Of a DNA stretch of 64,000 nt, positions 1 through 64,000 are shown piece by piece. The notes beneath the pieces were generated by a model. It saw only the letters and a program-made list of their open reading frames with translations, ran no database searches and was not told the DNA's origin. The translations under genes were made by a program, and so were the position numbers. Source of the stretch: Halalkalicoccus sp. CGA53. Its GTDB lineage: Archaea; Halobacteriota; Halobacteria; Halobacteriales; Halalkalicoccaceae. The DNA is taken from NCBI RefSeq assembly GCF_036429475.1, contig NZ_CP144125.1, positions 1-64,000 of the forward strand, given 5' to 3'. Each line of letters begins with the position of its first letter. Position 1 is the first letter of the stretch.

Positions 1-111
1 CACCCTTATATTGTACTAGGTTCGTGTCTCGCCGCGTTCGTACGACGGATCGTCGGTCGAATCACGGGGGCGACACCCTCAAGGGGTCGCGTCGTAACTG
101 TGAGCAGCTAG

Positions 112-339
112 ATGAACGAGTTCTATCCGATCGCTGGGCGGCGGCGTGGCGGCGGGCGGACCGTCACGAGGGGGCTCGTCGGTCTCTCGGTCGTGCTGAT
201 CGTCGCCGGGATCGTCCTCTCGGCCGTCCTCCCCGGCGGGTATCTCGCGGGCAACCTCATCCTCGTCGGCGGGCTCTCGATGGTCTTCGCCACCGTCTTC
301 CACCAGGTGATCGAGAAGGGACGCCGCGCCGGACGCTGA
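112..339 (+). CDS. Small two-helix membrane protein, unknown function
   Basis: A 75-residue protein. A short basic N-terminus (RRRGGGR) precedes two hydrophobic segments, roughly residues 18-40 and 43-64, and the tail is basic (EKGRRAGR). This topology is typical of the many small membrane proteins of haloarchaea. The ATG at 112 is taken as the start because the hydrophobic segments follow it directly. No catalytic motif is visible and no family is recognised. It stands alone, convergent with the small winged-helix-like gene that follows. Confidence 0.55.
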   Translation: MNEFYPIAGRRRGGGRTVTRGLVGLSVVLIVAGIVLSAVLPGGYLAGNLILVGGLSMVFATVFHQVIEKGRRAGR

Positions 340-354
340 GGAGTACGTCCGAGG

Positions 355-570
355 CTACCGGATCCGGTAGCGGTAGGGCTTCGACTCGATCACGTCGACG
401 TCGCCGGTTCGCGCGCGGTGGCCCAGGATCGTCGCGATCCGGTGGGCGCTCTCGGGCTCCTGACCCGATTCGGCGAGGCGGTCTCTGATCTCGCGGGCGG
501 TGAGCGGTTCGTCGGCGCGCTCTTCGAGGACGGTTCGGATCCGCTCGAACTCCGCAGACCGCGGAACCAT
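355..570 (-). CDS. Small winged-helix-like protein
   Basis: A 71-residue soluble protein. Its helical pattern (EFERIRTVLEE, then LTAREIRDRLAE, then AHRIATILGHRA, then a short beta hairpin around DVDVIESKPYRYRIR) is that of a compact winged helix-turn-helix domain. The motif TAREIRDRL is a plausible helix-turn-helix first helix. A CTTATTACCC box lies about 20-30 bases upstream on the minus strand (591-600), which supports the ATG at 570. Specific DNA binding is inference from the fold-like pattern only. Confidence 0.6.
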   Translation of the reverse strand: MVPRSAEFERIRTVLEERADEPLTAREIRDRLAESGQEPESAHRIATILGHRARTGDVDVIESKPYRYRIR

Positions 571-617
571 GTGAGAGACCCCGAGCCGACGGGTAATAAG
601 CCCTCGTCGGACGGAAG

Positions 618-1151
618 TCAGACGGGCGTGTCGTGTTCGTCCTCGAAGTCCCGCGTCCGTCGGTACTCGTCGACGAACGCGCTCACGTCGAAGGCGAACA
701 TGCCCTCCTCGAACTCGCGTTCGGCGTCCGGGTCCTCCGCGTGCCCGATCGCGTGCTCCATCAGTTCGACGATCAGTTCGACGACGACCTCGTGGAGCGC
801 CCGCGAGTCGAACCCGGTCACCCAGAGCATCGAGTAGCCCGCCGCCCCCTCCTCGGAGGTGTCCTCGGCGACGACCTCGTCGGGGAACTCCTCTATGACC
901 ATCCCCATGAGGTGCGGGGTGCCGAACTCGCCGAACTCGTCGGCCGTCTCGACGGCCTCCCGTAACACCGCGACGATCGACTCCGGGACGAACCGCGAGG
1001 GTGGGTGGACGTCGGTGACCACGGCGTGGGTCTCCCCGCAGGAACAGCGGAACTCCCGCATCCCGAGATCGAACGCGCTCACGCGTGCGGACTCGCCACA
1101 GGGGAGCGTGAACTCGGCACCGGTGTCCCCGGGAACCCGTGGCGTCGCCAT
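618..1151 (-). CDS. DUF5815 family protein with N-terminal Cys cluster
   Basis: A 177-residue acidic protein that I recognise as the haloarchaeal DUF5815 family. The first about 45 residues carry a cysteine/histidine set (TLPCGES, then FRCSCGETH) that looks like a small zinc-ribbon module. The remainder is helical and very acidic, with no transmembrane segment. The function of the family is unknown. The family name comes from memory of conserved blocks and would need a profile search to confirm. Confidence 0.75.
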   Translation of the reverse strand: MATPRVPGDTGAEFTLPCGESARVSAFDLGMREFRCSCGETHAVVTDVHPPSRFVPESIVAVLREAVETADEFGEFGTPHLMGMVIEEFPDEVVAEDTSEEGAAGYSMLWVTGFDSRALHEVVVELIVELMEHAIGHAEDPDAEREFEEGMFAFDVSAFVDEYRRTRDFEDEHDTPV

Positions 1152-1189
1152 GTGCGCCGGTTGCTACTCCGGACGGTTAACGCTCGCGA

Positions 1190-2062
1190 TCACCACTCGA
1201 CGCCGGGCGGGTCGTCCCACTCGTCGGCCTCCTTCGGGCGGTCGGCCTCCCCCGTTTCGTCCCCGTCGGCCCCGGCCTCGTCCTCGATCACCTGCGCGTA
1301 GACCCGGCCGTGTACCGCGAGCCAGACGACGTTCGCGGCCGCGACGAAGACGACCGAGAGCAGCGTGGAGACGAGCGCGAGGCCGGTCGAGAGCGAGGAG
1401 GCGAAGGCGAAGGGCGCGGTCAGGATCACCCCCGCAGAGCGAACAGCGACGTAGATCGCCGCGAGCGAGACGAGCAGCCCCGCCAGTTTCAGGCGAACCC
1501 CCTTCGTCCGCGAGACGCTCTCGACCATCGCGTCGACGCCGTTTCTGTCCTCGACGGCGACGCCCGGCCGCGCGAAGACGAAGAGCACGGCGAGGAGGAG
1601 GCCGGGAACGACGAAGAGCACGAGGCCGATCCCGACCATCGCCCAGACGGCGACTCGGGCCAGCAGTTCGTTCCCGGTCGCGGCCGCGAGCCGACGCCAG
1701 ACGAGGTCGTCGGGGAGGCCGTTCCGGACGTCCGCGACCGACGCCCGGACGACGACGACGCTCGCCGCGACCCAGCCGAGCAGCCAGGTGAGCAACAGCA
1801 GCGAGATCGCGGCGCCCGGGATCGGGAGCGCGAGCGGCGCGATCGAGTCGTCCTCGAGGAGCGTCCTCGCCTCCTCGTCCAGTTCGACCTCGCCCTCACC
1901 CTCGAGCGCGAGCATCGACTCGCCGAGGGAGGCGACGGCGCTGTCGAACGCGACCGATCCCAGGAGGCCGATCCCGGTGAAGACGCCGACGAGGAGAAGA
2001 CCGTTCCGGGAGACGGTCCACCGGAGCCCCTCGCGCAGCGCACCGAGGACGGAGACTGACAT
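1190..2062 (-). CDS. Polytopic membrane protein, haloarchaeal conserved
   Basis: About 290 residues starting MSVSVLGALREGLRWTVSRN. The open frame extends further upstream, but that extension is arginine-rich shadow sequence, so the ATG at 2062 is preferred. Hydrophobic segments are visible near residues 22-40, 78-105, 130-165, 195-215 and 225-260, and the C-terminal tail is hydrophilic and acidic. It resembles haloarchaeal membrane proteins with repeated glycerophosphodiester-transporter-like helices. I cannot assign a substrate. The gene runs divergently from nothing nearby and is followed downstream by DUF5815. Confidence 0.7.
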   Translation of the reverse strand: MSVSVLGALREGLRWTVSRNGLLLVGVFTGIGLLGSVAFDSAVASLGESMLALEGEGEVELDEEARTLLEDDSIAPLALPIPGAAISLLLLTWLLGWVAASVVVVRASVADVRNGLPDDLVWRRLAAATGNELLARVAVWAMVGIGLVLFVVPGLLLAVLFVFARPGVAVEDRNGVDAMVESVSRTKGVRLKLAGLLVSLAAIYVAVRSAGVILTAPFAFASSLSTGLALVSTLLSVVFVAAANVVWLAVHGRVYAQVIEDEAGADGDETGEADRPKEADEWDDPPGVEW

Positions 2063-2111
2063 GGCTCGGGGGTCGTCGGGCGACCGCCCTAAACCTCGCG
2101 ATACGGATCCG

Positions 2112-2522
2112 TTACGGCCAGTCCTCGCTCGCGTCCTCGTCCCCGTCGGACTCCTCGCCACCCCCGTCGCCGAGCGTCCAGCCGGCGGCCTCCGCGGCAT
2201 CCTCGATCGGGAGGTACTCCCAGTCGATGGCGGCGGCGAGCTCTCCGTCCTCCTCGCTCGCCCCGACCAGCACGTGGCGCTCGGTGTCGAACTGCTCGCG
2301 CACGCGTTCGAGGCTCTCGCGTTTCCCGCGCGGGCCGGAGAAGAAGTCCTGTCGGATGCGGTGTTTGCGCGTGAAGTTCGTCACGACGTACGTCGGTTCG
2401 TCGGAGACGACGCCGACGTACCGTGTCCAGCCCCTGGCGTCCTTGAACGTCGTGCCCGGATCCGAGAGTCGGGAGAGCGCCTCGAGTTCGAACGCGAGCG
2501 TCATGTCCCCGCTGCCGTTCAT
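2112..2522 (-). CDS. DUF7124 family protein
   Basis: A 136-residue soluble protein. The block TLAFELEALSRLSDPGTTF and the block TRKHRIRQDFFSGPRGKRES are typical of haloarchaeal DUF7124. The C-terminal about 30 residues are an acidic low-complexity tail (GGGEESDGDEDASED). Two in-frame ATGs exist, at 2522 and 2504. The family usually begins close to MTLAFEL, so either could be right. Function unknown. Confidence 0.75.
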   Translation of the reverse strand: MNGSGDMTLAFELEALSRLSDPGTTFKDARGWTRYVGVVSDEPTYVVTNFTRKHRIRQDFFSGPRGKRESLERVREQFDTERHVLVGASEEDGELAAAIDWEYLPIEDAAEAAGWTLGDGGGEESDGDEDASEDWP

Positions 2523-2629
2523 ACGGGGGTTCGTCGCGGCCGGGCGAAAACCGTGTCGGTGTCGGACGTGGAGCCGACGACGGCAAGTAGATATAAGTCA
2601 CCCGCACCGAATCTCCCGCGCAGACGGAT

Positions 2630-2863
2630 ATGAATCGACGACTCGCACTCGGGGCGCTCGCGGTCGCGGCGGGCGTCGGCGTCGCGGTCGCGGGCGGAAA
2701 GCGACTCCGACAGATCGGCGAAACGGATATGACGACGGTCGTCGCGTTCGTCGGCGATCGGCCCGGCGAGTGGATCGCGGCGACGCCGGAGGGAACGGTC
2801 GACCGGGACCACGAGGGACGGTTCGAGGTGGACGAGCGGTTCGAACGCAGCGCGGACGTCTAG
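2630..2863 (+). CDS. Small membrane-anchored protein, unknown
   Basis: A 77-residue protein with a basic start (MNRRL), one hydrophobic segment (residues 5-24, rich in Ala/Gly/Val), and a soluble remainder ending in an acidic tail. It could be a membrane anchor or a signal-like segment. It overlaps the end of the convergent oxidoreductase gene by four bases. A second ATG at residue 34 would remove the hydrophobic part. A TATATAAG box sits about 35 bases upstream of the first ATG, which favours the long form. Confidence 0.5.
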   Translation: MNRRLALGALAVAAGVGVAVAGGKRLRQIGETDMTTVVAFVGDRPGEWIAATPEGTVDRDHEGRFEVDERFERSADV

Positions 2864-4098
2864 CCCTGCGGTGGGGCGAGCTTCTCGATGTCGACGTCCT
2901 TCTCCAGGAGGAGTTCCGTCGCGCCGCTCACGTCGCGTTCCTCGCGAATGAGCTTCTTGAACCGGGTCTGTGGCGCGAGGTCGCCGATGAGTACGCCGCC
3001 GACGATCTTTCCGTCCTTGATAGCGAGCCTGCGCCACTCCGTCTCGGAGTACTTGCGTTCGACGTACTCGTCGCCGAGGGTCGGGTGGCCGAAGGAGAGA
3101 AACGGGAAGTCGAAGTGCGTGATCGAGTACGACGAGACCCAGCGAAACGCCTCCTCCTCACCGTCGGCAGCCATGTTCACCCCGGCGGTCTTGCCCTGCT
3201 CTTTCGCCGAGCCCCACGAGCCGTTCTGGGCGTACTCCCCGAGGATCGTGTCGTAATACCGGGTGATGTCGCCCGAGGCGTAGATGTCGTCGACGTTCGT
3301 CTGCATGTACTCGTCGACGACGATGCCGTCTTCCTGCTCGAGGCCCGCGCTGTGGAGGTACTCGGTGTTGAAGTCGAGACCGATCGCCACGCCCACGAAC
3401 TCCGCGCCGTAGGACTCGCCGTTCGGGTCGACCGCGGTCTCGACTCTCCCGTCGGAGTCGACCTCGAAGCGGTCGACGCCGCTGTCGAAGACCGGCGTGA
3501 CGTTTCGTTCCCTGAGCGCGTCGTGGATGATCTCGGCGCCGTCGAGACTGAGCGCGTAGCGCCACCAGCGGTCGCCGCGCATCAGGTAGTTGCCCTCGAT
3601 ATCCTGGGCGGCACAGATCGCGGCGAGGTCGATCCCGAGCAGGCCGGCGCCGATGACGACGCCGGTCTCCGCTTCCTCCGCCGCCTCGCGAATCGCGCGC
3701 GCGTCCTGAAACGTCCAGAAGTGGTTGATGCCGTCGGCGTCGCTGTTCTCGACCGGGAGCTGTACCGGCGTCCCACCGGTCGCGATCAGGAGCTTGTCGT
3801 AGCCGATCTCCTCGCCGCCGTGGGTGAACAGCAGGTGATCCTCGGGGTCGACCCCGCAGACGTGGGTGTCGAGTTTCAGTTCGATCTCGCGGTCGTCGTA
3901 CCAGCTCTCGTCGTGGATCGAGATCGGCGCCTCCGGGAGTTTTCCCTTCGCGAACTCCTTGATCAGGATCCGGTTGTACAGCGGCTCGCCCTCGTCCGTG
4001 ATGATCGTGATTTCGCCGTCCTGGTCGTTCTCGCGAAGTGTCTCCGCCGCCGTGCTCCCCGAGATACCGTCGCCGATAATCACGTACGACGTGCTCAT
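2860..4098 (-). CDS. FAD-dependent NAD(P)H oxidoreductase
   Basis: About 412 residues with the two-dinucleotide-domain fold of the pyridine nucleotide-disulfide oxidoreductase family. An N-terminal FAD-binding Rossmann motif (IIGDGISGSTAAETL) is followed by TGGTPVQLPV, then a second nucleotide-binding motif (VVIGAGLLGIDLAA), then the C-terminal FAD contact YASGDITRYYD. No redox CxxC pair is visible, so it is closer to ferredoxin/rubredoxin-reductase or NirB-like proteins than to thioredoxin or lipoamide reductases. The ATG at 4098 was chosen because the FAD motif starts at once. The open frame upstream of it is arginine-rich shadow sequence. The electron acceptor cannot be told. Confidence 0.88.
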   Translation of the reverse strand: MSTSYVIIGDGISGSTAAETLRENDQDGEITIITDEGEPLYNRILIKEFAKGKLPEAPISIHDESWYDDREIELKLDTHVCGVDPEDHLLFTHGGEEIGYDKLLIATGGTPVQLPVENSDADGINHFWTFQDARAIREAAEEAETGVVIGAGLLGIDLAAICAAQDIEGNYLMRGDRWWRYALSLDGAEIIHDALRERNVTPVFDSGVDRFEVDSDGRVETAVDPNGESYGAEFVGVAIGLDFNTEYLHSAGLEQEDGIVVDEYMQTNVDDIYASGDITRYYDTILGEYAQNGSWGSAKEQGKTAGVNMAADGEEEAFRWVSSYSITHFDFPFLSFGHPTLGDEYVERKYSETEWRRLAIKDGKIVGGVLIGDLAPQTRFKKLIREERDVSGATELLLEKDVDIEKLAPPQG

Positions 4099-4132
4099 AG
4101 ATCGGTTTCGCAACGGAGGGTAAAGTCGGTTG

Positions 4133-5263
4133 CTATCCGGAAACAGCCGGCCGACCCTCGGCCGCGACCGTCTCGTACAGCGCGGCGAGCCGTTCGATCG
4201 AGTGCTCGACCGAGAGCATCCGCCGGCGCCGCAGACAGAGATCCGAGAGGCGCTCGCGGTCGCGCAACACCCGGTCGATCGCCCGGCGGAACGCCTCGAC
4301 GTCTCCCTGCGGGTAGTGGTAGCCGGTCTCGCCCTCGATGACGGTGTCCGAGAGCGCGCCCGCGTCGACCGCGACGATCGGCGTCCCGCAGGCGGCGGCC
4401 TCCATCGCGACAAGCCCCTGCGTCTCCGTCGGGCTGGGGAAGGCGAAGACGTCGAGCGCGGAGTAGAAGGCGGGGAGCTCCTCGCGCTCTACGAAACCGA
4501 GGAATCGGGCGTCGACACCGCGCTCCCGGGCGTGGCGTTCGAGGGCGTCCCGTTCGGGACCGTCACCCCCCAGCACGAGCGTGTACTCCGTCCCGGCGAC
4601 GGTGTCGATCAGCTCCCTCAACCGCTTCTCGGCGCTGTGACGGCCGGTGTAGCCGACGAGCGGCCTCGCGCCCTCGAGTCCGTGGTGCGTGCGGAATCCG
4701 GAGGGGTCGGTCGGGGCGAAGAACCCGGTGTCGACGCCGTTCGAGAGCACCGCGATCCGTGACTCGATCCCGACCTCCTCTCTGAGGTAGTCGCGGGTGT
4801 ACGAGGTGGGCGTGATCACGAGGTCTGCCTTCTCGAAGAACCAGCGCTCGTACCGGCGGCAGGCGAACCAGAGCCCGGTCGCGAGCGCCTCGCCGGCGAC
4901 CTTGGTCTCCGTGCGCTCGCCGAGCATCGTGTGGTAGGAGGCGATCAGCGGGACCCCCTTCCCCCGGGCGTAGCGCAGCCCCGCGACCCCGAGCGAGAAG
5001 GGCGTGTGTGCGTGGACGAGATCGGGCTCGGGCAGTCCCCTCGGGATCGGCGGCAGCCCGAGGCGGTACTGCTCGTAGAGCGGGGCCTGGAGGCTCCTGA
5101 CCGGGAACTCGTCCGGGCCCGGCTCGTAGCCGTCGATCCGGGGGAAGACGACGGGCATCCGCCCGCGCTCGTGCCACCGGTCGCGCCAGAGGTCGATCGC
5201 GTAGGTCACCCCGTTGATCGTCGGCCGGTAGAGGTCCGTGAAGACGGTGACGGTCTCGACCAT
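4133..5263 (-). CDS. Glycosyltransferase family 4 (GT-B)
   Basis: About 376 residues. The N-terminus FTDLYRPTINGVTYAID is the usual opening of GT4 enzymes that use nucleotide-sugars. Mid-protein blocks PLVGYTGRHSAEKRLRELI and DARFLGFVEREELPAFYS are typical of the donor-binding half. The C-terminal block SPTETQGLVAMEAAACGTPI carries the EX7E-type motif. It probably glycosylates a lipid or cell-surface acceptor, but the acceptor is not visible in the sequence. The start at 5263 puts the N-terminal beta strand first. The gene lies just downstream of a hypothetical gene on the same strand. Confidence 0.88.
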   Translation of the reverse strand: MVETVTVFTDLYRPTINGVTYAIDLWRDRWHERGRMPVVFPRIDGYEPGPDEFPVRSLQAPLYEQYRLGLPPIPRGLPEPDLVHAHTPFSLGVAGLRYARGKGVPLIASYHTMLGERTETKVAGEALATGLWFACRRYERWFFEKADLVITPTSYTRDYLREEVGIESRIAVLSNGVDTGFFAPTDPSGFRTHHGLEGARPLVGYTGRHSAEKRLRELIDTVAGTEYTLVLGGDGPERDALERHARERGVDARFLGFVEREELPAFYSALDVFAFPSPTETQGLVAMEAAACGTPIVAVDAGALSDTVIEGETGYHYPQGDVEAFRRAIDRVLRDRERLSDLCLRRRRMLSVEHSIERLAALYETVAAEGRPAVSG

Positions 5264-5300
5264 AGGAGGAGGTCCTCGCCGGGGGGTAGGAACCTTCCGA

Positions 5301-5780
5301 TCAGTCGACGAGGTAGGTGATGTCGTTTCGCGAGAGCAGTTCGCGCATCGTCCGCACCCCGCGGTCGGTGTCCCAGCCGATCCCCCGGTAGTGTTTGACC
5401 GGGTGGGTGAGCCAGGAGTACTCCCAGTGGGCACAGACCTCGATTCCCTCGCTCCGGGGATCGAACAGCGTCACGTGGAGCTGTTCGTCCGCGAACGTCG
5501 AGGCGCGTCGGACCCAGCTCCCGGCCGAGGCGCGGCCGTCGCCGTGGACCTTCAGTGCGGCGATCGGCTCGCGGTGAAAGCCCATCCCCCGCAGGTCCGT
5601 CGCGAACGTCGGCAGCTCCCGTTCGACGCGGCCGACGTACTCCGAGGGGTGCATCACACACTGTGCGTAGCCGCCGACCCGCTCCAGCGCACCGTCGACC
5701 GCCGGCCAGAACCGACGGCGTGCGCGGGTGAGCCGGTCGAGCTCCGACCGGATCTCGCGTCGATCTCGCTTCGTCGCCAC
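5301..5780 (-). CDS. Conserved hypothetical protein, GTG start
   Basis: About 159 residues if the GTG at 5780 is used. The open frame upstream is arginine-rich and lies in the divergent promoter region, so the longer form is unlikely. The protein starts with a basic helix (TKRDRREIRSELDRLTRARR). It then has a mixed alpha/beta body with conserved-looking blocks (FADEQLHVTLFDPRSEG, CAHWEYSWLTHPVKHYRG). I recognise it only as a haloarchaeal hypothetical. There is no signal peptide or membrane segment. It precedes the GT4 gene by about 40 bases, so the two may be cotranscribed. Confidence 0.6.
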   Translation of the reverse strand: MATKRDRREIRSELDRLTRARRRFWPAVDGALERVGGYAQCVMHPSEYVGRVERELPTFATDLRGMGFHREPIAALKVHGDGRASAGSWVRRASTFADEQLHVTLFDPRSEGIEVCAHWEYSWLTHPVKHYRGIGWDTDRGVRTMRELLSRNDITYLVD

Positions 5781-5938
5781 GAGGGGTATAGGGAGGCGAT
5801 CCGATATATGGTTTCTCGTCCGGGCGATCGGAACCGGCTCCCGCCGATCGCCGATCCATCGGGGCGAGCGAAGGGAGCGGGACCGCCCGTCCACCTGGAG
5901 CGGGACGTTCAAGGCCGTCGCGTCCCTCATCCCACCCG

Positions 5939-6547
5939 ATGAAGATCCACCAGAACCCGCGTCACTGGGCGGCGAAGAAGGCGTTGACGACGCCCGGAAT
6001 CAGCTCCGTCGCGAACTACGGGCTGGTGAAGATGCACACCAAGATCTTCCTCGGGAAGGCAGACGAGGAGCGGCGAGAGGAGCGAAAAGAGCATTTAGAC
6101 GACTTCTTCGACGCGACGATGGACACCTACGTCGCGGCGCTGGAGGCCGGCTACTCCGAGGCCGAGGCGCGCGAGGTCACCCACCTCCAAGCGAACTTCG
6201 ACTTCTTCAACCACGGCTGGACCGAGATGATGGAGATACCCGCCGAGGAGTTCGAGACCCACTACCGCCGCTACGGGGACTTTTTCACTGGACACGGCAT
6301 CACGATCGACGACCCGCTCGGCGAGTTCCGTCCCCCGGAAGGGATCGCGGACGCACCGGAGACGCCGGAGAGACGCGATCGGGGGGCGTACGAGAACGCG
6401 ATCGCCGGCTTCGCCGACGACGTCTACGTCGTCACCGGCGAGGGCGAGACGGTCGTCGGGGGCGACGGCCCCGAACCCGAGGTGAGCGTCGCCGACGCCC
6501 CGGGCGTCTCCGAAGAGGACGCCGACGAGGGCGCGAACGCGGACTGA
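5939..6547 (+). CDS. DUF6149 family protein
   Basis: A 202-residue protein starting MKIHQNPRHWAAKKALTTPG, an opening I recognise as the haloarchaeal DUF6149 family. The first about 150 residues are mostly helical, with a long charged helix (KADEERREERKEHLDDFFDA). The last about 50 residues are a very acidic low-complexity tail. No catalytic motif is apparent and function is unknown. It is divergent from the hypothetical gene at 5301-5780, which leaves about 160 bases of shared promoter region. Confidence 0.75.
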   Translation: MKIHQNPRHWAAKKALTTPGISSVANYGLVKMHTKIFLGKADEERREERKEHLDDFFDATMDTYVAALEAGYSEAEAREVTHLQANFDFFNHGWTEMMEIPAEEFETHYRRYGDFFTGHGITIDDPLGEFRPPEGIADAPETPERRDRGAYENAIAGFADDVYVVTGEGETVVGGDGPEPEVSVADAPGVSEEDADEGANAD

Positions 6548-6724
6548 CCCTCGAACGCTAGTTCACCGCGCAGCCGTTCGGTCCGAGCCCGAGGTCCGCG
6601 GTACCGTCTACCCACCCGGTTCCAGTACCGGACAGCGCTGTGTAGAGCAGTCACCGCTGCGGACGGTGAGACGTTCGGGTAGCCACGAAGCGGTCACCCA
6701 GCGATGGGCTGTCCTCAGAGACGG

Positions 6725-7309
6725 CTAGACGAGCAGCTGAATGTCGGCTGTCGCCATCCGCTGGAAGGCCGTCGCGGCACCAACACCGGTCGTCACACCC
6801 TCGTAGAAGTCGTCCTCCTCGTAGCCGAGCAGGTCGATCGTCATCTGGCAGGCCTGCAGGTCGACACCGCTGTCCAGGGCGGTCCGGACCAGTTCCTCGA
6901 CCGAGGCGACGTCGTTGTCCTCGATCCGCTTTCGCATCATCCGGGTGGTCATCCGGTCCATTCCGGGGAGGGCGGCGATCGCGTTCGGAACCGGCAGGTT
7001 TGGGTTGCCGACGGCGCTCAGCTTCAGGTCCTTCGAGCGCTCCTCGTGGAGGATCTCGAGCCCCCAGAAGGTGTGAAAGACCGTGACCTCGTAGCCGAAC
7101 GCGGCGGCGGTGCTCGCGAGGATCAGCGGCGGGTAGGCCATGTCGAGGGTGCCTTTCGTGGCGATGATCACCATTTCCTTCGAGCCCTCGTCGACGTCGG
7201 TTCGAAGCGCCGAGAGCTCGGTCTCGAGCTCGTCGATGCGCTCTCGGAGCGCGTCGAGTTCGTCGGTCGAGGCGGTCTCGTTTCCCGTGGAGGCCGTGTC
7301 CGTGCTCAT
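6725..7309 (-). CDS. DsrE/DsrF/DrsH-like sulfur-relay protein
   Basis: A 194-residue protein. Residues about 14-40 form a short coiled coil (DALRERIDELETELSALRTD). The DsrE2-type fold follows, with KEMVIIATKGTLDMAYPPL, VTVFHTFWGLEIL and SGVDLQACQMTIDLLGY. Cys154 in ACQM is the position that carries persulfide in this family. The gene follows the TusA gene with a one-base gap, so the two are surely cotranscribed. TusA and DsrE2 proteins exchange sulfane sulfur in other prokaryotes. That this pair does so here is inference from family and linkage. Confidence 0.88.
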   Translation of the reverse strand: MSTDTASTGNETASTDELDALRERIDELETELSALRTDVDEGSKEMVIIATKGTLDMAYPPLILASTAAAFGYEVTVFHTFWGLEILHEERSKDLKLSAVGNPNLPVPNAIAALPGMDRMTTRMMRKRIEDNDVASVEELVRTALDSGVDLQACQMTIDLLGYEEDDFYEGVTTGVGAATAFQRMATADIQLLV

Positions 7310-7310
7310 C

Positions 7311-7565
7311 TCACTCGACCTTCTCGAGGTAGTGTCTGTAGACGGTCTCTCCGTCCTCGATCGCTTCCTCCTGGCCGAGGAGTTCGGCGCCGTCGGTCGA
7401 CTCCACCCAGCCCTTGATATCGCTCATGCTCCCCGAGTCGGTCGCGATCACACAGAGCGTCGAACCCGGCTCCAGGCCGTCGAACGCTCCCTTCGTCTCG
7501 ATGACCGGCATCGGACAGTTCTTCCCTCTCACGTCGAGCGTCTCCGTCGGTGTGTTCGAACTCAT
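7311..7565 (-). CDS. TusA-family sulfur carrier protein
   Basis: An 84-residue protein with the diagnostic CPMP motif (LDVRGKNCPMPVIETKGA). Cys17 would hold the persulfide. Length and the beta-alpha-beta pattern match TusA/SirA proteins. It heads a two-gene operon with the DsrE-like gene. The region before its start carries an ATATTG element shared with other promoters of this island (7641-7646, with a second copy at 7592-7597). Known roles of the family include tRNA thiolation and sulfur delivery to oxidation pathways. The persulfide-dioxygenase-like neighbour points to sulfane-sulfur handling here. Confidence 0.92.
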   Translation of the reverse strand: MSSNTPTETLDVRGKNCPMPVIETKGAFDGLEPGSTLCVIATDSGSMSDIKGWVESTDGAELLGQEEAIEDGETVYRHYLEKVE

Positions 7566-7591
7566 AGTTTCTCTCTGTTGGAGCTACCACA

Positions 7592-7646
7592 CAATATCAC
7601 TGAGAGCGGCATAAGTGTGTTGGTTTTTGTGATTCTAATACAATAT
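7592..7646 (-). promoter_or_regulatory. TusA-DsrE promoter region with two ATATTG elements
   Basis: Read on the minus strand, an ATATTGTATTAGAAT block (7632-7646) lies upstream of a CACTTATG box (about 7610-7617), and a second ATATTGTG lies at 7590-7597, nearer the start codon. The same RTATTG core recurs before the thioredoxin, DUF7512/TauE, rhodanese-MBL and universal-stress-protein genes. A common regulator is inferred. No binding data are available. Confidence 0.45.
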
Positions 7647-7752
7647 CGTCGGACACGGCGACTGTGACGGATAGACGGGAAACCAGCATACCGAAGGAAG
7701 AGAGCCATTCATCGGCCACCGTACAGAGACGGTCGCTCGCCTATCCGGAGCG

Positions 7753-7790
7753 GTATTGTGATGATATGGAACTATAGTACGAACGCTTAA
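7753..7790 (+). promoter_or_regulatory. Promoter of rhodanese-MBL gene with RTATTG element
   Basis: GTATTGTGATGATAT (7753-7767) precedes a CTTAA box (7786-7790) lying 30 bases before the ATG at 7820. The box position fits a leaderless haloarchaeal transcript. The upstream element matches those before the other genes of the sulfur island. Confidence 0.45.
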
Positions 7791-7819
7791 GGCGGTGTGT
7801 CCACTACGACGGGACAGAG

Positions 7820-9019
7820 ATGGATCCCGATTCGATGGAGTTCCCGAGTTCGGACGCTCCGGTCGAGACGGTCTCTCCAGGCCGTCTCAAGGAACGTATC
7901 GACCTCGGCGAGGACGTGACGCTGCTCGACGTGCGCATGGAGAGCGAGTACGAGGAGTGGCGGATCGACGGCGAGAGCGTCAAGAACGTCAACGTCCCCT
8001 ACTTCGAGTTCCTCGACGAGGAGATCGACGAGGACGTCCTCGCGCGGATTCCCGACGACCGCGAACTCACGGTCCTCTGTGCGAAGGGCGGCGCGAGCGA
8101 GTTCGTGGCAGCAGCGCTCGCAGAGCGCGGCTACGACGTCGACCACCTCGAAGAGGGGATGAACGGGTGGGCGCGGGTCTACGAGGCACACGAGGTCACC
8201 GGCTACGACGGCGCCGGCACGCTCGTCCAGTACCAGCGCCCCTCAAGCGGCTGTCTGGGCTACCTCCTCTTCGACGGGAGCGAGGCCGCCGTGTTCGACC
8301 CGCTCCGTGCGTTCACCGACCGCTACCTCGCGGACGCCGAGGAGTTCGGTGTGGAGCTGACGTACGCCTTCGACACGCACGTCCACGCGGACCACGTCTC
8401 CGGGCTCCGCGAACTGGCCGCCGAGGGCGTCGAGGCGGTCCTCCCGGAGGCCGCGGGCGATCGGGGCGTCACGTACACGGACGAGCTGACGCTGACGACC
8501 GATGGCGACACGTTCGCAGTCGGTGACGCGACGATCGAGACGGTGTTCACGCCCGGCCACACCTCCGGGATGAGTTCCTACCTGATCGACGACGCGTTCC
8601 TCGCGACCGGCGACACCCTGTTCGTCGAGAACGTCGCCCGACCCGACCTCGAGGAGGACGACGACGGTGCGCCGGAGGCCGCTCGTACCCTGTACGAGAG
8701 CCTGCAAGAGCGCGTCCTCACGCTTCCCGACGACACGCTCGTCGGGGGGGCACACGCCAGCGACGCGGCCGTGCCAGCCGCGGACGGCACCTACACGGCA
8801 CGGATCGTCGATCTGAAGGGACGGATGGACGCGCTCTCGATGGACGACGACGAGTTCGTCGAACTGGTCCTCTCTGAGATGCCCCCCAGACCGGCCAACT
8901 ACGAGGAGATCATCGCGACGAACCTCGGTCGTCGCGAGACGGACGACGAGGAGGCGTTCACGCTCGAACTCGGCCCGAACAACTGCGCCGCGAGCCGGGA
9001 GACGCTCACGAGCGACTGA
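7820..9019 (+). CDS. Rhodanese-metallo-beta-lactamase fusion, persulfide-dioxygenase-like
   Basis: A 399-residue two-domain protein. Residues about 15-125 form a rhodanese domain (LLDVRMESEYEEW, then the active loop LCAKGGASE with Cys87, then EEGMNGW). Residues about 130-390 form a metallo-beta-lactamase domain of the ETHE1 type: THVHADH (His187, His189, Asp191, His192), TPGHTSG (His247), TGDTLF (Asp265) and GGAH (His312). ETHE1-type enzymes oxidise glutathione or protein persulfide to sulfite, and rhodaneses move sulfane sulfur, so the fusion would couple transfer and oxidation. Haloarchaea lack glutathione, so the thiol partner is unknown. Divergence from tusA-dsrE and a shared promoter element support one pathway. 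Confidence 0.9.
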   Translation: MDPDSMEFPSSDAPVETVSPGRLKERIDLGEDVTLLDVRMESEYEEWRIDGESVKNVNVPYFEFLDEEIDEDVLARIPDDRELTVLCAKGGASEFVAAALAERGYDVDHLEEGMNGWARVYEAHEVTGYDGAGTLVQYQRPSSGCLGYLLFDGSEAAVFDPLRAFTDRYLADAEEFGVELTYAFDTHVHADHVSGLRELAAEGVEAVLPEAAGDRGVTYTDELTLTTDGDTFAVGDATIETVFTPGHTSGMSSYLIDDAFLATGDTLFVENVARPDLEEDDDGAPEAARTLYESLQERVLTLPDDTLVGGAHASDAAVPAADGTYTARIVDLKGRMDALSMDDDEFVELVLSEMPPRPANYEEIIATNLGRRETDDEEAFTLELGPNNCAASRETLTSD

Positions 9020-9091
9020 TCGCCCCCTGGACGACGCGAACCGCGAGAGAGTGCCCGATCGCTGATCGCAGAGCTACTCGGATCCGACACG

Positions 9092-9127
9092 GTCGAGGCG
9101 GTCGAGGCGGTCGAGGCGGTCGAGGCG
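9092..9127. repeat. Four perfect tandem copies of GTCGAGGCG
   Basis: The nine-base unit GTCGAGGCG is repeated four times without error, immediately before the GTG that opens the truncated YeeE fragment. In that reading frame it encodes (Val-Glu-Ala)4. It lies where the normal N-terminus of the transporter should be, which suggests slippage in a gene that is no longer under selection. Confidence 0.85.
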
Positions 9128-9424
9128 GTGTTCCCGAACGGGATCGCCCGGTACGCGGTCGGCGGGCTCCTCGTCGGACTCGCGACGGCGTTTACCTGCT
9201 ACGGGACCGGGATCGCTACTGGTGGCAGTGCGTTCCTCGAGTCGACGCTCTCGTACGTCTCCGACCGGGAGCGGTTCCAGCGAGACCGCGGTTCCCGTGA
9301 CTGGCGGGTCCTCTTCACGGTCGGCATCGTCCTCGGGGCGGCGGTGTACGCGCTGGCGTTCCAATCGGAACAGCTCACGAGTTCGCCGAATGCGCCCGGG
9401 TCGACGGACGACTCGCGAGCGTGA
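9128..9424 (+). pseudogene. Truncated YeeE/YedE-type sulfur transporter
   Basis: A 98-codon frame whose sequence from FPNGIARYAVGGLLVGLATA through STLSYVSDRERFQRDRGSRD to FTVGIVLGAAVYALAF matches the first half of haloarchaeal YeeE/YedE proteins. The second half is absent, including the conserved cysteine/glycine signature GCTSGHG of the transport path. After residue about 80 the frame runs into a short unrelated tail (QLTSSPNAPGSTDDSRA). The N-terminus is replaced by the (VEA)4 repeat and has no good ATG. YeeE proteins import thiosulfate or similar sulfur compounds. This copy is very likely non-functional. It lies between the rhodanese-MBL and thioredoxin genes. Confidence 0.72.
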
Positions 9425-9550
9425 ACTGACCACCGAGTTCGCCACCCACGAGGACGACCGGACCGGGTGCGCACGGCCGGCGTAGACGGCCGCCGACAGC
9501 CCAGCGAACCTCGACCTACGACGGCGATCTCGCGTATCTCCGAGCGGTAT

Positions 9551-9910
9551 CTACTCGGTGTAGGCCTCGATCAGTGAACGGAGCCGGTCCTCGGGCTGGA
9601 CGCCCACGACCGACTCGACCTGCTGGCCGTTCGCGAAGAGCGCGAGCGTCGGGACGCCACGGACGCCGTACGCTCCCGCGAGTTCCTGGTTGGCTTCGAC
9701 GTCTACCGTCGCGATCGTCGCGTCGGTCTCGACTGCGAGGCGGTCGATGGCCGGGGCCAGCATCTGGCACGGTCCACACCAGTCGGCGTAGAACTCCACC
9801 AAGACAACGTCGTACTCGTCGAGTAGATCGTTCAACTCGGCCTGGCTCTCGACGGTCAGCGGGTCGTCGAGGACGTTCGTGCTGGATTCGGCCGTCGTAT
9901 CTGCTGTCAT
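9551..9910 (-). CDS. trxA: Thioredoxin
   Basis: A 119-residue protein with the classical active site YADWCGPCQM (Cys45, Cys48), the following APAIDRLA helix, the cis-proline block YGVRGVPTLALFANG, and a C-terminal helix. An N-terminal extension of about 20 residues is acidic and probably disordered. The ATG at 9910 is preferred over the longer open frame because a promoter-like box lies between. Position inside the sulfur island suggests it reduces persulfide or disulfide forms of the TusA, DsrE or rhodanese proteins. That role is inference. Confidence 0.93.
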   Translation of the reverse strand: MTADTTAESSTNVLDDPLTVESQAELNDLLDEYDVVLVEFYADWCGPCQMLAPAIDRLAVETDATIATVDVEANQELAGAYGVRGVPTLALFANGQQVESVVGVQPEDRLRSLIEAYTE

Positions 9911-9934
9911 CGACTCCGGTACGGGCTCGTAGTA

Positions 9935-9964
9935 GTTAAGAGTTTTGGGGATATTATGCAATAT
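9935..9964 (-). promoter_or_regulatory. Thioredoxin promoter with ATATT-N4-AATAT inverted repeat
   Basis: On the minus strand: ATATTGCATAATAT (9951-9964), then CCCCAAAA (9943-9950), then a CTTAAC box about 25-30 bases before the ATG at 9910. The five-base arms ATATT/AATAT form an inverted repeat with a four-base spacer. An almost identical arrangement, including CCCCAAAA, stands before the DUF7512-TauE operon. Confidence 0.55.
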
Positions 9965-10078
9965 TCTGTGTGTCCGCCGCACTCCTCCGGTTCCCACGGG
10001 GCTCTCTCCACCCGGCGCCGCAGACGCACCTGCATTCTTTCCTCGAAGCGAACTCGGACCGTATCGTTCACACCGGGA

Positions 10079-11140
10079 TCATCGGTGCTCAGCCCTCGGG
10101 ACCGTTCGACGATCTGCCCCACGAAGCGACCGGACAGTCGTGTAGACGATCGCACCGCTGACGACGACGGCAGCCCCGACGACCATCCCCAGTCCGAGAG
10201 TTTCGAGGAGTTCGATACCGAGAGCGGAGCCGGTCTCGCCGACCCCGACCGCGGCGGCGCCGACGAGTAGCATCCCGCCGAAGTAGATCTTGATACCGTC
10301 GGCGTCGACGATCGCGGTCGCGGCCGACCCGACCCGTGCACCGAGCGCGCTCCCGAACAGCAACGGCGCGACGATGCCGAGGTCGACCCCGCCACCCTGA
10401 GCGTAGAGATAGCTCCCGATCGCCCCGGAGAAGACGATCTCGAAGAGGTCGGTTCCGACGGCGACGGGGACGGGAACGCCGATCGCGTAGATCATCGCCG
10501 GCATACGGATGAACCCACCGCCGACGCCGAGAAAGCCGGAGAGTAACCCGGTCAGGAAGGCGACGCCGGTGACGACCCACGCCGACACCCGAACGTTTCC
10601 GCGGAGCGTCACCATCGGCGGGATACGGACGGTTCGCTGTATCTTACGGGTGATCTCCGGAACCTCGTACTCGTCGAGGTCCCCCTCTCCGGCGTCGTGG
10701 TCGATCCCGCCGCCGTAACCGGAGAGCGCCTCACGGGTGACCAGAGCACCGATGGTGCCGAGTAGGAGGACGTACGCGACGCTGATGACACCACCGGCCA
10801 GTCCGAGGTCTTCCAGGTAGAAGACGGTGATCCGACCGACCTCGATCCCGAGCGTCGTCCCCGCGATCATGACGACGCCGAGTCTGTAATCGACCTGCCC
10901 GAGGTCGTGGTGTTTCAGCGTCGCGATCACGGCCGTGCCGAAGACGAACGCCATCCCACTGCCGACCGCGACCGGGGCCGGATACCCCATCATCAACAAC
11001 GCCGGAGTGACGAGAAACGACCCCCCCATCCCGAAGAACCCGAAGAGGATCCCCACGACGAACCCGAACCCGACGAACAGCGAGAGGAGTTCCGGAGAGC
11101 TATCCAGGATCCCGAGGCTAGCGTCGAGCAGCGTCGTCAC
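10079..11140 (-). CDS. Sulfite exporter TauE/SafE family permease
   Basis: About 353 residues with roughly eight to nine hydrophobic segments in two halves. Each half opens with the family's glycine-rich motif (FVVGILFGFFGMGGSFLVTP and FLTGLLSGFLGVGGGFIRMP). A hydrophilic acidic loop separates the halves (residues about 155-195). The family exports sulfite, sulfonates or related anions. Next to a persulfide dioxygenase, sulfite export is the natural inference. The GTG at 11140 places the first helix correctly and overlaps the end of the DUF7512 gene, so the two are translationally coupled. Confidence 0.88.
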   Translation of the reverse strand: MTTLLDASLGILDSSPELLSLFVGFGFVVGILFGFFGMGGSFLVTPALLMMGYPAPVAVGSGMAFVFGTAVIATLKHHDLGQVDYRLGVVMIAGTTLGIEVGRITVFYLEDLGLAGGVISVAYVLLLGTIGALVTREALSGYGGGIDHDAGEGDLDEYEVPEITRKIQRTVRIPPMVTLRGNVRVSAWVVTGVAFLTGLLSGFLGVGGGFIRMPAMIYAIGVPVPVAVGTDLFEIVFSGAIGSYLYAQGGGVDLGIVAPLLFGSALGARVGSAATAIVDADGIKIYFGGMLLVGAAAVGVGETGSALGIELLETLGLGMVVGAAVVVSGAIVYTTVRSLRGADRRTVPRAEHR

Positions 11141-11285
11141 CCCGGGTGAGGAGTGCCAGCAGTCGAGGCCCGACGAGTCGCTCCACCCCACCGTAGCCCA
11201 CGTACAGAACGATCGCCTCGAGCAGGACGATCCCGATCAGCAGGGCTGCCTGTGGATTCCAGGTCGGCACCGCTACGCTGAGCAT
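11118..11285 (-). CDS. DUF7512-like single-helix small protein
   Basis: A 55-codon gene found by reading the minus strand between the TauE start and the promoter. It begins MLSVAVPTWNPQAALLIG and ends TRGDDAARR before a TAG at 11118-11120. It has one hydrophobic helix (residues about 13-31) followed by a basic amphipathic tail. I recognise it as the small haloarchaeal DUF7512 family that sits before TauE/SafE permeases. Its last 23 bases overlap the permease reading frame. It may be an accessory subunit of the exporter (inference). Confidence 0.7.
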   Translation of the reverse strand: MLSVAVPTWNPQAALLIGIVLLEAIVLYVGYGGVERLVGPRLLALLTRGDDAARR

Positions 11286-11361
11286 ACGTGATCCCCCGCT
11301 TCACAGATAGCCGTGTGTGGTTCCCACATTTCTACTCGCTACCTCTACCCGCCGTCTGTAC

Positions 11362-11390
11362 ATAACGCTTTTGGGGTTATTCTACAATAC
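11362..11390 (-). promoter_or_regulatory. Promoter of DUF7512-TauE with GTATT-N4-AATA element
   Basis: On the minus strand: GTATTGTAGAATAA (11377-11390), then CCCCAAAA (11369-11376), then CGTTAT (11362-11367). The order, spacing and CCCCAAAA block copy those of the thioredoxin promoter at 9935-9964. The box is about 80 bases before the DUF7512 start, so a leader of about 50 bases is expected. Confidence 0.5.
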
Positions 11391-11515
11391 TATATCGAGT
11401 AACGATTCTAGACCACGTGGAGAGATTAGATATACCTACCGTCCGAACGGTTCTAAACGGTTGGGACGGGCGATCAGTAAAAACCGTGGTCGAGGAGAGG
11501 TCAGTTCACCTCGCC

Positions 11516-11545
11516 TATATTGCTAATATGAAACAATATTATAGC
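11516..11545. promoter_or_regulatory. AT-rich inverted repeat with two opposed RTATTG sites
   Basis: CTATATTG at 11515-11522 and CAATATTATAG at 11534-11544 form an imperfect inverted repeat about 30 bases long, in an otherwise GC-rich region. It lies about 35-60 bases before the universal stress protein start. Each arm contains the RTATTG core found before the other genes of this island. The ATATTATAG part could also serve as the TATA box. Confidence 0.45.
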
Positions 11546-11574
11546 AACCGAGCCTACACGAACTCGGGAGAGCA

Positions 11575-12410
11575 GTGTTCGCGACGGATCTTTCGGCAGC
11601 CAGCGAGGCGGCGATCGAGAGCAAGACCTGTCTGGAGTGTCTCGATCGGATCGGGGTCCGTGAGATCCACCTCGTCACCGTCGTCCCGTCGAACGTCCAC
11701 GCCGGCATGCCCGGACTCGACGTCGAGGCGCGCAGGCGACGAGCGCTCTCGTGGTACCGGAGCGTCGTCGAGGCGTCCGGGTTCTCCGTCGAGACACACG
11801 TCGTCCGCGGAACACCCCCCCGACGAATCAACGGTATCGCGGAGACGGTCGTCGCCGACGTAACGATCGTCGGGTCCCGGGGGTGAGCCCGCCCGAAAAC
11901 CGTCTCATCGGTTCTACCGCCCGGAACCTGTCCCGAACGACCGTCGTCCCGCTGCTCGTCAACCGGATCGAACGCGGCACGGAAGAACCCGACGTCGTTA
12001 GGAAGCACCTGTTCAGACGGACCCTGTACGCGACCGATTTCTCGGAGAACGCCGAGTGGGCGTTCGACGCGTTCTCGTACCTACGCCACGCCACTCGGGA
12101 AGCGACGCTCGTCCACGTCCGGAGACCGAAGGATCCGGAGCCAGGAGACGGGGAGAACGATCCACACGAACGACTGGAACGCCTCGGGGCACGGCTCGAC
12201 GAGTGGGGGATCGAGGCGACCGTGGACGTACGCCGAGGGGACCCTGCAGCGGAGATACTCGACGCCGAAGCCGAGCACGACCCGACGGTCACGCTGCTCG
12301 GAACGCGCGGACGGAGCAGACTGAGGCGGCTCTTGCTCGGGAGCATCTCCGAGACCGTCATCGCCCGGTCGGCCGGAAACGTACTCCTCGTGCCACCGCC
12401 TCGGGTCTGA
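11575..12410 (+). pseudogene. Tandem universal stress protein, interrupted by a frameshift
   Basis: Two UspA domains in tandem. The first (from the GTG at 11575: FATDLSAASEAAIESK to VADVTIVGSRG) ends at a TGA at 11884-11886. The next reading frame continues with ENRLIGSTARNLSRTTVVPL and then a complete second domain (RTLYATDFSENAEWAFDAF to LLGTRGRSRLRRLLLGSISE and VIARSAGNVLLVP) to 12410. The shift falls in a run of five Gs (11879-11883), where one extra G would restore a single frame. ATP-type UspA motifs (G-x2-G-x9-G-S/T) are seen in the second domain. It is either a recent inactivation, a sequencing error, or slippage. No ATG precedes the first domain. Confidence 0.75.
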
Positions 12411-12517
12411 GCGGTGGAGCGGTTCGACCCCCAGCCGGGGTGCCCGTCCGACCGATTCGGCAGAATTGTGTGCCTTGTGCAAAGCCCTTATCAGGGTTGC
12501 ATTCGTAGAGACTGGTA

Positions 12518-12922
12518 ATGACCGACTCGATGGCGGAAATGCTTCGTCAGGACATGGAGTGTGAGGGGCTGCTCGAGTGTTTTCACGGCCTGAAGACGCT
12601 CGATCGCGAGTGCTTCCGCGCGCTCGTCGAGAGTGCGGAGCCGTTGACGATCGACGAGGTGGCGGAGATCGTAGACCGCGAGCGCTCGACGGCGTACCGT
12701 GCGATTCAGCGACTGCTGAGCGCCGGGTTCATCCAGAAAGAGCAGATCAACTACGAGCAGGGAGGGTACTACCACGTCTACCGGCCGACCGATCCCGAGA
12801 CGGTCGCGAGCGACATGCAACGGATGCTCAACGACTGGTACGCGAAGATGGGCCAGCTCATCCACGAGTTCGAGGAGAAGTACGGCGAGCGACCCGAATC
12901 CCGGGTCCCCGCAGAGAACTGA
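12518..12922 (+). CDS. TrmB-like winged HTH regulator with three cysteines
   Basis: A 134-residue protein. A winged helix-turn-helix spans about residues 25-95 (TLDRECFRALVESAEPLTID, VAEIVDRERSTAYRAIQRLL, GFIQKEQINY and a wing YYHVYRPT). A C-terminal amphipathic helix probably dimerises. Cys15, Cys21 and Cys32 cluster at the N-terminus before the DNA-binding part. A CTTATC box (12487-12492) lies about 30 bases before the ATG. Position at the edge of the sulfur island makes it the best candidate for binding the shared RTATTG element. Thiol-based sensing of persulfide is inferred from the cysteines and context only. Confidence 0.82.
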   Translation: MTDSMAEMLRQDMECEGLLECFHGLKTLDRECFRALVESAEPLTIDEVAEIVDRERSTAYRAIQRLLSAGFIQKEQINYEQGGYYHVYRPTDPETVASDMQRMLNDWYAKMGQLIHEFEEKYGERPESRVPAEN

Positions 12923-12998
12923 TCAGCGGTGGTTCGGGCGATCGGCGACGGTGAACGGAGGACTGGCAACGACCCCGGGTTCGACCGTTTCGGACCGG

Positions 12999-14297
12999 TC
13001 ACCGGTCCGAGATCAGATCCGCACACGCGAAGCCCGCGACGACGCCGCCGTCGAGGCTCCGTTCGGGGTACTGTGCCCGCGAGGCCATCCCCGCGTAGGT
13101 CAGCCCCTCGGCGACCTCGGAGAGATCGTACGGGATCACCTCGTCCAGATAGCCGCACGTGTAGATCGGCGCCGTCCGCGGGTTGCGCGCCGTCCGCACC
13201 CAGTTCACCGTACCGGAGTCGAACGCCGGGAAGAGGTCGGAGATCGCCTCCAGCCAGAGCGCTCTCACCTCGTCGTCGTCCATCTTCCACACCACCTCCT
13301 CCCCGGACTGGACGTACCGCGCGACGTAGAGCAGGTGTTCGCCGCCGTAGCGCTCGGGAGGGACGAACTCGGTGTGTTCGATCAGCGCTCCGAACGGCGC
13401 GTCCTCCGCGACGTTGAGCCAGTACGTCCCCGTGAGCGGCTCCGAGAGCGAGAGTAGCGAGCAGATCGTCCCCTGGAACTCGACCGAACTCTCGTAGCCG
13501 ACGAGCGACTCCAGCACGTCGGGCATCGTCGCGACGACGACGCAGTCGACGGGGTGGGTCTCGACACCGTAGTCGGTCGCGACCGAGAGCGAGGTCACGG
13601 ACCCGTCCTCGGTGCCGACCGCCTCGACCCGTGCGCCGGTCTCGATCCGCTCCGGACCGATCGCCTCGACGAGCGCGTCGACCAGCCGCGAGAACCCTCC
13701 CGGGACGTAGCCGAGGACCTCCCCGCGCAAGGGGTCGCGCTCCCCGCGAAAGCGAACCCGGCCGAGCAGCCACGCGGCGCTCACCTCGTCGGCCCGGGAG
13801 CCGAACTTCGCCTCCAGGAGCGGCTCGAAGAACTCCTCGTAGACCCGCCCGCCGACCTCTCTGTGGAGGAACGTCACCGCAGGGACCCCGTCGTAGGCCT
13901 CCAGGTCGTCGTAGGCGTCGAACCGGGGGCGGAACCCCTCGAACCCGACGCCCTTCGTGAGCATCGCCAGGCGGAGCGTGTCCGGGAGCGAGAGCCGGGG
14001 GTAGGCGAGGATCTCCCAGGGGGTGTCGAGCGGGTGGACGAGGTCGTCGACGTAGACGGCGTTCGTGCCGACCCGCCACTCGACCTCGACGCCGAGGTCG
14101 TCTGCGAGCGCGGTGATCGTCTCCTCCGACCTGGAGAGGTGGTGGTAGTACGCCTCGACGGGATCGCCGGCGGTCTCGTAGCTCGCGGCGAGCCCTCCCA
14201 CCTCGTTCGCCTCGAACACCCGGACCTCGTGGCCGTGCTGGTGGAGGCGGTAGGCCGCGGCGAGACCCGCGATCCCGCCGCCGACGATCCCGATCAT
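12999..14297 (-). CDS. FAD-dependent amine-oxidase-like protein (protoporphyrinogen-oxidase-like)
   Basis: About 432 residues. The FAD-binding motif starts at residue 2 (IGIVGGGIAGLAAAYRLHQ) and is followed by the family block VGGLAASYE and a C-terminal flavin contact (GLTYAGMASRAQYPERSLDG). The middle matches flavin amine oxidase/phytoene-desaturase-like proteins (GGFSRLVDALVEAIG). Haloarchaeal relatives are annotated variously as protoporphyrinogen oxidase or NAD(P)/FAD-dependent oxidoreductase. Substrate unknown. The start at 14297 places the FAD motif at the N-terminus. The longer frame upstream is shadow sequence. Confidence 0.85.
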   Translation of the reverse strand: MIGIVGGGIAGLAAAYRLHQHGHEVRVFEANEVGGLAASYETAGDPVEAYYHHLSRSEETITALADDLGVEVEWRVGTNAVYVDDLVHPLDTPWEILAYPRLSLPDTLRLAMLTKGVGFEGFRPRFDAYDDLEAYDGVPAVTFLHREVGGRVYEEFFEPLLEAKFGSRADEVSAAWLLGRVRFRGERDPLRGEVLGYVPGGFSRLVDALVEAIGPERIETGARVEAVGTEDGSVTSLSVATDYGVETHPVDCVVVATMPDVLESLVGYESSVEFQGTICSLLSLSEPLTGTYWLNVAEDAPFGALIEHTEFVPPERYGGEHLLYVARYVQSGEEVVWKMDDDEVRALWLEAISDLFPAFDSGTVNWVRTARNPRTAPIYTCGYLDEVIPYDLSEVAEGLTYAGMASRAQYPERSLDGGVVAGFACADLISDR

Positions 14298-14469
14298 CGG
14301 CGACGGTTGCGGAGCCGCGGGCAAGGCCTTTCCCATCCGACGGCCGTCGGTGCTCGACCGACGGTTGGGGCCCGTGCGGACGCGCTCCGGCGGGAGGGTA
14401 CGACCGTCCGTATGACACGACGTGGCCGTCTCCGCTAGCTTTTTGCCCCGTCTCGGGAAAGGGCGGGCA

Positions 14470-15345
14470 ATGACTACCGTGCGGGCACCCGCGACGAGCG
14501 CGAACCTCGGCAGCGGGTTCGACGTCTTCGGCGTCGCGCTCTCCCGGCCCGCCGACGTCGTCCGCGTCTCCAGGGCGGAGGAGACGTCGATCGAGATCCG
14601 GGGGACCGGAAGCGAGTTCATCCCCACCGATCCGGCGAAGAACACCGTCGGGGCGGTCGCCCGCTCGCTCGACGCCCCCGCACGCATCGAGATCGACAAG
14701 GGGGTCCGACCCTCCTCCGGGCTCGGCTCCTCGGCCGCGAGTTCGGCGGCCGCCGCCCTCGCGCTCAACGACCTCTACGACCTGCGGTTGAGCCGGGAGG
14801 AGCTCGTCCCTCACGCCGCCGAGGGCGAGGCGCTCGTCTCGGGGGCCGCCCACGTCGACAACGTCGCGCCCGCGCTACTCGGCGGGTTCACCATCGCCAC
14901 GGACCGTGGCGTCACCCGGATCGGCGCGTCGATCCCGTTCGTCGTCTGTCTCCCCGACATCGTGCTCTCGACACGCGACGCCCGCCGGATCGTCCCCGAG
15001 TCCGCCGGGATGGACGAGATCGTCAACACCATCGGCCGGGCGGCGACGCTCACCGCCGGGATGTGCCGGGACGACCCGACGCTCGTCGGCGAGGGGATGG
15101 AAGACGGGGTCGTGACGCCGGCCCGGGCGTCGCTCATCGAGGGCTACGCGGGGGTGCGAGAACGCGCACTCGACGCCGGGGCGACCGGGGTAACCGTGAG
15201 CGGCGCGGGCCCGACGGTCGTCGCGGCCTGTTTCGGCCACGCGAAACAGGCGGTCGCGAGCGCCATGCTCGACGGCTTCGCCGAGGCGGGCGTCGAGGCC
15301 CGTGCGTTCCAGACGGAAGTGGGTCGCGGCGCGGAACTGCTCTGA
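14470..15345 (+). CDS. thrB: Homoserine kinase
   Basis: A 291-residue GHMP-family kinase. TVRAPATSANLGSGFDVFG is the family's N-terminal substrate motif. VRPSSGLGSSAASSAAAALA is the ATP-binding PxxxGLGSSAA motif. GVTVSGAGPTVVAACF is the C-terminal glycine-rich motif. It phosphorylates homoserine for threonine biosynthesis. Length is normal. The ATG at 14470 is chosen because the family begins directly with the TVRAPATSAN strand. The gene is divergent from the FAD oxidase with about 170 bases between them. Confidence 0.95.
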   Translation: MTTVRAPATSANLGSGFDVFGVALSRPADVVRVSRAEETSIEIRGTGSEFIPTDPAKNTVGAVARSLDAPARIEIDKGVRPSSGLGSSAASSAAAALALNDLYDLRLSREELVPHAAEGEALVSGAAHVDNVAPALLGGFTIATDRGVTRIGASIPFVVCLPDIVLSTRDARRIVPESAGMDEIVNTIGRAATLTAGMCRDDPTLVGEGMEDGVVTPARASLIEGYAGVRERALDAGATGVTVSGAGPTVVAACFGHAKQAVASAMLDGFAEAGVEARAFQTEVGRGAELL

Positions 15346-15362
15346 TCGGCGCCTCGGACCGA

Positions 15363-15629
15363 TCAGCGCCGCCCTCGCCGTGGCGGTCTCCCTCCGAACG
15401 ACTCCTCCCGACCGAGCAACAGGTAGAGGAAGAGTCCGGGCAGCGAGAGCATGAGGACGACACCGGCCCACAGCGCCGGCGAGTCGCTCTTCTCCTCCCA
15501 GCCGAACGCGTCGTAGAACGTCCAGGCAGCCATCGCGGCGGTTCCCACGAGGTAGAGCAGAACGAGCGCGCCACCGGCGCTCGCGGCCGCGGCCGGCAGC
15601 GGAGCCACGGTGAGGAGTGGCGAGTACAT
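15363..15629 (-). CDS. Small two-helix membrane protein
   Basis: About 88 residues from the ATG at 15629. Two hydrophobic segments are visible (residues about 12-38 and 52-70) with a short polar link (FGWEEKSDSPALW) and a basic tail (GGRPPRRGRR). The second segment (LPGLFLYLLLGR) resembles phospholipase-D-nuclease N-terminal membrane domains. Function unknown. It lies downstream of the DCC gene on the same strand and may be in its operon. Confidence 0.6.
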   Translation of the reverse strand: MYSPLLTVAPLPAAAASAGGALVLLYLVGTAAMAAWTFYDAFGWEEKSDSPALWAGVVLMLSLPGLFLYLLLGREESFGGRPPRRGRR

Positions 15630-15676
15630 GTCTCGCGGATCGAACCTGTCGGACAAGTGTCTTTCGACCTGTCGAG

Positions 15677-16144
15677 TCAGTCGTCGGCCCGGCCAGAACT
15701 CTCGGAGAGAAAGCGCGAACGGAGGTCGGGCGTCGGCATCATACACCGGTCTTTCCGCCCGAACCAGCCGTAGCGGCGGGCCGCGACGAAGTCGTAAACG
15801 GCGTCTCTGAGTCGTTTGGGGAGGAGTCGACCCGCCGAGAGCAGTCGGTAGGCACCACCGAGGTGGCGTCCGATCCCCATGACCGCGTCGGACTTCACGG
15901 CGCAGCTCCCCTCGTCGACCAGCACGATCGAGTCTAACGTCTCGGGATCAAGCCCGCAGTCGGCGACGAGCCGTTCTCCGACCTCCGACTGGAGCGGGGC
16001 GAACCTGAACCGCGCCTCCGGATCGCGTTCGATGAGGAACTGTACGGAGCCGACACAGAGGTTGCAGACGCCGTCGAAGAGGACTACAGGGTGACCCCCG
16101 GGTAGCTCGGCGTCCTCGGCGGGTGTCTCTCCGTCCTCGGCCAT
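15677..16144 (-). CDS. DCC-family thiol-disulfide oxidoreductase (DUF393)
   Basis: A 155-residue protein with the family signature VVLFDGVCNLCVGSVQFL, where the DGxCxxC motif gives a thioredoxin-like redox pair. It has the typical middle (FRFAPLQSEVGERL) and the end YDFVAARRYGWFGRKDRCMM with a further conserved cysteine. DCC proteins are widely paired with HTTM-domain membrane proteins, as here (46 bases downstream of the HTTM gene). The reaction is not established. Confidence 0.9.
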   Translation of the reverse strand: MAEDGETPAEDAELPGGHPVVLFDGVCNLCVGSVQFLIERDPEARFRFAPLQSEVGERLVADCGLDPETLDSIVLVDEGSCAVKSDAVMGIGRHLGGAYRLLSAGRLLPKRLRDAVYDFVAARRYGWFGRKDRCMMPTPDLRSRFLSESSGRADD

Positions 16145-16190
16145 CGTCGGAGGGAGGTGACGGGTGTGAATGAGGGTTTCCCCTCCTGGA

Positions 16191-17783
16191 TCAGAAGTCG
16201 GGCGGCTCGAACTCCTCGGTGTCGCCCTCGCCGCCGCAGGCGTGTTTGTAGATCAGCTCCGACTCCCGGTCGCGCTCGTCGTGGGCGCTGATCGTCTCCA
16301 GGGTGATGTCCTCGCTCACGGCGTACATGTTGACGTGCGTGAGTTCGACGCCGTGGTCGTCCTCGTAGGTCCGACAGAGGTACTCCGCGAGCTGTGGTGC
16401 GACGTCGTTGTCGAACCCGCCGCGGCGGACGCTGTTCATGTAGAATCGCTCCCGGTAGGTGCCGTACTGGCGCTGGAGCTGGTCGTGTGCCCTGTCGTAG
16501 GAGAGCTCCCGGTGGTTGTACGCGTCGATGAGCTCGCCGTCCGCGGTCCGCGCAGGGAAGACGTAGTAGCGGTCGGTCGTTCGTGGGATGGGCGCGAAGA
16601 CGCTCCACTCCGGCTGGGAGACGGCGAAGGCGCTCGCCACGTCGTCGACCTCGTCCTCGGTCGCGGCGAACCGACCGTCCGGATCGACGACCCCGCCGCC
16701 GTGGAGGAACGGTGCGACCGCGAGCATGACCATCGAGAACGAGACGAGGACGACGGCGAAGATGTAGAGCGTCGACTTCGCCCACCGCCCCCGTTCGGAG
16801 TTCAGCCGGACGGTCGGGAAGCGTCGTGCGACTGCTGCGGCCCCCGAAGCGCGCCCGGCGATCCGCTCGCGGTCGAGGCCGAGGCGGTCGACCAGCCGCT
16901 TGGCGTCCTCCCAGACGGGCGTCTGGACGAACAGGACCAAGCCCGCGAGCGCGACGTAGGCGAACGCCCCGATCCGCACCGTCATCGCGAACGAGGCGTG
17001 TCCGCCGACGAACATCAGCAGGAAGGGAAGCCGGAGCCGGCCGGCGAGCAGGATCAGAAGTGGCGACGCCCAGAGCATGTAGTACCAGGTCAGCCCGCCG
17101 TACTGCAACAGGGTGGGGAACTCCCGGACGATCGGGGCGAGGAGGAACGTCATGTCGTCGAGACCCATCACGAGCGGGGTGGCCTCCCCGCCCGTCCAGA
17201 GCTCCGACTGGGACTTGTGGTAGGCGTTGACGACGTACATATAGACCATCTGACAGAGGATCATCACGGAGGCGATCCCGACGAACGACCCCCGGGGCGG
17301 GGTCTCGGAGAGGACCGCGTCGACCGACCAGCGCTCGCCCAGCGGGAGGAAGATCGCCCAGAACAGCAGCAGCCGGAAGAGGACGTCGGCGTAGCTCGTG
17401 ACGAGCGGGTTGTGGTGATCCAACGAGACGACGAAGAGAAACGAGAGCACCATCGCGATCCGGGTCTTGTAGCCGACGATCAGCTGGAACGCGAACAGCG
17501 CCTGGACGACGAACAGCGCGAGGAGGAGCGCCGGATCGGTCGTCGCGTGGTAGAACGAGAAGGCGTTGTCCGTGGACAGTTCGATCGCGAGCGACCGGGG
17601 GACGACGCCCTCCTCGGTGTAGAAGAACTCGAAGTTCCGCGAACGCAGCAGCAGGTCGGCGAGGATCAGCAGGCCGACGAACACCCGAAAGACCGCGAGC
17701 GTCCGCGTGTCGAGCCGGACACAATCCTTCAGATAGCCGCGGGCCCGTCCCGAAAGCGCTGAGATCTCCCCGCCGGATCGCAT
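16191..17783 (-). CDS. HTTM-domain membrane protein (vitamin K-dependent carboxylase-like)
   Basis: A 530-residue protein. The first about 320 residues hold repeated hydrophobic helices characteristic of the HTTM fold (FRVFVGLLILADLLLR, GVVPRSLAIE, LLLFWAIFLPLGERWS). A final helix near residues 345-365 (STLYIFAVVLVSFSMVMLAV) precedes a soluble C-terminal domain of about 160 residues. HTTM proteins are related to gamma-glutamyl carboxylase. Bacterial and archaeal members are poorly characterised. The DCC partner directly downstream suggests redox coupling to the membrane enzyme (inference). Confidence 0.85.
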   Translation of the reverse strand: MRSGGEISALSGRARGYLKDCVRLDTRTLAVFRVFVGLLILADLLLRSRNFEFFYTEEGVVPRSLAIELSTDNAFSFYHATTDPALLLALFVVQALFAFQLIVGYKTRIAMVLSFLFVVSLDHHNPLVTSYADVLFRLLLFWAIFLPLGERWSVDAVLSETPPRGSFVGIASVMILCQMVYMYVVNAYHKSQSELWTGGEATPLVMGLDDMTFLLAPIVREFPTLLQYGGLTWYYMLWASPLLILLAGRLRLPFLLMFVGGHASFAMTVRIGAFAYVALAGLVLFVQTPVWEDAKRLVDRLGLDRERIAGRASGAAAVARRFPTVRLNSERGRWAKSTLYIFAVVLVSFSMVMLAVAPFLHGGGVVDPDGRFAATEDEVDDVASAFAVSQPEWSVFAPIPRTTDRYYVFPARTADGELIDAYNHRELSYDRAHDQLQRQYGTYRERFYMNSVRRGGFDNDVAPQLAEYLCRTYEDDHGVELTHVNMYAVSEDITLETISAHDERDRESELIYKHACGGEGDTEEFEPPDF

Positions 17784-17948
17784 CTACTCGAACGGAACTG
17801 TTTCCGAACGGTATATGTCTTTTCTTCGCCAGGGTGCCGAGACCTCCGCTCGCGGCCCGCAAGGAGCCATCGCTGCCGTCAGAGTCGTGTCGCTAGAACG
17901 AACTGATCGGCCCCGCAGACTCCCACGAACGACCCGAACGTCGGTCGC

Positions 17949-18857
<909 letters not shown>

Positions 18858-18966
18858 ACGTGAGGGTAGGACGGACGCCAGTAATACGTGTCGGTAGCGG
18901 ACGTCAGACTGGCCAGGTCAGCGCGCTTCGAGGATCTACGTATCGTCGGGCGAAGCGGGGTTCACA

Positions 18967-20037
18967 CTACCCCGCGAGCACCGCACTCAGCGCGTCCATC
19001 GCCTCGTCCACCGTCTCAACCTCGGCGTTGTAGCCCATGTGCCCGACCCGGAGGATATCGTCCGTGTGCTCGCCCAGCCCCGTTGCGAGGACGACGCCCT
19101 CCTCCGCGACGTCCCGCTGGACCCTCTCGGCGTTCTCGACCGCGAACGCCGTGACCGTCGGGGAGCACAGCACCTCCGGCGGATAGGGTTCGAGACCGAT
19201 CTCCGCTCCTCGTTCACGGCAGTGGGCGGCGGCCCGTTCGTGGCGCTCGAAGACGGTCTCTAGACCCTCGTCCAGAACGAGGCCGAGCGAGGCGTCGAGC
19301 GCGTACAGGTTCGAGACGAGGTGGGTGTAGGGAAAGCGGGCGACCGGCCCGTCGCCGAGGTCGCGCCAGGGGTCGAGGCTCGCGTAGAACGACCGTTGCT
19401 CCGTCTCCTCGACCTTCTCCCAGGCGGCGTCGCTCACCGAGAGCGTCGAGAGCCCCGGCGGGGAGCTGAGACACTTCTGCGAGCCGCCGAGCAGGACGTC
19501 GGGCTCGGGTACAGGGGTGCCGGCGAGCGAGGAGACGGCGTCGACGAGCGTGAGCACGCCGGCGTCGCGCATGACCTCGAGGACGGGATCGAGATCGTTG
19601 AGCAGGCCGGTCGGCGTCTCACAGTGGACCATCGTCGCGAGCACCGGATCGTGCTCCTCGACCGCGCGCTCGACCTCGCTCGCCGCGAGCGGTTCGTCGT
19701 CCGGATCCTCGAGCAGCACGGGGTGGCCACCGGCGAGCGAGACGAGATCGGCGAAGCCGGTTCCGTACAACCCGTTCGAGAGACAGAGCACCGTCTCACC
19801 CTCGTCGACGAGGGAGGCGACGCCCGCTTCGAGCCCGAGCATCCCCTCGCCGCCGAGGACGAGCGCGTCGTGTTCGGTAGCCGAGACCGTCGCGAGCTTC
19901 TCGAGCAGGTCGTGGTAGAACGCGGTGAACCCCGGTTCGATATCGGGGTTCTCGATTGGTCGGGCCATCGCCTCCCGGACCGCCGGCGGGAGCGCCGTCG
20001 GACCGGGCGTCATCACGAGGCTGTCTCTGTCGTCCAT
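18967..20037 (-). CDS. Class V PLP-dependent aminotransferase (alanine-glyoxylate type)
   Basis: A 356-residue protein starting with the family's MTPGPTALPPAVREAMARP block. The PLP-binding lysine is in LLGGSQKCLSSPPGLS. The aspartate contacting the pyridine ring is in TLVDAVSSLAGT. The arrangement matches the alanine-glyoxylate/serine-pyruvate aminotransferase group. Amino donor and acceptor cannot be told from sequence. It is a single gene and follows pdxS on the same strand. Confidence 0.9.
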   Translation of the reverse strand: MDDRDSLVMTPGPTALPPAVREAMARPIENPDIEPGFTAFYHDLLEKLATVSATEHDALVLGGEGMLGLEAGVASLVDEGETVLCLSNGLYGTGFADLVSLAGGHPVLLEDPDDEPLAASEVERAVEEHDPVLATMVHCETPTGLLNDLDPVLEVMRDAGVLTLVDAVSSLAGTPVPEPDVLLGGSQKCLSSPPGLSTLSVSDAAWEKVEETEQRSFYASLDPWRDLGDGPVARFPYTHLVSNLYALDASLGLVLDEGLETVFERHERAAAHCRERGAEIGLEPYPPEVLCSPTVTAFAVENAERVQRDVAEEGVVLATGLGEHTDDILRVGHMGYNAEVETVDEAMDALSAVLAG

Positions 20038-20207
20038 GCGCGGGACTCACACCGCGGGGCGATACGTCCACCGACCCGCGTGGGGAACTGTCGTCGTGTC
20101 AATTCTTCTGTTCTGTCAACGAAGTGTCTATGCGGCAATTGATTTCTTCTGCCAAATACTCGAATAGAAACCGTTAGGAGGGCACCACCGATGTGAACGG
20201 TCGTACG

Positions 20208-21050
20208 ATGCGGAGGCGATCCTACATCCTCGGTGCCGGGGCCGTCGTGGCCACGTCCCTCGGCCAGATCGGAACCGGCACGGCGGACGCGAACGGCGCT
20301 GCTGTCGAGACGTACGTCATCGCGTCGGGAACCCCCTCGGAGACGGAGGTCTCCGTGATCTCCAGCGGGGACGGCCCCACGACGGTCGTGACCGGGGGGA
20401 TCCACGGCGACGAGCGGGTGGGTGTCGAGGCAGCGGCCCGGATCGTCGAGCGTTGGCGACCGGCGTCGGGGTCGCTCGTCGTCGTTCCCCGGGCGAACGT
20501 CACCGGCATCGAGGCGGATCGCCGAGGGTGGGCGCGCGGCACGGACGACTGGGCAGACCTCAACCGGCAGTTCCCGGCGGGCGAGGAGCCGCCGGAGACG
20601 CTCCCGTCGGCGATATGGAGCCTCCTCGACGAGCACGACCCGGGCTACCTGATCGACCTGCACTCGGCGTACTACATGCACGGCCGGCAGGACGGGAGCC
20701 GCCGGTCGGTCGGACAGGCGCTCTTTCGGTCCCCCGCAGGTGGCGACCGGGATCGGGTGCTGAACCGGCTCAACGAGCGCTACGACCTCGCGAACCTGGA
20801 GAGCCACGACGGTCACACCTGCGAGTTCGTCGCCGGAAACGACCTCGGGACGAGCGACTCGCCGCTGTTCCTCCGGAAGGCGGGCGTCGACCGGGGTGTA
20901 GAGGGTTTCCTCCTCGACACCTACAGAGCCGACCGGCCGAACGCGGCGCACTCGCTCGACGACGAGGTCGAGTGGGCGCTCACCGCGTGTGCGGTCGGGC
21001 TCGCCGACGCGGGTCACGAGCTCTCGCCGGAGATCGAGGAGTGGCTCTGA
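20208..21050 (+). CDS. Tat-exported succinylglutamate desuccinylase/aspartoacylase-like protein
   Basis: About 280 residues. The N-terminus MRRRSYILGAGAVVATSLG is a twin-arginine signal, so the enzyme should act outside the membrane. The mature part has the zinc carboxypeptidase-like deacylase motifs: TGGIHGDERVG (His and Glu ligands), DLNRQFP, LIDLHSAYY (third ligand His) and a later glutamate (TCEFVAGN). Cytoplasmic AstE/AspA enzymes remove acyl groups from amino acids. An exported form suggests action on environmental substrates. A GTG five codons earlier is a possible start. The ATG at 20208 gives the best signal peptide. Confidence 0.82.
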   Translation: MRRRSYILGAGAVVATSLGQIGTGTADANGAAVETYVIASGTPSETEVSVISSGDGPTTVVTGGIHGDERVGVEAAARIVERWRPASGSLVVVPRANVTGIEADRRGWARGTDDWADLNRQFPAGEEPPETLPSAIWSLLDEHDPGYLIDLHSAYYMHGRQDGSRRSVGQALFRSPAGGDRDRVLNRLNERYDLANLESHDGHTCEFVAGNDLGTSDSPLFLRKAGVDRGVEGFLLDTYRADRPNAAHSLDDEVEWALTACAVGLADAGHELSPEIEEWL

Positions 21051-21098
21051 ACCTCGGGATCGGCAGGTCTATACGTCGCTCACACACCCTCTCGGGTG

Positions 21099-21812
21099 AT
21101 GTCAGCGTCCCCCGCAGAGGACCTCCCGCGCTACGTCGCCCCGCTTCCGGATCGGCTAGAGGGGTTCGCGCTCCGCTACGCCTGGGCGATCGTCGCGATC
21201 AATCTCGGCGGAACGGCCTTCGGCTTCTACTACTACGCCGGGCAGTTCGCGGGCACCCCGGTACTGATGTGGCCGTGGGTGCCCGACAGCCCGCTCGCGA
21301 CGCTGTTCATGGCGGCGAGCCTCGCGCTTTATAAACTCGGCCGACCGAGCGAGGTGGTGAACGCGCTCGCGTTCATCGGGAACGTCAAACTCGGGCTCTG
21401 GACGCCGTACACCCTGTTCGTCCTCCGGGATCACTACGCCTACCTCGACCCCGCGATGTACCAGTTCCTCTTCTGGAGCCACCTCGCGATGGTCGTCCAG
21501 GCGTTTCTCATCCACCGCTACGCGCGGTTCTCGGTCCCTGCGGTGGCTGCGGCGCTCGCCTGGTACACGTTCGATCTCGTGGTGGACTACTTCGTCCCGA
21601 TCGTCGGTGGACCACACCACACACGTCTCCCCGCTGCCAACCCCGCGGAGGTGGACGCCTTTCTCGGTGCGACGATGTTCTCCGCGGCGGCCGCCGGTGC
21701 CGTGGTCTTCACGATCCTGCCGACGTTCCTGCTGCTCGCGACCCGGGTCGAGAAGGTGCGCGCGGCGAGACGGATGGCCGCAGGCGAAACGGGGTCGACC
21801 GGGGAGCGCTGA
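21099..21812 (+). CDS. DUF1405 membrane protein
   Basis: About 237 residues with six or so hydrophobic helices. WAIVAINLGGTAFGFYYYAG and LMWPWVPDSPLATLFMAASL are typical DUF1405 blocks, and VNALAFIGNVKLGLWTPYT follows. The C-terminus is basic (EKVRAARRMAAGE). Function unknown. A GTG three bases upstream is also possible. It follows the Tat-exported deacylase by 48 bases in the same direction. Confidence 0.85.
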   Translation: MSASPAEDLPRYVAPLPDRLEGFALRYAWAIVAINLGGTAFGFYYYAGQFAGTPVLMWPWVPDSPLATLFMAASLALYKLGRPSEVVNALAFIGNVKLGLWTPYTLFVLRDHYAYLDPAMYQFLFWSHLAMVVQAFLIHRYARFSVPAVAAALAWYTFDLVVDYFVPIVGGPHHTRLPAANPAEVDAFLGATMFSAAAAGAVVFTILPTFLLLATRVEKVRAARRMAAGETGSTGER

Positions 21813-21849
21813 CCGCTACGGATCACCCCGTCGTCGGTGAGAGATCACG

Positions 21850-22077
21850 TCACCGGTCGGCGCTGGGTCTGGGGGTGACGTCACCGGGATGGGTCCTGGT
21901 GGCCAACCAGCGGTAGTACCAGACGTCATCGAGGAGGATCGGGAGGCCGACGAACGCCACGAGTTCGGTGACCGGCGCCTCGGGAACGACGAAGAAGCTC
22001 GTGTCGAACGTCCCGTACAGGACGCCGACCAGCGGGAATTGGACGGAGGCTCCGAGGAGCGCCCACCCGAAAACGTA
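21850..22077 (-). pseudogene. Start-less membrane-protein fragment
   Basis: An open frame on the minus strand between stops at 22078-22080 and 21850-21852. It reads like the end of a membrane protein: FGWALLGASVQFPLVGVLYG, then FVVPEAPVTELVAFVGLPIL, then DDVWYYRWLATRTHPGD. The first about 40 residues contain no ATG, GTG or TTG, and the only usable start is a mid-frame GTG. The amino acid composition is unlike the arginine-rich shadow frames nearby, so a decayed gene is more likely than chance. Family not recognised. Confidence 0.35.
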
Positions 22078-22120
22078 TTACCCGGTGCGGTGACGGGGAC
22101 GAACCGACACCGGAGCCCCC

Positions 22121-22363
22121 ATGACCCCGCTACAGACCGTCGACGTGCTCGTCCTCTCCCTGCTCGCCATCGTCGTGTACGCGCTCGCCGGCGCGGTCGT
22201 CGCCAGGGACGCGAGGGAACGGAACGTGAAGAAACCGGCGGTGTGGGGAGGATCGGTGTTCCTCGCGATGCTCCTCGGAACGCTGTTCGTCCCGAACCAG
22301 ACGCTCGGTGCCGTCGTGGGGGGCCTCCTCGTGATCGGACTGTACGTCGTCGTACGCGACTGA
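22121..22363 (+). CDS. Small two-helix membrane protein
   Basis: An 80-residue protein with hydrophobic segments at about residues 7-27 and 42-76 (the second may be two short helices) and a basic loop between (DARERNVKKPAVWGG). A GTATTACC box lies about 40 bases before the ATG. No family function is known to me. Confidence 0.6.
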   Translation: MTPLQTVDVLVLSLLAIVVYALAGAVVARDARERNVKKPAVWGGSVFLAMLLGTLFVPNQTLGAVVGGLLVIGLYVVVRD

Positions 22364-22467
22364 GCGTCCGACCGTCTCCACCCCGGGACGGACTCTCTCT
22401 GGTAACCGGTCAGCGAAGGTCGGTTGGCGTGTGGACAGGGTGTTGCGTAGCCGCTCGCCTCGTCTCC

Positions 22468-23370
22468 CTACTCGCTCTGCTCGTCGTCTCCCGCGTGCGC
22501 CCGGACCCAGAGCTCGCCGATCCGCGAGAGCCGCGTCCGGTGGGACTTCCCGTGGGCCTCCTGTTCGACGTAGCCCTTCCCGCCGGGACCGAGCCGATCC
22601 ACGTTGTAGATCACCTTCGAGCGGAAGCTGTCGGTGTACTCCTCCGAGAGGTCGGTCGCGAGCGCGCTCGCCAGCTCGCTCACCGACTCGAACTCGCCGT
22701 CCTCGCCGAGTTTGAACAGGATCAGCTCCTCGAACGGTTTCACGTTCGAGAACGACGCGACGGGGAACTCCACGATGTGTCGACCGTCGATCTCCATCGC
22801 ACCGATCGTCGTCCCGCGCTCGTCGAACTCCGAGAGCAGTTCCCGGATCGAGTCGAGGCGCTCGTCGATCCGGTCGGGATCGATGTCGCCCGCCCCGATC
22901 TCCGAGAGCAGGGCCGCTTCCCGCCGGAGCTCCTCCGCGAGTTCGGTCTCCAGGTACTTTTCGGGAGCCGTGTAGTAGGTGTGGATCCTGTCCCTGTCCT
23001 CCTGACGCTCGACGGAGAGCGAGTGCGCGGCGGTCGCGACGGCGAAGCTCACGGGCCGGGGCATCGCGCTCACGTTCACCCAGACGTCGGTGCCGGCGTC
23101 GAGCTCCGCGTCGATGAGGCCGTAGGCCTGCTCGAACGCCGCGTCGTAGTCGTAGACGTCCTCGACTACCACGCGCTCGGTCTCGGCACCCAGCAGGTTC
23201 CGGAAGTCCTTCTCCAGTTTGCGCGAGAGGTGCCGGGAGTACTCGACGTTCGCCTCGCTCCCGACGGCGCCTTCGAGGAGGATCACCCGGTCGACGGCGA
23301 GTCGATCGCGGATCAGGGGCGCGATCAGCCGGTCGTAGTCGAAGCCGACCGGCACGATGTGCGTCGCCAT
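22468..23370 (-). CDS. HFX_2341-type regulator: CARF-like domain plus winged helix
   Basis: About 300 residues. The N-terminal about 150 residues form a Rossmann-like domain (IVPVGFDYDRLIAPLIRDRL, VILLEGAVGSE, DVWVNVSAMPRPVSFAVATA) of the kind related to the CARF/Csa3 sensor domains, known as DUF6293 in haloarchaea. The C-terminal about 110 residues form a winged helix (FELILFKLGE-type segment, SVSELASALATDL, RSKVIYNVDRLGPGGKGYVE). The ligand is unknown. CARF domains bind cyclic oligonucleotides in CRISPR systems, but no CRISPR gene is in this window. The ATG at 23370 starts the first beta strand. Confidence 0.78.
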   Translation of the reverse strand: MATHIVPVGFDYDRLIAPLIRDRLAVDRVILLEGAVGSEANVEYSRHLSRKLEKDFRNLLGAETERVVVEDVYDYDAAFEQAYGLIDAELDAGTDVWVNVSAMPRPVSFAVATAAHSLSVERQEDRDRIHTYYTAPEKYLETELAEELRREAALLSEIGAGDIDPDRIDERLDSIRELLSEFDERGTTIGAMEIDGRHIVEFPVASFSNVKPFEELILFKLGEDGEFESVSELASALATDLSEEYTDSFRSKVIYNVDRLGPGGKGYVEQEAHGKSHRTRLSRIGELWVRAHAGDDEQSE

Positions 23371-23535
23371 ACGTGCTACAGCGGGCAGCTGGGTATAAAG
23401 GTCGTAGATCGGGAGTCCGGGACCCCCGACCGCCAGCGGCCCGCGATACACGTCCGACGACCCTCTCTCCCCACACCGTTCAATTACCATACTAGAATGG
23501 TAAGGTTTAGGACGATTCGTATCCGATTACCCACA

Positions 23536-25344
23536 ATGACTCTCCCCCTCAGCGTCCTCCACGTCGAGGACGACGCCGCGTTCGCCGAACTGACCGCGAG
23601 CGCGCTCGAGCACGAGGCAGAGGGGATCGACGTCGTGAGCGAGACGGACGTCGAGCGCGCGCTCTCGCGGATCGAGGCGGAGTCGTTCGACTGCGTGGTG
23701 AGCGACTACGACATGCCGGGGATGGACGGCCTCTCGCTGCTCGCTGCGGTGCGCGAGCGCGATCCGGACCTCCCCTTCATCCTCTTCACGGGGAAGGGAA
23801 GTGAGGAGATCGCGAGCGAGGCGATCTCGGCGGGCGTGACCGACTACGTCCAGAAGGGCGGCGGTCTGGAGCAGTACGCGATGCTCCGAAAGCGGATCGA
23901 GAACGCGGTGTCGGGGCGGCGGGCGCTCGCGGAGCTCGAACGCGAGCGCGAGTTCGTCGACGCCGCGCTGGCGGGGCTGACCGACGTCTTCTACGTCTTC
24001 GACGAGACGGGCCGGTTCCTCCGGTGGAACGACCGGCTGAGCGAGGTCACCGGCTACACGGACGACGAGATCCGGGAGATGCACCCGATCGAGTTCTTCC
24101 CGCCGGAAGAGCGAGCGGCGATTACGTCTGCGATCGGGTCCGTCGTAGAGGTAGGGGAGACCGTCGTGGTCGAGTCGGTGATCGAGACCGCAGACGGCGA
24201 ACGGATCCCCTACGAGTTCACCGGCTCGCCGATCGACACCGACCTCGGGGAGGGCCGCTCTGTCTGTGGGGTCGGACGCGACATCACGGCGCGAAAGCGT
24301 ACCGAGCGGGAGCTACGCGAGCAGACGGCGTTCGTCGAGGGTGGCCTGGAGGGGGTGATCGACTTCTACTACATACTCGACCCGAACGGCTTCATCCGGG
24401 ACTGGAGCGAGGGGACCCCCGAGGTCGTCGGCTACGAGCCCGAGGAGTTGCGCGGGGCGCACGCCTCCGCGTTCGTCCCCGAGGGCTCCGAGAACGAGGT
24501 CGCAGAGACGCTGTTCCGGGCCGTCGAGGAGGGCAGAGCCCGCGTCGAGGTGCCGTTCGTCGGTCCCGACGGAACCGAGACGCCCTACGAGTTCACGGTC
24601 GTCGTGGTGCGCGACGGCGAGGAGGTGACGGGGATCTGTGGGCTCGCACGGGACGTGAGCGAGCGCTACGAGCGCGAGCGGGCGCTCCGTCGCGAGCGTG
24701 ACCGGCTGGCGGCGTTCGCCAGCGCGGTCAGTCACGACCTGCGGAACCCGCTGACCGTCGCCCAGGGCCACCTCGAGCTCGCACGCGAGGCCGGCGGTGA
24801 CGGGACCGAGGAACACTTCGAGGAGATCGACCGGGCGCTCTCGCGGATGGAGACGCTCGTCGACCACGTCCTCGCGCTCGCGAAGGAGGGCCGGACGGTC
24901 GGCGAGACCGAGCCGGTCGCGCTCGGGTCGGTCGTCGACGACGCCTGGCGAGCGCTCGGGGATCGGGGGGAGGCGACGCTCGAACGCGACGAGCTGCCGA
25001 CGATCGTCGCCGACGAGTCCCGGCTCCGACAGCTCGTCGAGAACCTCCTGCGGAACGCGGTCGACCACGGCGGCGAGCGCGTCGAGGTCTCCAGGCTCGA
25101 CGACGGCTTCTCGATCGCCGACGACGGGCCCGGTGTCCCACCGTCGGAGCGAGAGCGGATCTTCGATCCCGGCGTCTCGGACGGCCAGGGAGGTATCGGC
25201 CTCGGCCTCGCGATCGTCGAGGAGGTCGCCGAGGCACACGGCTGGTCGGTCGCTGTCGCGGACTCTCCCGACGGGGGGGCGTGCTTCTCCGTGACCGGGG
25301 TGGAGCGATCACGCTCCCTCGTCGACAGAAATCGAGTTCAGTAA
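23536..25344 (+). CDS. Hybrid receiver-PAS-PAS-histidine kinase
   Basis: A 602-residue soluble signalling protein. Receiver domain: residues about 5-125 (VLHVEDDAAF, phospho-acceptor Asp57 in VVSDYDMPGMDG). Two PAS domains follow, about 137-255 (DVFYVFDETGRFLRWNDRLS) and about 262-378 (DFYYILDPNGFIRDWSEGTP). Then comes a HisKA domain with His400 (SAVSHDLRNPLTVAQGH) and an HATPase domain (LVENLLRNAVDHGG, IADDGPGVPPSE, GGIGLGLAIVEEVA). There is no membrane segment. The receiver-first order is common in haloarchaea, which often lack a separate response regulator beside it. The signal is unknown. The long open frame upstream of 23536 is shadow. Confidence 0.93.
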   Translation: MTLPLSVLHVEDDAAFAELTASALEHEAEGIDVVSETDVERALSRIEAESFDCVVSDYDMPGMDGLSLLAAVRERDPDLPFILFTGKGSEEIASEAISAGVTDYVQKGGGLEQYAMLRKRIENAVSGRRALAELEREREFVDAALAGLTDVFYVFDETGRFLRWNDRLSEVTGYTDDEIREMHPIEFFPPEERAAITSAIGSVVEVGETVVVESVIETADGERIPYEFTGSPIDTDLGEGRSVCGVGRDITARKRTERELREQTAFVEGGLEGVIDFYYILDPNGFIRDWSEGTPEVVGYEPEELRGAHASAFVPEGSENEVAETLFRAVEEGRARVEVPFVGPDGTETPYEFTVVVVRDGEEVTGICGLARDVSERYERERALRRERDRLAAFASAVSHDLRNPLTVAQGHLELAREAGGDGTEEHFEEIDRALSRMETLVDHVLALAKEGRTVGETEPVALGSVVDDAWRALGDRGEATLERDELPTIVADESRLRQLVENLLRNAVDHGGERVEVSRLDDGFSIADDGPGVPPSERERIFDPGVSDGQGGIGLGLAIVEEVAEAHGWSVAVADSPDGGACFSVTGVERSRSLVDRNRVQ

Positions 25345-25414
25345 CCCGGCGGACAGAAATATCATTCAGCTAAGGTATATCCGGCCGGGAGCCCTCTCGC
25401 TAGCCGTGACCGAG

Positions 25415-25741
25415 ATGCCCCCGACCGATCCGCACTCGACGTTCGACCGATCGACCACCACCCGTCCGCCCGCCAGCGTCGGGACGCGAGTGCTCGTGGC
25501 GGCCTACCTCGCGCTCGCCGGAGCGCTGCTGGTCGCGATGCCGGTAGCGGCGCTCGTCCTCGTGGAACTCCTGCCGCTCGGCGTCCTCGGCGGCCCCGTC
25601 GCGCTGTTCGCCGCGCTCTTCGGTGTCGCCGCCGCCCCCGTTCTCGCCCGGCGGACGCTCCGGGCCGTGGCGACCCTCCTCGGCCCGGCGTCCGTCCTCG
25701 GGTCGCCCGCGACCGAGCGCCGGGCCAAGCCCGCCGACTGA
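25415..25741 (+). CDS. Small membrane protein, unknown
   Basis: About 108 residues from the ATG at 25415 (a GTG nine bases earlier is possible). A hydrophilic N-terminus of about 28 residues precedes a long hydrophobic region with two helices (VLVAAYLALAGALLVAMPVA and LGVLGGPVALFAALFGVAAA). The tail is basic. No family is recognised. Confidence 0.5.
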   Translation: MPPTDPHSTFDRSTTTRPPASVGTRVLVAAYLALAGALLVAMPVAALVLVELLPLGVLGGPVALFAALFGVAAAPVLARRTLRAVATLLGPASVLGSPATERRAKPAD

Positions 25742-25911
25742 TAGGGATCGTCGTCGAAGCTTTCACTCTCCCGATCGCGGAACGACCGACACCGCTTACG
25801 TCCGAGCCGACGAGATCCGGGTGGCTACGACGGTCCCTACGAGAGATGGGAGTTGTTTTTGCCGTCGGACGCTAACGTCATGAATCGAGGGGCCGTCTCG
25901 GCCCCGCCACC

Positions 25912-27249
25912 ATGACGATTCACGATACAGCGAAGTACCTCATTCACGCGGATATAACGGCCAGCGGAGTGGTCGAACGGAGCGACGTGGTCGGGGCGGT
26001 GTTCGGGCAGACCGAGGGCCTCCTCGGCGACGACCTCGACCTCCACGACCTCCAGCAGTCCTCGAAGGTGGGCCGGATCGACGTCCGGATCTCGAGCGAG
26101 CGCGGCGTCTCGCGCGGCGAGATGACGATCGCCTCGAGCATGGACAAGGTCGAGACCGCCGTGTTAGCGGCGGCGCTGGAGACGATCGAACGGGTCGGTC
26201 CGTGTCGCTCGACGATCGAGGTCACCCGGATCGAGGACGTCCGTGCGGCGACGCGGAGGGAGGTCGTCGAGCGAGCCACCACGATCCTCTCGGATACCTT
26301 CGACGACACGGTGATGAGTTCGGAGGAGATGCTCACCCGGGTCAGAGAGAGCGTCCGCGTCGGGGAGATCTCGGAGTACGAGGGCTACCCGGCGGGGCCG
26401 AACGTCGCCGACGGCGGCTCGGTCATCCTCGTCGAGGGCCGCTCGGACGTGCTCACGCTGCTCCGCTACGGAATCAAGAACGCGGTGGCCGTCGAGGGGA
26501 CCGACGTCCCGGAGGCGGTCGCGGCGCTGACGAGGGATCGGACAGCGACGGCCTTTCTCGACGGGGATCGCGGCGGCGAGCTGATCATGAAGGAGCTCGC
26601 CCAGGTCGCGGATATCGACGCGGTCGCGTTCGCCCCGCCCGGCGGGTCGGTCGAGGACCTGAGCCGTGACGAGGTGATGGACGCGCTGCGGAAGAAAGTG
26701 CCCTACGAGGCGGTCGTCGAGGCAGAGGAACCGCTCGCGGCCGCGGCGGCCCGAACGCAGCCGGCCGCCGGCCCCTCCGGACCGGAGACGAACGACCGAG
26801 AGGGTGGTGTGGAGTCGGACGACGAGTCCGCCCCGCCCGACACGGTCGAGACGAGCGGGGACGGAACGACGGCCGATGCCCAGGGAGGCGATCCCGAGAT
26901 CGAGGGGTCACCGGGCCCCGACGTCGACGAGACCGCGGAGTCCGACCCCGAGACCCTCCGAGGACACGTCGAGGCGGTGATCGGGGAAGGTACGGGAAGC
27001 GTCAGGCTGCTCACCGACTCGTTCGAATCGATCGCCGACGAACCCGTGGAGGAGGCCTTCGAGACCGTTCGGGACGCGGAGACGCGACCCTACGCCGTGG
27101 TGCTCGACGGCACCCTCACCCAGCGGATCCTCGACGTGGCGGCCCAGCGCGGCGTCGAACAGGTGCTCGCGCGCGATCTCGGCGAGTTCACCAAGCGGCC
27201 GACGAGCGTCAGGCTCCGCACCGCCGACGAACTCGAGGTCCCCGCCTAG
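25912..27249 (+). CDS. dnaG: DnaG-type primase, archaeal
   Basis: A 445-residue protein. The N-terminal archaeal DnaG domain (KYLIHADITASGVVERSDVV, VGAVFGQTEGLLGDDLDLHD) is followed by a Toprim domain with its acidic residues (VILVEGRSDVLTLLRYG, ATAFLDGDRGGELI). Residues about 280-345 are an acidic low-complexity linker before a C-terminal conserved domain. Archaeal DnaG is associated with the exosome as an RNA-binding subunit and retains primase activity in some species. The stop overlaps that of the convergent DUF92 gene by four bases. Confidence 0.96.
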   Translation: MTIHDTAKYLIHADITASGVVERSDVVGAVFGQTEGLLGDDLDLHDLQQSSKVGRIDVRISSERGVSRGEMTIASSMDKVETAVLAAALETIERVGPCRSTIEVTRIEDVRAATRREVVERATTILSDTFDDTVMSSEEMLTRVRESVRVGEISEYEGYPAGPNVADGGSVILVEGRSDVLTLLRYGIKNAVAVEGTDVPEAVAALTRDRTATAFLDGDRGGELIMKELAQVADIDAVAFAPPGGSVEDLSRDEVMDALRKKVPYEAVVEAEEPLAAAAARTQPAAGPSGPETNDREGGVESDDESAPPDTVETSGDGTTADAQGGDPEIEGSPGPDVDETAESDPETLRGHVEAVIGEGTGSVRLLTDSFESIADEPVEEAFETVRDAETRPYAVVLDGTLTQRILDVAAQRGVEQVLARDLGEFTKRPTSVRLRTADELEVPA

Positions 27250-28604
27250 AGGAGGAGCCAGAGCGCCGTGGCGAAGAGCGCGCCGGAGACCGTCGCGAGG
27301 AAGTTCACGCCCTGGTTCCCGAGATACGCTCCCTCGAGCGTCGCCCCGAGGAGGCTGTCGGCGGTCATCCCGGCGACGCCGCCGAGACAGACGACGAGCG
27401 CGCCGACGAGTCCGATCGGATCGAACAGCGCGAGGGAGACGAGCGAGACGAGCGACGCCCCCGCGAGCCCCGCGAGTTCGCCCTGCCAGGTGACCGCGCC
27501 GTCGGTACCGGGAGGGACCCGACGGCCGGTCGTGATCAGGCGGGGCGTGTCGTAGACCCCGCCGATCTCGCTCGAGAGCGTGTCCGCGAGCGCCGTCGAG
27601 AGCGCGCCGGCGAACGCGAACAGGAACAGCGTCTGCGGGAGGTCGATCAGCGCGGGCGAGGCGGCGAAGCCGACGACCGCCGCGAGCGCTGCCGCGGAGT
27701 TGCTCAGCACGTTACCGCCCCCTCGGGCGCCGTCGTTCTCCTCTGCGACACCGCGGGCGAGCTTCTCCTCGTAGCGGAACTTCGTCGAGAGCCCGCCGAC
27801 GCCGTAGAACGCGATCAACACGACGAACCAGGCGTAGCCACCCAGCACGACCGTGAGGAGCCCGAGGACGATCCCGGTGAGCATCCCCGTGATCGAGGCG
27901 GTACCGAGCGCGTAGGCTGCCGTCCCGAAGCCGACGGTGACCGCGAGCGCGAGAACGACCTCGGGGACCGAGAGGACGAGGTCGAGTTCGGCGAGCAGCC
28001 AGAGCGAGAGCCCGACGGTCAGCAGGATCAGCGGTTCGTCCTGCTTGTAGAGCGCCTCGCGGACGAGTGCCGCGATCAGCCCCCCCGCCGCCGCGAAGAG
28101 GACGAGCGGGCCGACAGGGCCCGTCGTGCCGTACGCGACGGTCTCCGCGGTCACCTGCGAGCCGACGCCCGCGAGCGACCCGCCGAGGACGAAGCCGGTC
28201 GTCGAGGCGAGCGGGCTCCGGTATCTCCTACGGACCACCGCCGCGCCGAGGTTGCCGAAGACGAGGAGACAGACCGAGGCGGTGAACAGCTCCACCGGGA
28301 GGCCGAACGCGATGAGCAGCGCGAGCGCGGTCGTCGCGAGCGCGAAGCCGGCGAGCCCGTAGAGGCGCTGCTCTCGCCGGTCGCCGGGCCGCGCGAACAG
28401 CTCGAAGAGCGGGCCGTCCCGGATAGCGAACGCGGCGAGCAGCGCCACGGTCGCGAACGGGGCGACCGTCGCCATCGTCAGGAACAGCGAGTCGAGCGGG
28501 AGCCGGAAAACGACGGGCGCGAGAAGCGAGAGACTCCCCACGAGGGCGAACGCACACGCACGACTCACCGAACCGGTCACGCTATCGGGGTTTCGTTGAC
28601 GCAC
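27246..28604 (-). CDS. DUF92 integral membrane protein
   Basis: A 452-residue polytopic protein with at least ten hydrophobic helices. The C-terminal half has the DUF92 core (GGLSTKFRYEEKLARGVAEE, ALSTALADTLSSEIGGVYD, LGGVAGMTADSLLGATLEGA, GNQGVNFLATVSGAL). Plant DUF92 proteins (VTE6) are phytyl-phosphate kinases, so a role in isoprenoid phosphate metabolism is plausible. The two cis-prenyltransferase genes close by fit that. GTG start at 28604, divergent from the short cis-prenyltransferase gene with 65 bases between. Confidence 0.88.
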   Translation of the reverse strand: MRQRNPDSVTGSVSRACAFALVGSLSLLAPVVFRLPLDSLFLTMATVAPFATVALLAAFAIRDGPLFELFARPGDRREQRLYGLAGFALATTALALLIAFGLPVELFTASVCLLVFGNLGAAVVRRRYRSPLASTTGFVLGGSLAGVGSQVTAETVAYGTTGPVGPLVLFAAAGGLIAALVREALYKQDEPLILLTVGLSLWLLAELDLVLSVPEVVLALAVTVGFGTAAYALGTASITGMLTGIVLGLLTVVLGGYAWFVVLIAFYGVGGLSTKFRYEEKLARGVAEENDGARGGGNVLSNSAAALAAVVGFAASPALIDLPQTLFLFAFAGALSTALADTLSSEIGGVYDTPRLITTGRRVPPGTDGAVTWQGELAGLAGASLVSLVSLALFDPIGLVGALVVCLGGVAGMTADSLLGATLEGAYLGNQGVNFLATVSGALFATALWLLL

Positions 28605-28669
28605 ACTTACCCTTTCCGAAGGCTCCCGTCGGTCGGCAGCCTTACTACGGCCGGGGGAACAGAGCCGTT

Positions 28670-29278
28670 GTGGGCCTCTACGACCGCTACCTCGCCGTCC
28701 GGATCCGGCGCCACGAGAGCGATCCGCCGAGCCACGTCGCGCTCGTGCTCACCGAGCGCGACCTCCTCGAACGCGGGGCGTACGACCGGCTGGAGGCGGC
28801 GCTCGACTGGGCGTTCGCCTTCGACGCCGAGCGCGTCACCGTCTACGTCAGCGTGCTCGATCCGGCGGCGGCCCCGACGCTCGTCGGCGAGCTCGAGGGG
28901 ATCGAGGCCCCCGAACGGGTCGCTGTCAGGGGACCGGAGGACACCGAGACGGCCGACGCCCCGATCCAGATCAGCATCGGCCTGGGAGGGAAACGCGAGT
29001 TCGCCCGGGCGGTGCGCGCGCTCGCCGGCGAGGTCGAAGCCGGCGAGCGCTCGCCCGAGGAGATCGACGCCGAGGAGATCGAGGCCCAGCTCGTCTTCCC
29101 CGACGAACCGGACCTCGTGGTGAAGACCGGTGCCGAACGGCTCTCGGATTTCATGATCTGGCAGTCGGTCTACGCCGAACTCTACTTCACGGACGTGAAC
29201 TGGCGCGACTTCAGAAAGCGCGATTACCTCCGGGCGGTGCTCGACTACAAGAACCGTCAGCGACGTTTCGGCCGATAG
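28670..29278 (+). CDS. Short cis-prenyltransferase homologue, probably the non-catalytic subunit
   Basis: A 202-residue protein of the undecaprenyl diphosphate synthase family. The C-terminus is canonical: LVVKTGAERLSDFMIWQSVY, AELYFTDVNWRDF, and a terminal NRQRRFGR containing an RxG motif. The N-terminal catalytic aspartate motif (DGNRR) is lost: the aligned segment reads SHVALVLTERDLLERGAY. The protein is also about 40 residues shorter than usual. This is the pattern of the accessory subunit (Nus1/NgBR type) of heteromeric cis-prenyltransferases. The catalytic partner would be the gene at 30284-31210. GTG start. Confidence 0.85.
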   Translation: MGLYDRYLAVRIRRHESDPPSHVALVLTERDLLERGAYDRLEAALDWAFAFDAERVTVYVSVLDPAAAPTLVGELEGIEAPERVAVRGPEDTETADAPIQISIGLGGKREFARAVRALAGEVEAGERSPEEIDAEEIEAQLVFPDEPDLVVKTGAERLSDFMIWQSVYAELYFTDVNWRDFRKRDYLRAVLDYKNRQRRFGR

Positions 29279-29440
29279 GCCGAAGCACGGAAGGCGAGCG
29301 GAGCGAGCCTTCAGGCGTTTCGGACGGTGAGCAGGGCGAAGCGTCCGAAGCTCGTCACGAGCGAACGCGAAGTGACGGCGGTTTGGCCGATAGGCCGAAC
29401 CTCGTTGTGGAGCGGAGAGCCTTCAGGCGATTCTGACCGT
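29266..29440. repeat. Imperfect direct repeat with GGCC-GATA-GGCC hairpins
   Basis: Two copies of a unit of about 60 bases begin at 29266 and 29382. Each starts with a hairpin (TTCGGCCGATAGGCCGAA at 29267-29284, and the near-identical TTGGCCGATAGGCCGAA at 29383-29399) and continues to GAGCCTTCAGGCG and an ACGGTGA/ACCGTGA block. The first copy contains the last codons and stop of the short cis-prenyltransferase gene. It looks like a partial tandem duplication of the gene's 3' end. A role as 3' processing or termination signal is possible. Confidence 0.6.
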
Positions 29441-29518
29441 GATAGACGAGTTGTGGGATCCTCGCCTACGGGTCCGGCGGAGGGCAACCTATTACCCCCA
29501 CGGCGACCAGCCGGGTGC

Positions 29519-29770
29519 ATGGTCCTCGTGCCCCTCCTCTGGGCCGCGTTCTGTATCGGACTCCTCGTGCTGGTCGCGATCAGGGTCCGGGACCGCGAGT
29601 CCGTCGCCGACGTCGCGGTCGGAGTGCTCCTGCTGATCGGGGTGCTGGTCTTCGGGGCGACGAGGGTGCTCTACCTCGTTCCCGAGTCCGAGGTGACCGA
29701 CGCGCTGTTGCTCGCGGTGCTCGTCTGTTACGCGCTACTGGCCGTCAGCAGGTGGCAGCGAGCGGAGTGA
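29519..29770 (+). CDS. Small three-helix membrane protein
   Basis: An 83-residue protein that is almost entirely hydrophobic: segments at residues about 3-22, 31-50 and 60-77, with short charged loops (RVRDRESVAD, PESEVTD) and a basic end (SRWQRAE). The ATG at 29519 follows a TATTACC box about 25 bases upstream. The upstream frame extension is shadow. No known function. Confidence 0.6.
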   Translation: MVLVPLLWAAFCIGLLVLVAIRVRDRESVADVAVGVLLLIGVLVFGATRVLYLVPESEVTDALLLAVLVCYALLAVSRWQRAE

Positions 29771-29779
29771 GAGAGCGAT

Positions 29780-30115
29780 CTAGCAGTGCAGTTCGAGGTG
29801 GGCCTCGATGTCGGGGCAGGCGTGGTACTCGACGCGGTCGTTCGCGAAACTGAAGTCGATGAGGCCGTTCTCGTCGAGCACCGGGAAGTGCGTGTGCGTG
29901 AGCGTCACCTCGATCGTCCGGAGCGAGGGCGCGGGGAGCGCGGGGTCGGGCGAGCGCTCGTGTTCGGCGATCCACTCGGCGAGCTCGGTCGTTGTGGCCG
30001 TCTCCGCCGAGGTCGTCATGAAGTACGAGAGGACGAGACGTCGCCGTCGCGGCTTCAGGATGGCGTAGACGGTGTCGGCCGAGAGCTCGGCGTGGACGAC
30101 GTTTCGTCCGTCCAT
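29780..30115 (-). CDS. DUF7344 winged-helix protein
   Basis: A 111-residue protein of the haloarchaeal DUF7344 family. A winged helix-turn-helix pattern is clear: ADTVYAILKPRRRRLVLSYF, then TTTELAEWIAEHER, then LRTIEVTLTHTHFPVLDENG, then a wing IDFSFANDRVEYHA. These proteins are thought to be transcription regulators. An AT-rich stretch (GTATTAAGCG, minus-strand TATA-like) lies about 30 bases upstream of the ATG. No target is evident. Confidence 0.8.
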   Translation of the reverse strand: MDGRNVVHAELSADTVYAILKPRRRRLVLSYFMTTSAETATTTELAEWIAEHERSPDPALPAPSLRTIEVTLTHTHFPVLDENGLIDFSFANDRVEYHACPDIEAHLELHC

Positions 30116-30283
30116 CGTTCTTGGCCTGCATACAGTTACGACCGAGTATTAAGCGTTTCTCCGGTGTTCGCGCCGTGATTATCAGAGGGAGTATCGTAGC
30201 CAACCGGAAGTCACGGCGGCCGATCGACCGATCCCGCCCCTCGGTCCCGAATTGAGAGATCTATAACTCTACGATACTTCCCA

Positions 30284-31210
30284 TCAGTCCGCGCTCTCGC
30301 CGGGCGAGAGCGCCTCGGGCTCAGCGCCCGTCGGGTCGTCCGTGGGGATCGACTCGCCCGCCCGGTCGATCACGGTCCGAGCCCGCGGGAGGTCGACGTC
30401 CGAGAGCGCGCCGACGAGCGTGAGCGCGCGGTCGCGACGGCTCCGGCGCCAGGAGGCCTCCCGGTGCTCGTAGGTTCGGACCGCGCGCAGGAAGTCCACG
30501 CGGGAGAACTCCGGCCAGTACGGCGCACAGAAGAAGACGGCGGCCTCGTTTCCGTTGGCGTGCCACGGCAGGAAGTTCGAGGTACGCTCGTCGCCGCCGG
30601 TCCGGATGATCAGGTCGACGTCCCTCACACGGGCGTCGTAGAGCCGCGAGTCGAGCTCCTCGACGGTGATATCCTCCGCGGAGAGGGCGCCCGCCTCGAC
30701 CGCGCGGGCCGCGTCGCGGGCCGCCCCGAGCAGTTCGGCGCGGCCGCCGTAGGCGAGCGCGACGTTGAGCGTGAACCGGTCGTACTCGCTCGTCCGCTCC
30801 TCGGCGTAGCGGGCGACGCGCCTGACGCGCGCCGGGAGCAGTTCGAGTTCGCCGATCGCCCGGATTCGGACCCCGCGGTCGTGGACCCGGTCGGCGTCGG
30901 CGAACTCCGAGAGCTTCTCGCAGAGGAGGTCGTAGAGCGCCTCGCGCTCCTCCGGCGGGCGCTCGAAGTTCTCGGTCGAGAAGGCGTAGAGCGTGAGCTC
31001 CTCGATGCCGAGCTCCTCACACCAGTTGAGGACGTTCTCGGTCGTCTTCGCCCCCGCCCGGTGGCCGTCGGGGGGCGCGTCACCCCTGCGCCTGGCGTAC
31101 CGGCGGTTGCCGTCCTGGATGACCGCGACGTGCGTCGGGCCGTCGCCGATCTCGCGCTCGAGCGTCCGCTCGTAGAGCGAGGAGAGCCGCGACCGAATCC
31201 AGGTACGCAT
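30284..31210 (-). CDS. uppS: Polyprenyl diphosphate synthase, catalytic cis-prenyltransferase
   Basis: A 308-residue protein. It has the catalytic motif (THVAVIQDGNRRYARRRG), the GHRAGA block, LTLYAFSTENFERPPEE and LIIRTGGDERTSNFLPW. It makes long-chain cis-polyprenyl diphosphate, the precursor of the dolichol-type lipid carrier for S-layer glycosylation. The region after SNFLPW is divergent: the usual WQSxYxELYF reads WHANGNEAAVFF, and no terminal RxG motif is present. The shorter paralogue at 28670-29278 keeps exactly these missing parts. The C-terminal about 40 residues are an acidic tail. Confidence 0.92.
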   Translation of the reverse strand: MRTWIRSRLSSLYERTLEREIGDGPTHVAVIQDGNRRYARRRGDAPPDGHRAGAKTTENVLNWCEELGIEELTLYAFSTENFERPPEEREALYDLLCEKLSEFADADRVHDRGVRIRAIGELELLPARVRRVARYAEERTSEYDRFTLNVALAYGGRAELLGAARDAARAVEAGALSAEDITVEELDSRLYDARVRDVDLIIRTGGDERTSNFLPWHANGNEAAVFFCAPYWPEFSRVDFLRAVRTYEHREASWRRSRRDRALTLVGALSDVDLPRARTVIDRAGESIPTDDPTGAEPEALSPGESAD

Positions 31211-31358
31211 TCGTCCACCCCGACAGCCGCGAGGGATATGAGCCTTCTGTCACGGGAGTACACTGAGAAACTATCACATCCCGAACCGGTCTCGATCCCG
31301 GACCCGGAGCGCGTTCGGCGACCGTGAGCGGTTTAGCCGTCGGAGCTGAGGGGTGAAC

Positions 31359-31757
31359 ATGGACGACCCACTGGAGAACGACCTCTATCGACGGACCCTG
31401 CGCCTGCTCGAACCAGGCGAGATCGACCTCGTCGGCGCGATCGTACACACCGAGTTCGATCTCGGATCGGACCTGGAGATGCACGACGCGACGATCGAGG
31501 TCGGCGAGGTGATCGCGGCGGCCGCCGGGATCGAGCCTGGGGACACCTACGTCTACTCGGGCGTCGACGACCCGGAGTTCTCCTCGAACCAGCACCAGGG
31601 GCGCACCCTCGACGGCGAGGAGTTCGTCTGGGAGTGCCAGCAGCTCCTCCGTGACGGCACGTTCGACCTGGTCTTCTACTACGAGGCGAGCGCCGATCAG
31701 GAGCGGGTCGTCGAGGGCGTCGAGGGGATCGGCTTCGAGATCACGACCGTCCCGTGA
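31359..31757 (+). CDS. DUF5778 family protein
   Basis: About 132 residues from the ATG at 31359 (a GTG two codons earlier also fits). MDDPLENDLYRRTLRLLEPG and IDLVGAIVHTEFD, then GDTYVYSGVDDPEFSSNQHQ, are blocks I recognise from haloarchaeal DUF5778. Soluble, acidic, function unknown. It lies 44 bases before the solute-binding lipoprotein gene in the same direction. Confidence 0.78.
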   Translation: MDDPLENDLYRRTLRLLEPGEIDLVGAIVHTEFDLGSDLEMHDATIEVGEVIAAAAGIEPGDTYVYSGVDDPEFSSNQHQGRTLDGEEFVWECQQLLRDGTFDLVFYYEASADQERVVEGVEGIGFEITTVP

Positions 31758-31800
31758 CGGTCGGGCAGGTACTTATGCACCGGGAGACTGTGACCCAACT

Positions 31801-33684
31801 ATGGTAGGCCCGGGACCGGGACGGCGGGCGCTGCTTCGTGGCGTCGGCGGTCTCTCGGTCGGCCTCGGCCTCGGCGGCTGCGTCTGGCGGGAGGTGACCG
31901 GCGGGGCGGACGCGGCCGACGAGCCCTCGCGGCGCGGCGGTCGGATCACCCTCGGCTCGGTGGGCGCGTTCGAGGCGCTCGCCCCGCTCGCGGTGGAGTC
32001 GGTGCCGACGGGCGTCCTCGTCGACCTCTGTTACGCCCCGGGCGTCCTCGTCGAGCCGAGCGGGTTCCAAACGGTCCCGTGGTCGTTCGCCGACTGGGAG
32101 CGACTGGGCGAGGGCGAGCGCGTCGGCGTCGACCTCGCGGAGCTGACCTGGAGCGACGACGAGCCGCTCACTCCGGGTGACGTGGGGTTCACCTACGGGA
32201 CGCTCGCGGAGCACCGGCCCGCACGGTACCGGTCGGTCGCGGACCGCGTGCTCGGGGTGGAGGGAAGCGACGACTGGGACCTCGAACTCGTCTTCGACGA
32301 GCCGGTCGGGGTGCTCGCGGATCCGTTCTCGGTCCCGATACTCCCCGAACACGTCCACGCCGACCTGGAGGACCCGATCGGGGACGTTCCCGACGAGCCG
32401 ATCACGCTCGGCCCGGCCGACGTCGACGCGTTCGAGCCGGAAGTCGGGATCGACCTGACGTTCAGAGAGGAGTGGCCGCCGCTCGACGCCGGGTGGGCCG
32501 AGACGTACGAGATGCGCGGCGGCCCATTCCTCGACGAGGTGCGCTTTCGCGTCCACGACACGGCGAGCGAGGTCGTCGCGGCGGTCGAGCAGGGGGCGGT
32601 CGACGCCGGCGCGTTCGACCTCGGTCCGGTTGCCCTCTCCGGGGAAGGGGGGTCGACGGCGGTCGCGACCGGACCCGACGACGGCTTCGAGGCGCTCGCG
32701 TTCAACACACGGGTCGAGCCGTTCGACGACCAGAGCTTCAGACAGGCGCTCTCGATGCTGCTCGACCGCGAGCGCTGGGTTTCGCGGTACCGGGGGTTCG
32801 CCGATCCCGGCAGCACCCTCCTCCCGCCGGCGTACCCCCACCTGCGGCCGGAGGCGGCCGCGGGCGAGGAACCGAACGAGCACCCCGCGATGGCGGCGCT
32901 CTGGGAGCGCGACGCGCTGACGCCCGTCCGCGAGTTCCTCGAATCCGGCGGGACGGTCACGGGCGAGGCGGGCGAGTACGCGGGACGCGAGGTGGCCGAG
33001 AGCGCGACCGGCGTCGAGACCACGCAGGACGAAGCGCGCCACGAGTACGCCTTCGTCGAGACGCTCACCGACTCGCTGATCGAGGCGGGTGTCGCTCGCG
33101 AGCTCACTATCGAGGAGGAGCTCGTGACCGAGCGCCTCGGCCGCCCGGTCTCGGTCCTCGCCCCGCCGGTCGAGAGCGCCTCGCCGCTGGCGGAGGTCAC
33201 CCACCGCTTCGCGGAGCGTCTCCGCGAGTTCGGCGTCCCGGTCGAGGTGGAGGTCACGGGGACCGCCGAGATCGGCGAACGCGCGTTCGAGGATGGGGAC
33301 TTCGACGTCTGTCCGCTCGCCTGGCGGGGCTGTTCTCCCCACGGCGTCAGGACGCTCTCGACGCTCCTCCACAGCGGGAACACGGTCGAGGAGGGCGACG
33401 GCGACGGCCCGTGGTTCAACCTCACCGGCTACGGGCTGGACGAGGCGAGCGCGGACGACGAACTCGACGACCTCCGGCGCGAGCGCGACGACGAGGCGCG
33501 AATCGAGGGGGTGCGCGCGCTCTCCGAACGGCTCTACCTGGAGGCACCGATCGCCGTCGTCGGCTACCGGATCGCCGCCTGGCCGATCGACACCACCTCG
33601 TTCGAGGGGATCGTGAGCGACGTCGTCGCGCCCGGCGGCTCGTCGCTGCCGATCCAGCTCCTCGCGCTCAGGTGGGAGCGGTAG
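31801..33684 (+). CDS. ABC-type peptide/nickel solute-binding protein (SBP_bac_5), Tat lipoprotein
   Basis: A 627-residue exported protein. The N-terminus GRRALLRGVGGLSVGLGLGG followed by C is a twin-arginine signal with a lipobox, giving a lipid-anchored protein outside the membrane. The body has family-5 extracellular solute-binding features: LTWSDDEPLTPGDVGFTYG, a mid DQSFRQALSMLLDRERWV block, and FEDGDFDVCPLAWRG near the end. No permease or ATPase genes adjoin it, so it is an orphan binding protein or pairs with a remote transporter. Substrate unknown. The in-frame extension upstream of 31801 overlaps DUF5778 and is shadow. Confidence 0.87.
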   Translation: MVGPGPGRRALLRGVGGLSVGLGLGGCVWREVTGGADAADEPSRRGGRITLGSVGAFEALAPLAVESVPTGVLVDLCYAPGVLVEPSGFQTVPWSFADWERLGEGERVGVDLAELTWSDDEPLTPGDVGFTYGTLAEHRPARYRSVADRVLGVEGSDDWDLELVFDEPVGVLADPFSVPILPEHVHADLEDPIGDVPDEPITLGPADVDAFEPEVGIDLTFREEWPPLDAGWAETYEMRGGPFLDEVRFRVHDTASEVVAAVEQGAVDAGAFDLGPVALSGEGGSTAVATGPDDGFEALAFNTRVEPFDDQSFRQALSMLLDRERWVSRYRGFADPGSTLLPPAYPHLRPEAAAGEEPNEHPAMAALWERDALTPVREFLESGGTVTGEAGEYAGREVAESATGVETTQDEARHEYAFVETLTDSLIEAGVARELTIEEELVTERLGRPVSVLAPPVESASPLAEVTHRFAERLREFGVPVEVEVTGTAEIGERAFEDGDFDVCPLAWRGCSPHGVRTLSTLLHSGNTVEEGDGDGPWFNLTGYGLDEASADDELDDLRRERDDEARIEGVRALSERLYLEAPIAVVGYRIAAWPIDTTSFEGIVSDVVAPGGSSLPIQLLALRWER

Positions 33685-33751
33685 GGAACGGCCGTCCGTC
33701 CATCCGTCCGGGAACGCGACGCTTATTCCACCCGAACCCCGACGTTCGGGT

Positions 33752-34858
33752 ATGACACGGGCGGAGGCCGCGAAGCTCAACACACTCGACAGGGCCGTCG
33801 TGAACGCGTTCCAGGGGGGTTTTCCCGTCACCGAACGGCCGTTCGAGCCCGCCGCCGAGGCGCTCTTCGAGCGCGGCGTCGAGGTGGGTGAGCGCGAACT
33901 CGTCGAACGGGTCCGCGACCTCTGCGGGGACGGAACGCTCTCGCGGTTCGGCCCGCTGGTCAACGCCGAGCGGATCGGCGGCGCAGCGACGCTCGTCGCG
34001 ATGCACGCCCCGCCCGAGCGGTTCGAGGAGGTCGAGGAGACGGTCAACGCCCACCGGGAGGTCGCACACAACTACGAACGCGAGCACCCCCACCTGAACA
34101 TGTGGTTCGTCGTGAGCGTCGCCGATCCCGATCGGGTCGCGGAGGTACTGGGAGAGATCGAGGCCGAGACAGGCCAGCCGACGTACGACCTGCCGAAAGA
34201 GAGGGAGTTCCGCGTCGAGGCGAAGTTCTACGTCGACGGACCGATCTCGGATGGGGCGGTAGACCTCTCGGAGCTCGGGCCAGCGGTCGAGCCGACCGAC
34301 CGGACGACGCTCACGCCGGCGGAACGGGATCTGATTCTCGCGGTTCAGGACGGCTTCCCGGTGACCGAGACGCCGTACGCGGACGTGGCGGACGAGATCG
34401 GAGCCGAGACCGAGTGGGTGCTCCGGACGCTGAAACGGTTCGTCGCCGAGGGGAAGATCAGGCGGATCGGCGTGATCCCGAACCACTACGCGCTCGGCTA
34501 CACCGAGAACGGGATGACGGTCTGGAACGTTCCCGACGAGATCGTCGGGGAGGTCGGCCCCGCGGTCGCCGCGCTGCCGTTCGTCACCCACTGCTACGAG
34601 CGGCCGCGTCACGAGGGGGTCTGGCCGTACAACGTCTTCGCGATGACCCACGGACGGAGCGAGGCCGAGAGCGACCGGCGGATCCGAGAGGTGCGCGACC
34701 GGATGGCCGAGTTCTTCGACGTGGACGAGGAGCCGTCGTCGGGCGTTCCCGCACCCGAGGTCGACCTCGGCGGGTGGGATACGCTGTTCTCGACGCGGAT
34801 CCTGAAGAAGACGGGGATACGGATGGACGAGCGAGCACGGGCCAACACCGCCCGATGA
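33752..34858 (+). CDS. ahbAB: Siroheme decarboxylase, fused AhbA-AhbB type
   Basis: A 368-residue protein made of two Lrp/AsnC-like repeats. The first (residues about 8-165) reads LDRAVVNAFQGGFPVTERPF and FGPLVNAERIGGAATLVAMH. The second (residues about 188-330) reads LTPAERDLILAVQDGFPVTE, RRIGVIPNHYALGYTENGMT and THCYERPRHEGVWPYNVFAM. These are the features of the AhbA and AhbB subunits, which turn siroheme into didecarboxysiroheme in the alternative heme pathway. Normally they are separate proteins that form a heterodimer. Here they are one chain. A CTTATTCC box lies about 28 bases upstream. The stop overlaps the next ATG by four bases. Confidence 0.88.
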   Translation: MTRAEAAKLNTLDRAVVNAFQGGFPVTERPFEPAAEALFERGVEVGERELVERVRDLCGDGTLSRFGPLVNAERIGGAATLVAMHAPPERFEEVEETVNAHREVAHNYEREHPHLNMWFVVSVADPDRVAEVLGEIEAETGQPTYDLPKEREFRVEAKFYVDGPISDGAVDLSELGPAVEPTDRTTLTPAERDLILAVQDGFPVTETPYADVADEIGAETEWVLRTLKRFVAEGKIRRIGVIPNHYALGYTENGMTVWNVPDEIVGEVGPAVAALPFVTHCYERPRHEGVWPYNVFAMTHGRSEAESDRRIREVRDRMAEFFDVDEEPSSGVPAPEVDLGGWDTLFSTRILKKTGIRMDERARANTAR

Positions 34859-35511
34859 TCCCGCTCCTCCACGATCTCTCGGGGGCGACCGTCCTCGTCC
34901 TGGGCGGCGGACCGGTCGGCGCGCGGAAGGCGAGACGGTTCTCGCGCGAGGCCCGGACGGTCGTCGTGAGCCCGGCGTTCTGCGAGGCCGACTTCGGTGA
35001 CGCGGAACTCGTCCGTGATGCGCCGGACGCCGAGGGAGTATACGAGTGGATCGACCGGCTGGAGCCGGCGCTCGTCGTCTGTGCGACGGATAGCGAAAGG
35101 ATCAACGAGGCCGCCACGGCGGCCGCCAGAGAGCGTGGGACGCTCGTCAACCGGGCGGACCGATCGGGCGAGCGAGAGTCCGGGGGTGTCGTCGTCCCGG
35201 CGACGGTGCGCGAGGACCCGGTCGTCGTGGCGATCGCCACGGGAGGGACCGCCCCCGCGCTGTCGAAACACCTTCGAGAGCGGCTGGAGACCGAGCTAGA
35301 GGGTGCCGGCGCGATGGCGGAGCTGCTCTCCGAACTCCGGACCGAGCTCCGCGAGACGGGCCACCCGCCGGAGCGACGACGGGCAGCGGTCGGTGCGGTC
35401 GTGGAGTCGTCGGCCGTTTGGAAGGCTTTACGTACGGGGGAGTCAAAGCGGCCGGACGTGGCCGATGACGTGATCGAATCCGCGCTCGAGACGGAGGGTG
35501 ACGACGGGTGA
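34855..35511 (+). CDS. Precorrin-2 dehydrogenase/sirohydrochlorin ferrochelatase-like
   Basis: A 218-residue protein of the Met8/CysG N-terminal family. IPLLHDLSGATVLVLGGGPV is the NAD-binding opening, followed by GARKARRFSREARTVVVSP and the block LVNRADRSGERESGGVVVPA. It oxidises precorrin-2 to sirohydrochlorin and may insert iron. It sits between siroheme decarboxylase and HemA with four-base overlaps on both sides, so the three are one operon leading from glutamyl-tRNA to siroheme and heme. Confidence 0.9.
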   Translation: MIPLLHDLSGATVLVLGGGPVGARKARRFSREARTVVVSPAFCEADFGDAELVRDAPDAEGVYEWIDRLEPALVVCATDSERINEAATAAARERGTLVNRADRSGERESGGVVVPATVREDPVVVAIATGGTAPALSKHLRERLETELEGAGAMAELLSELRTELRETGHPPERRRAAVGAVVESSAVWKALRTGESKRPDVADDVIESALETEGDDG

Positions 35512-36845
35512 ACGCCGGCGTGCTGAACGGCGTCCGCGTCACCCACGAGAGCGCTGGCGTCGACGAGATCGAGGCGGTCTGTACGGGGAGCGAGGGCGAG
35601 GCCGTCGAGACGCTCCTCGAACGCGAGGGGGTCACCGAGGCGGTCGTTCTCCAGACGTGCAACCGTGCGGAGGCGTACGTCGTCGCAGACACCGTAAACG
35701 CGGGCCGCGAGGCGCTCTCCGCGTACGTGGGGGACGTCGAGGCGACCGCGACGGTCCGGAGCGGACACGAGGAGAGCCTCGAACACCTCCTCAGGGTGGC
35801 CTGCGGGCTCGAATCGATCGTCCTCGGGGAGGACCAGGTGCTCGGCCAGCTGAGAGGGGCCTACGAGGCGGCCCGCGAGGTCGACGGGGTCGGCGTCGTC
35901 CTCGAGGACGCGCTGTTGAAGGCGATCCACGTGGGCGAGCGCGCCCGGTCGGAGACGGCGATCAACGAGGGGATCGTCTCGCTCGGGAGCGCCGCGGTCT
36001 CGCTGGTCTCCCGGGAAGGGACGCTCTCGGAGACGACCGCGCTTGTCGTCGGCGCGGGCGAGATGGGCAGGCTCGCCGCCCGCGCATTCGCCGCCCGAGG
36101 CGTCGACCGGCTGCTCGTCGCGAACCGGACGATCTCGCACGCCGAACACGTCGCGAGCGAGGTCGACGTGGCGGCCGAGGGGATCGGCCTCGACGCGCTC
36201 TCGCGTGCGACAGAGGAGGCCGACGCGGTCGTCACCGCGACCGGCGGCCCCGAGCCGATCCTCGACGGTGAGACGATCGGGAACGGCCCACTGGTCGTCG
36301 TCGACCTCGCTCAGCCCAGGGACGTCGATCCGAGCGTCGGCGAGCGAGAGGACGTCACCGTCTACGACCTCGACTCGTTGCAAGCGATCACCGAGTCGAC
36401 CCGCGCGGAGCGGGCGGCCGCCGCCGAGGAGGTCGAGGCGATGGTCGAGGCCGAACTCGACCGGCTGCTCCGCGGGTTCAAGGCGAAGCGGGCGGACGAG
36501 GCGATCGGCGCGATGTACGAGAACGCCGAACGGATGAAACGACGCGAGCTCTCCACCGCGATCGCCGCGCTCGAGGCACACGGTGAGCTGACCGAGAAAC
36601 AGCGCGAGGCGGTCTGCGCGCTCGCGAGCGCGCTGGTGAACCAGCTGCTCGCCGCGCCCACCTCGAGTCTGCGCGAGGCCGCCGCCGAGGACGACTGGAC
36701 GACGATCCACACCGCGCTCGAGCTGTTCGACCCCGAGTTCGAGGAGGCTCCGCCGCTCGGATCGGGTGAGAACCGGGAGCACCTACAGGGGACGACCGAC
36801 GACCGTCCGGACCGCGCCGCCGCACGGCTCTACGACGACGACTGA
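35508..36845 (+). CDS. hemA: Glutamyl-tRNA reductase
   Basis: A 445-residue protein with the catalytic cysteine in VVLQTCNRAEAYVV, the LLRVACGLESIVLGEDQVLG block, and an NADPH-binding domain (ALVVGAGEMGRLAARAFAAR, LLVANRTISHAEHVA). A C-terminal dimerisation region follows. It makes glutamate-1-semialdehyde, the first step of tetrapyrrole synthesis. GTG start at 35508, overlapping the stop of the dehydrogenase gene. The last about 40 residues are a disordered acidic tail that overlaps the end of the convergent MFS pseudogene. Confidence 0.95.
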   Translation: MNAGVLNGVRVTHESAGVDEIEAVCTGSEGEAVETLLEREGVTEAVVLQTCNRAEAYVVADTVNAGREALSAYVGDVEATATVRSGHEESLEHLLRVACGLESIVLGEDQVLGQLRGAYEAAREVDGVGVVLEDALLKAIHVGERARSETAINEGIVSLGSAAVSLVSREGTLSETTALVVGAGEMGRLAARAFAARGVDRLLVANRTISHAEHVASEVDVAAEGIGLDALSRATEEADAVVTATGGPEPILDGETIGNGPLVVVDLAQPRDVDPSVGEREDVTVYDLDSLQAITESTRAERAAAAEEVEAMVEAELDRLLRGFKAKRADEAIGAMYENAERMKRRELSTAIAALEAHGELTEKQREAVCALASALVNQLLAAPTSSLREAAAEDDWTTIHTALELFDPEFEEAPPLGSGENREHLQGTTDDRPDRAAARLYDDD

Positions 36846-37689
36846 TCCGCTCGAGCTAGTCTCCAGAGGAGGAGCGCGCTGGCGACGAGCGCACAGACCA
36901 GGCCAGCGAAGGCCGCGGTGTAGCTCGCGACCAGCCCGACGTACGTCGGCCCGAGGCCCCGATCCCGAGGTAGATCGTCCTGACGGCGCCGAAGTCGCCA
37001 CCCGCGCTCGCGGTCGGAAAGATCGACATGACGTAGGCGAGCATCGGCGGCGAGAACGCCATCATCCCGACCGCGAAGACGACGATCCCGACGACGACCA
37101 GCGACGCGCTCGGGGCGAGGATCAGGATCGCGAGGCCGACCGCCCCGGTGACGAGCGCCCCGAACGCGACACGGGTCCGGCCGAGGCGGTCGCCGACACC
37201 GCCGGAGAGCGGTTTCACGACGATCCCGATCACGAAGAGGACGGCGAAGCCGCCGCCGGCGAGCACGGGCGAGAAGCCGCGTTCGAGCTGCAAGAGCGTC
37301 GGGAGGAAGCTCACCGCCCCCTGCCAGGTGAAGAGGTAGAGCGAGTAGGCGAGCAGCACGAGGCGGACGTGGCCGTCGCCGAGCAGCCGCCGCCCGGTCC
37401 CACGGACGTCGAGGCCGACCCGGGAGACGCGGTAGGGTTCGACACTGAAGCGGTGGACGAGCAGCGCGACGCCGACGGCGAAGAGGAGTACAGGTAAGAA
37501 GGCGGCCCGCCAGCTCAGCATGGCGATGGCGGCGACGGCGAGACCCGCCGCGAGCGAGTCGATGATCGTGGGTAGGAGCGGCGAGAGCACGAGCGTCCCG
37601 AGGGCGATGGTCGCGTTGCCGAGCGAGAGCGCGAGGAGCATCCGCCCGCCCGGTCCCTCGAACAGGCGTTCCTCGCGCGGTGACTCCAC
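36830..37689 (-). pseudogene. Decayed MFS transporter: internal deletion plus frameshift
   Basis: From the GTG at 37689 the frame reads a typical MFS first helix (LLALSLGNATIALGTLVLSP, LLPTIIDSL), then jumps at about 37551 directly to a segment that belongs after helix 4-5 (AAGLAVAAIAMLSWRAAFLP). About 110 residues are missing. The C-terminal half is intact (FLPTLLQLERGFSPVLAGGG, KPLSGGVGDRLGRTRVAFGA) until YLGIG. There, in a run of four Cs on the plus strand (36957-36960), one base is missing and the proper ending (GLGPTYVGLVASYTAAFAGL) continues in another frame to a TAG at 36830. Two independent lesions mean it is not functional. Confidence 0.82.
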
Positions 37690-37789
37690 GGACCTCCCGT
37701 GCGACCGCGCAGGCTGAACCCACGACTACCGGCAACCCATCAGCGGATCGCCACCGCCTTTTATTCACGTTCGGGGAGAGAGAGGGCGT

Positions 37790-38065
37790 ATGGCAGAGCT
37801 ACTCGACGACGAGGAGATCGAACGCCGACTCCCCGAGGGATGGTCGCGAGAGCGCGACGAGATCGTCCGCGCCTTCGAATTCGACGACTACCTCGACGGG
37901 GTGGCGTTCGCCCGCGACGTCGGCGAGATCGCCGAGGCGGAGTTCCACCACCCGGAGATGACCGTCCGCTACGAGGAGGTCGAGGTCCGCTTCACCACCC
38001 ACGACGAGGGCGGGATCACCGAACGCGACATCGAGATGGCGGAGATCCTGAACGAGGAGGTCTGA
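37790..38065 (+). CDS. Pterin-4a-carbinolamine dehydratase
   Basis: A 91-residue protein of the PCD/DCoH family with the diagnostic histidines: EAEFHHPEMTVRYEEVEVRF followed by TTHDEGGITERDIEMA. It dehydrates 4a-hydroxytetrahydrobiopterin in pterin recycling. In archaea it may serve a molybdopterin or other pterin role. Length is normal. It lies nine bases before the LWR-salt gene and the two are probably cotranscribed. Confidence 0.92.
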   Translation: MAELLDDEEIERRLPEGWSRERDEIVRAFEFDDYLDGVAFARDVGEIAEAEFHHPEMTVRYEEVEVRFTTHDEGGITERDIEMAEILNEEV

Positions 38066-38074
38066 ACCGACCCG

Positions 38075-38434
38075 GTGGCGTCGTACGTCTTTCACGTCCG
38101 GTTCCGGCTCGATCCCGACGGGATGAGAGCGGAGCCGAGCGAGTTCGAGACGACGCTCGTCCGCGAGGCCGACCCGCCGGGAACGGAGGGGTGGCTCTTC
38201 TTCAGGGACCGACTGTGGCGGGGCGAGATCGGAGACGAGCGACACATGCGCGAGTTCGCCGAGGAGGTGCTCGGCGTTCGGGTAGAGCGAGTCGAGTTCC
38301 ACCGGTTCGAGGTCACGGGCGAGGAGCTCGCGACGCTCGAGGCCGAGATCGAGAGAGATCTGGAACCTTTCCGGGCGACGTCCGCGACCGAGGTGCTGCA
38401 CAAGTACTTCGGCTCCTCGCTCGAGGTCCGGTGA
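38075..38434 (+). CDS. LWR-salt protein
   Basis: A 119-residue protein of the halophile family named for its LWR motif, seen here in LFFRDRLWRGEIGDERHMRE. Other blocks are YVFHVRFRLDPDGMRAEPSE and the ending EVLHKYFGSSLEVR. It starts with GTG. The fold has a beta-rich N-terminus and a long C-terminal helix. Function unknown. It is confined to haloarchaea as far as I know. Confidence 0.85.
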   Translation: MASYVFHVRFRLDPDGMRAEPSEFETTLVREADPPGTEGWLFFRDRLWRGEIGDERHMREFAEEVLGVRVERVEFHRFEVTGEELATLEAEIERDLEPFRATSATEVLHKYFGSSLEVR

Positions 38435-38480
38435 GAGTCGCAAACGTCATATCCGTCCTACCGTGTAGATAGACCGCTCG

Positions 38481-39110
38481 ATGGTTCGATCGGAGTACGA
38501 CTACTGGCTGCTCGACCTGGACGGGACGCTCGTCGACGTCGAGTGGCCCTACATCCGCGAGACGTTCGACCGCGTCGGCGACCGGCTGGGCCGGGAGTTC
38601 GACGATAGCGAGGCGGAGACGCTCTGGTACGGCATCGGCGGCGACCGCGACGCCGAGATCGCGCGTCAGGGCCTCGACCGAATGGAGTTCTGGGACGCCT
38701 TCGACGCGGTCGAACGGGTGGACGAGCGGGTGGAGGCGACGACGCTCTACGAGGACGCCGCCTTCCTCGCCGACCTCCAGTGTCCGACCGGGATCGTCAC
38801 GCACAGCCACCCCGAGCTCGCTGGTCCGGTGCTGGAGCACCTCGACATCACCGACTGGTTCGACACCCTCGTCTGCTGTTCGGACGAGCTCGGCTGGAAG
38901 CCCGACCCCCGCCCGGTCGAGCGCGCGAAGGGGCAACTGGGCGTGGTGAACGGTGCTCCGGGCGTGCTCGCCGGCGACGGCGCGAACGACGTGGGTGCCG
39001 CCTGGAACGCCGGCTTGGACGCGATCCACGTCGAGCGGCTCGGGACGGATCGCAGGGGGCGGACCGTCGAGGCCGACTACCAGGTCGAGAGCTTCGACGA
39101 GCTGGTCTGA
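38481..39110 (+). CDS. HAD-superfamily hydrolase, phosphoglycolate-phosphatase-like
   Basis: A 209-residue protein with the four HAD motifs: LLDLDGTLVDVEW (nucleophile Asp), IVTHSHPELAG (motif II Thr/Ser), the lysine in LGWKPDPRPVERAK (motif III), and LAGDGANDVGAAWNAGLDAI (motif IV acids). A helical cap lies between motifs I and II. Substrate cannot be told; small phosphate esters are typical. An ATAGACC-type AT patch precedes the ATG. Confidence 0.9.
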   Translation: MVRSEYDYWLLDLDGTLVDVEWPYIRETFDRVGDRLGREFDDSEAETLWYGIGGDRDAEIARQGLDRMEFWDAFDAVERVDERVEATTLYEDAAFLADLQCPTGIVTHSHPELAGPVLEHLDITDWFDTLVCCSDELGWKPDPRPVERAKGQLGVVNGAPGVLAGDGANDVGAAWNAGLDAIHVERLGTDRRGRTVEADYQVESFDELV

Positions 39111-39218
39111 GGTCGGTCGACGGACCGTCCGGTCGACGAGTGCACTCCCCCCGGGATCGGGCCCAAAGCGAGGAGATCGCTTCCCGGACCACACCTCTCC
39201 GCAGGCACTCGCCGCCGA

Positions 39219-41141
39219 TCAGTCGTCGCCGGCGCGAATCCCCGAGAGGTCTTCGGCGAACGATTCCAGTCCCTCCAGCACCGCTCGAAGCTCCTCGACG
39301 CCCGGCTTCCCCACTCGATCGGGGTTCGCGAGCACCCGAACCCGTTCGGTTTCGATGGAGACGAAGTCGAGTCCCAGCCGCTCGGCTGTCGACCGGAGAC
39401 CGAGACCCGCGTCGGCCTGCCCCGCAGCGACTTTCCGCGCGGGGCTCTCGTGGGCGCGAGCGGCGAGCTCGAAGCCGTCGATGGCCTCCACGAGTTCGTG
39501 ACGGCGCTCGCCGCGTCCCTCGGCGAGGTCCGCGAGCGCGTTCGAGAGCGTGGTCCGGAGCCCGGAGTCGGTCGGTCGGTTGACGAACCGCACATCGCGA
39601 TCGACCAGATCCGAGAGCCCCTCGATCCCCTCCGGGTTCCCCTCCCCGACGACGAGCCCCCACTCGCGGTGCCAGGTGCCGAGAACGACCGACTCGACGT
39701 CGCGCTCGGTCGGGGCGGAGACGACCGCGAAGTCGGGGACGCCCCTGCCGAGTCGTCGGAGACCCTCACGACTGCCCACTGAGAGGTAACGAGGCCGCTC
39801 CAGGTCGTCGAGTACTCGAGAGAGCAGTGGGTCGTCCTCGCCGACGCCGAAGGCGGTGGGGGGGCGGATCTCCGGCGAGAACAGCTGGACGGAGACGGCC
39901 TCGCCCGCCGAGAGATAGGCGGTGTCAGCACCGACCTCGACGATACCGTCCGCCTCGACGAGGCTCGTGGTCGCGCCGCTGCCCTTGTCGACGGGATAGG
40001 CGAGGATCCGTCCCTCGCCGTCCTCGACGAGCCCCGTCGGCATGAGTCTCGTTCGACCCTCGCCGTATCGCTCCTCGGTCGCCATCCGTGCGTCGACCGT
40101 CTCCGACTCGGGCGTTGGGAGGTCGGCGGCCTCGCGGATCGCGGGCGCGACGAAGTGCTGGAAGATCATCAGCGCCGAGACCGGATACCCCGGAAGGCCG
40201 ACGTACGCCGAGCCGTCCAGTCGGCCGACGAGCATCGGTTTCCCGGGTTTGATCGACACGCCGTGGAGCAGGAGATCTCCCTGTTCCTCGATCACCCGGT
40301 AGATCACGTCCACCGCGCTCGCGGAGGTCGACCCCGACGAGAGGACGAGGTCGCACTCCTCCGCCGCTTTCCTGAGCAGGCGCTCCATCTCGTCGTAGTC
40401 GTCTCCGGCGTGCGGGTAGAGGACGGGATCGCCGCCGGCCTCGGAGACCGCGCTCGCGATCGTGTAGCTGTTAACGTCGTAGATCTGACCCGCGGCGCTG
40501 TTTAGCTCCTCGCCGGGCCGGACGAGTTCGTCGCCGGTCGAGACGATCCCCACGGTCGGGGCCGATCGAACGGGCACTGAGTCGACGCCGAGCGCCGAGA
40601 GCAGGCCGATCTCGCGGGGCGTGATCTCGGTACCCGGCCCGAGCGCGCGCTCGCCGGCCGCGACGTCCGCTCCCGCGAGCATCACGTGGTCGCCCGGCGC
40701 GACGCCGGTCCGGATCGCTACCCCGCCCTCGCCTCCATTCGCGCTGTCCGTCGAGCTTCGCTCGACGCGGTCGGTCCGCTCGACCATCACGACCGCGTCG
40801 GCACCCTCGGGCATCACGGCCCCCGTCGAGATCTCCGCGGCCGTGCCGGGTTCGACGGTCACGTCCGGTTCGGCCCCCGCGTGGACGGTTCCCACGAGTT
40901 CGAGGATCGCCGGATCGGCCTCGTCGGCCCCGAACGTGTCGCGGGCGCGTACCGCGTAGCCGTCCATCGAGGCGCGATCGAAGTCGGGCACGTCGAGGTC
41001 CGCGTCGACCCGTTCGGCGAGGACCCTGCCTCTGGCCTCCGCGAGCGGAACCACCTCGCTCCCCCCGCCGATCGAGAGGTCGGCGATCGCTCCGTGGGCA
41101 TCGGCTGGCGGGACGAGGTCGCGGAACTCCTTTCGGTCCAT
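39219..41141 (-). CDS. moeA: MoeA with C-terminal periplasmic-binding-protein-like domain
   Basis: A 640-residue fusion. Residues about 1-400 are a full MoeA molybdotransferase (RASMDGYAVRARDTFGADEA, GAVMPEGADAVVMVERTD, VGIVSTGDELVRPGEELNSA, LSSGSTSASAVDVIYRVIEE, GKPMLVGRLDGSAYVGLPGY). Residues about 415-640 are a PBP-like domain (LSVGSREGLRRLGRGVPDFA, RFVNRPTDSGLRTTLSNALA, AAGQADAGLGLRSTAERLGL) related to molybdate-binding proteins. This fused form is known in archaea and some bacteria. It probably binds molybdate, tungstate or a pterin ligand for insertion into molybdopterin. Its ATG overlaps the stop of the other MoeA gene (TGATG). Confidence 0.92.
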   Translation of the reverse strand: MDRKEFRDLVPPADAHGAIADLSIGGGSEVVPLAEARGRVLAERVDADLDVPDFDRASMDGYAVRARDTFGADEADPAILELVGTVHAGAEPDVTVEPGTAAEISTGAVMPEGADAVVMVERTDRVERSSTDSANGGEGGVAIRTGVAPGDHVMLAGADVAAGERALGPGTEITPREIGLLSALGVDSVPVRSAPTVGIVSTGDELVRPGEELNSAAGQIYDVNSYTIASAVSEAGGDPVLYPHAGDDYDEMERLLRKAAEECDLVLSSGSTSASAVDVIYRVIEEQGDLLLHGVSIKPGKPMLVGRLDGSAYVGLPGYPVSALMIFQHFVAPAIREAADLPTPESETVDARMATEERYGEGRTRLMPTGLVEDGEGRILAYPVDKGSGATTSLVEADGIVEVGADTAYLSAGEAVSVQLFSPEIRPPTAFGVGEDDPLLSRVLDDLERPRYLSVGSREGLRRLGRGVPDFAVVSAPTERDVESVVLGTWHREWGLVVGEGNPEGIEGLSDLVDRDVRFVNRPTDSGLRTTLSNALADLAEGRGERRHELVEAIDGFELAARAHESPARKVAAGQADAGLGLRSTAERLGLDFVSIETERVRVLANPDRVGKPGVEELRAVLEGLESFAEDLSGIRAGDD

Positions 41142-42367
41142 CAGGCCGACCACTCCCAGAGTTCGACCCCTATCCTCTCACCCTCGTCGTACCCCTCGCG
41201 GCCCTCGGGGACGACCACCCAGCCGTCGGCGAGCGCGACGCTCGAGAGGACGCCCGCGCCGCTCGCCCGCGTCGGCGTCGCGATCCGGTCGGCACCGCCG
41301 TCCTCGCTCTCCTCCAGCGAAACCCTCGCGAACGTCCGGGTGCCGGGCTCGCTCCGGATCTTCCGTGTGAGCGTCGCCGCGACCGTGGGCGTCGCGGGCG
41401 GCTCGGCTCCCGAAACCCACGAGAGGAGGGGGCGGAGGAACTGCACCGCGTTCACGATGCACGCCACCGGATACCCGGGAAGCATCAGCACGGGCGTCTC
41501 CTCGACGATCCCCAGGGCGACCGGGTGGCCCGGTTTGAGCGCGACGCCGTGGACCAGTACCTCGCCGATCTCGCTCACGACCTCGGGGATCAGGTCGCGC
41601 TCGCCCACCGAGGAGCCCCCGGTCGTGACGATCACGTCCTTCGTGAGGTCGCGTTGGATCGCCGCCCGGAGCGCGTCGTGGTCGTCGGTCACGACCCGGC
41701 GGTAGGTGGGGAGCCCGCCCCACCGGCGGACGAGCCCCGAGACCGTGAGCCCGTTCGTCTCGATTATCTCGCCCGAATCGGGGTCGGCCTGGACGAGCTC
41801 CTCGCCGGTCGGGACCACGCCGACGGTCGGGCGCTCTCCGACCTCGACCTCCCGTATCCCGACCGACTTCAACAGGCCGAGGTCTGAGGGGCGGATCCGA
41901 TGGCCCGGCTCGTAGAGCGCCTGTCCGGATTCGACGTCCTCGCCGACGGGACCGACGTTCTCGCCCTCGGCGACCGCGTCGAACACCTCGATCTCGGTAC
42001 CGAGTTCCTCGACCTGCTCGATCATCACGACGCTGTCACAGCCCTCGGGGAGTTCGCTGCCGGTGTGGACTCGGACGGCGCCGCCGGGTCCGCCCCTCTC
42101 GGCACGAGAGAGCACCTCGGGCGATCGGTCGCTCGCGCCGAAGGTGTCCTCGGCGCGCACCGCGTAGCCGTCCATCGCCGCCCGCGCGTAGTGCGGGACG
42201 TCCCTGTGAGCGGTGACTGCCTCGGCGAGGACTCGCCCGTCGGCCTCGCCGATCGAGAGGGTCGTGGTTCGGCCGTGAGCCGAACAGCGCTCGCGGAGTC
42301 GCTCTCGGGCCGCGTCGACGCGGGTCTTCTCCTTGAACCCGGAGCGGCGTAACTCGGAGTCGGTCAT
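41141..42367 (-). CDS. moeA: Molybdopterin molybdotransferase MoeA
   Basis: A 408-residue MoeA without extra domain. ARAAMDGYAVRAEDTFGASD, SELPEGCDSVVMIEQVEELG, VGVVPTGEELVQADPDSGEI, VTTGGSSVGERDLIPEVVSE and HPVALGIVEETPVLMLPGYP are the standard blocks, and the C-terminal domain IV is present. It inserts metal into molybdopterin-AMP. The ATG at 42367 gives the family's N-terminal SGFKEKTRVDAARE helix. It is first in a two-gene operon with the fused MoeA. Two MoeA copies may separate molybdenum from tungsten use. Confidence 0.93.
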   Translation of the reverse strand: MTDSELRRSGFKEKTRVDAARERLRERCSAHGRTTTLSIGEADGRVLAEAVTAHRDVPHYARAAMDGYAVRAEDTFGASDRSPEVLSRAERGGPGGAVRVHTGSELPEGCDSVVMIEQVEELGTEIEVFDAVAEGENVGPVGEDVESGQALYEPGHRIRPSDLGLLKSVGIREVEVGERPTVGVVPTGEELVQADPDSGEIIETNGLTVSGLVRRWGGLPTYRRVVTDDHDALRAAIQRDLTKDVIVTTGGSSVGERDLIPEVVSEIGEVLVHGVALKPGHPVALGIVEETPVLMLPGYPVACIVNAVQFLRPLLSWVSGAEPPATPTVAATLTRKIRSEPGTRTFARVSLEESEDGGADRIATPTRASGAGVLSSVALADGWVVVPEGREGYDEGERIGVELWEWSA

Positions 42368-42593
42368 GACCGGAGGTAGTGGACGAACGACTAAAAGGCT
42401 GAGCGGTCGAGGGTTCCCGATCGCGACGGACCTGACAGAACGCCGGGATAGTGACGGGTAGCGGCGGGTCGAACCGATCCGACGGACGCCCACGGGGTCG
42501 GTTTTCTGCGCGGACGGTACGGGCACCACCCATGGTAGTATCAAACATATTTATCCCGATACGTTCTTACGTCTCCGTCTCGTAATACCGCCA

Positions 42594-42944
42594 ATGATAC
42601 TGGGGGCCATCCGAGCGTTCATCGGCCGAGGCGACGAGACGGAGACGACACCCGAGGGCGCGGACACCCCCCAATCCCCCGACTCCCCGGATAGCAAGCG
42701 ATCGACGGAGGAGGCGCCGAGCCCTCCCGAGACGCCCCCGTCGAACCGTGCGCTCGTTCTGCGGGCGCTCATCGCGAACGACGGCTACGCCGAGCGATCG
42801 ACCGTCCTCGAGACGCTCCGCGTCCCCCGCTCCGAGGCCGAGGCGCTGCTCGCGGAGATGGCCGAGGAGGGCGAGATCACACTGATCGAGTCGCGCCGAC
42901 GGACGCTCGTCTGTCGGAAGGGTTACGAACCGGTGACGAACTGA
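42594..42944 (+). CDS. Winged-helix protein with disordered N-terminal part
   Basis: A 116-residue protein. After MILGAIRAFIGRG, residues about 14-48 are acidic/proline-rich and probably disordered. Residues about 50-116 form a small winged helix (NRALVLRALIANDGYAERST, VPRSEAEALLAEMAEEGEIT, LIESRRRTLVCRKGY). A CATATTTATCC box (42546-42556) lies about 40 bases upstream. The stop codon at 42942-42944 directly adjoins the nested palindrome at 42945. Function unknown. Confidence 0.65.
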   Translation: MILGAIRAFIGRGDETETTPEGADTPQSPDSPDSKRSTEEAPSPPETPPSNRALVLRALIANDGYAERSTVLETLRVPRSEAEALLAEMAEEGEITLIESRRRTLVCRKGYEPVTN

Positions 42945-43022
42945 TACGGTCGGTTGTACTCTCTTACCGGTGATCACCGGCTCGAACAGGCGATCACCGG
43001 TGACCAGTTACAACCGACCGTA
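42945..43022. repeat. Nested palindrome element, copy A (78 bp)
   Basis: Outer arms TACGGTCGGTTGTA (42945-42958) and TACAACCGACCGTA (43009-43022) are perfect inverse complements over 14 bases. Inside them, ACCGGTGATC (42966-42975) and GATCACCGGT (42992-43001) form a second stem of 10 bases, with a loop containing CTCGAACAGG. It starts one base after a stop codon. It is clearly related to the element at 52414-52493. It could be a folded RNA at the end of the transcript or a DNA palindrome of a mobile or protein-binding kind. Confidence 0.85.
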
Positions 43023-43171
43023 CGAGGGGGAACGTCGGAGAGGCTCGTCGTTCTTCGATCGCGGATCGAACGACACCGGGGACGTGTCCGTCCGATGGAT
43101 ACGGTCGACTACGACAAGCCCTACGAGGGGGCGACCGCGGGCTTTTTCGCCCTCCCGTCCCAACTTCGGGT

Positions 43172-43528
43172 ATGTCAGCGTTGCGCGACGCGTTGAGCGA
43201 CCTGCCGGGAGCCGTCTTCGCCGACCTGCTCGAACACGACGACGAGTACCTCCTCGTGATCGACCTGCCGGGAGCGAGCGAGTCGACGACGACGATCACC
43301 GCCGAGGGCGGCCACCTCCGGATCGAGGCGCGCCGTGAGAAGGCGGTTCCCGAGGAGTTCCGGTACCTCCAGGAGGAGCGCTCGCTCTTCCTCGACGCCG
43401 ACCTCCCGCTGCCGCCCGACGCGACCGGCGCGGAGGCGAGCGCGACGCTCTCGCGTGGCGTCCTCGAACTCCGTCTGCCGAAACGGACGACCGAGGGCGG
43501 AACGACCATCCCGATCGACGAGGCGTAG
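43172..43528 (+). CDS. Hsp20/alpha-crystallin family small heat shock protein
   Basis: A 118-residue protein with an alpha-crystallin domain: DEYLLVIDLPGASESTTTIT, HLRIEARREKAVPEEFRYLQ, RSLFLDADLPLPPDATGAEA and the ending LSRGVLELRLPKRTTEGGTT with the conserved G-V-L-x-L-x-L-P-K. It is short in the N-terminal arm. It holds unfolded proteins. It lies six bases before the ABC1 kinase gene, so the two share a transcript. Confidence 0.88.
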   Translation: MSALRDALSDLPGAVFADLLEHDDEYLLVIDLPGASESTTTITAEGGHLRIEARREKAVPEEFRYLQEERSLFLDADLPLPPDATGAEASATLSRGVLELRLPKRTTEGGTTIPIDEA

Positions 43529-43533
43529 GCCGG

Positions 43534-45210
43534 GTGGTCTCCCTGGTCTCGCTCCGGGCGTACAGGCGCTTTTTCGTCGTCGCCTGGCAGTTCATGCCGC
43601 TCATCTGGGCGTACACGCGCGACAACAACCGGTTCGTCCTCTTCGGCCCCTCCCGGCGCGTCGGCGTCGACGAACAACGCCGCCGGGCCAAGCGACTGCT
43701 CGACTCGCTGCTCACGCTCGGCCCCACGTTCATCAAACTCGGGCAACTGCTCTCGACGCGCCCGGACATCCTCCCGCCGGCGTACATCGACGAGCTCTCG
43801 AAGCTCCAGGACGAGGTGCCGCCGGCCGACTGGGAGGAGGCGAGGAAGGTCCTCGAAGAGGACGTCGGACCGATAGAGGATGCGTTCGCCGAGTTCAAGA
43901 CCGAGGCGATCAGCGGGGCGAGCCTCGGGCAGGTCTACCGGGCGTACGTCGACGACCGCCTCGTCGCGGTGAAGGTGCGCCGGCCGGGGATCGAGTCGCT
44001 CGTGAAAGCCGACCTGCGCGTGATCCGCTTCTCGTTGCCGCTGTTGATGTACTTCGTCGACGACAACCGGTCGTTCTCGCTCGAGACGCTCGCCGACGAG
44101 TTCGACCGGGTGATCAGGGAGGAGATGGACTACGAGCGAGAGGCCGACATGCTACGGGAGATCCGGGCGAACTTCGAGGGGAACGACCGGATCCGGATCC
44201 CCGAGATCGTCGACAGCCACTCGACGCGGCGCGTACTCACGATGGAGTTCGTCGGCGGGACGAAGATCACCCGGGTGGGTGAGCTAGAGGAGAAGGGAAT
44301 CGACCGCGCGTCCGTCGCGGAGACCCTCCAGCGGGCGTATCTGCAGATGATCATCGAGGACGGCGTCTTCCACGCCGACCCCCACCCCGGAAACCTCGCG
44401 GTGCAGGACGACGGGACGATCGTCTTCTACGACTTCGGGATGAGCGGCCGGGTCGATCCCTACGTCCAGGAAAAGGTCGTCGAGTTCTACATCGCGGTGG
44501 CGAACCAGGACATCGACGGGATTCTGGATACCTTGATCGACCTCGGGACGCTCAGTCCGGAAGCGGATCGAGAGGTGATGGGCCAGGTGCTCGAACTCGC
44601 CATCGAGGACGCCCGCGGCGAGGAGATCGAGCAGTATCGCGTCAATCAGATCATCGACCAGGTCGAGAACACGATCTACGAGTTCCCGCTCAGACTCCCC
44701 TCGAACCTCGCGCTCGTGTTGCGGGTCGCGACGGTCGTCGAGGGCGTCTGTGTGACGCTCGATCCCGACTTCAACTTCATCGACACCGCGACCGAGTACC
44801 TCTCGGAGCAGGGCTACAGGGAGGAGACGGCGAAACAGATCGCGGGCGAGGTTGGCGACCAGCTCCGACGGACGATGGAGTCGTTGATCAGAGTCCCCCC
44901 GAAGATCGAGAACACCCTCGACATGCTCGAACGCGACAGGCTGTTCGTCCACGTCGAGATCGAGGACCCGAACCAAATCTTCGACCGCCTCGCGAAACGA
45001 CTCATCTACGGACTGCTCCTTTCCGTGGGCCTGATCTCGACGGCGATCATCTACGCCTTCCGGGGACCGGACCTCTCGTTTCTCATCTCCGGCGGTCTCT
45101 CGCTGCTGATCGTCTTCCTCCTCTACCGGTCGTTCAAGAAGCGCCGGGGGATCCGCGCCCGCCCGCAGTTCACCAGACAGAACCTCAGACAGCGCCGCGG
45201 CGAGGAGTGA
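43534..45210 (+). CDS. ABC1/UbiB-family atypical kinase
   Basis: A 558-residue protein. Family signatures: LTLGPTFIKLGQLLSTRPDI (KxGQ motif), SGASLGQVYRAYV (alanine/glycine-rich loop in place of the P-loop), VAVKVRRPGIE (nucleotide-binding Lys), FHADPHPGNLAVQDDGTIVF and YDFGMSGRV (catalytic and metal-binding acids). Two hydrophobic helices near the C-terminus (residues about 490-530) anchor it in the membrane. Relatives act in quinone biosynthesis or lipid homeostasis. Its role in archaea is unclear. GTG start at 43534. Confidence 0.92.
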   Translation: MVSLVSLRAYRRFFVVAWQFMPLIWAYTRDNNRFVLFGPSRRVGVDEQRRRAKRLLDSLLTLGPTFIKLGQLLSTRPDILPPAYIDELSKLQDEVPPADWEEARKVLEEDVGPIEDAFAEFKTEAISGASLGQVYRAYVDDRLVAVKVRRPGIESLVKADLRVIRFSLPLLMYFVDDNRSFSLETLADEFDRVIREEMDYEREADMLREIRANFEGNDRIRIPEIVDSHSTRRVLTMEFVGGTKITRVGELEEKGIDRASVAETLQRAYLQMIIEDGVFHADPHPGNLAVQDDGTIVFYDFGMSGRVDPYVQEKVVEFYIAVANQDIDGILDTLIDLGTLSPEADREVMGQVLELAIEDARGEEIEQYRVNQIIDQVENTIYEFPLRLPSNLALVLRVATVVEGVCVTLDPDFNFIDTATEYLSEQGYREETAKQIAGEVGDQLRRTMESLIRVPPKIENTLDMLERDRLFVHVEIEDPNQIFDRLAKRLIYGLLLSVGLISTAIIYAFRGPDLSFLISGGLSLLIVFLLYRSFKKRRGIRARPQFTRQNLRQRRGEE

Positions 45211-45291
45211 GGACGTCGTAGCGAAGGAGCGAAACGAGAGGCGGCGATGGCCGACACGGGTGTTTTTCCCGCTCCCTCCCAAGGACGAGCC

Positions 45292-45783
45292 ATGTCGAAG
45301 CCACAGCCACGGGCGTTCGCACACGTCGGCGTCACAGTGCCAGATATCGACGAAGCGATCGAGTGGTACGAGTCGGTTCTCGGGTTCGAGCGGCTGATGG
45401 AGGCACAGACGATCGCCGGTGACGGCGAGAGCCAGATCTCGCGGCTCTGTCTCGACGTGCTGGGGGAGTTCGAGGAGGTACGGATCGCACACCTCGGGAC
45501 CGGCGGGGGGACGGCGATCGAACTGTTCGAGTTCAGGGAGGGAAAAGAGAGCGAGCCGAGCCCGAAGGAGGAGGGCTACTTCCACGTCTGCGTGATCGAC
45601 CCGAACATCGAGGAGCTCGCGGCGGAGATCGAGGAGACGGGAGGGAAACACCACACCGAGATCTGGGAGCTCTTTCCCGACCAACGGTACAGGATGACCT
45701 ACTGCAAGGATCCATGGGGGAACCTGCTGGAGATCTACACCCACGGCCACGAGCGGATCTACAGCAACCAGGGCGAGTACTAA
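45292..45783 (+). CDS. VOC-superfamily protein (glyoxalase/dioxygenase-like)
   Basis: A 163-residue protein with two beta-alpha-beta-beta-beta modules. AFAHVGVTVPDIDEAIEWYE opens the first and GYFHVCVIDPNIEELAAEIE the second. Metal ligands are likely His and Glu at HVGV, IELFEF, YFHVCV and LLEIY (PWGNLLEIYTHGH). It might be a lyase, epimerase or ring-cleavage enzyme. The cupin gene follows by 25 bases. The ATG at 45292 is used; the earlier one at 45247 would add a non-conserved leader. Confidence 0.88.
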   Translation: MSKPQPRAFAHVGVTVPDIDEAIEWYESVLGFERLMEAQTIAGDGESQISRLCLDVLGEFEEVRIAHLGTGGGTAIELFEFREGKESEPSPKEEGYFHVCVIDPNIEELAAEIEETGGKHHTEIWELFPDQRYRMTYCKDPWGNLLEIYTHGHERIYSNQGEY

Positions 45784-45808
45784 CACCCCGGAGTCCGATC
45801 CCCCCCGC

Positions 45809-46300
45809 ATGGGTCGGATCGACGAGTCGGACGTGGAGTGGGAGACGCTCGAACGGGGAGAGACCGCGTTTCGGCGGAAGCGACTGGGCGCGGCCGCCGG
45901 GGGCGAACGCATCGGCTGTAGTCTCTACGAACTTCCCCCCGGGAAGCGGTCGTGGCCGTACCACTACCACGCCGGAAACGAGGAGGCGATCGTCGTTCGC
46001 TCCGGGTCGGGCACGCTCAGGCTCGCCGGGGAGACGTTGTCGCTCTCTTCGGGCGACTACGTCGCGCTTCCGGCGGACGAACGCGGCGCCCACAGGGTCG
46101 CGAACGACGGCGAGGAGGTACTCTCGTACCTCGTGATCTCGACGATGGACGAGCCGGACGTGACGGTCTACCCCGACTCGGGGAAGTTCGGTGTCTACGT
46201 CGGGGCGGCACCGGGCGAGGAGGGCGAACGGAGTCTCGAGGGCTACTACCGACCCTCCGATGCGGTGAGCTACTGGGAGGGCGAAGAGGGAGAGGAGTGA
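45809..46300 (+). CDS. Cupin-domain protein
   Basis: A 163-residue protein with a single cupin barrel. Motif 1 is WPYHYHAGNEEAIVVRSGSG (metal ligands His, His, Glu) and motif 2 is LPADERGAHRVANDGEEV (His). The C-terminal part after residue about 118 (STMDEPDVTVYPDSGKFGVY) occurs in a group of cupins linked to sugar or polyketide metabolism. Enzymatic role unknown. It may be cotranscribed with the VOC protein. Confidence 0.87.
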   Translation: MGRIDESDVEWETLERGETAFRRKRLGAAAGGERIGCSLYELPPGKRSWPYHYHAGNEEAIVVRSGSGTLRLAGETLSLSSGDYVALPADERGAHRVANDGEEVLSYLVISTMDEPDVTVYPDSGKFGVYVGAAPGEEGERSLEGYYRPSDAVSYWEGEEGEE

Positions 46301-46350
46301 CCGATCACCGGGACCGATACGGTTGTAGCCACCGAGCGTGAGTCCCGACC

Positions 46351-47418
46351 ATGCAGATCGAACCCTTCGGCCTCGAGCGCTGGTTCGCCGAGGTCGAACA
46401 CGGAGCCGACGTCATGCTCGCAGAGAGCGGCATCAGGAGCCTCTCCGCGGACCGATTCGACCTCGATCCGGGCGAGTTGGGCTACGTCATCCCGACCAAC
46501 GGCGACCCGGAGTTCCGCGCGGAGGTCGGCGCACGCTACGACCGCGGTCGGGACGAGGTGCTGTTCACGTGCGGCACCCAGGAGGCGAACTTCCTCGCCT
46601 TCCTCGCGCTGATGCGAGGGGACGCACACGCGGTCGTCGTCACCCCCACCTACCAGGCGCTCTCCGCGGTGCCCGAGGCGTTCGGGCGGGTCACCCGCGT
46701 GTGGCTCGAACCACCCGAGTGGGAGCTCTCCGTGGAAGCGATCGCCGAGGCGATCGAACCCGAGACGCGCGTCGTCGTCTTCAACAACCCGAACAACCCG
46801 ACCGGGGTCTACCACGACGAGGGGCTGGTACGCGAACTCTACGACCTCGCGGCCGAGAACGACGCCTACCTGCTCTGTGACGAGGTCTATCGGCTGCTCG
46901 CCGACGAGCCGATCACACCCGTCGCGGCGATGGGCGAGTACGGCCTGAGCACGACGAGCCTGACGAAGGCGTACGGCCTCGCCGGACTACGCTTCGGCTG
47001 GCTCGCCGGCGACCGGGAGGTCGTGGATCGGGCCTGGCAGTGGAAGGACTACACGACCATCTCGACCGGGCTGATCGACCAGCACGTCGCCCGACAGGCG
47101 CTCAGAGGCGAGCGAGAGATCCTCCTCGAGAACCGGGCGCTCGCGGACGAACACCGGGAACGGGTGCGAACGTTCGTCCGCGAGCACGGCCTCGGCTGGC
47201 ACGAGCCCGTGGGGGTAAACGGCTTCGTCACGATCCCCGAGGGGTTCGAGAACGGCGAGGAGTTCTGTCGAACGGTCGTCGACGAGGAGAGCGTCGTGCT
47301 CGCACCGGGCGACCTCTTCGGGTTCGAGGACTACTTCCGGATCGGCTTCGGCCTGCCGACCGACGAGCTGGAGGTGGGGTTAGCGCGGGTCGGGAGCGTG
47401 ATCGATCGTCACACCTGA
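46351..47418 (+). CDS. Class I/II aminotransferase
   Basis: A 355-residue fold-type I PLP enzyme. Markers are [52 protein letters not shown] (pyridine-ring Asn), [11 protein letters not shown] (Asp), and the Schiff-base lysine in [20 protein letters not shown]. The C-terminal arginine motif is [16 protein letters not shown]. It belongs to the aspartate-aminotransferase superfamily, in a group with capreomycidine-synthase-like members. Substrates unknown. Confidence 0.9.
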
Positions 47419-47432
47419 GTCGTTCCAAACGG

Positions 47433-47438
47433 TTTATA
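47433..47438 (+). promoter_or_regulatory. TATA box of aIF-5A gene
   Basis: TTTATA stands 25-30 bases before the ATG at 47463 in an otherwise GC-rich stretch. That is the spacing for a leaderless transcript that would begin at or very near the start codon of aIF-5A. It marks the hypusine genes as a transcription unit separate from the aminotransferase gene just upstream. Confidence 0.6.
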
Positions 47439-47462
47439 CCGCCGCCGCGGGTAGCGGGCTCC

Positions 47463-47840
47463 ATGGCGAGAGAACAGAAGGAGGTCCGCGATCTGCAGGA
47501 GGGTGGCTACGTCCTGATGGACGGCGCGGCGTGTAAGATCACCCACTACAGTACGGCCAAACCGGGCAAACACGGCAGCGCGAAGGCCCGTGTCGAGGGT
47601 CGTGGCGTCTTCGACAGCAAGAAGCGCAGCTTCTCCCAGCCGGTCGACGCGAAGATCTGGGTGCCGATCATCGAGCGGAAACAGGGTCAGGTCATCAACG
47701 TCGAGAGCGACACCGTCGCGCAGGTGATGGACTTAGACTCCTACGAGACGATCACGATGCAGACGCCCTCGGACGCGAACCTCTCGCCCGAAGACGACAT
47801 CGAGTTCCTCGAACTCGACGGCCAGCGAAAGATCGTCTGA
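47463..47840 (+). CDS. eif5a: Translation factor aIF-5A
   Basis: A 125-residue protein. The modified-lysine loop [12 protein letters not shown] is intact, with Lys36 as the hypusine (or deoxyhypusine) site. SH3-like and OB-fold halves are both present ([40 protein letters not shown]). It promotes peptide bond formation at difficult sequences. The agmatinase gene follows by three bases and the deoxyhypusine synthase gene is about 2.3 kb downstream. Confidence 0.97.
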
Positions 47841-47843
47841 GGG

Positions 47844-48677
47844 ATGTTTCCCGGCGCACACGAGGAGGGCGGGTCGTACGGGATCCTCGGCGCGCCGCTC
47901 GACGTCTCGACGACCTTCCAGCCGGGAACCCGGTTCGGACCGGACCGGGTGAGGAGGTTCGCCGAGACGTTCGACGACTACGATCACAGGACGGACCAGC
48001 GGTTCTCGGAGCTCTCCGTCGTCGACTACGGGGACGTCCGGGCGTGGGACGACGCCGTCGAGTACCTCCATCACCTCGAAGGCAGGATACGGGACGTCGT
48101 GATGGACGACGCGGTCCCACTGGTGATCGGTGGCGAGCACACCGTGAGCGAGGCGGGCGTGAGGGCTACCGATCCCGACCTGTTCGTCTGTCTCGACGCC
48201 CACCTCGACCTCCGGAGCGAGTACGACGGCAACCCACACAGCCACGCCTGCGTGACCCGACACGTCCTCGACGTCGCGGAGGAGGCGATCGTCCTCGGCG
48301 TCCGAACCGGGAGCGAGGAGGAGTGGGAGCGTGCGAGCGCCGAGGACGTCAGCGTGGTTCCGCCGGAGGACGTAGGGGACTGGATCGAGACGGTCGGATC
48401 GAACGGGAGTGACCCCTTCGGCGGTCGCGAGAGTTACCTCTCGGTGGATATCGACGGCGCGGACCCGGGGTTCGCGCCCGGCACCGGCACGAAGGAGCCG
48501 TTCGGGCTGCACCCGAGGGAGATGCGCGACGTCGTTCGGCTCGCCGCACCGCACTGTACCGGGTTCGACGTCGTCGAGGTGAACGATCGCGACGACGGCC
48601 AGGCGGCGGCGCTCGGAGGAAAGCTCCTTCGGGAGTTCGTTTACGAACACGCACGGGCGACGAGGCACGAGGAATGA
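47844..48677 (+). CDS. speB: Agmatinase/ureohydrolase
   Basis: A 277-residue ureohydrolase. Binuclear manganese ligands are visible in VIGGEHTVSE, FVCLDAHLDLRSEYDG, NPHSHACVTRH and YLSVDIDGADPGFAPGTG. It releases urea from agmatine or an agmatine-modified substrate. Location directly after aIF-5A fits the proposal for haloarchaea that deoxyhypusine is made from agmatine, with agmatinase acting on the modified protein. The stop overlaps the Nif3-like ATG by four bases. Confidence 0.92.
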   Translation: MFPGAHEEGGSYGILGAPLDVSTTFQPGTRFGPDRVRRFAETFDDYDHRTDQRFSELSVVDYGDVRAWDDAVEYLHHLEGRIRDVVMDDAVPLVIGGEHTVSEAGVRATDPDLFVCLDAHLDLRSEYDGNPHSHACVTRHVLDVAEEAIVLGVRTGSEEEWERASAEDVSVVPPEDVGDWIETVGSNGSDPFGGRESYLSVDIDGADPGFAPGTGTKEPFGLHPREMRDVVRLAAPHCTGFDVVEVNDRDDGQAAALGGKLLREFVYEHARATRHEE

Positions 48678-49438
48678 GACTCACCGAACTCTGCGAACGG
48701 CTGGACGATGAACTGAGAACGGAGGCGTTCGCCGACCTCGACGCGAGCGCGAACGGGCTCCAGGTCGGTCCACGCGAGGCCGAGATCGACCGGGTCGCGC
48801 TCGCCGTGGACGCCGCGGTGGAGACGATCGAGGCGGCGAGGGAAGCGGACGCCGACCTGTTGCTCACCCACCACGGCCTCTCGTGGGGTGGGATCGAGCG
48901 GATTACGAGAAACGAGTACGACCGGACCGCCGCGCTGATCGACGGGGAGATGGCGCTCTACGTCTCGCACCTGCCGCTCGACTCCCATCCCGAGATCGGA
49001 AACGCCGCCGGGGTCGCGACCGTCCTCGATCTCGACGATCGAGAGCCGTTCGGGAGCCTCGATCCGGAGACGATCGGGCTCCGCGGTCGGTTGCCCGAAG
49101 CCGTCGGTATCGGGACGCTGGAAGCCGAACTCGAGAGCGCGCTCGACCCGAAGCGAGGGGTCTACACGCTCGAGTTCGGTCCCGAGACGGTCGAGTCCGT
49201 CGCGGTCGTCACCGGCAGCGGGGTCGACTGGCTGGACGAGGCGGCCGACGCCGGCGTCGACGCGTTCGTCACCGGCGAGGGGAAAGGCCACGTCTACCAC
49301 GAGGCACGGGAGGCTGGGATCCACGTCCTGCTCGCGGGTCACTACGCGACCGAGACGTTCGGCGTCCGCTCGGTCGGCGAACTGGTCGAGGGCTGGGGCC
49401 TCGAGACGACGTTCGTCGATCGTCCGACCGGGCTCTAG
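48674..49438 (+). CDS. Nif3-like dinuclear metal-centre protein
   Basis: A 254-residue protein. Metal ligands typical of the NIF3/DUF34 family are visible: DADLLLTHHGLSWGG near the N-terminus, YVSHLPLDSHPEIGNAAGVA, and TGEGKGHVYHEAREAGIHVL plus LLAGHYATETFGV near the end. The family forms hexamers. Reported roles include GTP cyclohydrolase I-like activity, but none is settled. It is translationally coupled to agmatinase, so it may belong functionally to the same operon. Confidence 0.92.
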   Translation: MRLTELCERLDDELRTEAFADLDASANGLQVGPREAEIDRVALAVDAAVETIEAAREADADLLLTHHGLSWGGIERITRNEYDRTAALIDGEMALYVSHLPLDSHPEIGNAAGVATVLDLDDREPFGSLDPETIGLRGRLPEAVGIGTLEAELESALDPKRGVYTLEFGPETVESVAVVTGSGVDWLDEAADAGVDAFVTGEGKGHVYHEAREAGIHVLLAGHYATETFGVRSVGELVEGWGLETTFVDRPTGL

Positions 49439-49470
49439 CCGGCCGAGCCTCTCGGTGAATCGACGCCCTC

Positions 49471-50040
49471 ATGAGCGACTCGGCCCTCCACGAAGTGATG
49501 AGTGGGGAGAACGACCGAACGGGGGGCCGCCTACCCACAGCGGAGGCGATCGACCTCCCCACCCCACGGAACACCGACCTCCCGGTCGTCCGCGAGGACG
49601 ACCTCCCGGAACACACGGACGAGGAGCCGCCGGAGCCGGTAGACGCGGAGGGCGACGGTGAGGAACCGGGCAGGCTCGCGGGCGTTCTGCTCGCCGCCTC
49701 GGTCGCCTTCTTCCTCACGAGCGCCGTCTGGTACGTGGTCACGACGACCGCCGCCTCGATCCGCGGGTTCGGGCTCGCGTTCTCCGTCCCACCGGAGCTG
49801 AGCGCCGGCTTCCTCCTCGCCACCTTCGGGCTCTGTCTCCTCCTCACCTACTGGATTCCCCTGTTCGTCCTCGCGATCCTCGTCTGCACGGCGGGGGTGT
49901 TCGGCCTCACCGCAACCCTGATCGTCCTCGTCTTCGGCGCGGGGGCGATGCCGACGGGGTTCGTGATCCTGCTCGGGACATCGCTCGCCCCGGCAGCCTT
50001 GCTCGCGCTCGGCCTGAAACTCGGTGCGGTCAGGCCCTGA
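49471..50040 (+). CDS. Membrane protein with acidic N-terminal tail
   Basis: A 189-residue protein. Residues 1-68 are hydrophilic and very acidic. After that come four hydrophobic helices, at about residues 69-90, 107-127, 128-157 and 160-185. It is conserved-looking for haloarchaea but I do not recognise the family. It sits between Nif3 and deoxyhypusine synthase in the same direction. Confidence 0.65.
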   Translation: MSDSALHEVMSGENDRTGGRLPTAEAIDLPTPRNTDLPVVREDDLPEHTDEEPPEPVDAEGDGEEPGRLAGVLLAASVAFFLTSAVWYVVTTTAASIRGFGLAFSVPPELSAGFLLATFGLCLLLTYWIPLFVLAILVCTAGVFGLTATLIVLVFGAGAMPTGFVILLGTSLAPAALLALGLKLGAVRP

Positions 50041-50106
50041 TCGGTCGGAGCCCTTCGGATCAGCACGGACCGGGTCGTTGAAACCGTCCGGCCGCGGACG
50101 TGGGCC

Positions 50107-51189
50107 ATGAGCGACGACGAGCTTCCGGAGCGCGAGGAGTTCGCCCACGACCCGATCGGTCACACCCGCGTCACCGCGGGGATGAGCGTCGGGGACCTCG
50201 CGACGGAGTACGGGAACGCGGGCATCGGCGCGGCGGACCTCGCGGACGCGGTCGGGATCACCGCGGAGATGTTCGGGGACGAGGAGACGAGCGTCTTCTT
50301 CGGGCTGGCCGGGGCGATGGTCCCGTGTGGTATGCGTCAGGTCGTCATCGACCTGATCAGAGAGGGGTACATCGACGCGCTCGTGACGACCGGCGCGAAC
50401 CTCACCCACGACACGATCGAGGCGATCGGCGGGAAACACCACCACGGTCGCGCCGGGCCACGCGACCGGCGGCCCGGCGCTTCCCGCTCAGGCTCGTCGG
50501 AGGACTCGGGTGAACACGGAACGGATCGTCACGACGAGAAGACGCCCCGAGAGCACGACGAGGCCCTGCGCGAGGAGTGGGTGGACCGGATCTACAACGT
50601 CTACCTCCCGCAGGAACACTTCACCGAGATGGAGACCCACGTCCGCGAGGAGGTCTTCTCCGGCCTCGAACGGACCGTGAGCATCCAGGAGCTGACCGCG
50701 GAGTTGGGGAAGGCGAACGCGGCGGCCAACGAGCGCGAGGGAGTAAAGGAAGATCCGGGCGTCGCCGCCGCGGCGTACGAGTGCGACGTCCCGATCTACT
50801 GCCCGGCGATCCAGGACTCGGTGCTCGGCCTCCAGGCGTGGATCTACTCGCAGACGACCGACTTCTCGCTCGACGCGCTCGCGGACATGACCCACCTGAA
50901 CGACCTCGCCTACCACGCCGAACGGACCGGCGCGTTCGTCGTCGGCGGGGGCGTCCCGAAGAACTACACCCTCCAGACGATGCTCGTGACGCCGACGGCG
51001 TACGACTACGCCGTCCAGCTCACGATGGACTCACCACGGACCGGCGGACTCTCCGGGGCGACGCTCGACGAGGCTCGATCGTGGGGGAAGATCGAGACGG
51101 CCGGCGAGAACGCCAGCGTCTACGCCGACGCGACGATCACGCTCCCGCTCGTGGTGGCGGCCGCGTGCGAGCGGATCGATCGGTCGTGA
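50107..51189 (+). CDS. dys: Deoxyhypusine synthase with an inserted hydrophilic segment
   Basis: A 360-residue protein. NAD-binding and substrate motifs are present: FFGLAGAMVPCGMRQVVIDL, DALVTTGANLTHDTIEAIGG, VPIYCPAIQDSVLGLQAWIY, FVVGGGVPKNYTLQTML, and the enzyme-intermediate lysine, Lys328, in EARSWGKIETAG. It attaches an aminobutyl (or agmatine-derived) group to Lys36 of aIF-5A. After GGKHHHGR there is an insert of about 30 residues (from about 120 to 152), basic/acidic and low in complexity (PRDRRPGASRSGSSEDSGEH). The non-haloarchaeal enzyme lacks it. Confidence 0.95.
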   Translation: MSDDELPEREEFAHDPIGHTRVTAGMSVGDLATEYGNAGIGAADLADAVGITAEMFGDEETSVFFGLAGAMVPCGMRQVVIDLIREGYIDALVTTGANLTHDTIEAIGGKHHHGRAGPRDRRPGASRSGSSEDSGEHGTDRHDEKTPREHDEALREEWVDRIYNVYLPQEHFTEMETHVREEVFSGLERTVSIQELTAELGKANAAANEREGVKEDPGVAAAAYECDVPIYCPAIQDSVLGLQAWIYSQTTDFSLDALADMTHLNDLAYHAERTGAFVVGGGVPKNYTLQTMLVTPTAYDYAVQLTMDSPRTGGLSGATLDEARSWGKIETAGENASVYADATITLPLVVAAACERIDRS

Positions 51190-51314
51190 CTCCCCGTCGG
51201 GGGGAGCCACGGTCGGCCGTGCGAGAACGAACGGGGTGGATGATTTCGGAGTGCCTCTGATGACCGTTCGAAACCGCGGGTAAGACGAGGTGCCGGGCCC
51301 GCCTCCGTGTAACC

Positions 51315-51340
51315 GTTCAGTACTGAACCTGCTTATATAC
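51315..51340. promoter_or_regulatory. 14-bp perfect palindrome next to a TATA-like box
   Basis: GTTCAGTACTGAAC (51315-51328) is a perfect palindrome. It is followed by CTTATATAC (51332-51340). The site lies between the ends of two convergent genes, so it is not an ordinary promoter of either. It could start an antisense or small RNA, or bind a dimeric regulator. Confidence 0.4.
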
Positions 51341-51991
51341 TCACGCGGGGAGGGCCGTCAGATCGGTGCGTTCGAGCAGCGTCGCCTGCCCGCGTCTGAG
51401 CCGGCCGGCCAGCGCCCGCGGGGTGATCCCGATCTCGCGAGCGACGTCCTCGAGCGTCGCGCGGCGTGGCTCCTCGAAGTAGCCACGCTGGTAGGCCACC
51501 GCGAGCGCCTCGCGCTGTTCGTCGGTGAGTCCGTACCGGTCGTCTTCACGGGGCGAGGCGGTCGTGACGCGTTCGATCGAGAGCGGTACCCCCCGTTCGG
51601 CACAGAACGTCCGGAACGCCCCGGCGGCCGCCCGATCGACGAATCGGACCTCGAAGCGCCACCGCTCGGTCGTCGCCCGTGCGTCGAGGAGTGCACCCTC
51701 CGAGCGGGCGATCGCGAACAGCGTGCCGGCCTCCTCATGGTTCCAGCGCGCGGCGAAGAGCGTCCCACCCTCGACCCGCTCGACGATCGATATCTCGTCG
51801 ATCGCGCGTTCGTCCCTCGCGGCAGCGGCGAACAACTCCGGGTCCCGGTTCCACACCCAAAAGAAGGGCATGACGGTGTCGTCGGTCGGAACGATCCGGT
51901 CGAGTTCGAGGCGTGCACCCGGCTCCCCGCCGAGCGACCGGCCGAGCGCACAGGCGCTCGTGGGGACGGTGAACTCGATACGAGTGCTCAT
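51341..51991 (-). CDS. Bacterio-opsin-activator-type HTH regulator
   Basis: A 216-residue protein. The N-terminal about 155 residues form the BAT-associated/GAF-like sensor part (EFTVPTSACALGRSLGGEPG, FFWVWNRDPELFAA, WRFEVRFVDRAAAGAFRTF). The C-terminal HTH_10 domain is clear: YGLTDEQREALAVAYQRGYF, EEPRRATLEDVAREIGITPR, ALAGRLRRGQATLLERT. It is one of the many haloarchaeal regulators of this family; its signal and target are unknown. The ATG at 51991 is preferred to the one five codons upstream. Confidence 0.9.
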   Translation of the reverse strand: MSTRIEFTVPTSACALGRSLGGEPGARLELDRIVPTDDTVMPFFWVWNRDPELFAAAARDERAIDEISIVERVEGGTLFAARWNHEEAGTLFAIARSEGALLDARATTERWRFEVRFVDRAAAGAFRTFCAERGVPLSIERVTTASPREDDRYGLTDEQREALAVAYQRGYFEEPRRATLEDVAREIGITPRALAGRLRRGQATLLERTDLTALPA

Positions 51992-52090
51992 CACATCATC
52001 CACCACCGCCGACGAGATAACCCTTTTTCACCCCCGATTTCTGCCGGGTTTTCCGACCGTCCCGCTCGTACGGGGCCGTTTCTACGGCCG

Positions 52091-52415
52091 TCACCGGTCG
52101 AGAAACAGCCTCGCCTCCCCGACGTCCGCGTCCTGCTTGACCTGCTCCGTCCCCGAGACGGCGTGATCGCGGATCGAAGGGAGAGCGTCTCGACGTCCGG
52201 CCAGTCTACCTCGACGAGGTTCCCCGCCGGATCCCAGAGAGCGCCGGACCGCGCCGTCGGACAGCGAGATGAGTCGTGGCTCCGAAGAGGTCTCGCCACG
52301 TCGTCGAAGATCCCCGCGCCCGTGCGATCTCGAAGACGCGCTCGACGTCGTCTGCGTGGATTCGAGTGATTGAACCCGGTCGCGACCACGTGCCGGTGAC
52401 GGATCGCCCCGTCAT
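52091..52415 (-). pseudogene. Frameshifted remnant of a VOC-family gene
   Basis: On the minus strand three frames together read a VOC-type (glyoxalase/bleomycin resistance) C-terminal half. TRIHADDVERVFEIARARG lies in one frame, GALWDPAGNLVEVDWPDVET in the next, and an acidic ending DHAVSGTEQVKQDADVGEAR to LFLDR and a stop (52091-52093) in a third. The DPAGNL-E block is the usual last metal-binding strand. The N-terminal half is missing. The nested palindrome B adjoins its 5' side. Confidence 0.65.
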
Positions 52416-52493
52416 AAGGACGGTTGTGATTGATTACCGGTGATCGCCGACTCGTACTGGCGATCACCGGTAAGAGACTACAACCGTCCTTAT
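52414..52493. repeat. Nested palindrome element, copy B (80 bp)
   Basis: The architecture is symmetrical: outer arms ATAAGGACGGTTGT (52414-52427) and ACAACCGTCCTTAT (52480-52493), a six-base internal bulge on each side, inner arms TTACCGGTGATCGCC (52434-52448) and GGCGATCACCGGTAA (52459-52473), and a ten-base loop GACTCGTACT. Both stems are perfect. Compared with copy A at 42945-43022, the outer stem differs by C-G to A-T and T-A to A-T exchanges that keep pairing. Confidence 0.88.
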
Positions 52494-52522
52494 CGAACGT
52501 CTTCCACCCGCCCGGAACCGGC

Positions 52523-53569
52523 TCAGACCGGCGTCGTCCGCTCCGCTCTCTCGGCGAGACGGTCCTCGGCGTACGCGTCGGCCGCGTCGAGGACGGTCGT
52601 CCCCTCGCGGTCTGCCCGGTCGATCAGCGCCGAGAGCCGGTCGCCGATCCGGTCGGCCTTCTCGTACGCCTCCTCGCGCCTGCCGCCGGCGTACTCCTCG
52701 TAGACGGTGATCAGCCCGCCCGCGTTGATCACGTAGTCGGGCGCGTAGAGGATCCCGCGGTCGGCGAGTGCCACGGCGTGGCGCCGCTCGGCGAGGACGT
52801 TGTTCGCCGCGCCCGCGACGACGTCACAGGAGAGCCGCGAGACGCTCTCGTCGTTCACGACGCCGCCGATCGCACACGGCGCGAAGACGTCACACTCCTC
52901 GTCGAAGACCGCCTCGGGGGCGACCGATCCCACCCCCCGTGTCTCCACGAGGTGGCCGACCCGCTCGGAGTCGACGTCGCTCACCACGACCTCCGCGCCG
53001 GCCTCGACGAGCTGTTCGACCAGGGCCGAACCGACCTTCCCCGTACCCTGGACGACTACTCGACGGTCGTCGAGCGAGTCGGTCCCGTAGACGTGCTCGG
53101 CACACGCCTCGATCCCCCGGAAGACGCCGTGAGCGGTGATCGCGGAGGGGTTCTCTAGCCCACTGCTCGTCCCGACGACGTGGTCGGTCTCGCGGGCGAT
53201 GGCGTCCATCTCCGCTGCGCCCGTATTCACGTCCACGGAGGTGACGTAGCGCCCGCAGAGCCGATCGACCGCCCGACCGTACGCCTCGAACAGCGCCTCG
53301 GACGCGGCGTCGGGTTCGCCGAGGATCACGGCCTTCCCGCCGCCGAGCGGGAGGTCGGTCGCCGCTGCCTTGTACGTCATCGCCTCCGAGAGCCGGAGGA
53401 CGTCCTCTAGCGCCGTGCCCTCCGTCTCGTAGTCGTAGAGCCGCGTTCCTCCCAGTGAGGGCCCGAGCGTCGTGTCGTGGATCGCGACGATCGCTCGCAG
53501 CCCCGTCTCGTCGTCGGTGAAAAAGGAGACCTGTTCGTGGCCCCGCTCCTCGATCGTGTCGAACACCAT
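52523..53569 (-). CDS. Glu/Leu/Phe/Val dehydrogenase, leucine-dehydrogenase-like
   Basis: A 348-residue amino acid dehydrogenase. ATTLGPSLGGTRLYDYETEG-type N-terminal block (DTTLGPSLGGTRLYDYE), the catalytic lysines in AMTYKAAATDLPLGGGKAVI, and an NAD-binding domain (RRVVVQGTGKVGSALVEQLV) are clear. PCAIGGVVNDESV and ANNVLAERRHAVALADRGIL complete the fold. The LPLGGGKAVI form is that of leucine/phenylalanine rather than glutamate dehydrogenases. It deaminates a branched or aromatic amino acid to its 2-oxo acid. The ATG at 53569 is supported by the MVFDTIEERGHEQV opening. Confidence 0.93.
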   Translation of the reverse strand: MVFDTIEERGHEQVSFFTDDETGLRAIVAIHDTTLGPSLGGTRLYDYETEGTALEDVLRLSEAMTYKAAATDLPLGGGKAVILGEPDAASEALFEAYGRAVDRLCGRYVTSVDVNTGAAEMDAIARETDHVVGTSSGLENPSAITAHGVFRGIEACAEHVYGTDSLDDRRVVVQGTGKVGSALVEQLVEAGAEVVVSDVDSERVGHLVETRGVGSVAPEAVFDEECDVFAPCAIGGVVNDESVSRLSCDVVAGAANNVLAERRHAVALADRGILYAPDYVINAGGLITVYEEYAGGRREEAYEKADRIGDRLSALIDRADREGTTVLDAADAYAEDRLAERAERTTPV

Positions 53570-53654
53570 ACCGATCGAACGGCAAGTATTGCGAAAGCCG
53601 TTCCGACTCGTCGCGACCGGCGCGATCCGCAACGGACCCGCGCGAGCGGCGGGT

Positions 53655-54611
53655 TCAGACGACCCGGTTCACCATCGCCTCGGAACGACCCTCAGCCAGC
53701 GCCCGGTAGTTCTCCGCCACGATCTCGCGCCAGCGGCCGAACTTCTCCGGCGTCGACCCCGCCATGTGCGGCGTGATCACCACGTTCGAGAGCTCCCAGA
53801 GCGGCGACTCCCGTGGGAGGGGTTCGGTCTCGAAGACGTCGAGCGCTGCCCCGCGGATCCACTTCGACTGCAGCGCGCGGGTCAGCGCCGCCTCGTCCGC
53901 TACCGCCCCGCGAGCGATGTTGATGACGACTGCACTGCTCGGCATCATCCGGAACTCCTCGTAGCCGAGCAATCCTTCGGTTTCGTCGGTGAGCGGGCAG
54001 GCGAGGACGAGGTAGTCCGACCGTCGGCAGAGTTCGTGGTGCTCGTCGGCCGGGTAACAGTTGGAGAGCACGTCCGGTGCGCTCTCGACGTCGCGTTTCG
54101 TCCCGATCACCTCCATCCCCAGTGCAGAGGCGAGGTCGGCCGTGCGAGCGCCGATCGCACCGACGCCGACGATCCCCATCGTCTTCCCGCGGATCTCTCC
54201 GCCCTCGACGCGCTCCCAGACGCCTCTGGCCTGCTGGCGGACGCTCTCGTGCAGCCCGCGCTCGAACATCAGCGCGTAACAGAGCACCTGCTCGGCGATC
54301 GGCTGCGCGTGGACGCCCGAGGCGTTTGTGAGCACGATCCCGCGCTCCGCCAGCTCGTCGAGGTCGTAGTGGTCGACCCCCGCACTGAGTGCCTGCACCC
54401 ACCGGAGGCGTTCGGCAGCGTCGAGCAGTTCCTCACCCAGGTGACCGGCGACGATCGCCTCGACCTCGGGGGCCGCGGCGAACGTCTCCTCGGGGGTGCG
54501 AGCGATCCGGATCGCGCCCTCGGGGAGGTCGTCGTCGAGGATCTCGGAGAGCCCGTCGAGGCGGTCGGGGCCGAGCGTGTGCGGGAAGAGGATCGTCGGC
54601 TCGTCTGTCAT
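53655..54611 (-). CDS. D-2-hydroxyacid dehydrogenase
   Basis: A 318-residue NAD-dependent enzyme. Rossmann motif GKTMGIVGVGAIGARTADLA, then VINIARGAVADEAALTRALQ with the catalytic arginine nearby, LDVFETEPLPRESPLWELSN (Glu), and VVITPHMAGST (catalytic His). It reduces 2-oxo acids to D-2-hydroxy acids or the reverse. It lies about 85 bases upstream of the leucine-dehydrogenase-like gene on the same strand, which would provide 2-oxo acids. That link is inference. Confidence 0.92.
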   Translation of the reverse strand: MTDEPTILFPHTLGPDRLDGLSEILDDDLPEGAIRIARTPEETFAAAPEVEAIVAGHLGEELLDAAERLRWVQALSAGVDHYDLDELAERGIVLTNASGVHAQPIAEQVLCYALMFERGLHESVRQQARGVWERVEGGEIRGKTMGIVGVGAIGARTADLASALGMEVIGTKRDVESAPDVLSNCYPADEHHELCRRSDYLVLACPLTDETEGLLGYEEFRMMPSSAVVINIARGAVADEAALTRALQSKWIRGAALDVFETEPLPRESPLWELSNVVITPHMAGSTPEKFGRWREIVAENYRALAEGRSEAMVNRVV

Positions 54612-54659
54612 ACCCTCGGATTGATCGGTCGCGTCCTAAACCGTCCGGGTTGCGGCGAG

Positions 54660-55331
54660 CTAGTGGTCCGTGCGTATCCGGTGCCAGTCGAGGCGAACGT
54701 AGTGTGCGAGCGTGCCGGTGAGTCCCGCGGAACGGAACCGCCGGGCCGACGTCTCGACCAGTACGTCGGGACAGTAGCCCGTCCGGTAGGAAGCCCCGAG
54801 CCGTCGACTGAACGCCGTGTCCTCGTTGGGGACGTCCGGGAACCCGCCCGACGCACCGTAGACGTCGCGGTCGATCGCGAGGTTGAACCCGGGGAGGACC
54901 GGTCGGCGCAGGTGCGGGAACACGTGGTTCACCACCGCCTGTTTCGCGAGGCCACGACGAGCACCGACGACGCGACACCGAGAGCTCACCGCGTCGTACT
55001 CGCCCCCGTTCGCGAACGCGAGGATCCGATCCAGGTAGTCGGGGCGAACCGTCGTATCCGCGTCTACGAACGCGAGCCACTCCCCCCGTGCTCGTCGGGC
55101 ACCCAGGTCGCGACCGCGACCGATTCCGCCCTCCTCCTGTTCGACCGGTTCGACGCCGAACTCCCTGGCGATCTCCGGTGTCGCGTCGTCGCTTCCGCCG
55201 TCGACGACGATCGTCTCGTACTCGTGTCCCGTATCGAGTGCACGGAGACTCTCGAGCGTCGCCGGGAGGTACGCCTCCTCGTCCTTCGCTGGGATCACGA
55301 AGCTCGCCGTCGGAGGGTCGTTTCCGGCCAC
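54660..55331 (-). CDS. Glycosyltransferase family 2
   Basis: A 223-residue GT-A enzyme. ASFVIPAKDEEAYLPATLES opens the nucleotide-sugar fold, followed by YETIVVDGGSDDATPEIARE and the DXD motif in WLAFVDADTTVRPDYLDRIL. A later GFNLAIDRDVYGASGGFPDV and PNEDTAFSRRLG hold the acceptor-side ED motif. No membrane helices. It probably works on a cell-surface glycan or lipid. It is upstream of the dehydrogenase gene by about 50 bases. Confidence 0.9.
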   Translation of the reverse strand: MAGNDPPTASFVIPAKDEEAYLPATLESLRALDTGHEYETIVVDGGSDDATPEIAREFGVEPVEQEEGGIGRGRDLGARRARGEWLAFVDADTTVRPDYLDRILAFANGGEYDAVSSRCRVVGARRGLAKQAVVNHVFPHLRRPVLPGFNLAIDRDVYGASGGFPDVPNEDTAFSRRLGASYRTGYCPDVLVETSARRFRSAGLTGTLAHYVRLDWHRIRTDH

Positions 55332-55412
55332 CGATCCACCGGTAGATCGTTGAATCGGTTATCGGTTGCCCGGCACGTGACGGTTCGACTTCGGGGCCGT
55401 CGCCGGGTTCGG

Positions 55413-55805
55413 TCAGTCGTACGTCCGATAGCTCCCCGAGGCGACGTCGACCCGGACGAGCGTGTTCCCCTCCCAGGCATCGGGATCCGCGCCGTACTTC
55501 GGGTTGATCACGGCCTCGGCCTCGCGGATCGCCACCTCCTCTTCGATCACCTCCGCCGTCCCGCGCATCGCGACCATCCACTGCGCCGAGCCGTTCTCTG
55601 ACTGCTCGATCGAGATAGCCACTCTGGGATTTCGCCGGACGTTCTCGAGTTTCTTCCCCGAGAGCAGCGCCGAGAGCGTTCCGTTTCGGTACCGATACCA
55701 GACCGGCGCGACGTGCGGACGGTCCTCGTAGCTGGTGGCGAAGTGTGCCATCAGCGGCGCGTCGCGGATCAGGTCTTCCGCTTCCGGAGGGAGTCCCCTG
55801 CTCAT
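55413..55805 (-). CDS. Pyridoxamine 5'-phosphate oxidase-like flavin protein
   Basis: A 130-residue split-barrel protein. MAHFATSYEDRPHVAPVWYR, LSALLSGKKLENVRRNPRVA and ISIEQSENGSAQWMVAMRGT are typical of the F420/FMN-binding PNPOx-like families. It likely binds FMN or F420. True PLP synthesis is unlikely for this short form. The ATG at 55805 gives the conserved PPEAEDLIRDAPLMAHFAT start. Confidence 0.87.
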   Translation of the reverse strand: MSRGLPPEAEDLIRDAPLMAHFATSYEDRPHVAPVWYRYRNGTLSALLSGKKLENVRRNPRVAISIEQSENGSAQWMVAMRGTAEVIEEEVAIREAEAVINPKYGADPDAWEGNTLVRVDVASGSYRTYD

Positions 55806-56242
55806 GGGTCTGCGAGGGGGGCCAGCGGGATAGGCGTTCGCGGGCCGAGTCGGTTTTGCGTGTGTGGTGGATAGTGGTGAGTGGCCGATGACGAGCCCGC
55901 TCACCGAACGCGTCTAGGCAGCGCGGTATGTGGAGCCCTATGAGTGCCGAGGCCGACTTCCTACCCCTAGACTTCGATAGGAAGTGACCGGACGTCAGCA
56001 GCTGCGATAGCGAAGTGGCATATCGGGTACCGATCGTGTGGGCTCCGCAGCCACTCGCCGGTCTCGAGCCGGCAGCGCCGTCTCAGGGGGTGAGACACCC
56101 TATAAGCGGTTCTCGTGGATCGCGATACTGTCACTCGGTGATTACATTCGATCCGGACTCGACGTAGGGAACGTGCTCCCGTTGGGCGGGCTCGATCCAC
56201 CCGATGTGAGCTAGAGAGACCTGGCAATGGAGTGATCCAGCA
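55806..56242. other. Intergenic region with an 8-bp inverted repeat
   Basis: No convincing gene is present in this stretch of about 440 bases. ACTTCCTA (55956-55963) and TAGGAAGT (55978-55985) form a perfect 8-base stem with a 14-base loop. A CCTATAAGC box is found at about 56099-56107. The rest shows nothing I can assign. Confidence 0.5.
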
Positions 56243-58018
56243 ATGACCACCCACCCCCGAAGCCCAACCGACCACGATACGCTCGGCCGAACGTTCGTCG
56301 ATGCGGCCTGGAAGCGCGATACCCTCGACGATCTCGATGGCCTGTGTGCCCCGGACCTCGTCGTCCACGACCCCGCGAATCCGACCACCGGAACCGGACC
56401 GGAGGCGTACCGGCGGTTCGTCTCCCGGGTTACGGACGGGGCCACCGACGTGGAGGTCGCGATCGACGACGCCGTCGGCGACGACGGGACGGTGGCCATC
56501 CGGACGTCCGGGACCCTCGGAGGATTCGCCCAGGATGGCGATCCCGACGGTGCAACGGACGAGACGGCCATCTCAGGGTTCGAGGTCCTCCACGTCGAGA
56601 GCGGCCGCGTCGTGGAGTGGGCCGGGACGGTGCTGCCGGATCGAGTCCTGGAGGAGTTCCGCGCGGGATTCGCCGGGGACGTGATCTGTCCGGGTGATGC
56701 CGACTACGACGACGCCAGAGCCGTCTGGAACGGGGTCATCGACCGGTATCCGGGGCTCGTCCTCCGGTGTTCGGGCGTCGCGGACGTGATCGACGCCGTG
56801 AACCTCACGAGCGCACACGACCTCCTCGTGACGGTCCGCGGCGGCGGCCACAACGTCGCCGGGGCCGCGGTCTGCGACGGGGGGATCGTCATCGACCTCT
56901 CGGCGATGACCGGCGTGTGGGTCGACCCCGACGAGCGAACGGCGTGGGTCCAGGCGGGCGCCACGCTGGGGGACGTCGACCGCGAAACGCAGGCGTTCGG
57001 GCTCGCGACACCCCTCGGCGTCGTCTCCGCGACCGGGGTAGCGGGGCTCACGCTCGGTGGCGGTCTCGGACACCTCCGGAACAAGTACGGGTTGAGCGCC
57101 GACAACCTCGCCTCCGTCGACGTCGTCACCACCGACGGCGAGTACCTCACCGCGAGCCCGAACGAGCACGCTGACCTCTTCTGGGGACTCCGCGGCGGGG
57201 GCGGAAACTTCGGCGTGGTGACGGGATTCGAGTTCGACCTCCACCCCGTCGGACCCGAGGTGGCGGTCCTGCTGGCCGTCTACCACGCCGACGATGGCGA
57301 CGCGGTGATGCGTGGCTTTCGGGAGTACGCACAGTCAACGCCGGACGAACTCAGCATCATCGCCTCGCGAGGCACGCACCCCGACGAGGCGCTCTTCCCG
57401 GCGGACGTCGTCGACGAGCCCAAGATCGTCATCGTAGGCATGTACGCCGGCTCGCCGGCCCAGGGTGGGGCGGTGATCGAACCGCTCCGGGAGCTGGCCG
57501 AGCCAGTGGCGGACCTCAGCGGGACGATGCCCTACACCGACTTCCAGCGGGCGTTCGACGAGACCGCTCCCGACGGGAGTCGATACTACTGGAAATCGTT
57601 GTATCTCGACTCGCTCTCCGACGACGTCGTCGACCGCATCTTCGAGTGGGGGGATGCCGCGCCGTCACCCCTCTCGACGATCGACGTCTGGGCTCTGGGC
57701 GGTGCGGTCGCCGACGTCGGTCTCGACGAGAGCGCCTTCATCGGGAGGGACGCCCCGTACCTCCTCGCGGTCGAGGCGCACTGGGAGGATCCCGGGGACG
57801 ACGAGGCGAACATCGCGTGGGCACGCGAGTTCCTGGAGGAGATGCACCAGTACTCCGACGGATCGCTGTACCTCAACTTCCCGGGGTTCTACGAGGACGG
57901 CGACCGGCTGATGGACCGGACCTTCGGCGACGCCTACGCCCGGCTGTCCGAGGTGAAGACGAGATACGACCCCGAGAACGTGTTCCGGTCGAAACAGCAC
58001 GTCAAGCCAGCGGGCTAG
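56243..58018 (+). CDS. NTF2-like domain fused to berberine-bridge-type FAD oxidase
   Basis: A 591-residue fusion. Residues about 10-140 are a SnoaL/ester-cyclase-like NTF2 fold (FVDAAWKRDTLDDLDGLCAP, DLVVHDPANPTTGTGPEAYR, FEVLHVESGRVVEWAGTVLP). From about residue 146 the sequence is an FAD-linked oxidase: VICPGDADYDDARAVWNG, VTVRGGGHNVAGAAVCDGG (His203 for 8-alpha-histidyl FAD), SATGVAGLTLGGGLGHLRNK, DLFWGLRGGGGNFGVVTGFE, and the C-terminal BBE motif LYLNFPGFYEDGDRL with YARLSEVKTRYDPENVFRS. The second covalent cysteine of plant enzymes is absent. The two parts are usually separate proteins. Substrate unknown. Confidence 0.88.
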   Translation: MTTHPRSPTDHDTLGRTFVDAAWKRDTLDDLDGLCAPDLVVHDPANPTTGTGPEAYRRFVSRVTDGATDVEVAIDDAVGDDGTVAIRTSGTLGGFAQDGDPDGATDETAISGFEVLHVESGRVVEWAGTVLPDRVLEEFRAGFAGDVICPGDADYDDARAVWNGVIDRYPGLVLRCSGVADVIDAVNLTSAHDLLVTVRGGGHNVAGAAVCDGGIVIDLSAMTGVWVDPDERTAWVQAGATLGDVDRETQAFGLATPLGVVSATGVAGLTLGGGLGHLRNKYGLSADNLASVDVVTTDGEYLTASPNEHADLFWGLRGGGGNFGVVTGFEFDLHPVGPEVAVLLAVYHADDGDAVMRGFREYAQSTPDELSIIASRGTHPDEALFPADVVDEPKIVIVGMYAGSPAQGGAVIEPLRELAEPVADLSGTMPYTDFQRAFDETAPDGSRYYWKSLYLDSLSDDVVDRIFEWGDAAPSPLSTIDVWALGGAVADVGLDESAFIGRDAPYLLAVEAHWEDPGDDEANIAWAREFLEEMHQYSDGSLYLNFPGFYEDGDRLMDRTFGDAYARLSEVKTRYDPENVFRSKQHVKPAG

Positions 58019-58061
58019 GAGAGGAGCCCCTCTCTCGCACCCCCACACGACGTGGAGACGA

Positions 58062-58898
58062 TCAACTCGAGAACGCGGGTGTTTCCATGACCCGCCGGAG
58101 GCCCTCGGGTCCGAACCCCTCCATCTCGATCGCCTCCGCGTCGTACGCCTCGTAGACCTCCCACGCCCACTCGTGCACCTCGTCCGCGTCGGTGTCGACG
58201 AACAGGCGGAGGATCCGGGTGTCGGGCTCGGTGACGCCGATACCGACTCGATCGTCGAAGATAGTGAGCGCGAACGGGATCTCGTCGACCAGCTTGACCG
58301 TGAGGTGACCGCTCTCGCACGCCTCGATACACTTCTCCGGGTAGCCCTCGATGACGTCCCTGGCGACCTCGGGGAGCCCGATGAGCTCCGTCTCCATCCC
58401 CTCGACGATGCGCCCCTGGATCTCGTCCAGCCGGGCCGGGGCGACGACGTCGAGATCGAGCGCGTGGAGCCGTTCAGTCCCTCGAACGAGCGCGATGAAT
58501 CGGACCAGCGGCGCGTGCGGATCGCCGTGTTCGGCGCCCGTCACCGTCGCGCCGGCGAACGCTCCGTTGTCGATCGGTACCGGGGCGTTTTTCACTGCCT
58601 CGAGCACCGGAGCCAACTGGAGCGCAGTGCTCGCCTCCCGCTTGAACCTGGAGCACGCCTCGACGAGAAGCGCGCCCGACTCCGTGAGCCTGAACCGACC
58701 GTCCACCCGTTCGATCACACCCAACTCGTCGAGCAGTTTCGTGTGCCGATGGCTGGTCGCCCTCGAAACGCCTAACCGGTCCTGTATCTCCCGTCGATCG
58801 TACTCCGCCCCCTGGAGTTCCTCCAGAAGGGGCGATCGACGGAGGAGGTCGATCACGACGTCGATGTCGTCCCCGTGTTCCGTGCTAGCCATACTCAT
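58062..58898 (-). CDS. Winged HTH regulator with C-terminal sensor domain (DUF1724-like)
   Basis: A 278-residue protein. Residues about 10-85 are a winged helix (VIDLLRRSPLLEELQGAEYD, RREIQDRLGVSRATSHRHTK, LLDELGVIERVDGRFRLTES). Residues about 130-265 form the methanogen/haloarchaeal regulator sensor domain (VRGTERLHALDLDVVAPARL, HLTVKLVDEIPFALTIFDDR, EPDTRILRLFVDTDADEVHE). It is convergent with the fusion oxidase and may respond to a small ligand. The ATG at 58898 is preferred. ATG at 58892 is also possible. Confidence 0.87.
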   Translation of the reverse strand: MSMASTEHGDDIDVVIDLLRRSPLLEELQGAEYDRREIQDRLGVSRATSHRHTKLLDELGVIERVDGRFRLTESGALLVEACSRFKREASTALQLAPVLEAVKNAPVPIDNGAFAGATVTGAEHGDPHAPLVRFIALVRGTERLHALDLDVVAPARLDEIQGRIVEGMETELIGLPEVARDVIEGYPEKCIEACESGHLTVKLVDEIPFALTIFDDRVGIGVTEPDTRILRLFVDTDADEVHEWAWEVYEAYDAEAIEMEGFGPEGLRRVMETPAFSS

Positions 58899-59174
58899 GA
58901 ATCGTTCCCATCTGCAATAGCTCTGACTCAGATCCCGAGACACCGCTCGACGGGGAGCTTCAGTGCACCCTGCGAGGAGCTATGGATCGGTCGTTTACCC
59001 TCCACCGACCGCGAGCTGGTGGGATGTGTGTCGCGAATTCACTGAGAAAGCGGGACGATAGATTCGCGTGTGTGGGTGCCGAGGCCATCGATTAATTCGA
59101 ACACTACACCACCTCTTCGATCTGCTACCGCCCCGTCCGAGGGTATAGAGCGAGCAGTCCGACGTACTCCCACG

Positions 59175-59412
59175 GTGGCCGATAGCGTTTCCGATCGGGT
59201 CCGGAGGCTCGCCGAACACCCGACACGGACGAGTCCGTCGTCACTCAGCGAGCCGTCGACACGCTGTACCGCGACCTGCTCGTGAACAGGCACCTCGCCG
59301 AGGAGCTCACGCGCGAGGAGGCGAATCGACGAACTCGGCACCGAACTCGTCACCGAGATCGAGTTCATCGGTGCGGCGGTCGAAGAGCACGTGACCCGGG
59401 AGCCACCCGGAG
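59175..59412 (+). pseudogene. Remnant of a small acidic gene with two frameshifts
   Basis: In the 570-base gap between the regulator and the CoA-transferase, successive frames read ADSVSDRVRRLAEHP, then DTDESVVTQRAVDTLYRDLL and NRHLAEELTREEA, then IDELGTELVTEIEFIGAAVE and EHVTREPPG. The composition is acidic and helical like a real haloarchaeal protein. Single-base slips join the three parts. Family not recognised. The rest of the gap shows nothing I can assign. Confidence 0.45.
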
Positions 59413-59472
59413 TGAGGCGATCGCAGCCGTCCGAGAGCCGCCCTTTATCGAACGACCGCCCGTCTCGGGAGT

Positions 59473-60633
59473 ATGCGACTCGACGCTATCCGCGTGCTCG
59501 ACCTCTCGCGGCTGCTCCCGGGGCCGTACGCGACCCAGCTGCTCGCCGACCTCGGCGCGGACGTGATCAAGGTCGAGGACACCGACGTGGGCGACTACGC
59601 ACGGGAGATGCCGCCGTTCTCGGATCGGGGGGTCGGGGCCATCTTCGACGCCGTCAACCGGGGAAAGCGGAGCGTCGGCCTCGACCTCAAGTCCGAGAGC
59701 GGCCGTGCGGCCTTCTACGACCTGGTCACCGGGGCCGACGTCGTCCTCGAGGGGTTTCGACCCGGCGTCGTCGACCGGCTCGGCGTCGACTACGAGTCGC
59801 TCCGGGCGCACAACGAGGAGCTGGTCTACTGCTCGCTGTCGGGCTACGGTCAGACCGGTCCGTACGCCGATCGGGTGGGCCACGACGTCAACTACGCCGG
59901 GCTCGCGGGGCTGCTCGACATGACCCGCGAGGACGAGTCGAAGATGCCACAGCTCCCGGGCTACCAGATCGCGGACCTCGCCGGCGGGCTCGTCGCCGCG
60001 TTCTCGATCCTCGGGGGGCTCCTCTCGCGCGAACTCGGCGGTGGCGGCGACTACGTCGACGTGGCGATGACCGACGTGGTCGCGTCGTTCTCGCAGTCGA
60101 TCGCGACCGAGGCGCTGTCGGGGGAAAATCCGCGTCCGGGCGAGACAGCGCTCACCGGCGCCTACCCCTGGTACGACGTCTACGAGACCGCCGATCGACG
60201 GTACGTCACTCTCGGCGCGCTGGAGCCGTCGTTCTGGCGGGCGTTCTGCACGGAGGCCGGCCGCGAGGACCTGATCGGCGTCCACGGGACGACCGATCCC
60301 GCGGAACGGGAGGCGCTACGGGCCGACCTCGAGGAGCTGTTCGCGGGTCGAACCCGGGAGGAGTGGGTCCGGACGCTGGGCGACGAGACGGCGACAGCGC
60401 CGGTGCTCACGCCCGCCGAGGCGCTCGATCACCCTCAGATCAGAAACCGGCTCGTACGGCGGCCGGACGACGTCCCGGCGCGGGTCGGGTTCCCGGCCCG
60501 CGGGCCCGGGCTCCCCGAGGAACCGAACGAGTCGATCCCGGAACGGGGCGAGCACACGGAGGCGGTGCTCCGGGAGGTCGGCTACGACGACACGACGCTC
60601 GAGCGACTCCGCGAGGAGGGAGCGATCGGGTGA
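59473..60633 (+). CDS. CaiB/BaiF family CoA-transferase
   Basis: A 386-residue family III CoA-transferase. IRVLDLSRLLPGPYATQLLA, VNRGKRSVGLDLKSESGRAA, and the catalytic aspartate in VGHDVNYAGLAGLLDMTRED are clear. YQIADLAGGLVAAFSILGGL and GAYPWYDVYETADRRYVTLG follow. Members are alpha-methylacyl-CoA racemases or transfer CoA between carboxylic acids. The nearby 2-oxoacid dehydrogenase suggests acyl-CoA metabolism, but the substrate is not shown. Confidence 0.92.
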   Translation: MRLDAIRVLDLSRLLPGPYATQLLADLGADVIKVEDTDVGDYAREMPPFSDRGVGAIFDAVNRGKRSVGLDLKSESGRAAFYDLVTGADVVLEGFRPGVVDRLGVDYESLRAHNEELVYCSLSGYGQTGPYADRVGHDVNYAGLAGLLDMTREDESKMPQLPGYQIADLAGGLVAAFSILGGLLSRELGGGGDYVDVAMTDVVASFSQSIATEALSGENPRPGETALTGAYPWYDVYETADRRYVTLGALEPSFWRAFCTEAGREDLIGVHGTTDPAEREALRADLEELFAGRTREEWVRTLGDETATAPVLTPAEALDHPQIRNRLVRRPDDVPARVGFPARGPGLPEEPNESIPERGEHTEAVLREVGYDDTTLERLREEGAIG

Positions 60634-60752
60634 GAGCGAGCGGGCGATCGAATCGGACGAGCGATCCGTCGAACCGGCGGTCCGGCGATCGAGTTCGACG
60701 GGCGCTCCGGCCTCCGGGCGACCGATCGGCCGGGCCGGCTCATCCGTCCGGC

Positions 60753-61733
60753 TCAGACCGAGACGACATCCCGGATCGCCTCTCGCACCCGGGTCGCGTT
60801 CGGGAGCTGGAAGTCCTCTAAGTCGTACAGCGGGTAGACCGTGTCCCAGCCGGTGACCCGGGCGATCGGCGCCTCCTGGTAGTAAAGCGCCTCCTCCTGG
60901 ATGAGCGCGGTGATCTCGCCGGCGAGCCCGCCGGTCCTCGGCGCCTCGTGGACGACGACCGCCCGGCCGGTCTTCCGGAACGAGTCGACGATCGCCCCCC
61001 GGTCCATCGGCGAGAGCGTCCGCAGGTCAACCACCTCGACGTCGACCTCCCCCTCGAGCTCGTCGGCCGCCGCGAGCGTCGGCCGTGTCATCGCCCCCCA
61101 GGTGAAGACCGAGACGTCCTCGCCCTCACGTCGAACCGCGGCCTCGCCGATCGGCAGCTCGTAGGGGCCCTCGGGGACCGCCTCGCGGAACGACCGGTAA
61201 ACCTTCTTCGGCTCGAGGAAGACGACGGGATCCGGGTCGCGGATCGCCGCGATCAGCAGCCCCTTCGCGTCCCGCGGCGTACTCGGGACGACCACCTTGA
61301 ATCCGGGGTGGTGGACGAAGATCGCCTCCATCGACTCCCCGTGGAGGTCGGGCGCGCGGACCCCGCCGCCGAACGGCGCGCGTAGCACCATCCGACAGGG
61401 GAACTGGCCCCGCGATCGGGCGTGCATACGCGCTGCCCGGGTGTAGAGCTGTTCCAGCGCGGCGTAAGTGAACCCGGAGAACTGGATCTCCGCGACGGGA
61501 CGCAGCCCGGACGCGGCCAGCCCGATCGCCGCGCCCGCGATCCCCGTCTCCGTGAGTGGGGTGTCGATCACCCGGTCGGGGCCGAACGCGTCGTACAGTC
61601 CCTCGGTCGCGCGGAAGACGCCACCCGAGCGACCGACGTCCTCGCCGAGGACGACGACCGATTCGTCCTCACTCATCTCGTCGTGCATCGCCTCGGCGAC
61701 GGCCTCGACCAGGGTGAGTCCGTCGGCCGCCAT
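60753..61733 (-). CDS. 2-oxoacid dehydrogenase E1 beta subunit
   Basis: A 326-residue transketolase-like protein: LTLVEAVAEAMHDEMSEDES, VVVLGEDVGRSGGVFRATEG, DTPLTETGIAGAAIGLAASG, RMVLRAPFGGGVRAPDLHGE and the C-terminal VVVHEAPRTGGLAGEITALI. With the E1 alpha subunit it decarboxylates pyruvate or branched-chain 2-oxo acids. The ATG at 61733 is two bases after the alpha-subunit stop. A GTG two codons earlier also exists. No E2 or E3 gene is in the window. Confidence 0.94.
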   Translation of the reverse strand: MAADGLTLVEAVAEAMHDEMSEDESVVVLGEDVGRSGGVFRATEGLYDAFGPDRVIDTPLTETGIAGAAIGLAASGLRPVAEIQFSGFTYAALEQLYTRAARMHARSRGQFPCRMVLRAPFGGGVRAPDLHGESMEAIFVHHPGFKVVVPSTPRDAKGLLIAAIRDPDPVVFLEPKKVYRSFREAVPEGPYELPIGEAAVRREGEDVSVFTWGAMTRPTLAAADELEGEVDVEVVDLRTLSPMDRGAIVDSFRKTGRAVVVHEAPRTGGLAGEITALIQEEALYYQEAPIARVTGWDTVYPLYDLEDFQLPNATRVREAIRDVVSV

Positions 61734-61735
61734 CG

Positions 61736-62878
61736 TCACCACCGGAAGGCCCCTTCGCCGTGTTCCTCGACGAGTGCGAGCAGCTCCTCGCGCTGCTCGT
61801 CGACGTACGCCGGCGGGTTCGCGAACAGCTCGTCGAACAGCTCCTCTGGTGAGCCCTCGCCCCGGATCGCGAGCGCCTCCTCGGCGGCCTCCCGGGCACG
61901 TCGCTCGGCCCGCTCCCGGACCGACTCGGCGTACCCCTCGTCCCAGAGATCTCGATCGACGAGAAAGCGTTCGTAGCGGTCGATCGGGTCGCGCTCGCGC
62001 CACCGTTCGACATCTTCCTCGGAGCGGTAGCGGGTGTCGTCGTCGCTCGAGGAGTGTGCGCCGCGGCGGTAGGTCAGCGCCTCGACCAGGGTCGGCTCGC
62101 CCGCCCGGGCGCGCTCGACCGCCCGGCGGGTTTCGCGGTAGGTCGCCAGCACGTCGTTCCCGTCGACGAGCACGCCGTCGAACCCGTAGCCTGGCGCCCG
62201 GCTGGCGTACGTCTCGGCGGCGGTCTGACCGTCGACGGGCGTCGAGATCGCCCACTGGTTGTTGAGCACCAGGAAGACGACCGGCACGTCGAACACGCCG
62301 GCGAAGTTCATCCCGGCGTGGACGTCGCCCTTGCTCGCCCCGCCGTCGCCGACCCCGACGAGCCCGACCTCGTCGTGTCCCTGAAGCGCCCGCCCCCACA
62401 GCAGCCCGACCGTCTGCGGGACCTGCGTCCCGACCGCGACGATGTGGGGCAGCCGCCGCTCGTAGGCGTCCATCTCGTCTATCTCGTCGGATTCCCAGGT
62501 CTCGTACCCGCGGAGCCAGAACAGCAGGATGTCGACGAGCGGACGCCCCCGCTGGATCTGTGCGCCGTACTGGCGCCACTCGGTGTTCATCCAGTCTCGG
62601 TCGGCGAGCGCCGCCGCCGGGCCGACGTGGGCCGCCTCCAGGCCGCGACACTCCATCCAGAAGTGGAACTCGCCCCGGCGCTGCAACGCCAGCCCGCGCT
62701 CCTCGAGCGCCCGCGCCTGGACCATCGACTCGTACAGCTCGCAGAACTCCTCGTCGTCGAGTTCGAGGGCCGCGACCGCCTCCTCGTCGTACGACCCGTC
62801 CGGGGCGACGATCCCCTCGCAGTCGTCGAACTCCTCCGGGAACCTGCTCATGGAGCGCACGTCGCGGTCGATACTCAT
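61736..62878 (-). CDS. 2-oxoacid dehydrogenase E1 alpha subunit
   Basis: A 380-residue thiamine diphosphate enzyme. TPP/magnesium motif: GLVGVGDGGASKGDVHAGMN to VFLVLNNQWAIS. Other blocks are RGEFHFWMECRGLEAAHVGP, RLPHIVAVGTQVPQTVGLLW, and the phosphorylation-loop-like YRRGAHSSSDDDTRYRSEED. Haloarchaea use ferredoxin-dependent pyruvate oxidation in central metabolism, and the role of these dehydrogenase-type complexes there is unclear. A second ATG at 62851 (MSRFPEEFDD) is an alternative start. Confidence 0.94.
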   Translation of the reverse strand: MSIDRDVRSMSRFPEEFDDCEGIVAPDGSYDEEAVAALELDDEEFCELYESMVQARALEERGLALQRRGEFHFWMECRGLEAAHVGPAAALADRDWMNTEWRQYGAQIQRGRPLVDILLFWLRGYETWESDEIDEMDAYERRLPHIVAVGTQVPQTVGLLWGRALQGHDEVGLVGVGDGGASKGDVHAGMNFAGVFDVPVVFLVLNNQWAISTPVDGQTAAETYASRAPGYGFDGVLVDGNDVLATYRETRRAVERARAGEPTLVEALTYRRGAHSSSDDDTRYRSEEDVERWRERDPIDRYERFLVDRDLWDEGYAESVRERAERRAREAAEEALAIRGEGSPEELFDELFANPPAYVDEQREELLALVEEHGEGAFRW

Positions 62879-62981
62879 ATACGTTGACCGGCCACACCGT
62901 CCGGGTCGCGGGTCGACGAGCTCCTCGGTGTGGTCGGGGCCACATCGATAGGGGTTACCCCTCTCGTCGGGAACGGGGTGC

Positions 62982-63488
62982 ATGCGCGACGCGTTCGGCG
63001 GACACGAGCCCGCGGTGGACGAGACGGCGTTCGTCTCGAAGATGGCCTACCTGATCGGCGAGGTCTCGATCGGAGCGGCGTCGAGCGTCTGGCCGTTCGT
63101 TTGCCTCAGAGGCGACGGCGGCGAGACGAGCGTCGGCGAGGGCTCGAACGTGCAGGAGTTCTCGATGCTCCACGGTGCGGAGATCGGCGATCGAGTGACG
63201 GTGGGCCACAACGTGGTGATCGACTACGCGACGGTCGAGGACGACTCGCTCGTGGGCATACAGAGCGTCGTGCTGGGCGGCGCAAGGGTGGAGTCGAACG
63301 CGCTCGTCGCGGCGGGGAGCGTCGTGCTCCAGGACCAGACCGTCCCGGAGGGGCACCTGGCCTACGGCGCGCCCGCGGAGACCCGCCCGCTCAGCGAGGG
63401 CCAGCGCGCGGAGATCGCCCGGATCCAGGACCACTACGTCGAGCTCGCGGCGGAGTACCGATCGACCGGAGGGTTCGAAGAGCGCTGA
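62982..63488 (+). CDS. Gamma-carbonic-anhydrase-like hexapeptide protein with altered metal site
   Basis: A 168-residue left-handed beta-helix protein with hexapeptide repeats (YLIGEVSIGAASSVWPFVCL, VGEGSNVQEFSMLHGAEIGD, LVGIQSVVLGGARVESNALV) and the C-terminal helix (LSEGQRAEIARIQDHYVELA). Two zinc-ligand histidines are kept (His64 in MLHG, His76 in VGHN). The third, normally five residues later, is Asp81 (VGHNVVIDY). It may bind metal differently or have another activity such as acyl transfer. It is divergent from the E1 genes. Confidence 0.87.
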   Translation: MRDAFGGHEPAVDETAFVSKMAYLIGEVSIGAASSVWPFVCLRGDGGETSVGEGSNVQEFSMLHGAEIGDRVTVGHNVVIDYATVEDDSLVGIQSVVLGGARVESNALVAAGSVVLQDQTVPEGHLAYGAPAETRPLSEGQRAEIARIQDHYVELAAEYRSTGGFEER

Positions 63489-63523
63489 GCGGTCGCTCGG
63501 GGACGAGCTCTCGGCCCGGAGAA

Positions 63524-63814
63524 TCAGTTGATGTGGCCTTCGCGTCGGAGCTGGTCGGCGTCCTGCTCGGTGTAGCGCCACTCGATGTTCGCCTTCTCGT
63601 CCTGCCAGGACCACGGCTCGACGAGGACGATGTCGTCCTCGTTGATCCAGGTGCGGTACTTCATTCGGCCCGGGATCCGCCCCAGACGTGTCTTGCCGTC
63701 CTCACAGCGGACGCGGACGTGGTTGCCCCCGAGATGTTCGGTGACGACGGCGAACAGCTCGTCGTCGGAGGGCATACGGAGGTTTCGGCGTCCGGAGCCT
63801 TCGTTCTCAGACAT
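63524..63814 (-). CDS. eif1a: Translation initiation factor aIF-1A
   Basis: A 96-residue OB-fold protein: [60 protein letters not shown] and [20 protein letters not shown]. It binds the small ribosomal subunit A site during initiation. Length and sequence are normal for archaea. It is convergent with the hexapeptide protein gene. Confidence 0.96.
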
Positions 63815-64000
63815 GTGCCGGTAGTAGAGGAGGAGTCCACTTAAGTTACCGGAGAGGCGCGATAACGCGGCGCACTCCCCCGATGCCCGCCTCCTACCGA
63901 GGAGAGAGCACCCCGCCCACGACGGGGGTCGGACGGCCGTGTACGAGGTCGAGGCTCCGGTCGACGTCGGGGGAGGGAGGAAGTCCCGAGACGGTCAGCG
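63815..64000. other. Window end, no gene assigned
   Basis: An AT patch (TTAAGTTACC at 63841-63850) lies about 30 bases upstream of aIF-1A and is probably its promoter. The remaining about 150 bases contain GC-rich inverted segments but no reading frame I can support. The sequence is cut by the window edge. Confidence 0.4.

Follow-up and report, generated by a model that had tools for sequence, protein, structure and literature searches.

The window, that is, the whole stretch of DNA that was analysed, comprises 64,000 nucleotides of Halalkalicoccus sp. CGA53 (NZ_CP144125.1, positions 1 to 64,000). A perfect nested palindrome, here called B, occupies 52414-52493. A Glu/Leu/Phe/Val dehydrogenase gene is found beside it on the minus strand (52523-53569), its stop 27 bp from the right-hand duplication that flanks B, and an intact gene at 51341-51991 encodes a BAT/HTH_10 regulator. 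The initial annotation also placed a decayed VOC gene next to the palindrome. This identification is weak: the remnant shows VOC-like residues by eye, and two readings of it have no Pfam match. With Rfam, no match for the palindrome was obtained in the window; the sole match is a C/D box RNA, sR-tMet, at 55883-55954, with a score above the gathering threshold.

The layout first proposed for B, 14-6-15-10-15-6-14 with perfect stems, is borne out exactly at 52414-52493, where the letters are ATAAGGACGGTTGT-GATTGA-TTACCGGTGATCGCC-GACTCGTACT-GGCGATCACCGGTAA-GAGACT-ACAACCGTCCTTAT. The outermost A-T pair (52414/52493), previously counted as stem, is instead the inner edge of a flanking TNA direct repeat. 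The element proper is a 78-bp nested palindrome at 52415-52492, made up of two ends of about 34 bp and a 10-bp loop. Its outer stem is formed by a left arm at 52415-52427, which resembles the terminal repeat of a transposon end, and a right arm at 52480-52492. The inner stem has its arms at 52434-52448 and 52459-52473, the left one containing TTACCGG, the box with the best conservation between subfamilies. Among copies, the loop (52449-52458) is found either way round with respect to the arms. The 3-bp target duplication on the left, at 52412-52414, is TCA (TGA on the minus strand), and that on the right, at 52493-52495, has decayed to TCG (CGA on the minus strand). The predicted folding energy of B is -55.8 kcal/mol as RNA (z -13.7) and -32.3 as single-stranded DNA (z -11.8). 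No shuffled sequence folds as well in either form, so that the palindrome is not a product of chance.

A second copy in the window, A, is found on the minus strand at 42945-43022. It is a textbook case of an element at a stop codon: its TGA duplication (42942-42944, plus strand) terminates the open reading frame 42594-42944, and the far copy is CGA (43023-43025). B is an exception to this location, since it lies past the dehydrogenase stop with a decayed duplication (TCA/TCG), and its own insertion was apparently at a TGA that was not a stop. The idea that B marks a former dehydrogenase stop, suggested by an in-frame CGA nine codons downstream, was discarded because the orthologue in G002 shares the present stop. 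The locus orthologous to B in that genome has no element and is too diverged for an exact empty site. Comparison of A with B confirmed the two outer-stem positions at which both partners differ (C-G to A-T and T-A to A-T); the inner stem of A is imperfect, which corrects the initial annotation. Close to A there is a second dispersed repeat around CTTCGATCGCGGATCGAACGACACCGGGGACGTGTCC, up to about 90 bp long and 74-87% identical. It is found in the window at 43033-43123 and 25772-25843, and elsewhere at loci L030 (2330-2409), L086, L128 (1784-1883), L089 (2294-2366) and L019. The possibility of a longer composite element around A was rejected, as the shared flank looks like this separate repeat.

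Copies of the element are numerous in the source organism. With BLAST, about 29 loci were obtained in the 3.76-Mb contig and one more, and with a covariance model about 40. The same model detects copies in G001 and G002, which belong to the genus of the source, five loci in G004, and tens of loci in G009 (111 matches with both strands counted); it finds none in G005-G008, of the genus of G009. Across the halobacteria the distribution is patchy, with the element present in 81 of 292 genomes and 31 of 77 genera, and diverged versions occur in another family. Matches to the inner stem include Natribaculum breve, Natrarchaeobius chitinivorans, Natronolimnohabitans, Halobiforma haloterrestris, Salinadaptatus and Halobellus, and a further match is on a Salinirubellus plasmid. 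When copies are oriented by their spacers, the family consensus is approximately TACGGACGGTTGTAACTGGTTACCGGTGATCGCC (loop 10) GGCGATCACCGGTAAGAGACTACAACCGTCCGTA. Most copies are 78 bp, with an outer stem of 13-14 bp, an unpaired spacer of 5-6 bp, an inner stem of 14-15 bp and a loop of 10-11 bp.

Several variants of this design have been observed. Outer arms of another sequence (TAGTGTTTGCTCTC...), with unchanged TTACCGG box, geometry and TGA duplications, characterise a sister subfamily found in G015, G031, G044 and G041 (loci L042, L053, L060, L118, L119 and L121); three of its G015 members are nearly the same in sequence. A shortened version (about 40 bp) around 1484 of L195 (G015:C8) has no inner hairpin, its outer arms being joined at CCGGTTACCGG. 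In L083 (around 4458-4534, G009:C65) another inverted-repeat element (TACTGTCGGTC...GACCGACAGTA), apparently with a TA duplication, splits the palindrome, and similar ends are seen beside L099 and L044.

Most copies carry the same 3-bp direct repeat on both flanks, nearly always TGA/TCA and rarely TAA/TTA. The repeat is perfect for 73 of 106 copies in a first set and for 35 of 42 in a second; G299, the youngest burst found, has 25 of 27, and its set overlaps the 42 copies. An exact empty site is also available, in three relatives. The filled site in G004 reads ...GAGTTCGAG-TGA-[78 bp]-TGA-GTCTTTATC, and the same gene end in G008, G007 and G005 reads ...GAGTTCGAG-TGA-GGGTTTATC or a close variant, in short GAG-TGA[78 bp]TGA versus GAG-TGA. 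In G299, G144 and G298, separate sites carry identical or near-identical copies, an indication of recent spread in these genomes. Among the three options raised by the initial annotation (an RNA family, a REP/MITE-like mobile palindrome, or the site of a dimeric protein), the mobile palindrome is the right one, given dispersed copies, the 3-bp TGA/TCA target duplications and the empty site. As in other MITEs, the unit is short, noncoding and a near-complete inverted repeat (78 bp), it duplicates its target, and it occurs in multiple dispersed copies with evidence of movement. B is a member of a MITE-like mobile element family. Two observations concern rearranged copies. L294 and L302 (G299:C27 and C133) are chimeric: each combines arms of two subfamilies of the same genome. 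In L276 (G234:C1), two copies 0.9 kb apart (902794-902871 and 903738-903815) are flanked by TGA/TCA and TCA/TGA, as if recombination between them had inverted the intervening segment.

Flanking TGA on both sides might also arise without true duplication. A single-strand element of the HUH/Y1 type (IS200/IS605 or REP-like), excised as single-stranded DNA with its hairpin and a terminal TGA and inserted 3' of another TGA, would leave TGA-hairpin-TGA. The near invariance of TGA on both sides and the strong hairpins would suit such an element, and palindrome-associated IS605-type elements are plentiful in Haloquadratum (PMC3119063). The rare flanks are informative here: TAA/TTA repeats are matched on both sides in L066, L115, L020 and L278, which favours true duplication. 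With a palindromic target, and both element orientations relative to TGA in the youngest set, a single-strand element is decidedly improbable.

The target was defined with the young copies of G299. C is found at -1 in 21 of 25 (P 8e-10) and G at +1 in 17 of 25 (P 9e-7), so the target is the palindrome C-TSA-G. In older sets the copies are concentrated at stop codons. By a codon-usage gene caller, 21 of 33 copies in the source genome are at a called stop, versus 16.6% expected if all TNA triplets in noncoding DNA or at stops were used equally (P 2e-9). A simpler open-frame test, with backgrounds of 21-29%, places 25 of 33 of these copies at ends of open reading frames, along with 14 of 16 in G001, G002 and G004, 23 of 28 in other families and 13 of 29 in G009. 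For G299 the figure is 8 of 25 against a 21% background (P 0.14), and the older sets differ significantly from this young one in stop residence (P 5e-5). In G298, a young-looking family, all six sampled copies are at such ends.

Our reading of this pattern is that the element inserts into C-TSA-G and that harmful insertions are afterwards lost through selection. Insertions at stop codons would be harmless and persist because the target is also the commonest haloarchaeal stop (TGA ends 52 of the 72 called genes in the window) and the duplication restores TGA. That older copies accumulate at stops is inferred from the young-versus-old contrast, which spans different lineages, and lineage differences in insertion preference may also contribute. 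The description of the B locus as an insertion-prone spot was right in kind; what is prone to insertion is the triplet TGA, in many cases a stop codon. Machinery aimed at the stop codons themselves, for example by way of translation or of the 3' ends of genes, would explain the enrichment in many genomes (the source, G001/G002/G004 and the other families) as well as the six sampled copies of G298, a genome with near-identical copies. G299 provides the largest near-identical set, and its copies are not significantly above background at frame ends, most of them fit C-TSA-G, and G009 is intermediate. Direct targeting of stops thus appears rather improbable beside filtered insertion at C-TSA-G.

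What moves the element has been sought through its ends. Searches with end patterns in nine genomes recovered copies that were palindromic or truncated, along with a small number of solo ends; no transposase adjoins the ones that were read. Candidates for an autonomous partner, from the extra matches to the outer-end pattern that were read in G009, G004 and G000, proved to be palindromic, truncated, or the solo end L172, which adjoins a cobalamin adenosyltransferase-like gene (by eye) and not a transposase. End-pattern searches for the G015 family and for G299 likewise gave no partner, and the DDE_Tnp_1 loci examined in G000, G299, G144 and G009 lack matching inverted repeats with a 3-bp duplication. 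No autonomous transposon sharing the ends was thus seen in the genomes searched, several of which are incomplete, with DDE_Tnp_1 as the transposase family scanned. Since neither a partner nor a transposase with such ends came to light, mobilisation in trans remains an inference. A DDE-type enzyme would fit best with the symmetric target, the use of both orientations and the 3-bp duplication.

It is highly probable that B is a non-autonomous 78-bp DNA element of the MITE type, mobilised in trans and duplicating TGA/TCA at C-TSA-G. The element would consist of two transposon ends of about 34 bp joined through a loop of 10-11 bp. An enzyme acting in trans would cut C-TSA-G with a 3-bp stagger, by which TGA (or TCA) would be duplicated. 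Where the insertion falls on a stop, the duplication would restore TGA, leave the gene unharmed and allow the copy to persist. During spread the two arms would change together, either by arm-to-arm correction in the palindrome or because both ends match the enzyme.

Covariation in the stems had been taken to imply selection on folding. The covariation itself is real: 57 ungapped copies show 75 two-sided cells versus 25 in shuffles, and the true register exceeds slid controls. Selection on an RNA fold is the part that is not supported. With copies in the sense of the gene, G.U mismatches (60) are as frequent as A.C mismatches (62), which is the expectation for DNA rather than RNA. In the one orthologous pair compared, L030/L086, there are two one-sided stem changes and zero compensation. 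The recently active G299 subfamily has the same arm mismatches in nearly every copy, so an active family moves with imperfect arms, which together with the G.U and A.C counts leaves RNA-fold selection unsupported. A related rival is a structured RNA, or a 3'-end or terminator element working in both directions, that such selection keeps at gene ends. Although a very stable hairpin, the frequent exact position at stop codons and covariation are what it would produce, the features that would mark a structured RNA, a match in Rfam and tolerance of G.U above A.C in the transcript sense, were not found. The uncompensated changes in L030/L086, sporadic presence with precise empty sites, and a youngest set with only 8 of 25 copies at frame ends make it very hard to credit. 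The element may still have acquired a later effect on some mRNAs.

The two-sided changes could come from arm-to-arm correction or from joint matching of the ends to the enzyme. One copy, L186 1457-1534 (G009:C148), is a near-perfect palindrome with 34-bp arms whose spacers, unlike those of the other aligned copies, are now complementary, which points to arm-to-arm correction. A general caution applies: when copies of a DNA palindrome differ by two-sided 'compensatory' changes, this alone does not count as evidence for an RNA structure.

The loop behaves separately from the arms. In G299 the 11-bp loop is found in both orientations among copies with near-identical arms, about 10:8 in one subfamily (counted by hand) and 3:3 in the other, and copies in the source genome likewise show both. 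Small hairpin-loop inversions have been discussed for chloroplast genomes. By analogy, inversion through the inner repeats would be enough to flip the loop. Spread through a folded (hairpin or cruciform) DNA intermediate, with the inner stem-loop rejoined either way in each round, is conceivable and on the whole unlikely. If true, it would explain both the two loop orientations in G299 and the paired arm changes, and such a transposition route would be unlike ordinary cut-and-paste.

Several known systems resemble the family in part. Prokaryotic MITEs (RUP, Correia/NEMIS, ERIC and those of Haloquadratum) are also short and noncoding, with terminal inverted repeats starting TA, target duplications, dispersed and mostly intergenic copies, and long hairpins (PMC2229807, PMC3119063). 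In contrast to these, the family of B is only 78 bp, palindromic almost throughout, and has a loop that flips, and no autonomous relative was found. RUP-type elements duplicate TA, whereas the present family duplicates the 3-bp TGA; duplications of YPAL are of variable length (PMC2229807). The short mobile repeats of Haloquadratum walsbyi comprise MITEs, PATEs and SMRs, including an 80-bp SMR (PMC3119063). The SMRs (SMR-A/B, with the 80-bp HqIRS41) are likewise haloarchaeal, about 80-110 bp, with prominent inverted repeats and no known mobiliser (PMC3119063). SMRs are reported to lack target duplications and to target other mobile elements (PMC3119063), whereas the family of B duplicates TGA and resides at gene ends and intergenic sites, which sets it outside the SMRs.

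REP/RAYT palindromes of the GTAG and CGTC classes are also extragenic, and REPs can supply stop codons (PMC3733652). The present family differs from them in having no GTAG/CGTC end tag and 3-bp repeats on both sides; a REP is a palindrome of 20-40 bp, while B has 78 bp with TGA flanks on both sides, and no RAYT was seen beside the copies read. Some IS5 groups duplicate a TNA target. DDE transposons of the IS5 group and of PIF/Harbinger share with the family a 3-bp duplication, described for PIF/Harbinger in PMC2213677. No IS5-type transposase with matching ends was found, and the link to IS5 consists of duplication length and target symmetry only. The family of B is a MITE family that is new and has unusual features; the kind of system is already known.

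The core sequence was not found in the haloarchaeal literature searched, which gave one unrelated match. The family is a mobile palindrome that extends across the haloarchaeal class and for which no earlier description was found. Because its loop flips between near-identical copies, inversion of a DNA hairpin can be tested directly in archaea. For the element, the overlap of its target with the commonest stop codon, together with a 3-bp duplication that restores that codon, amounts to a safe landing place.
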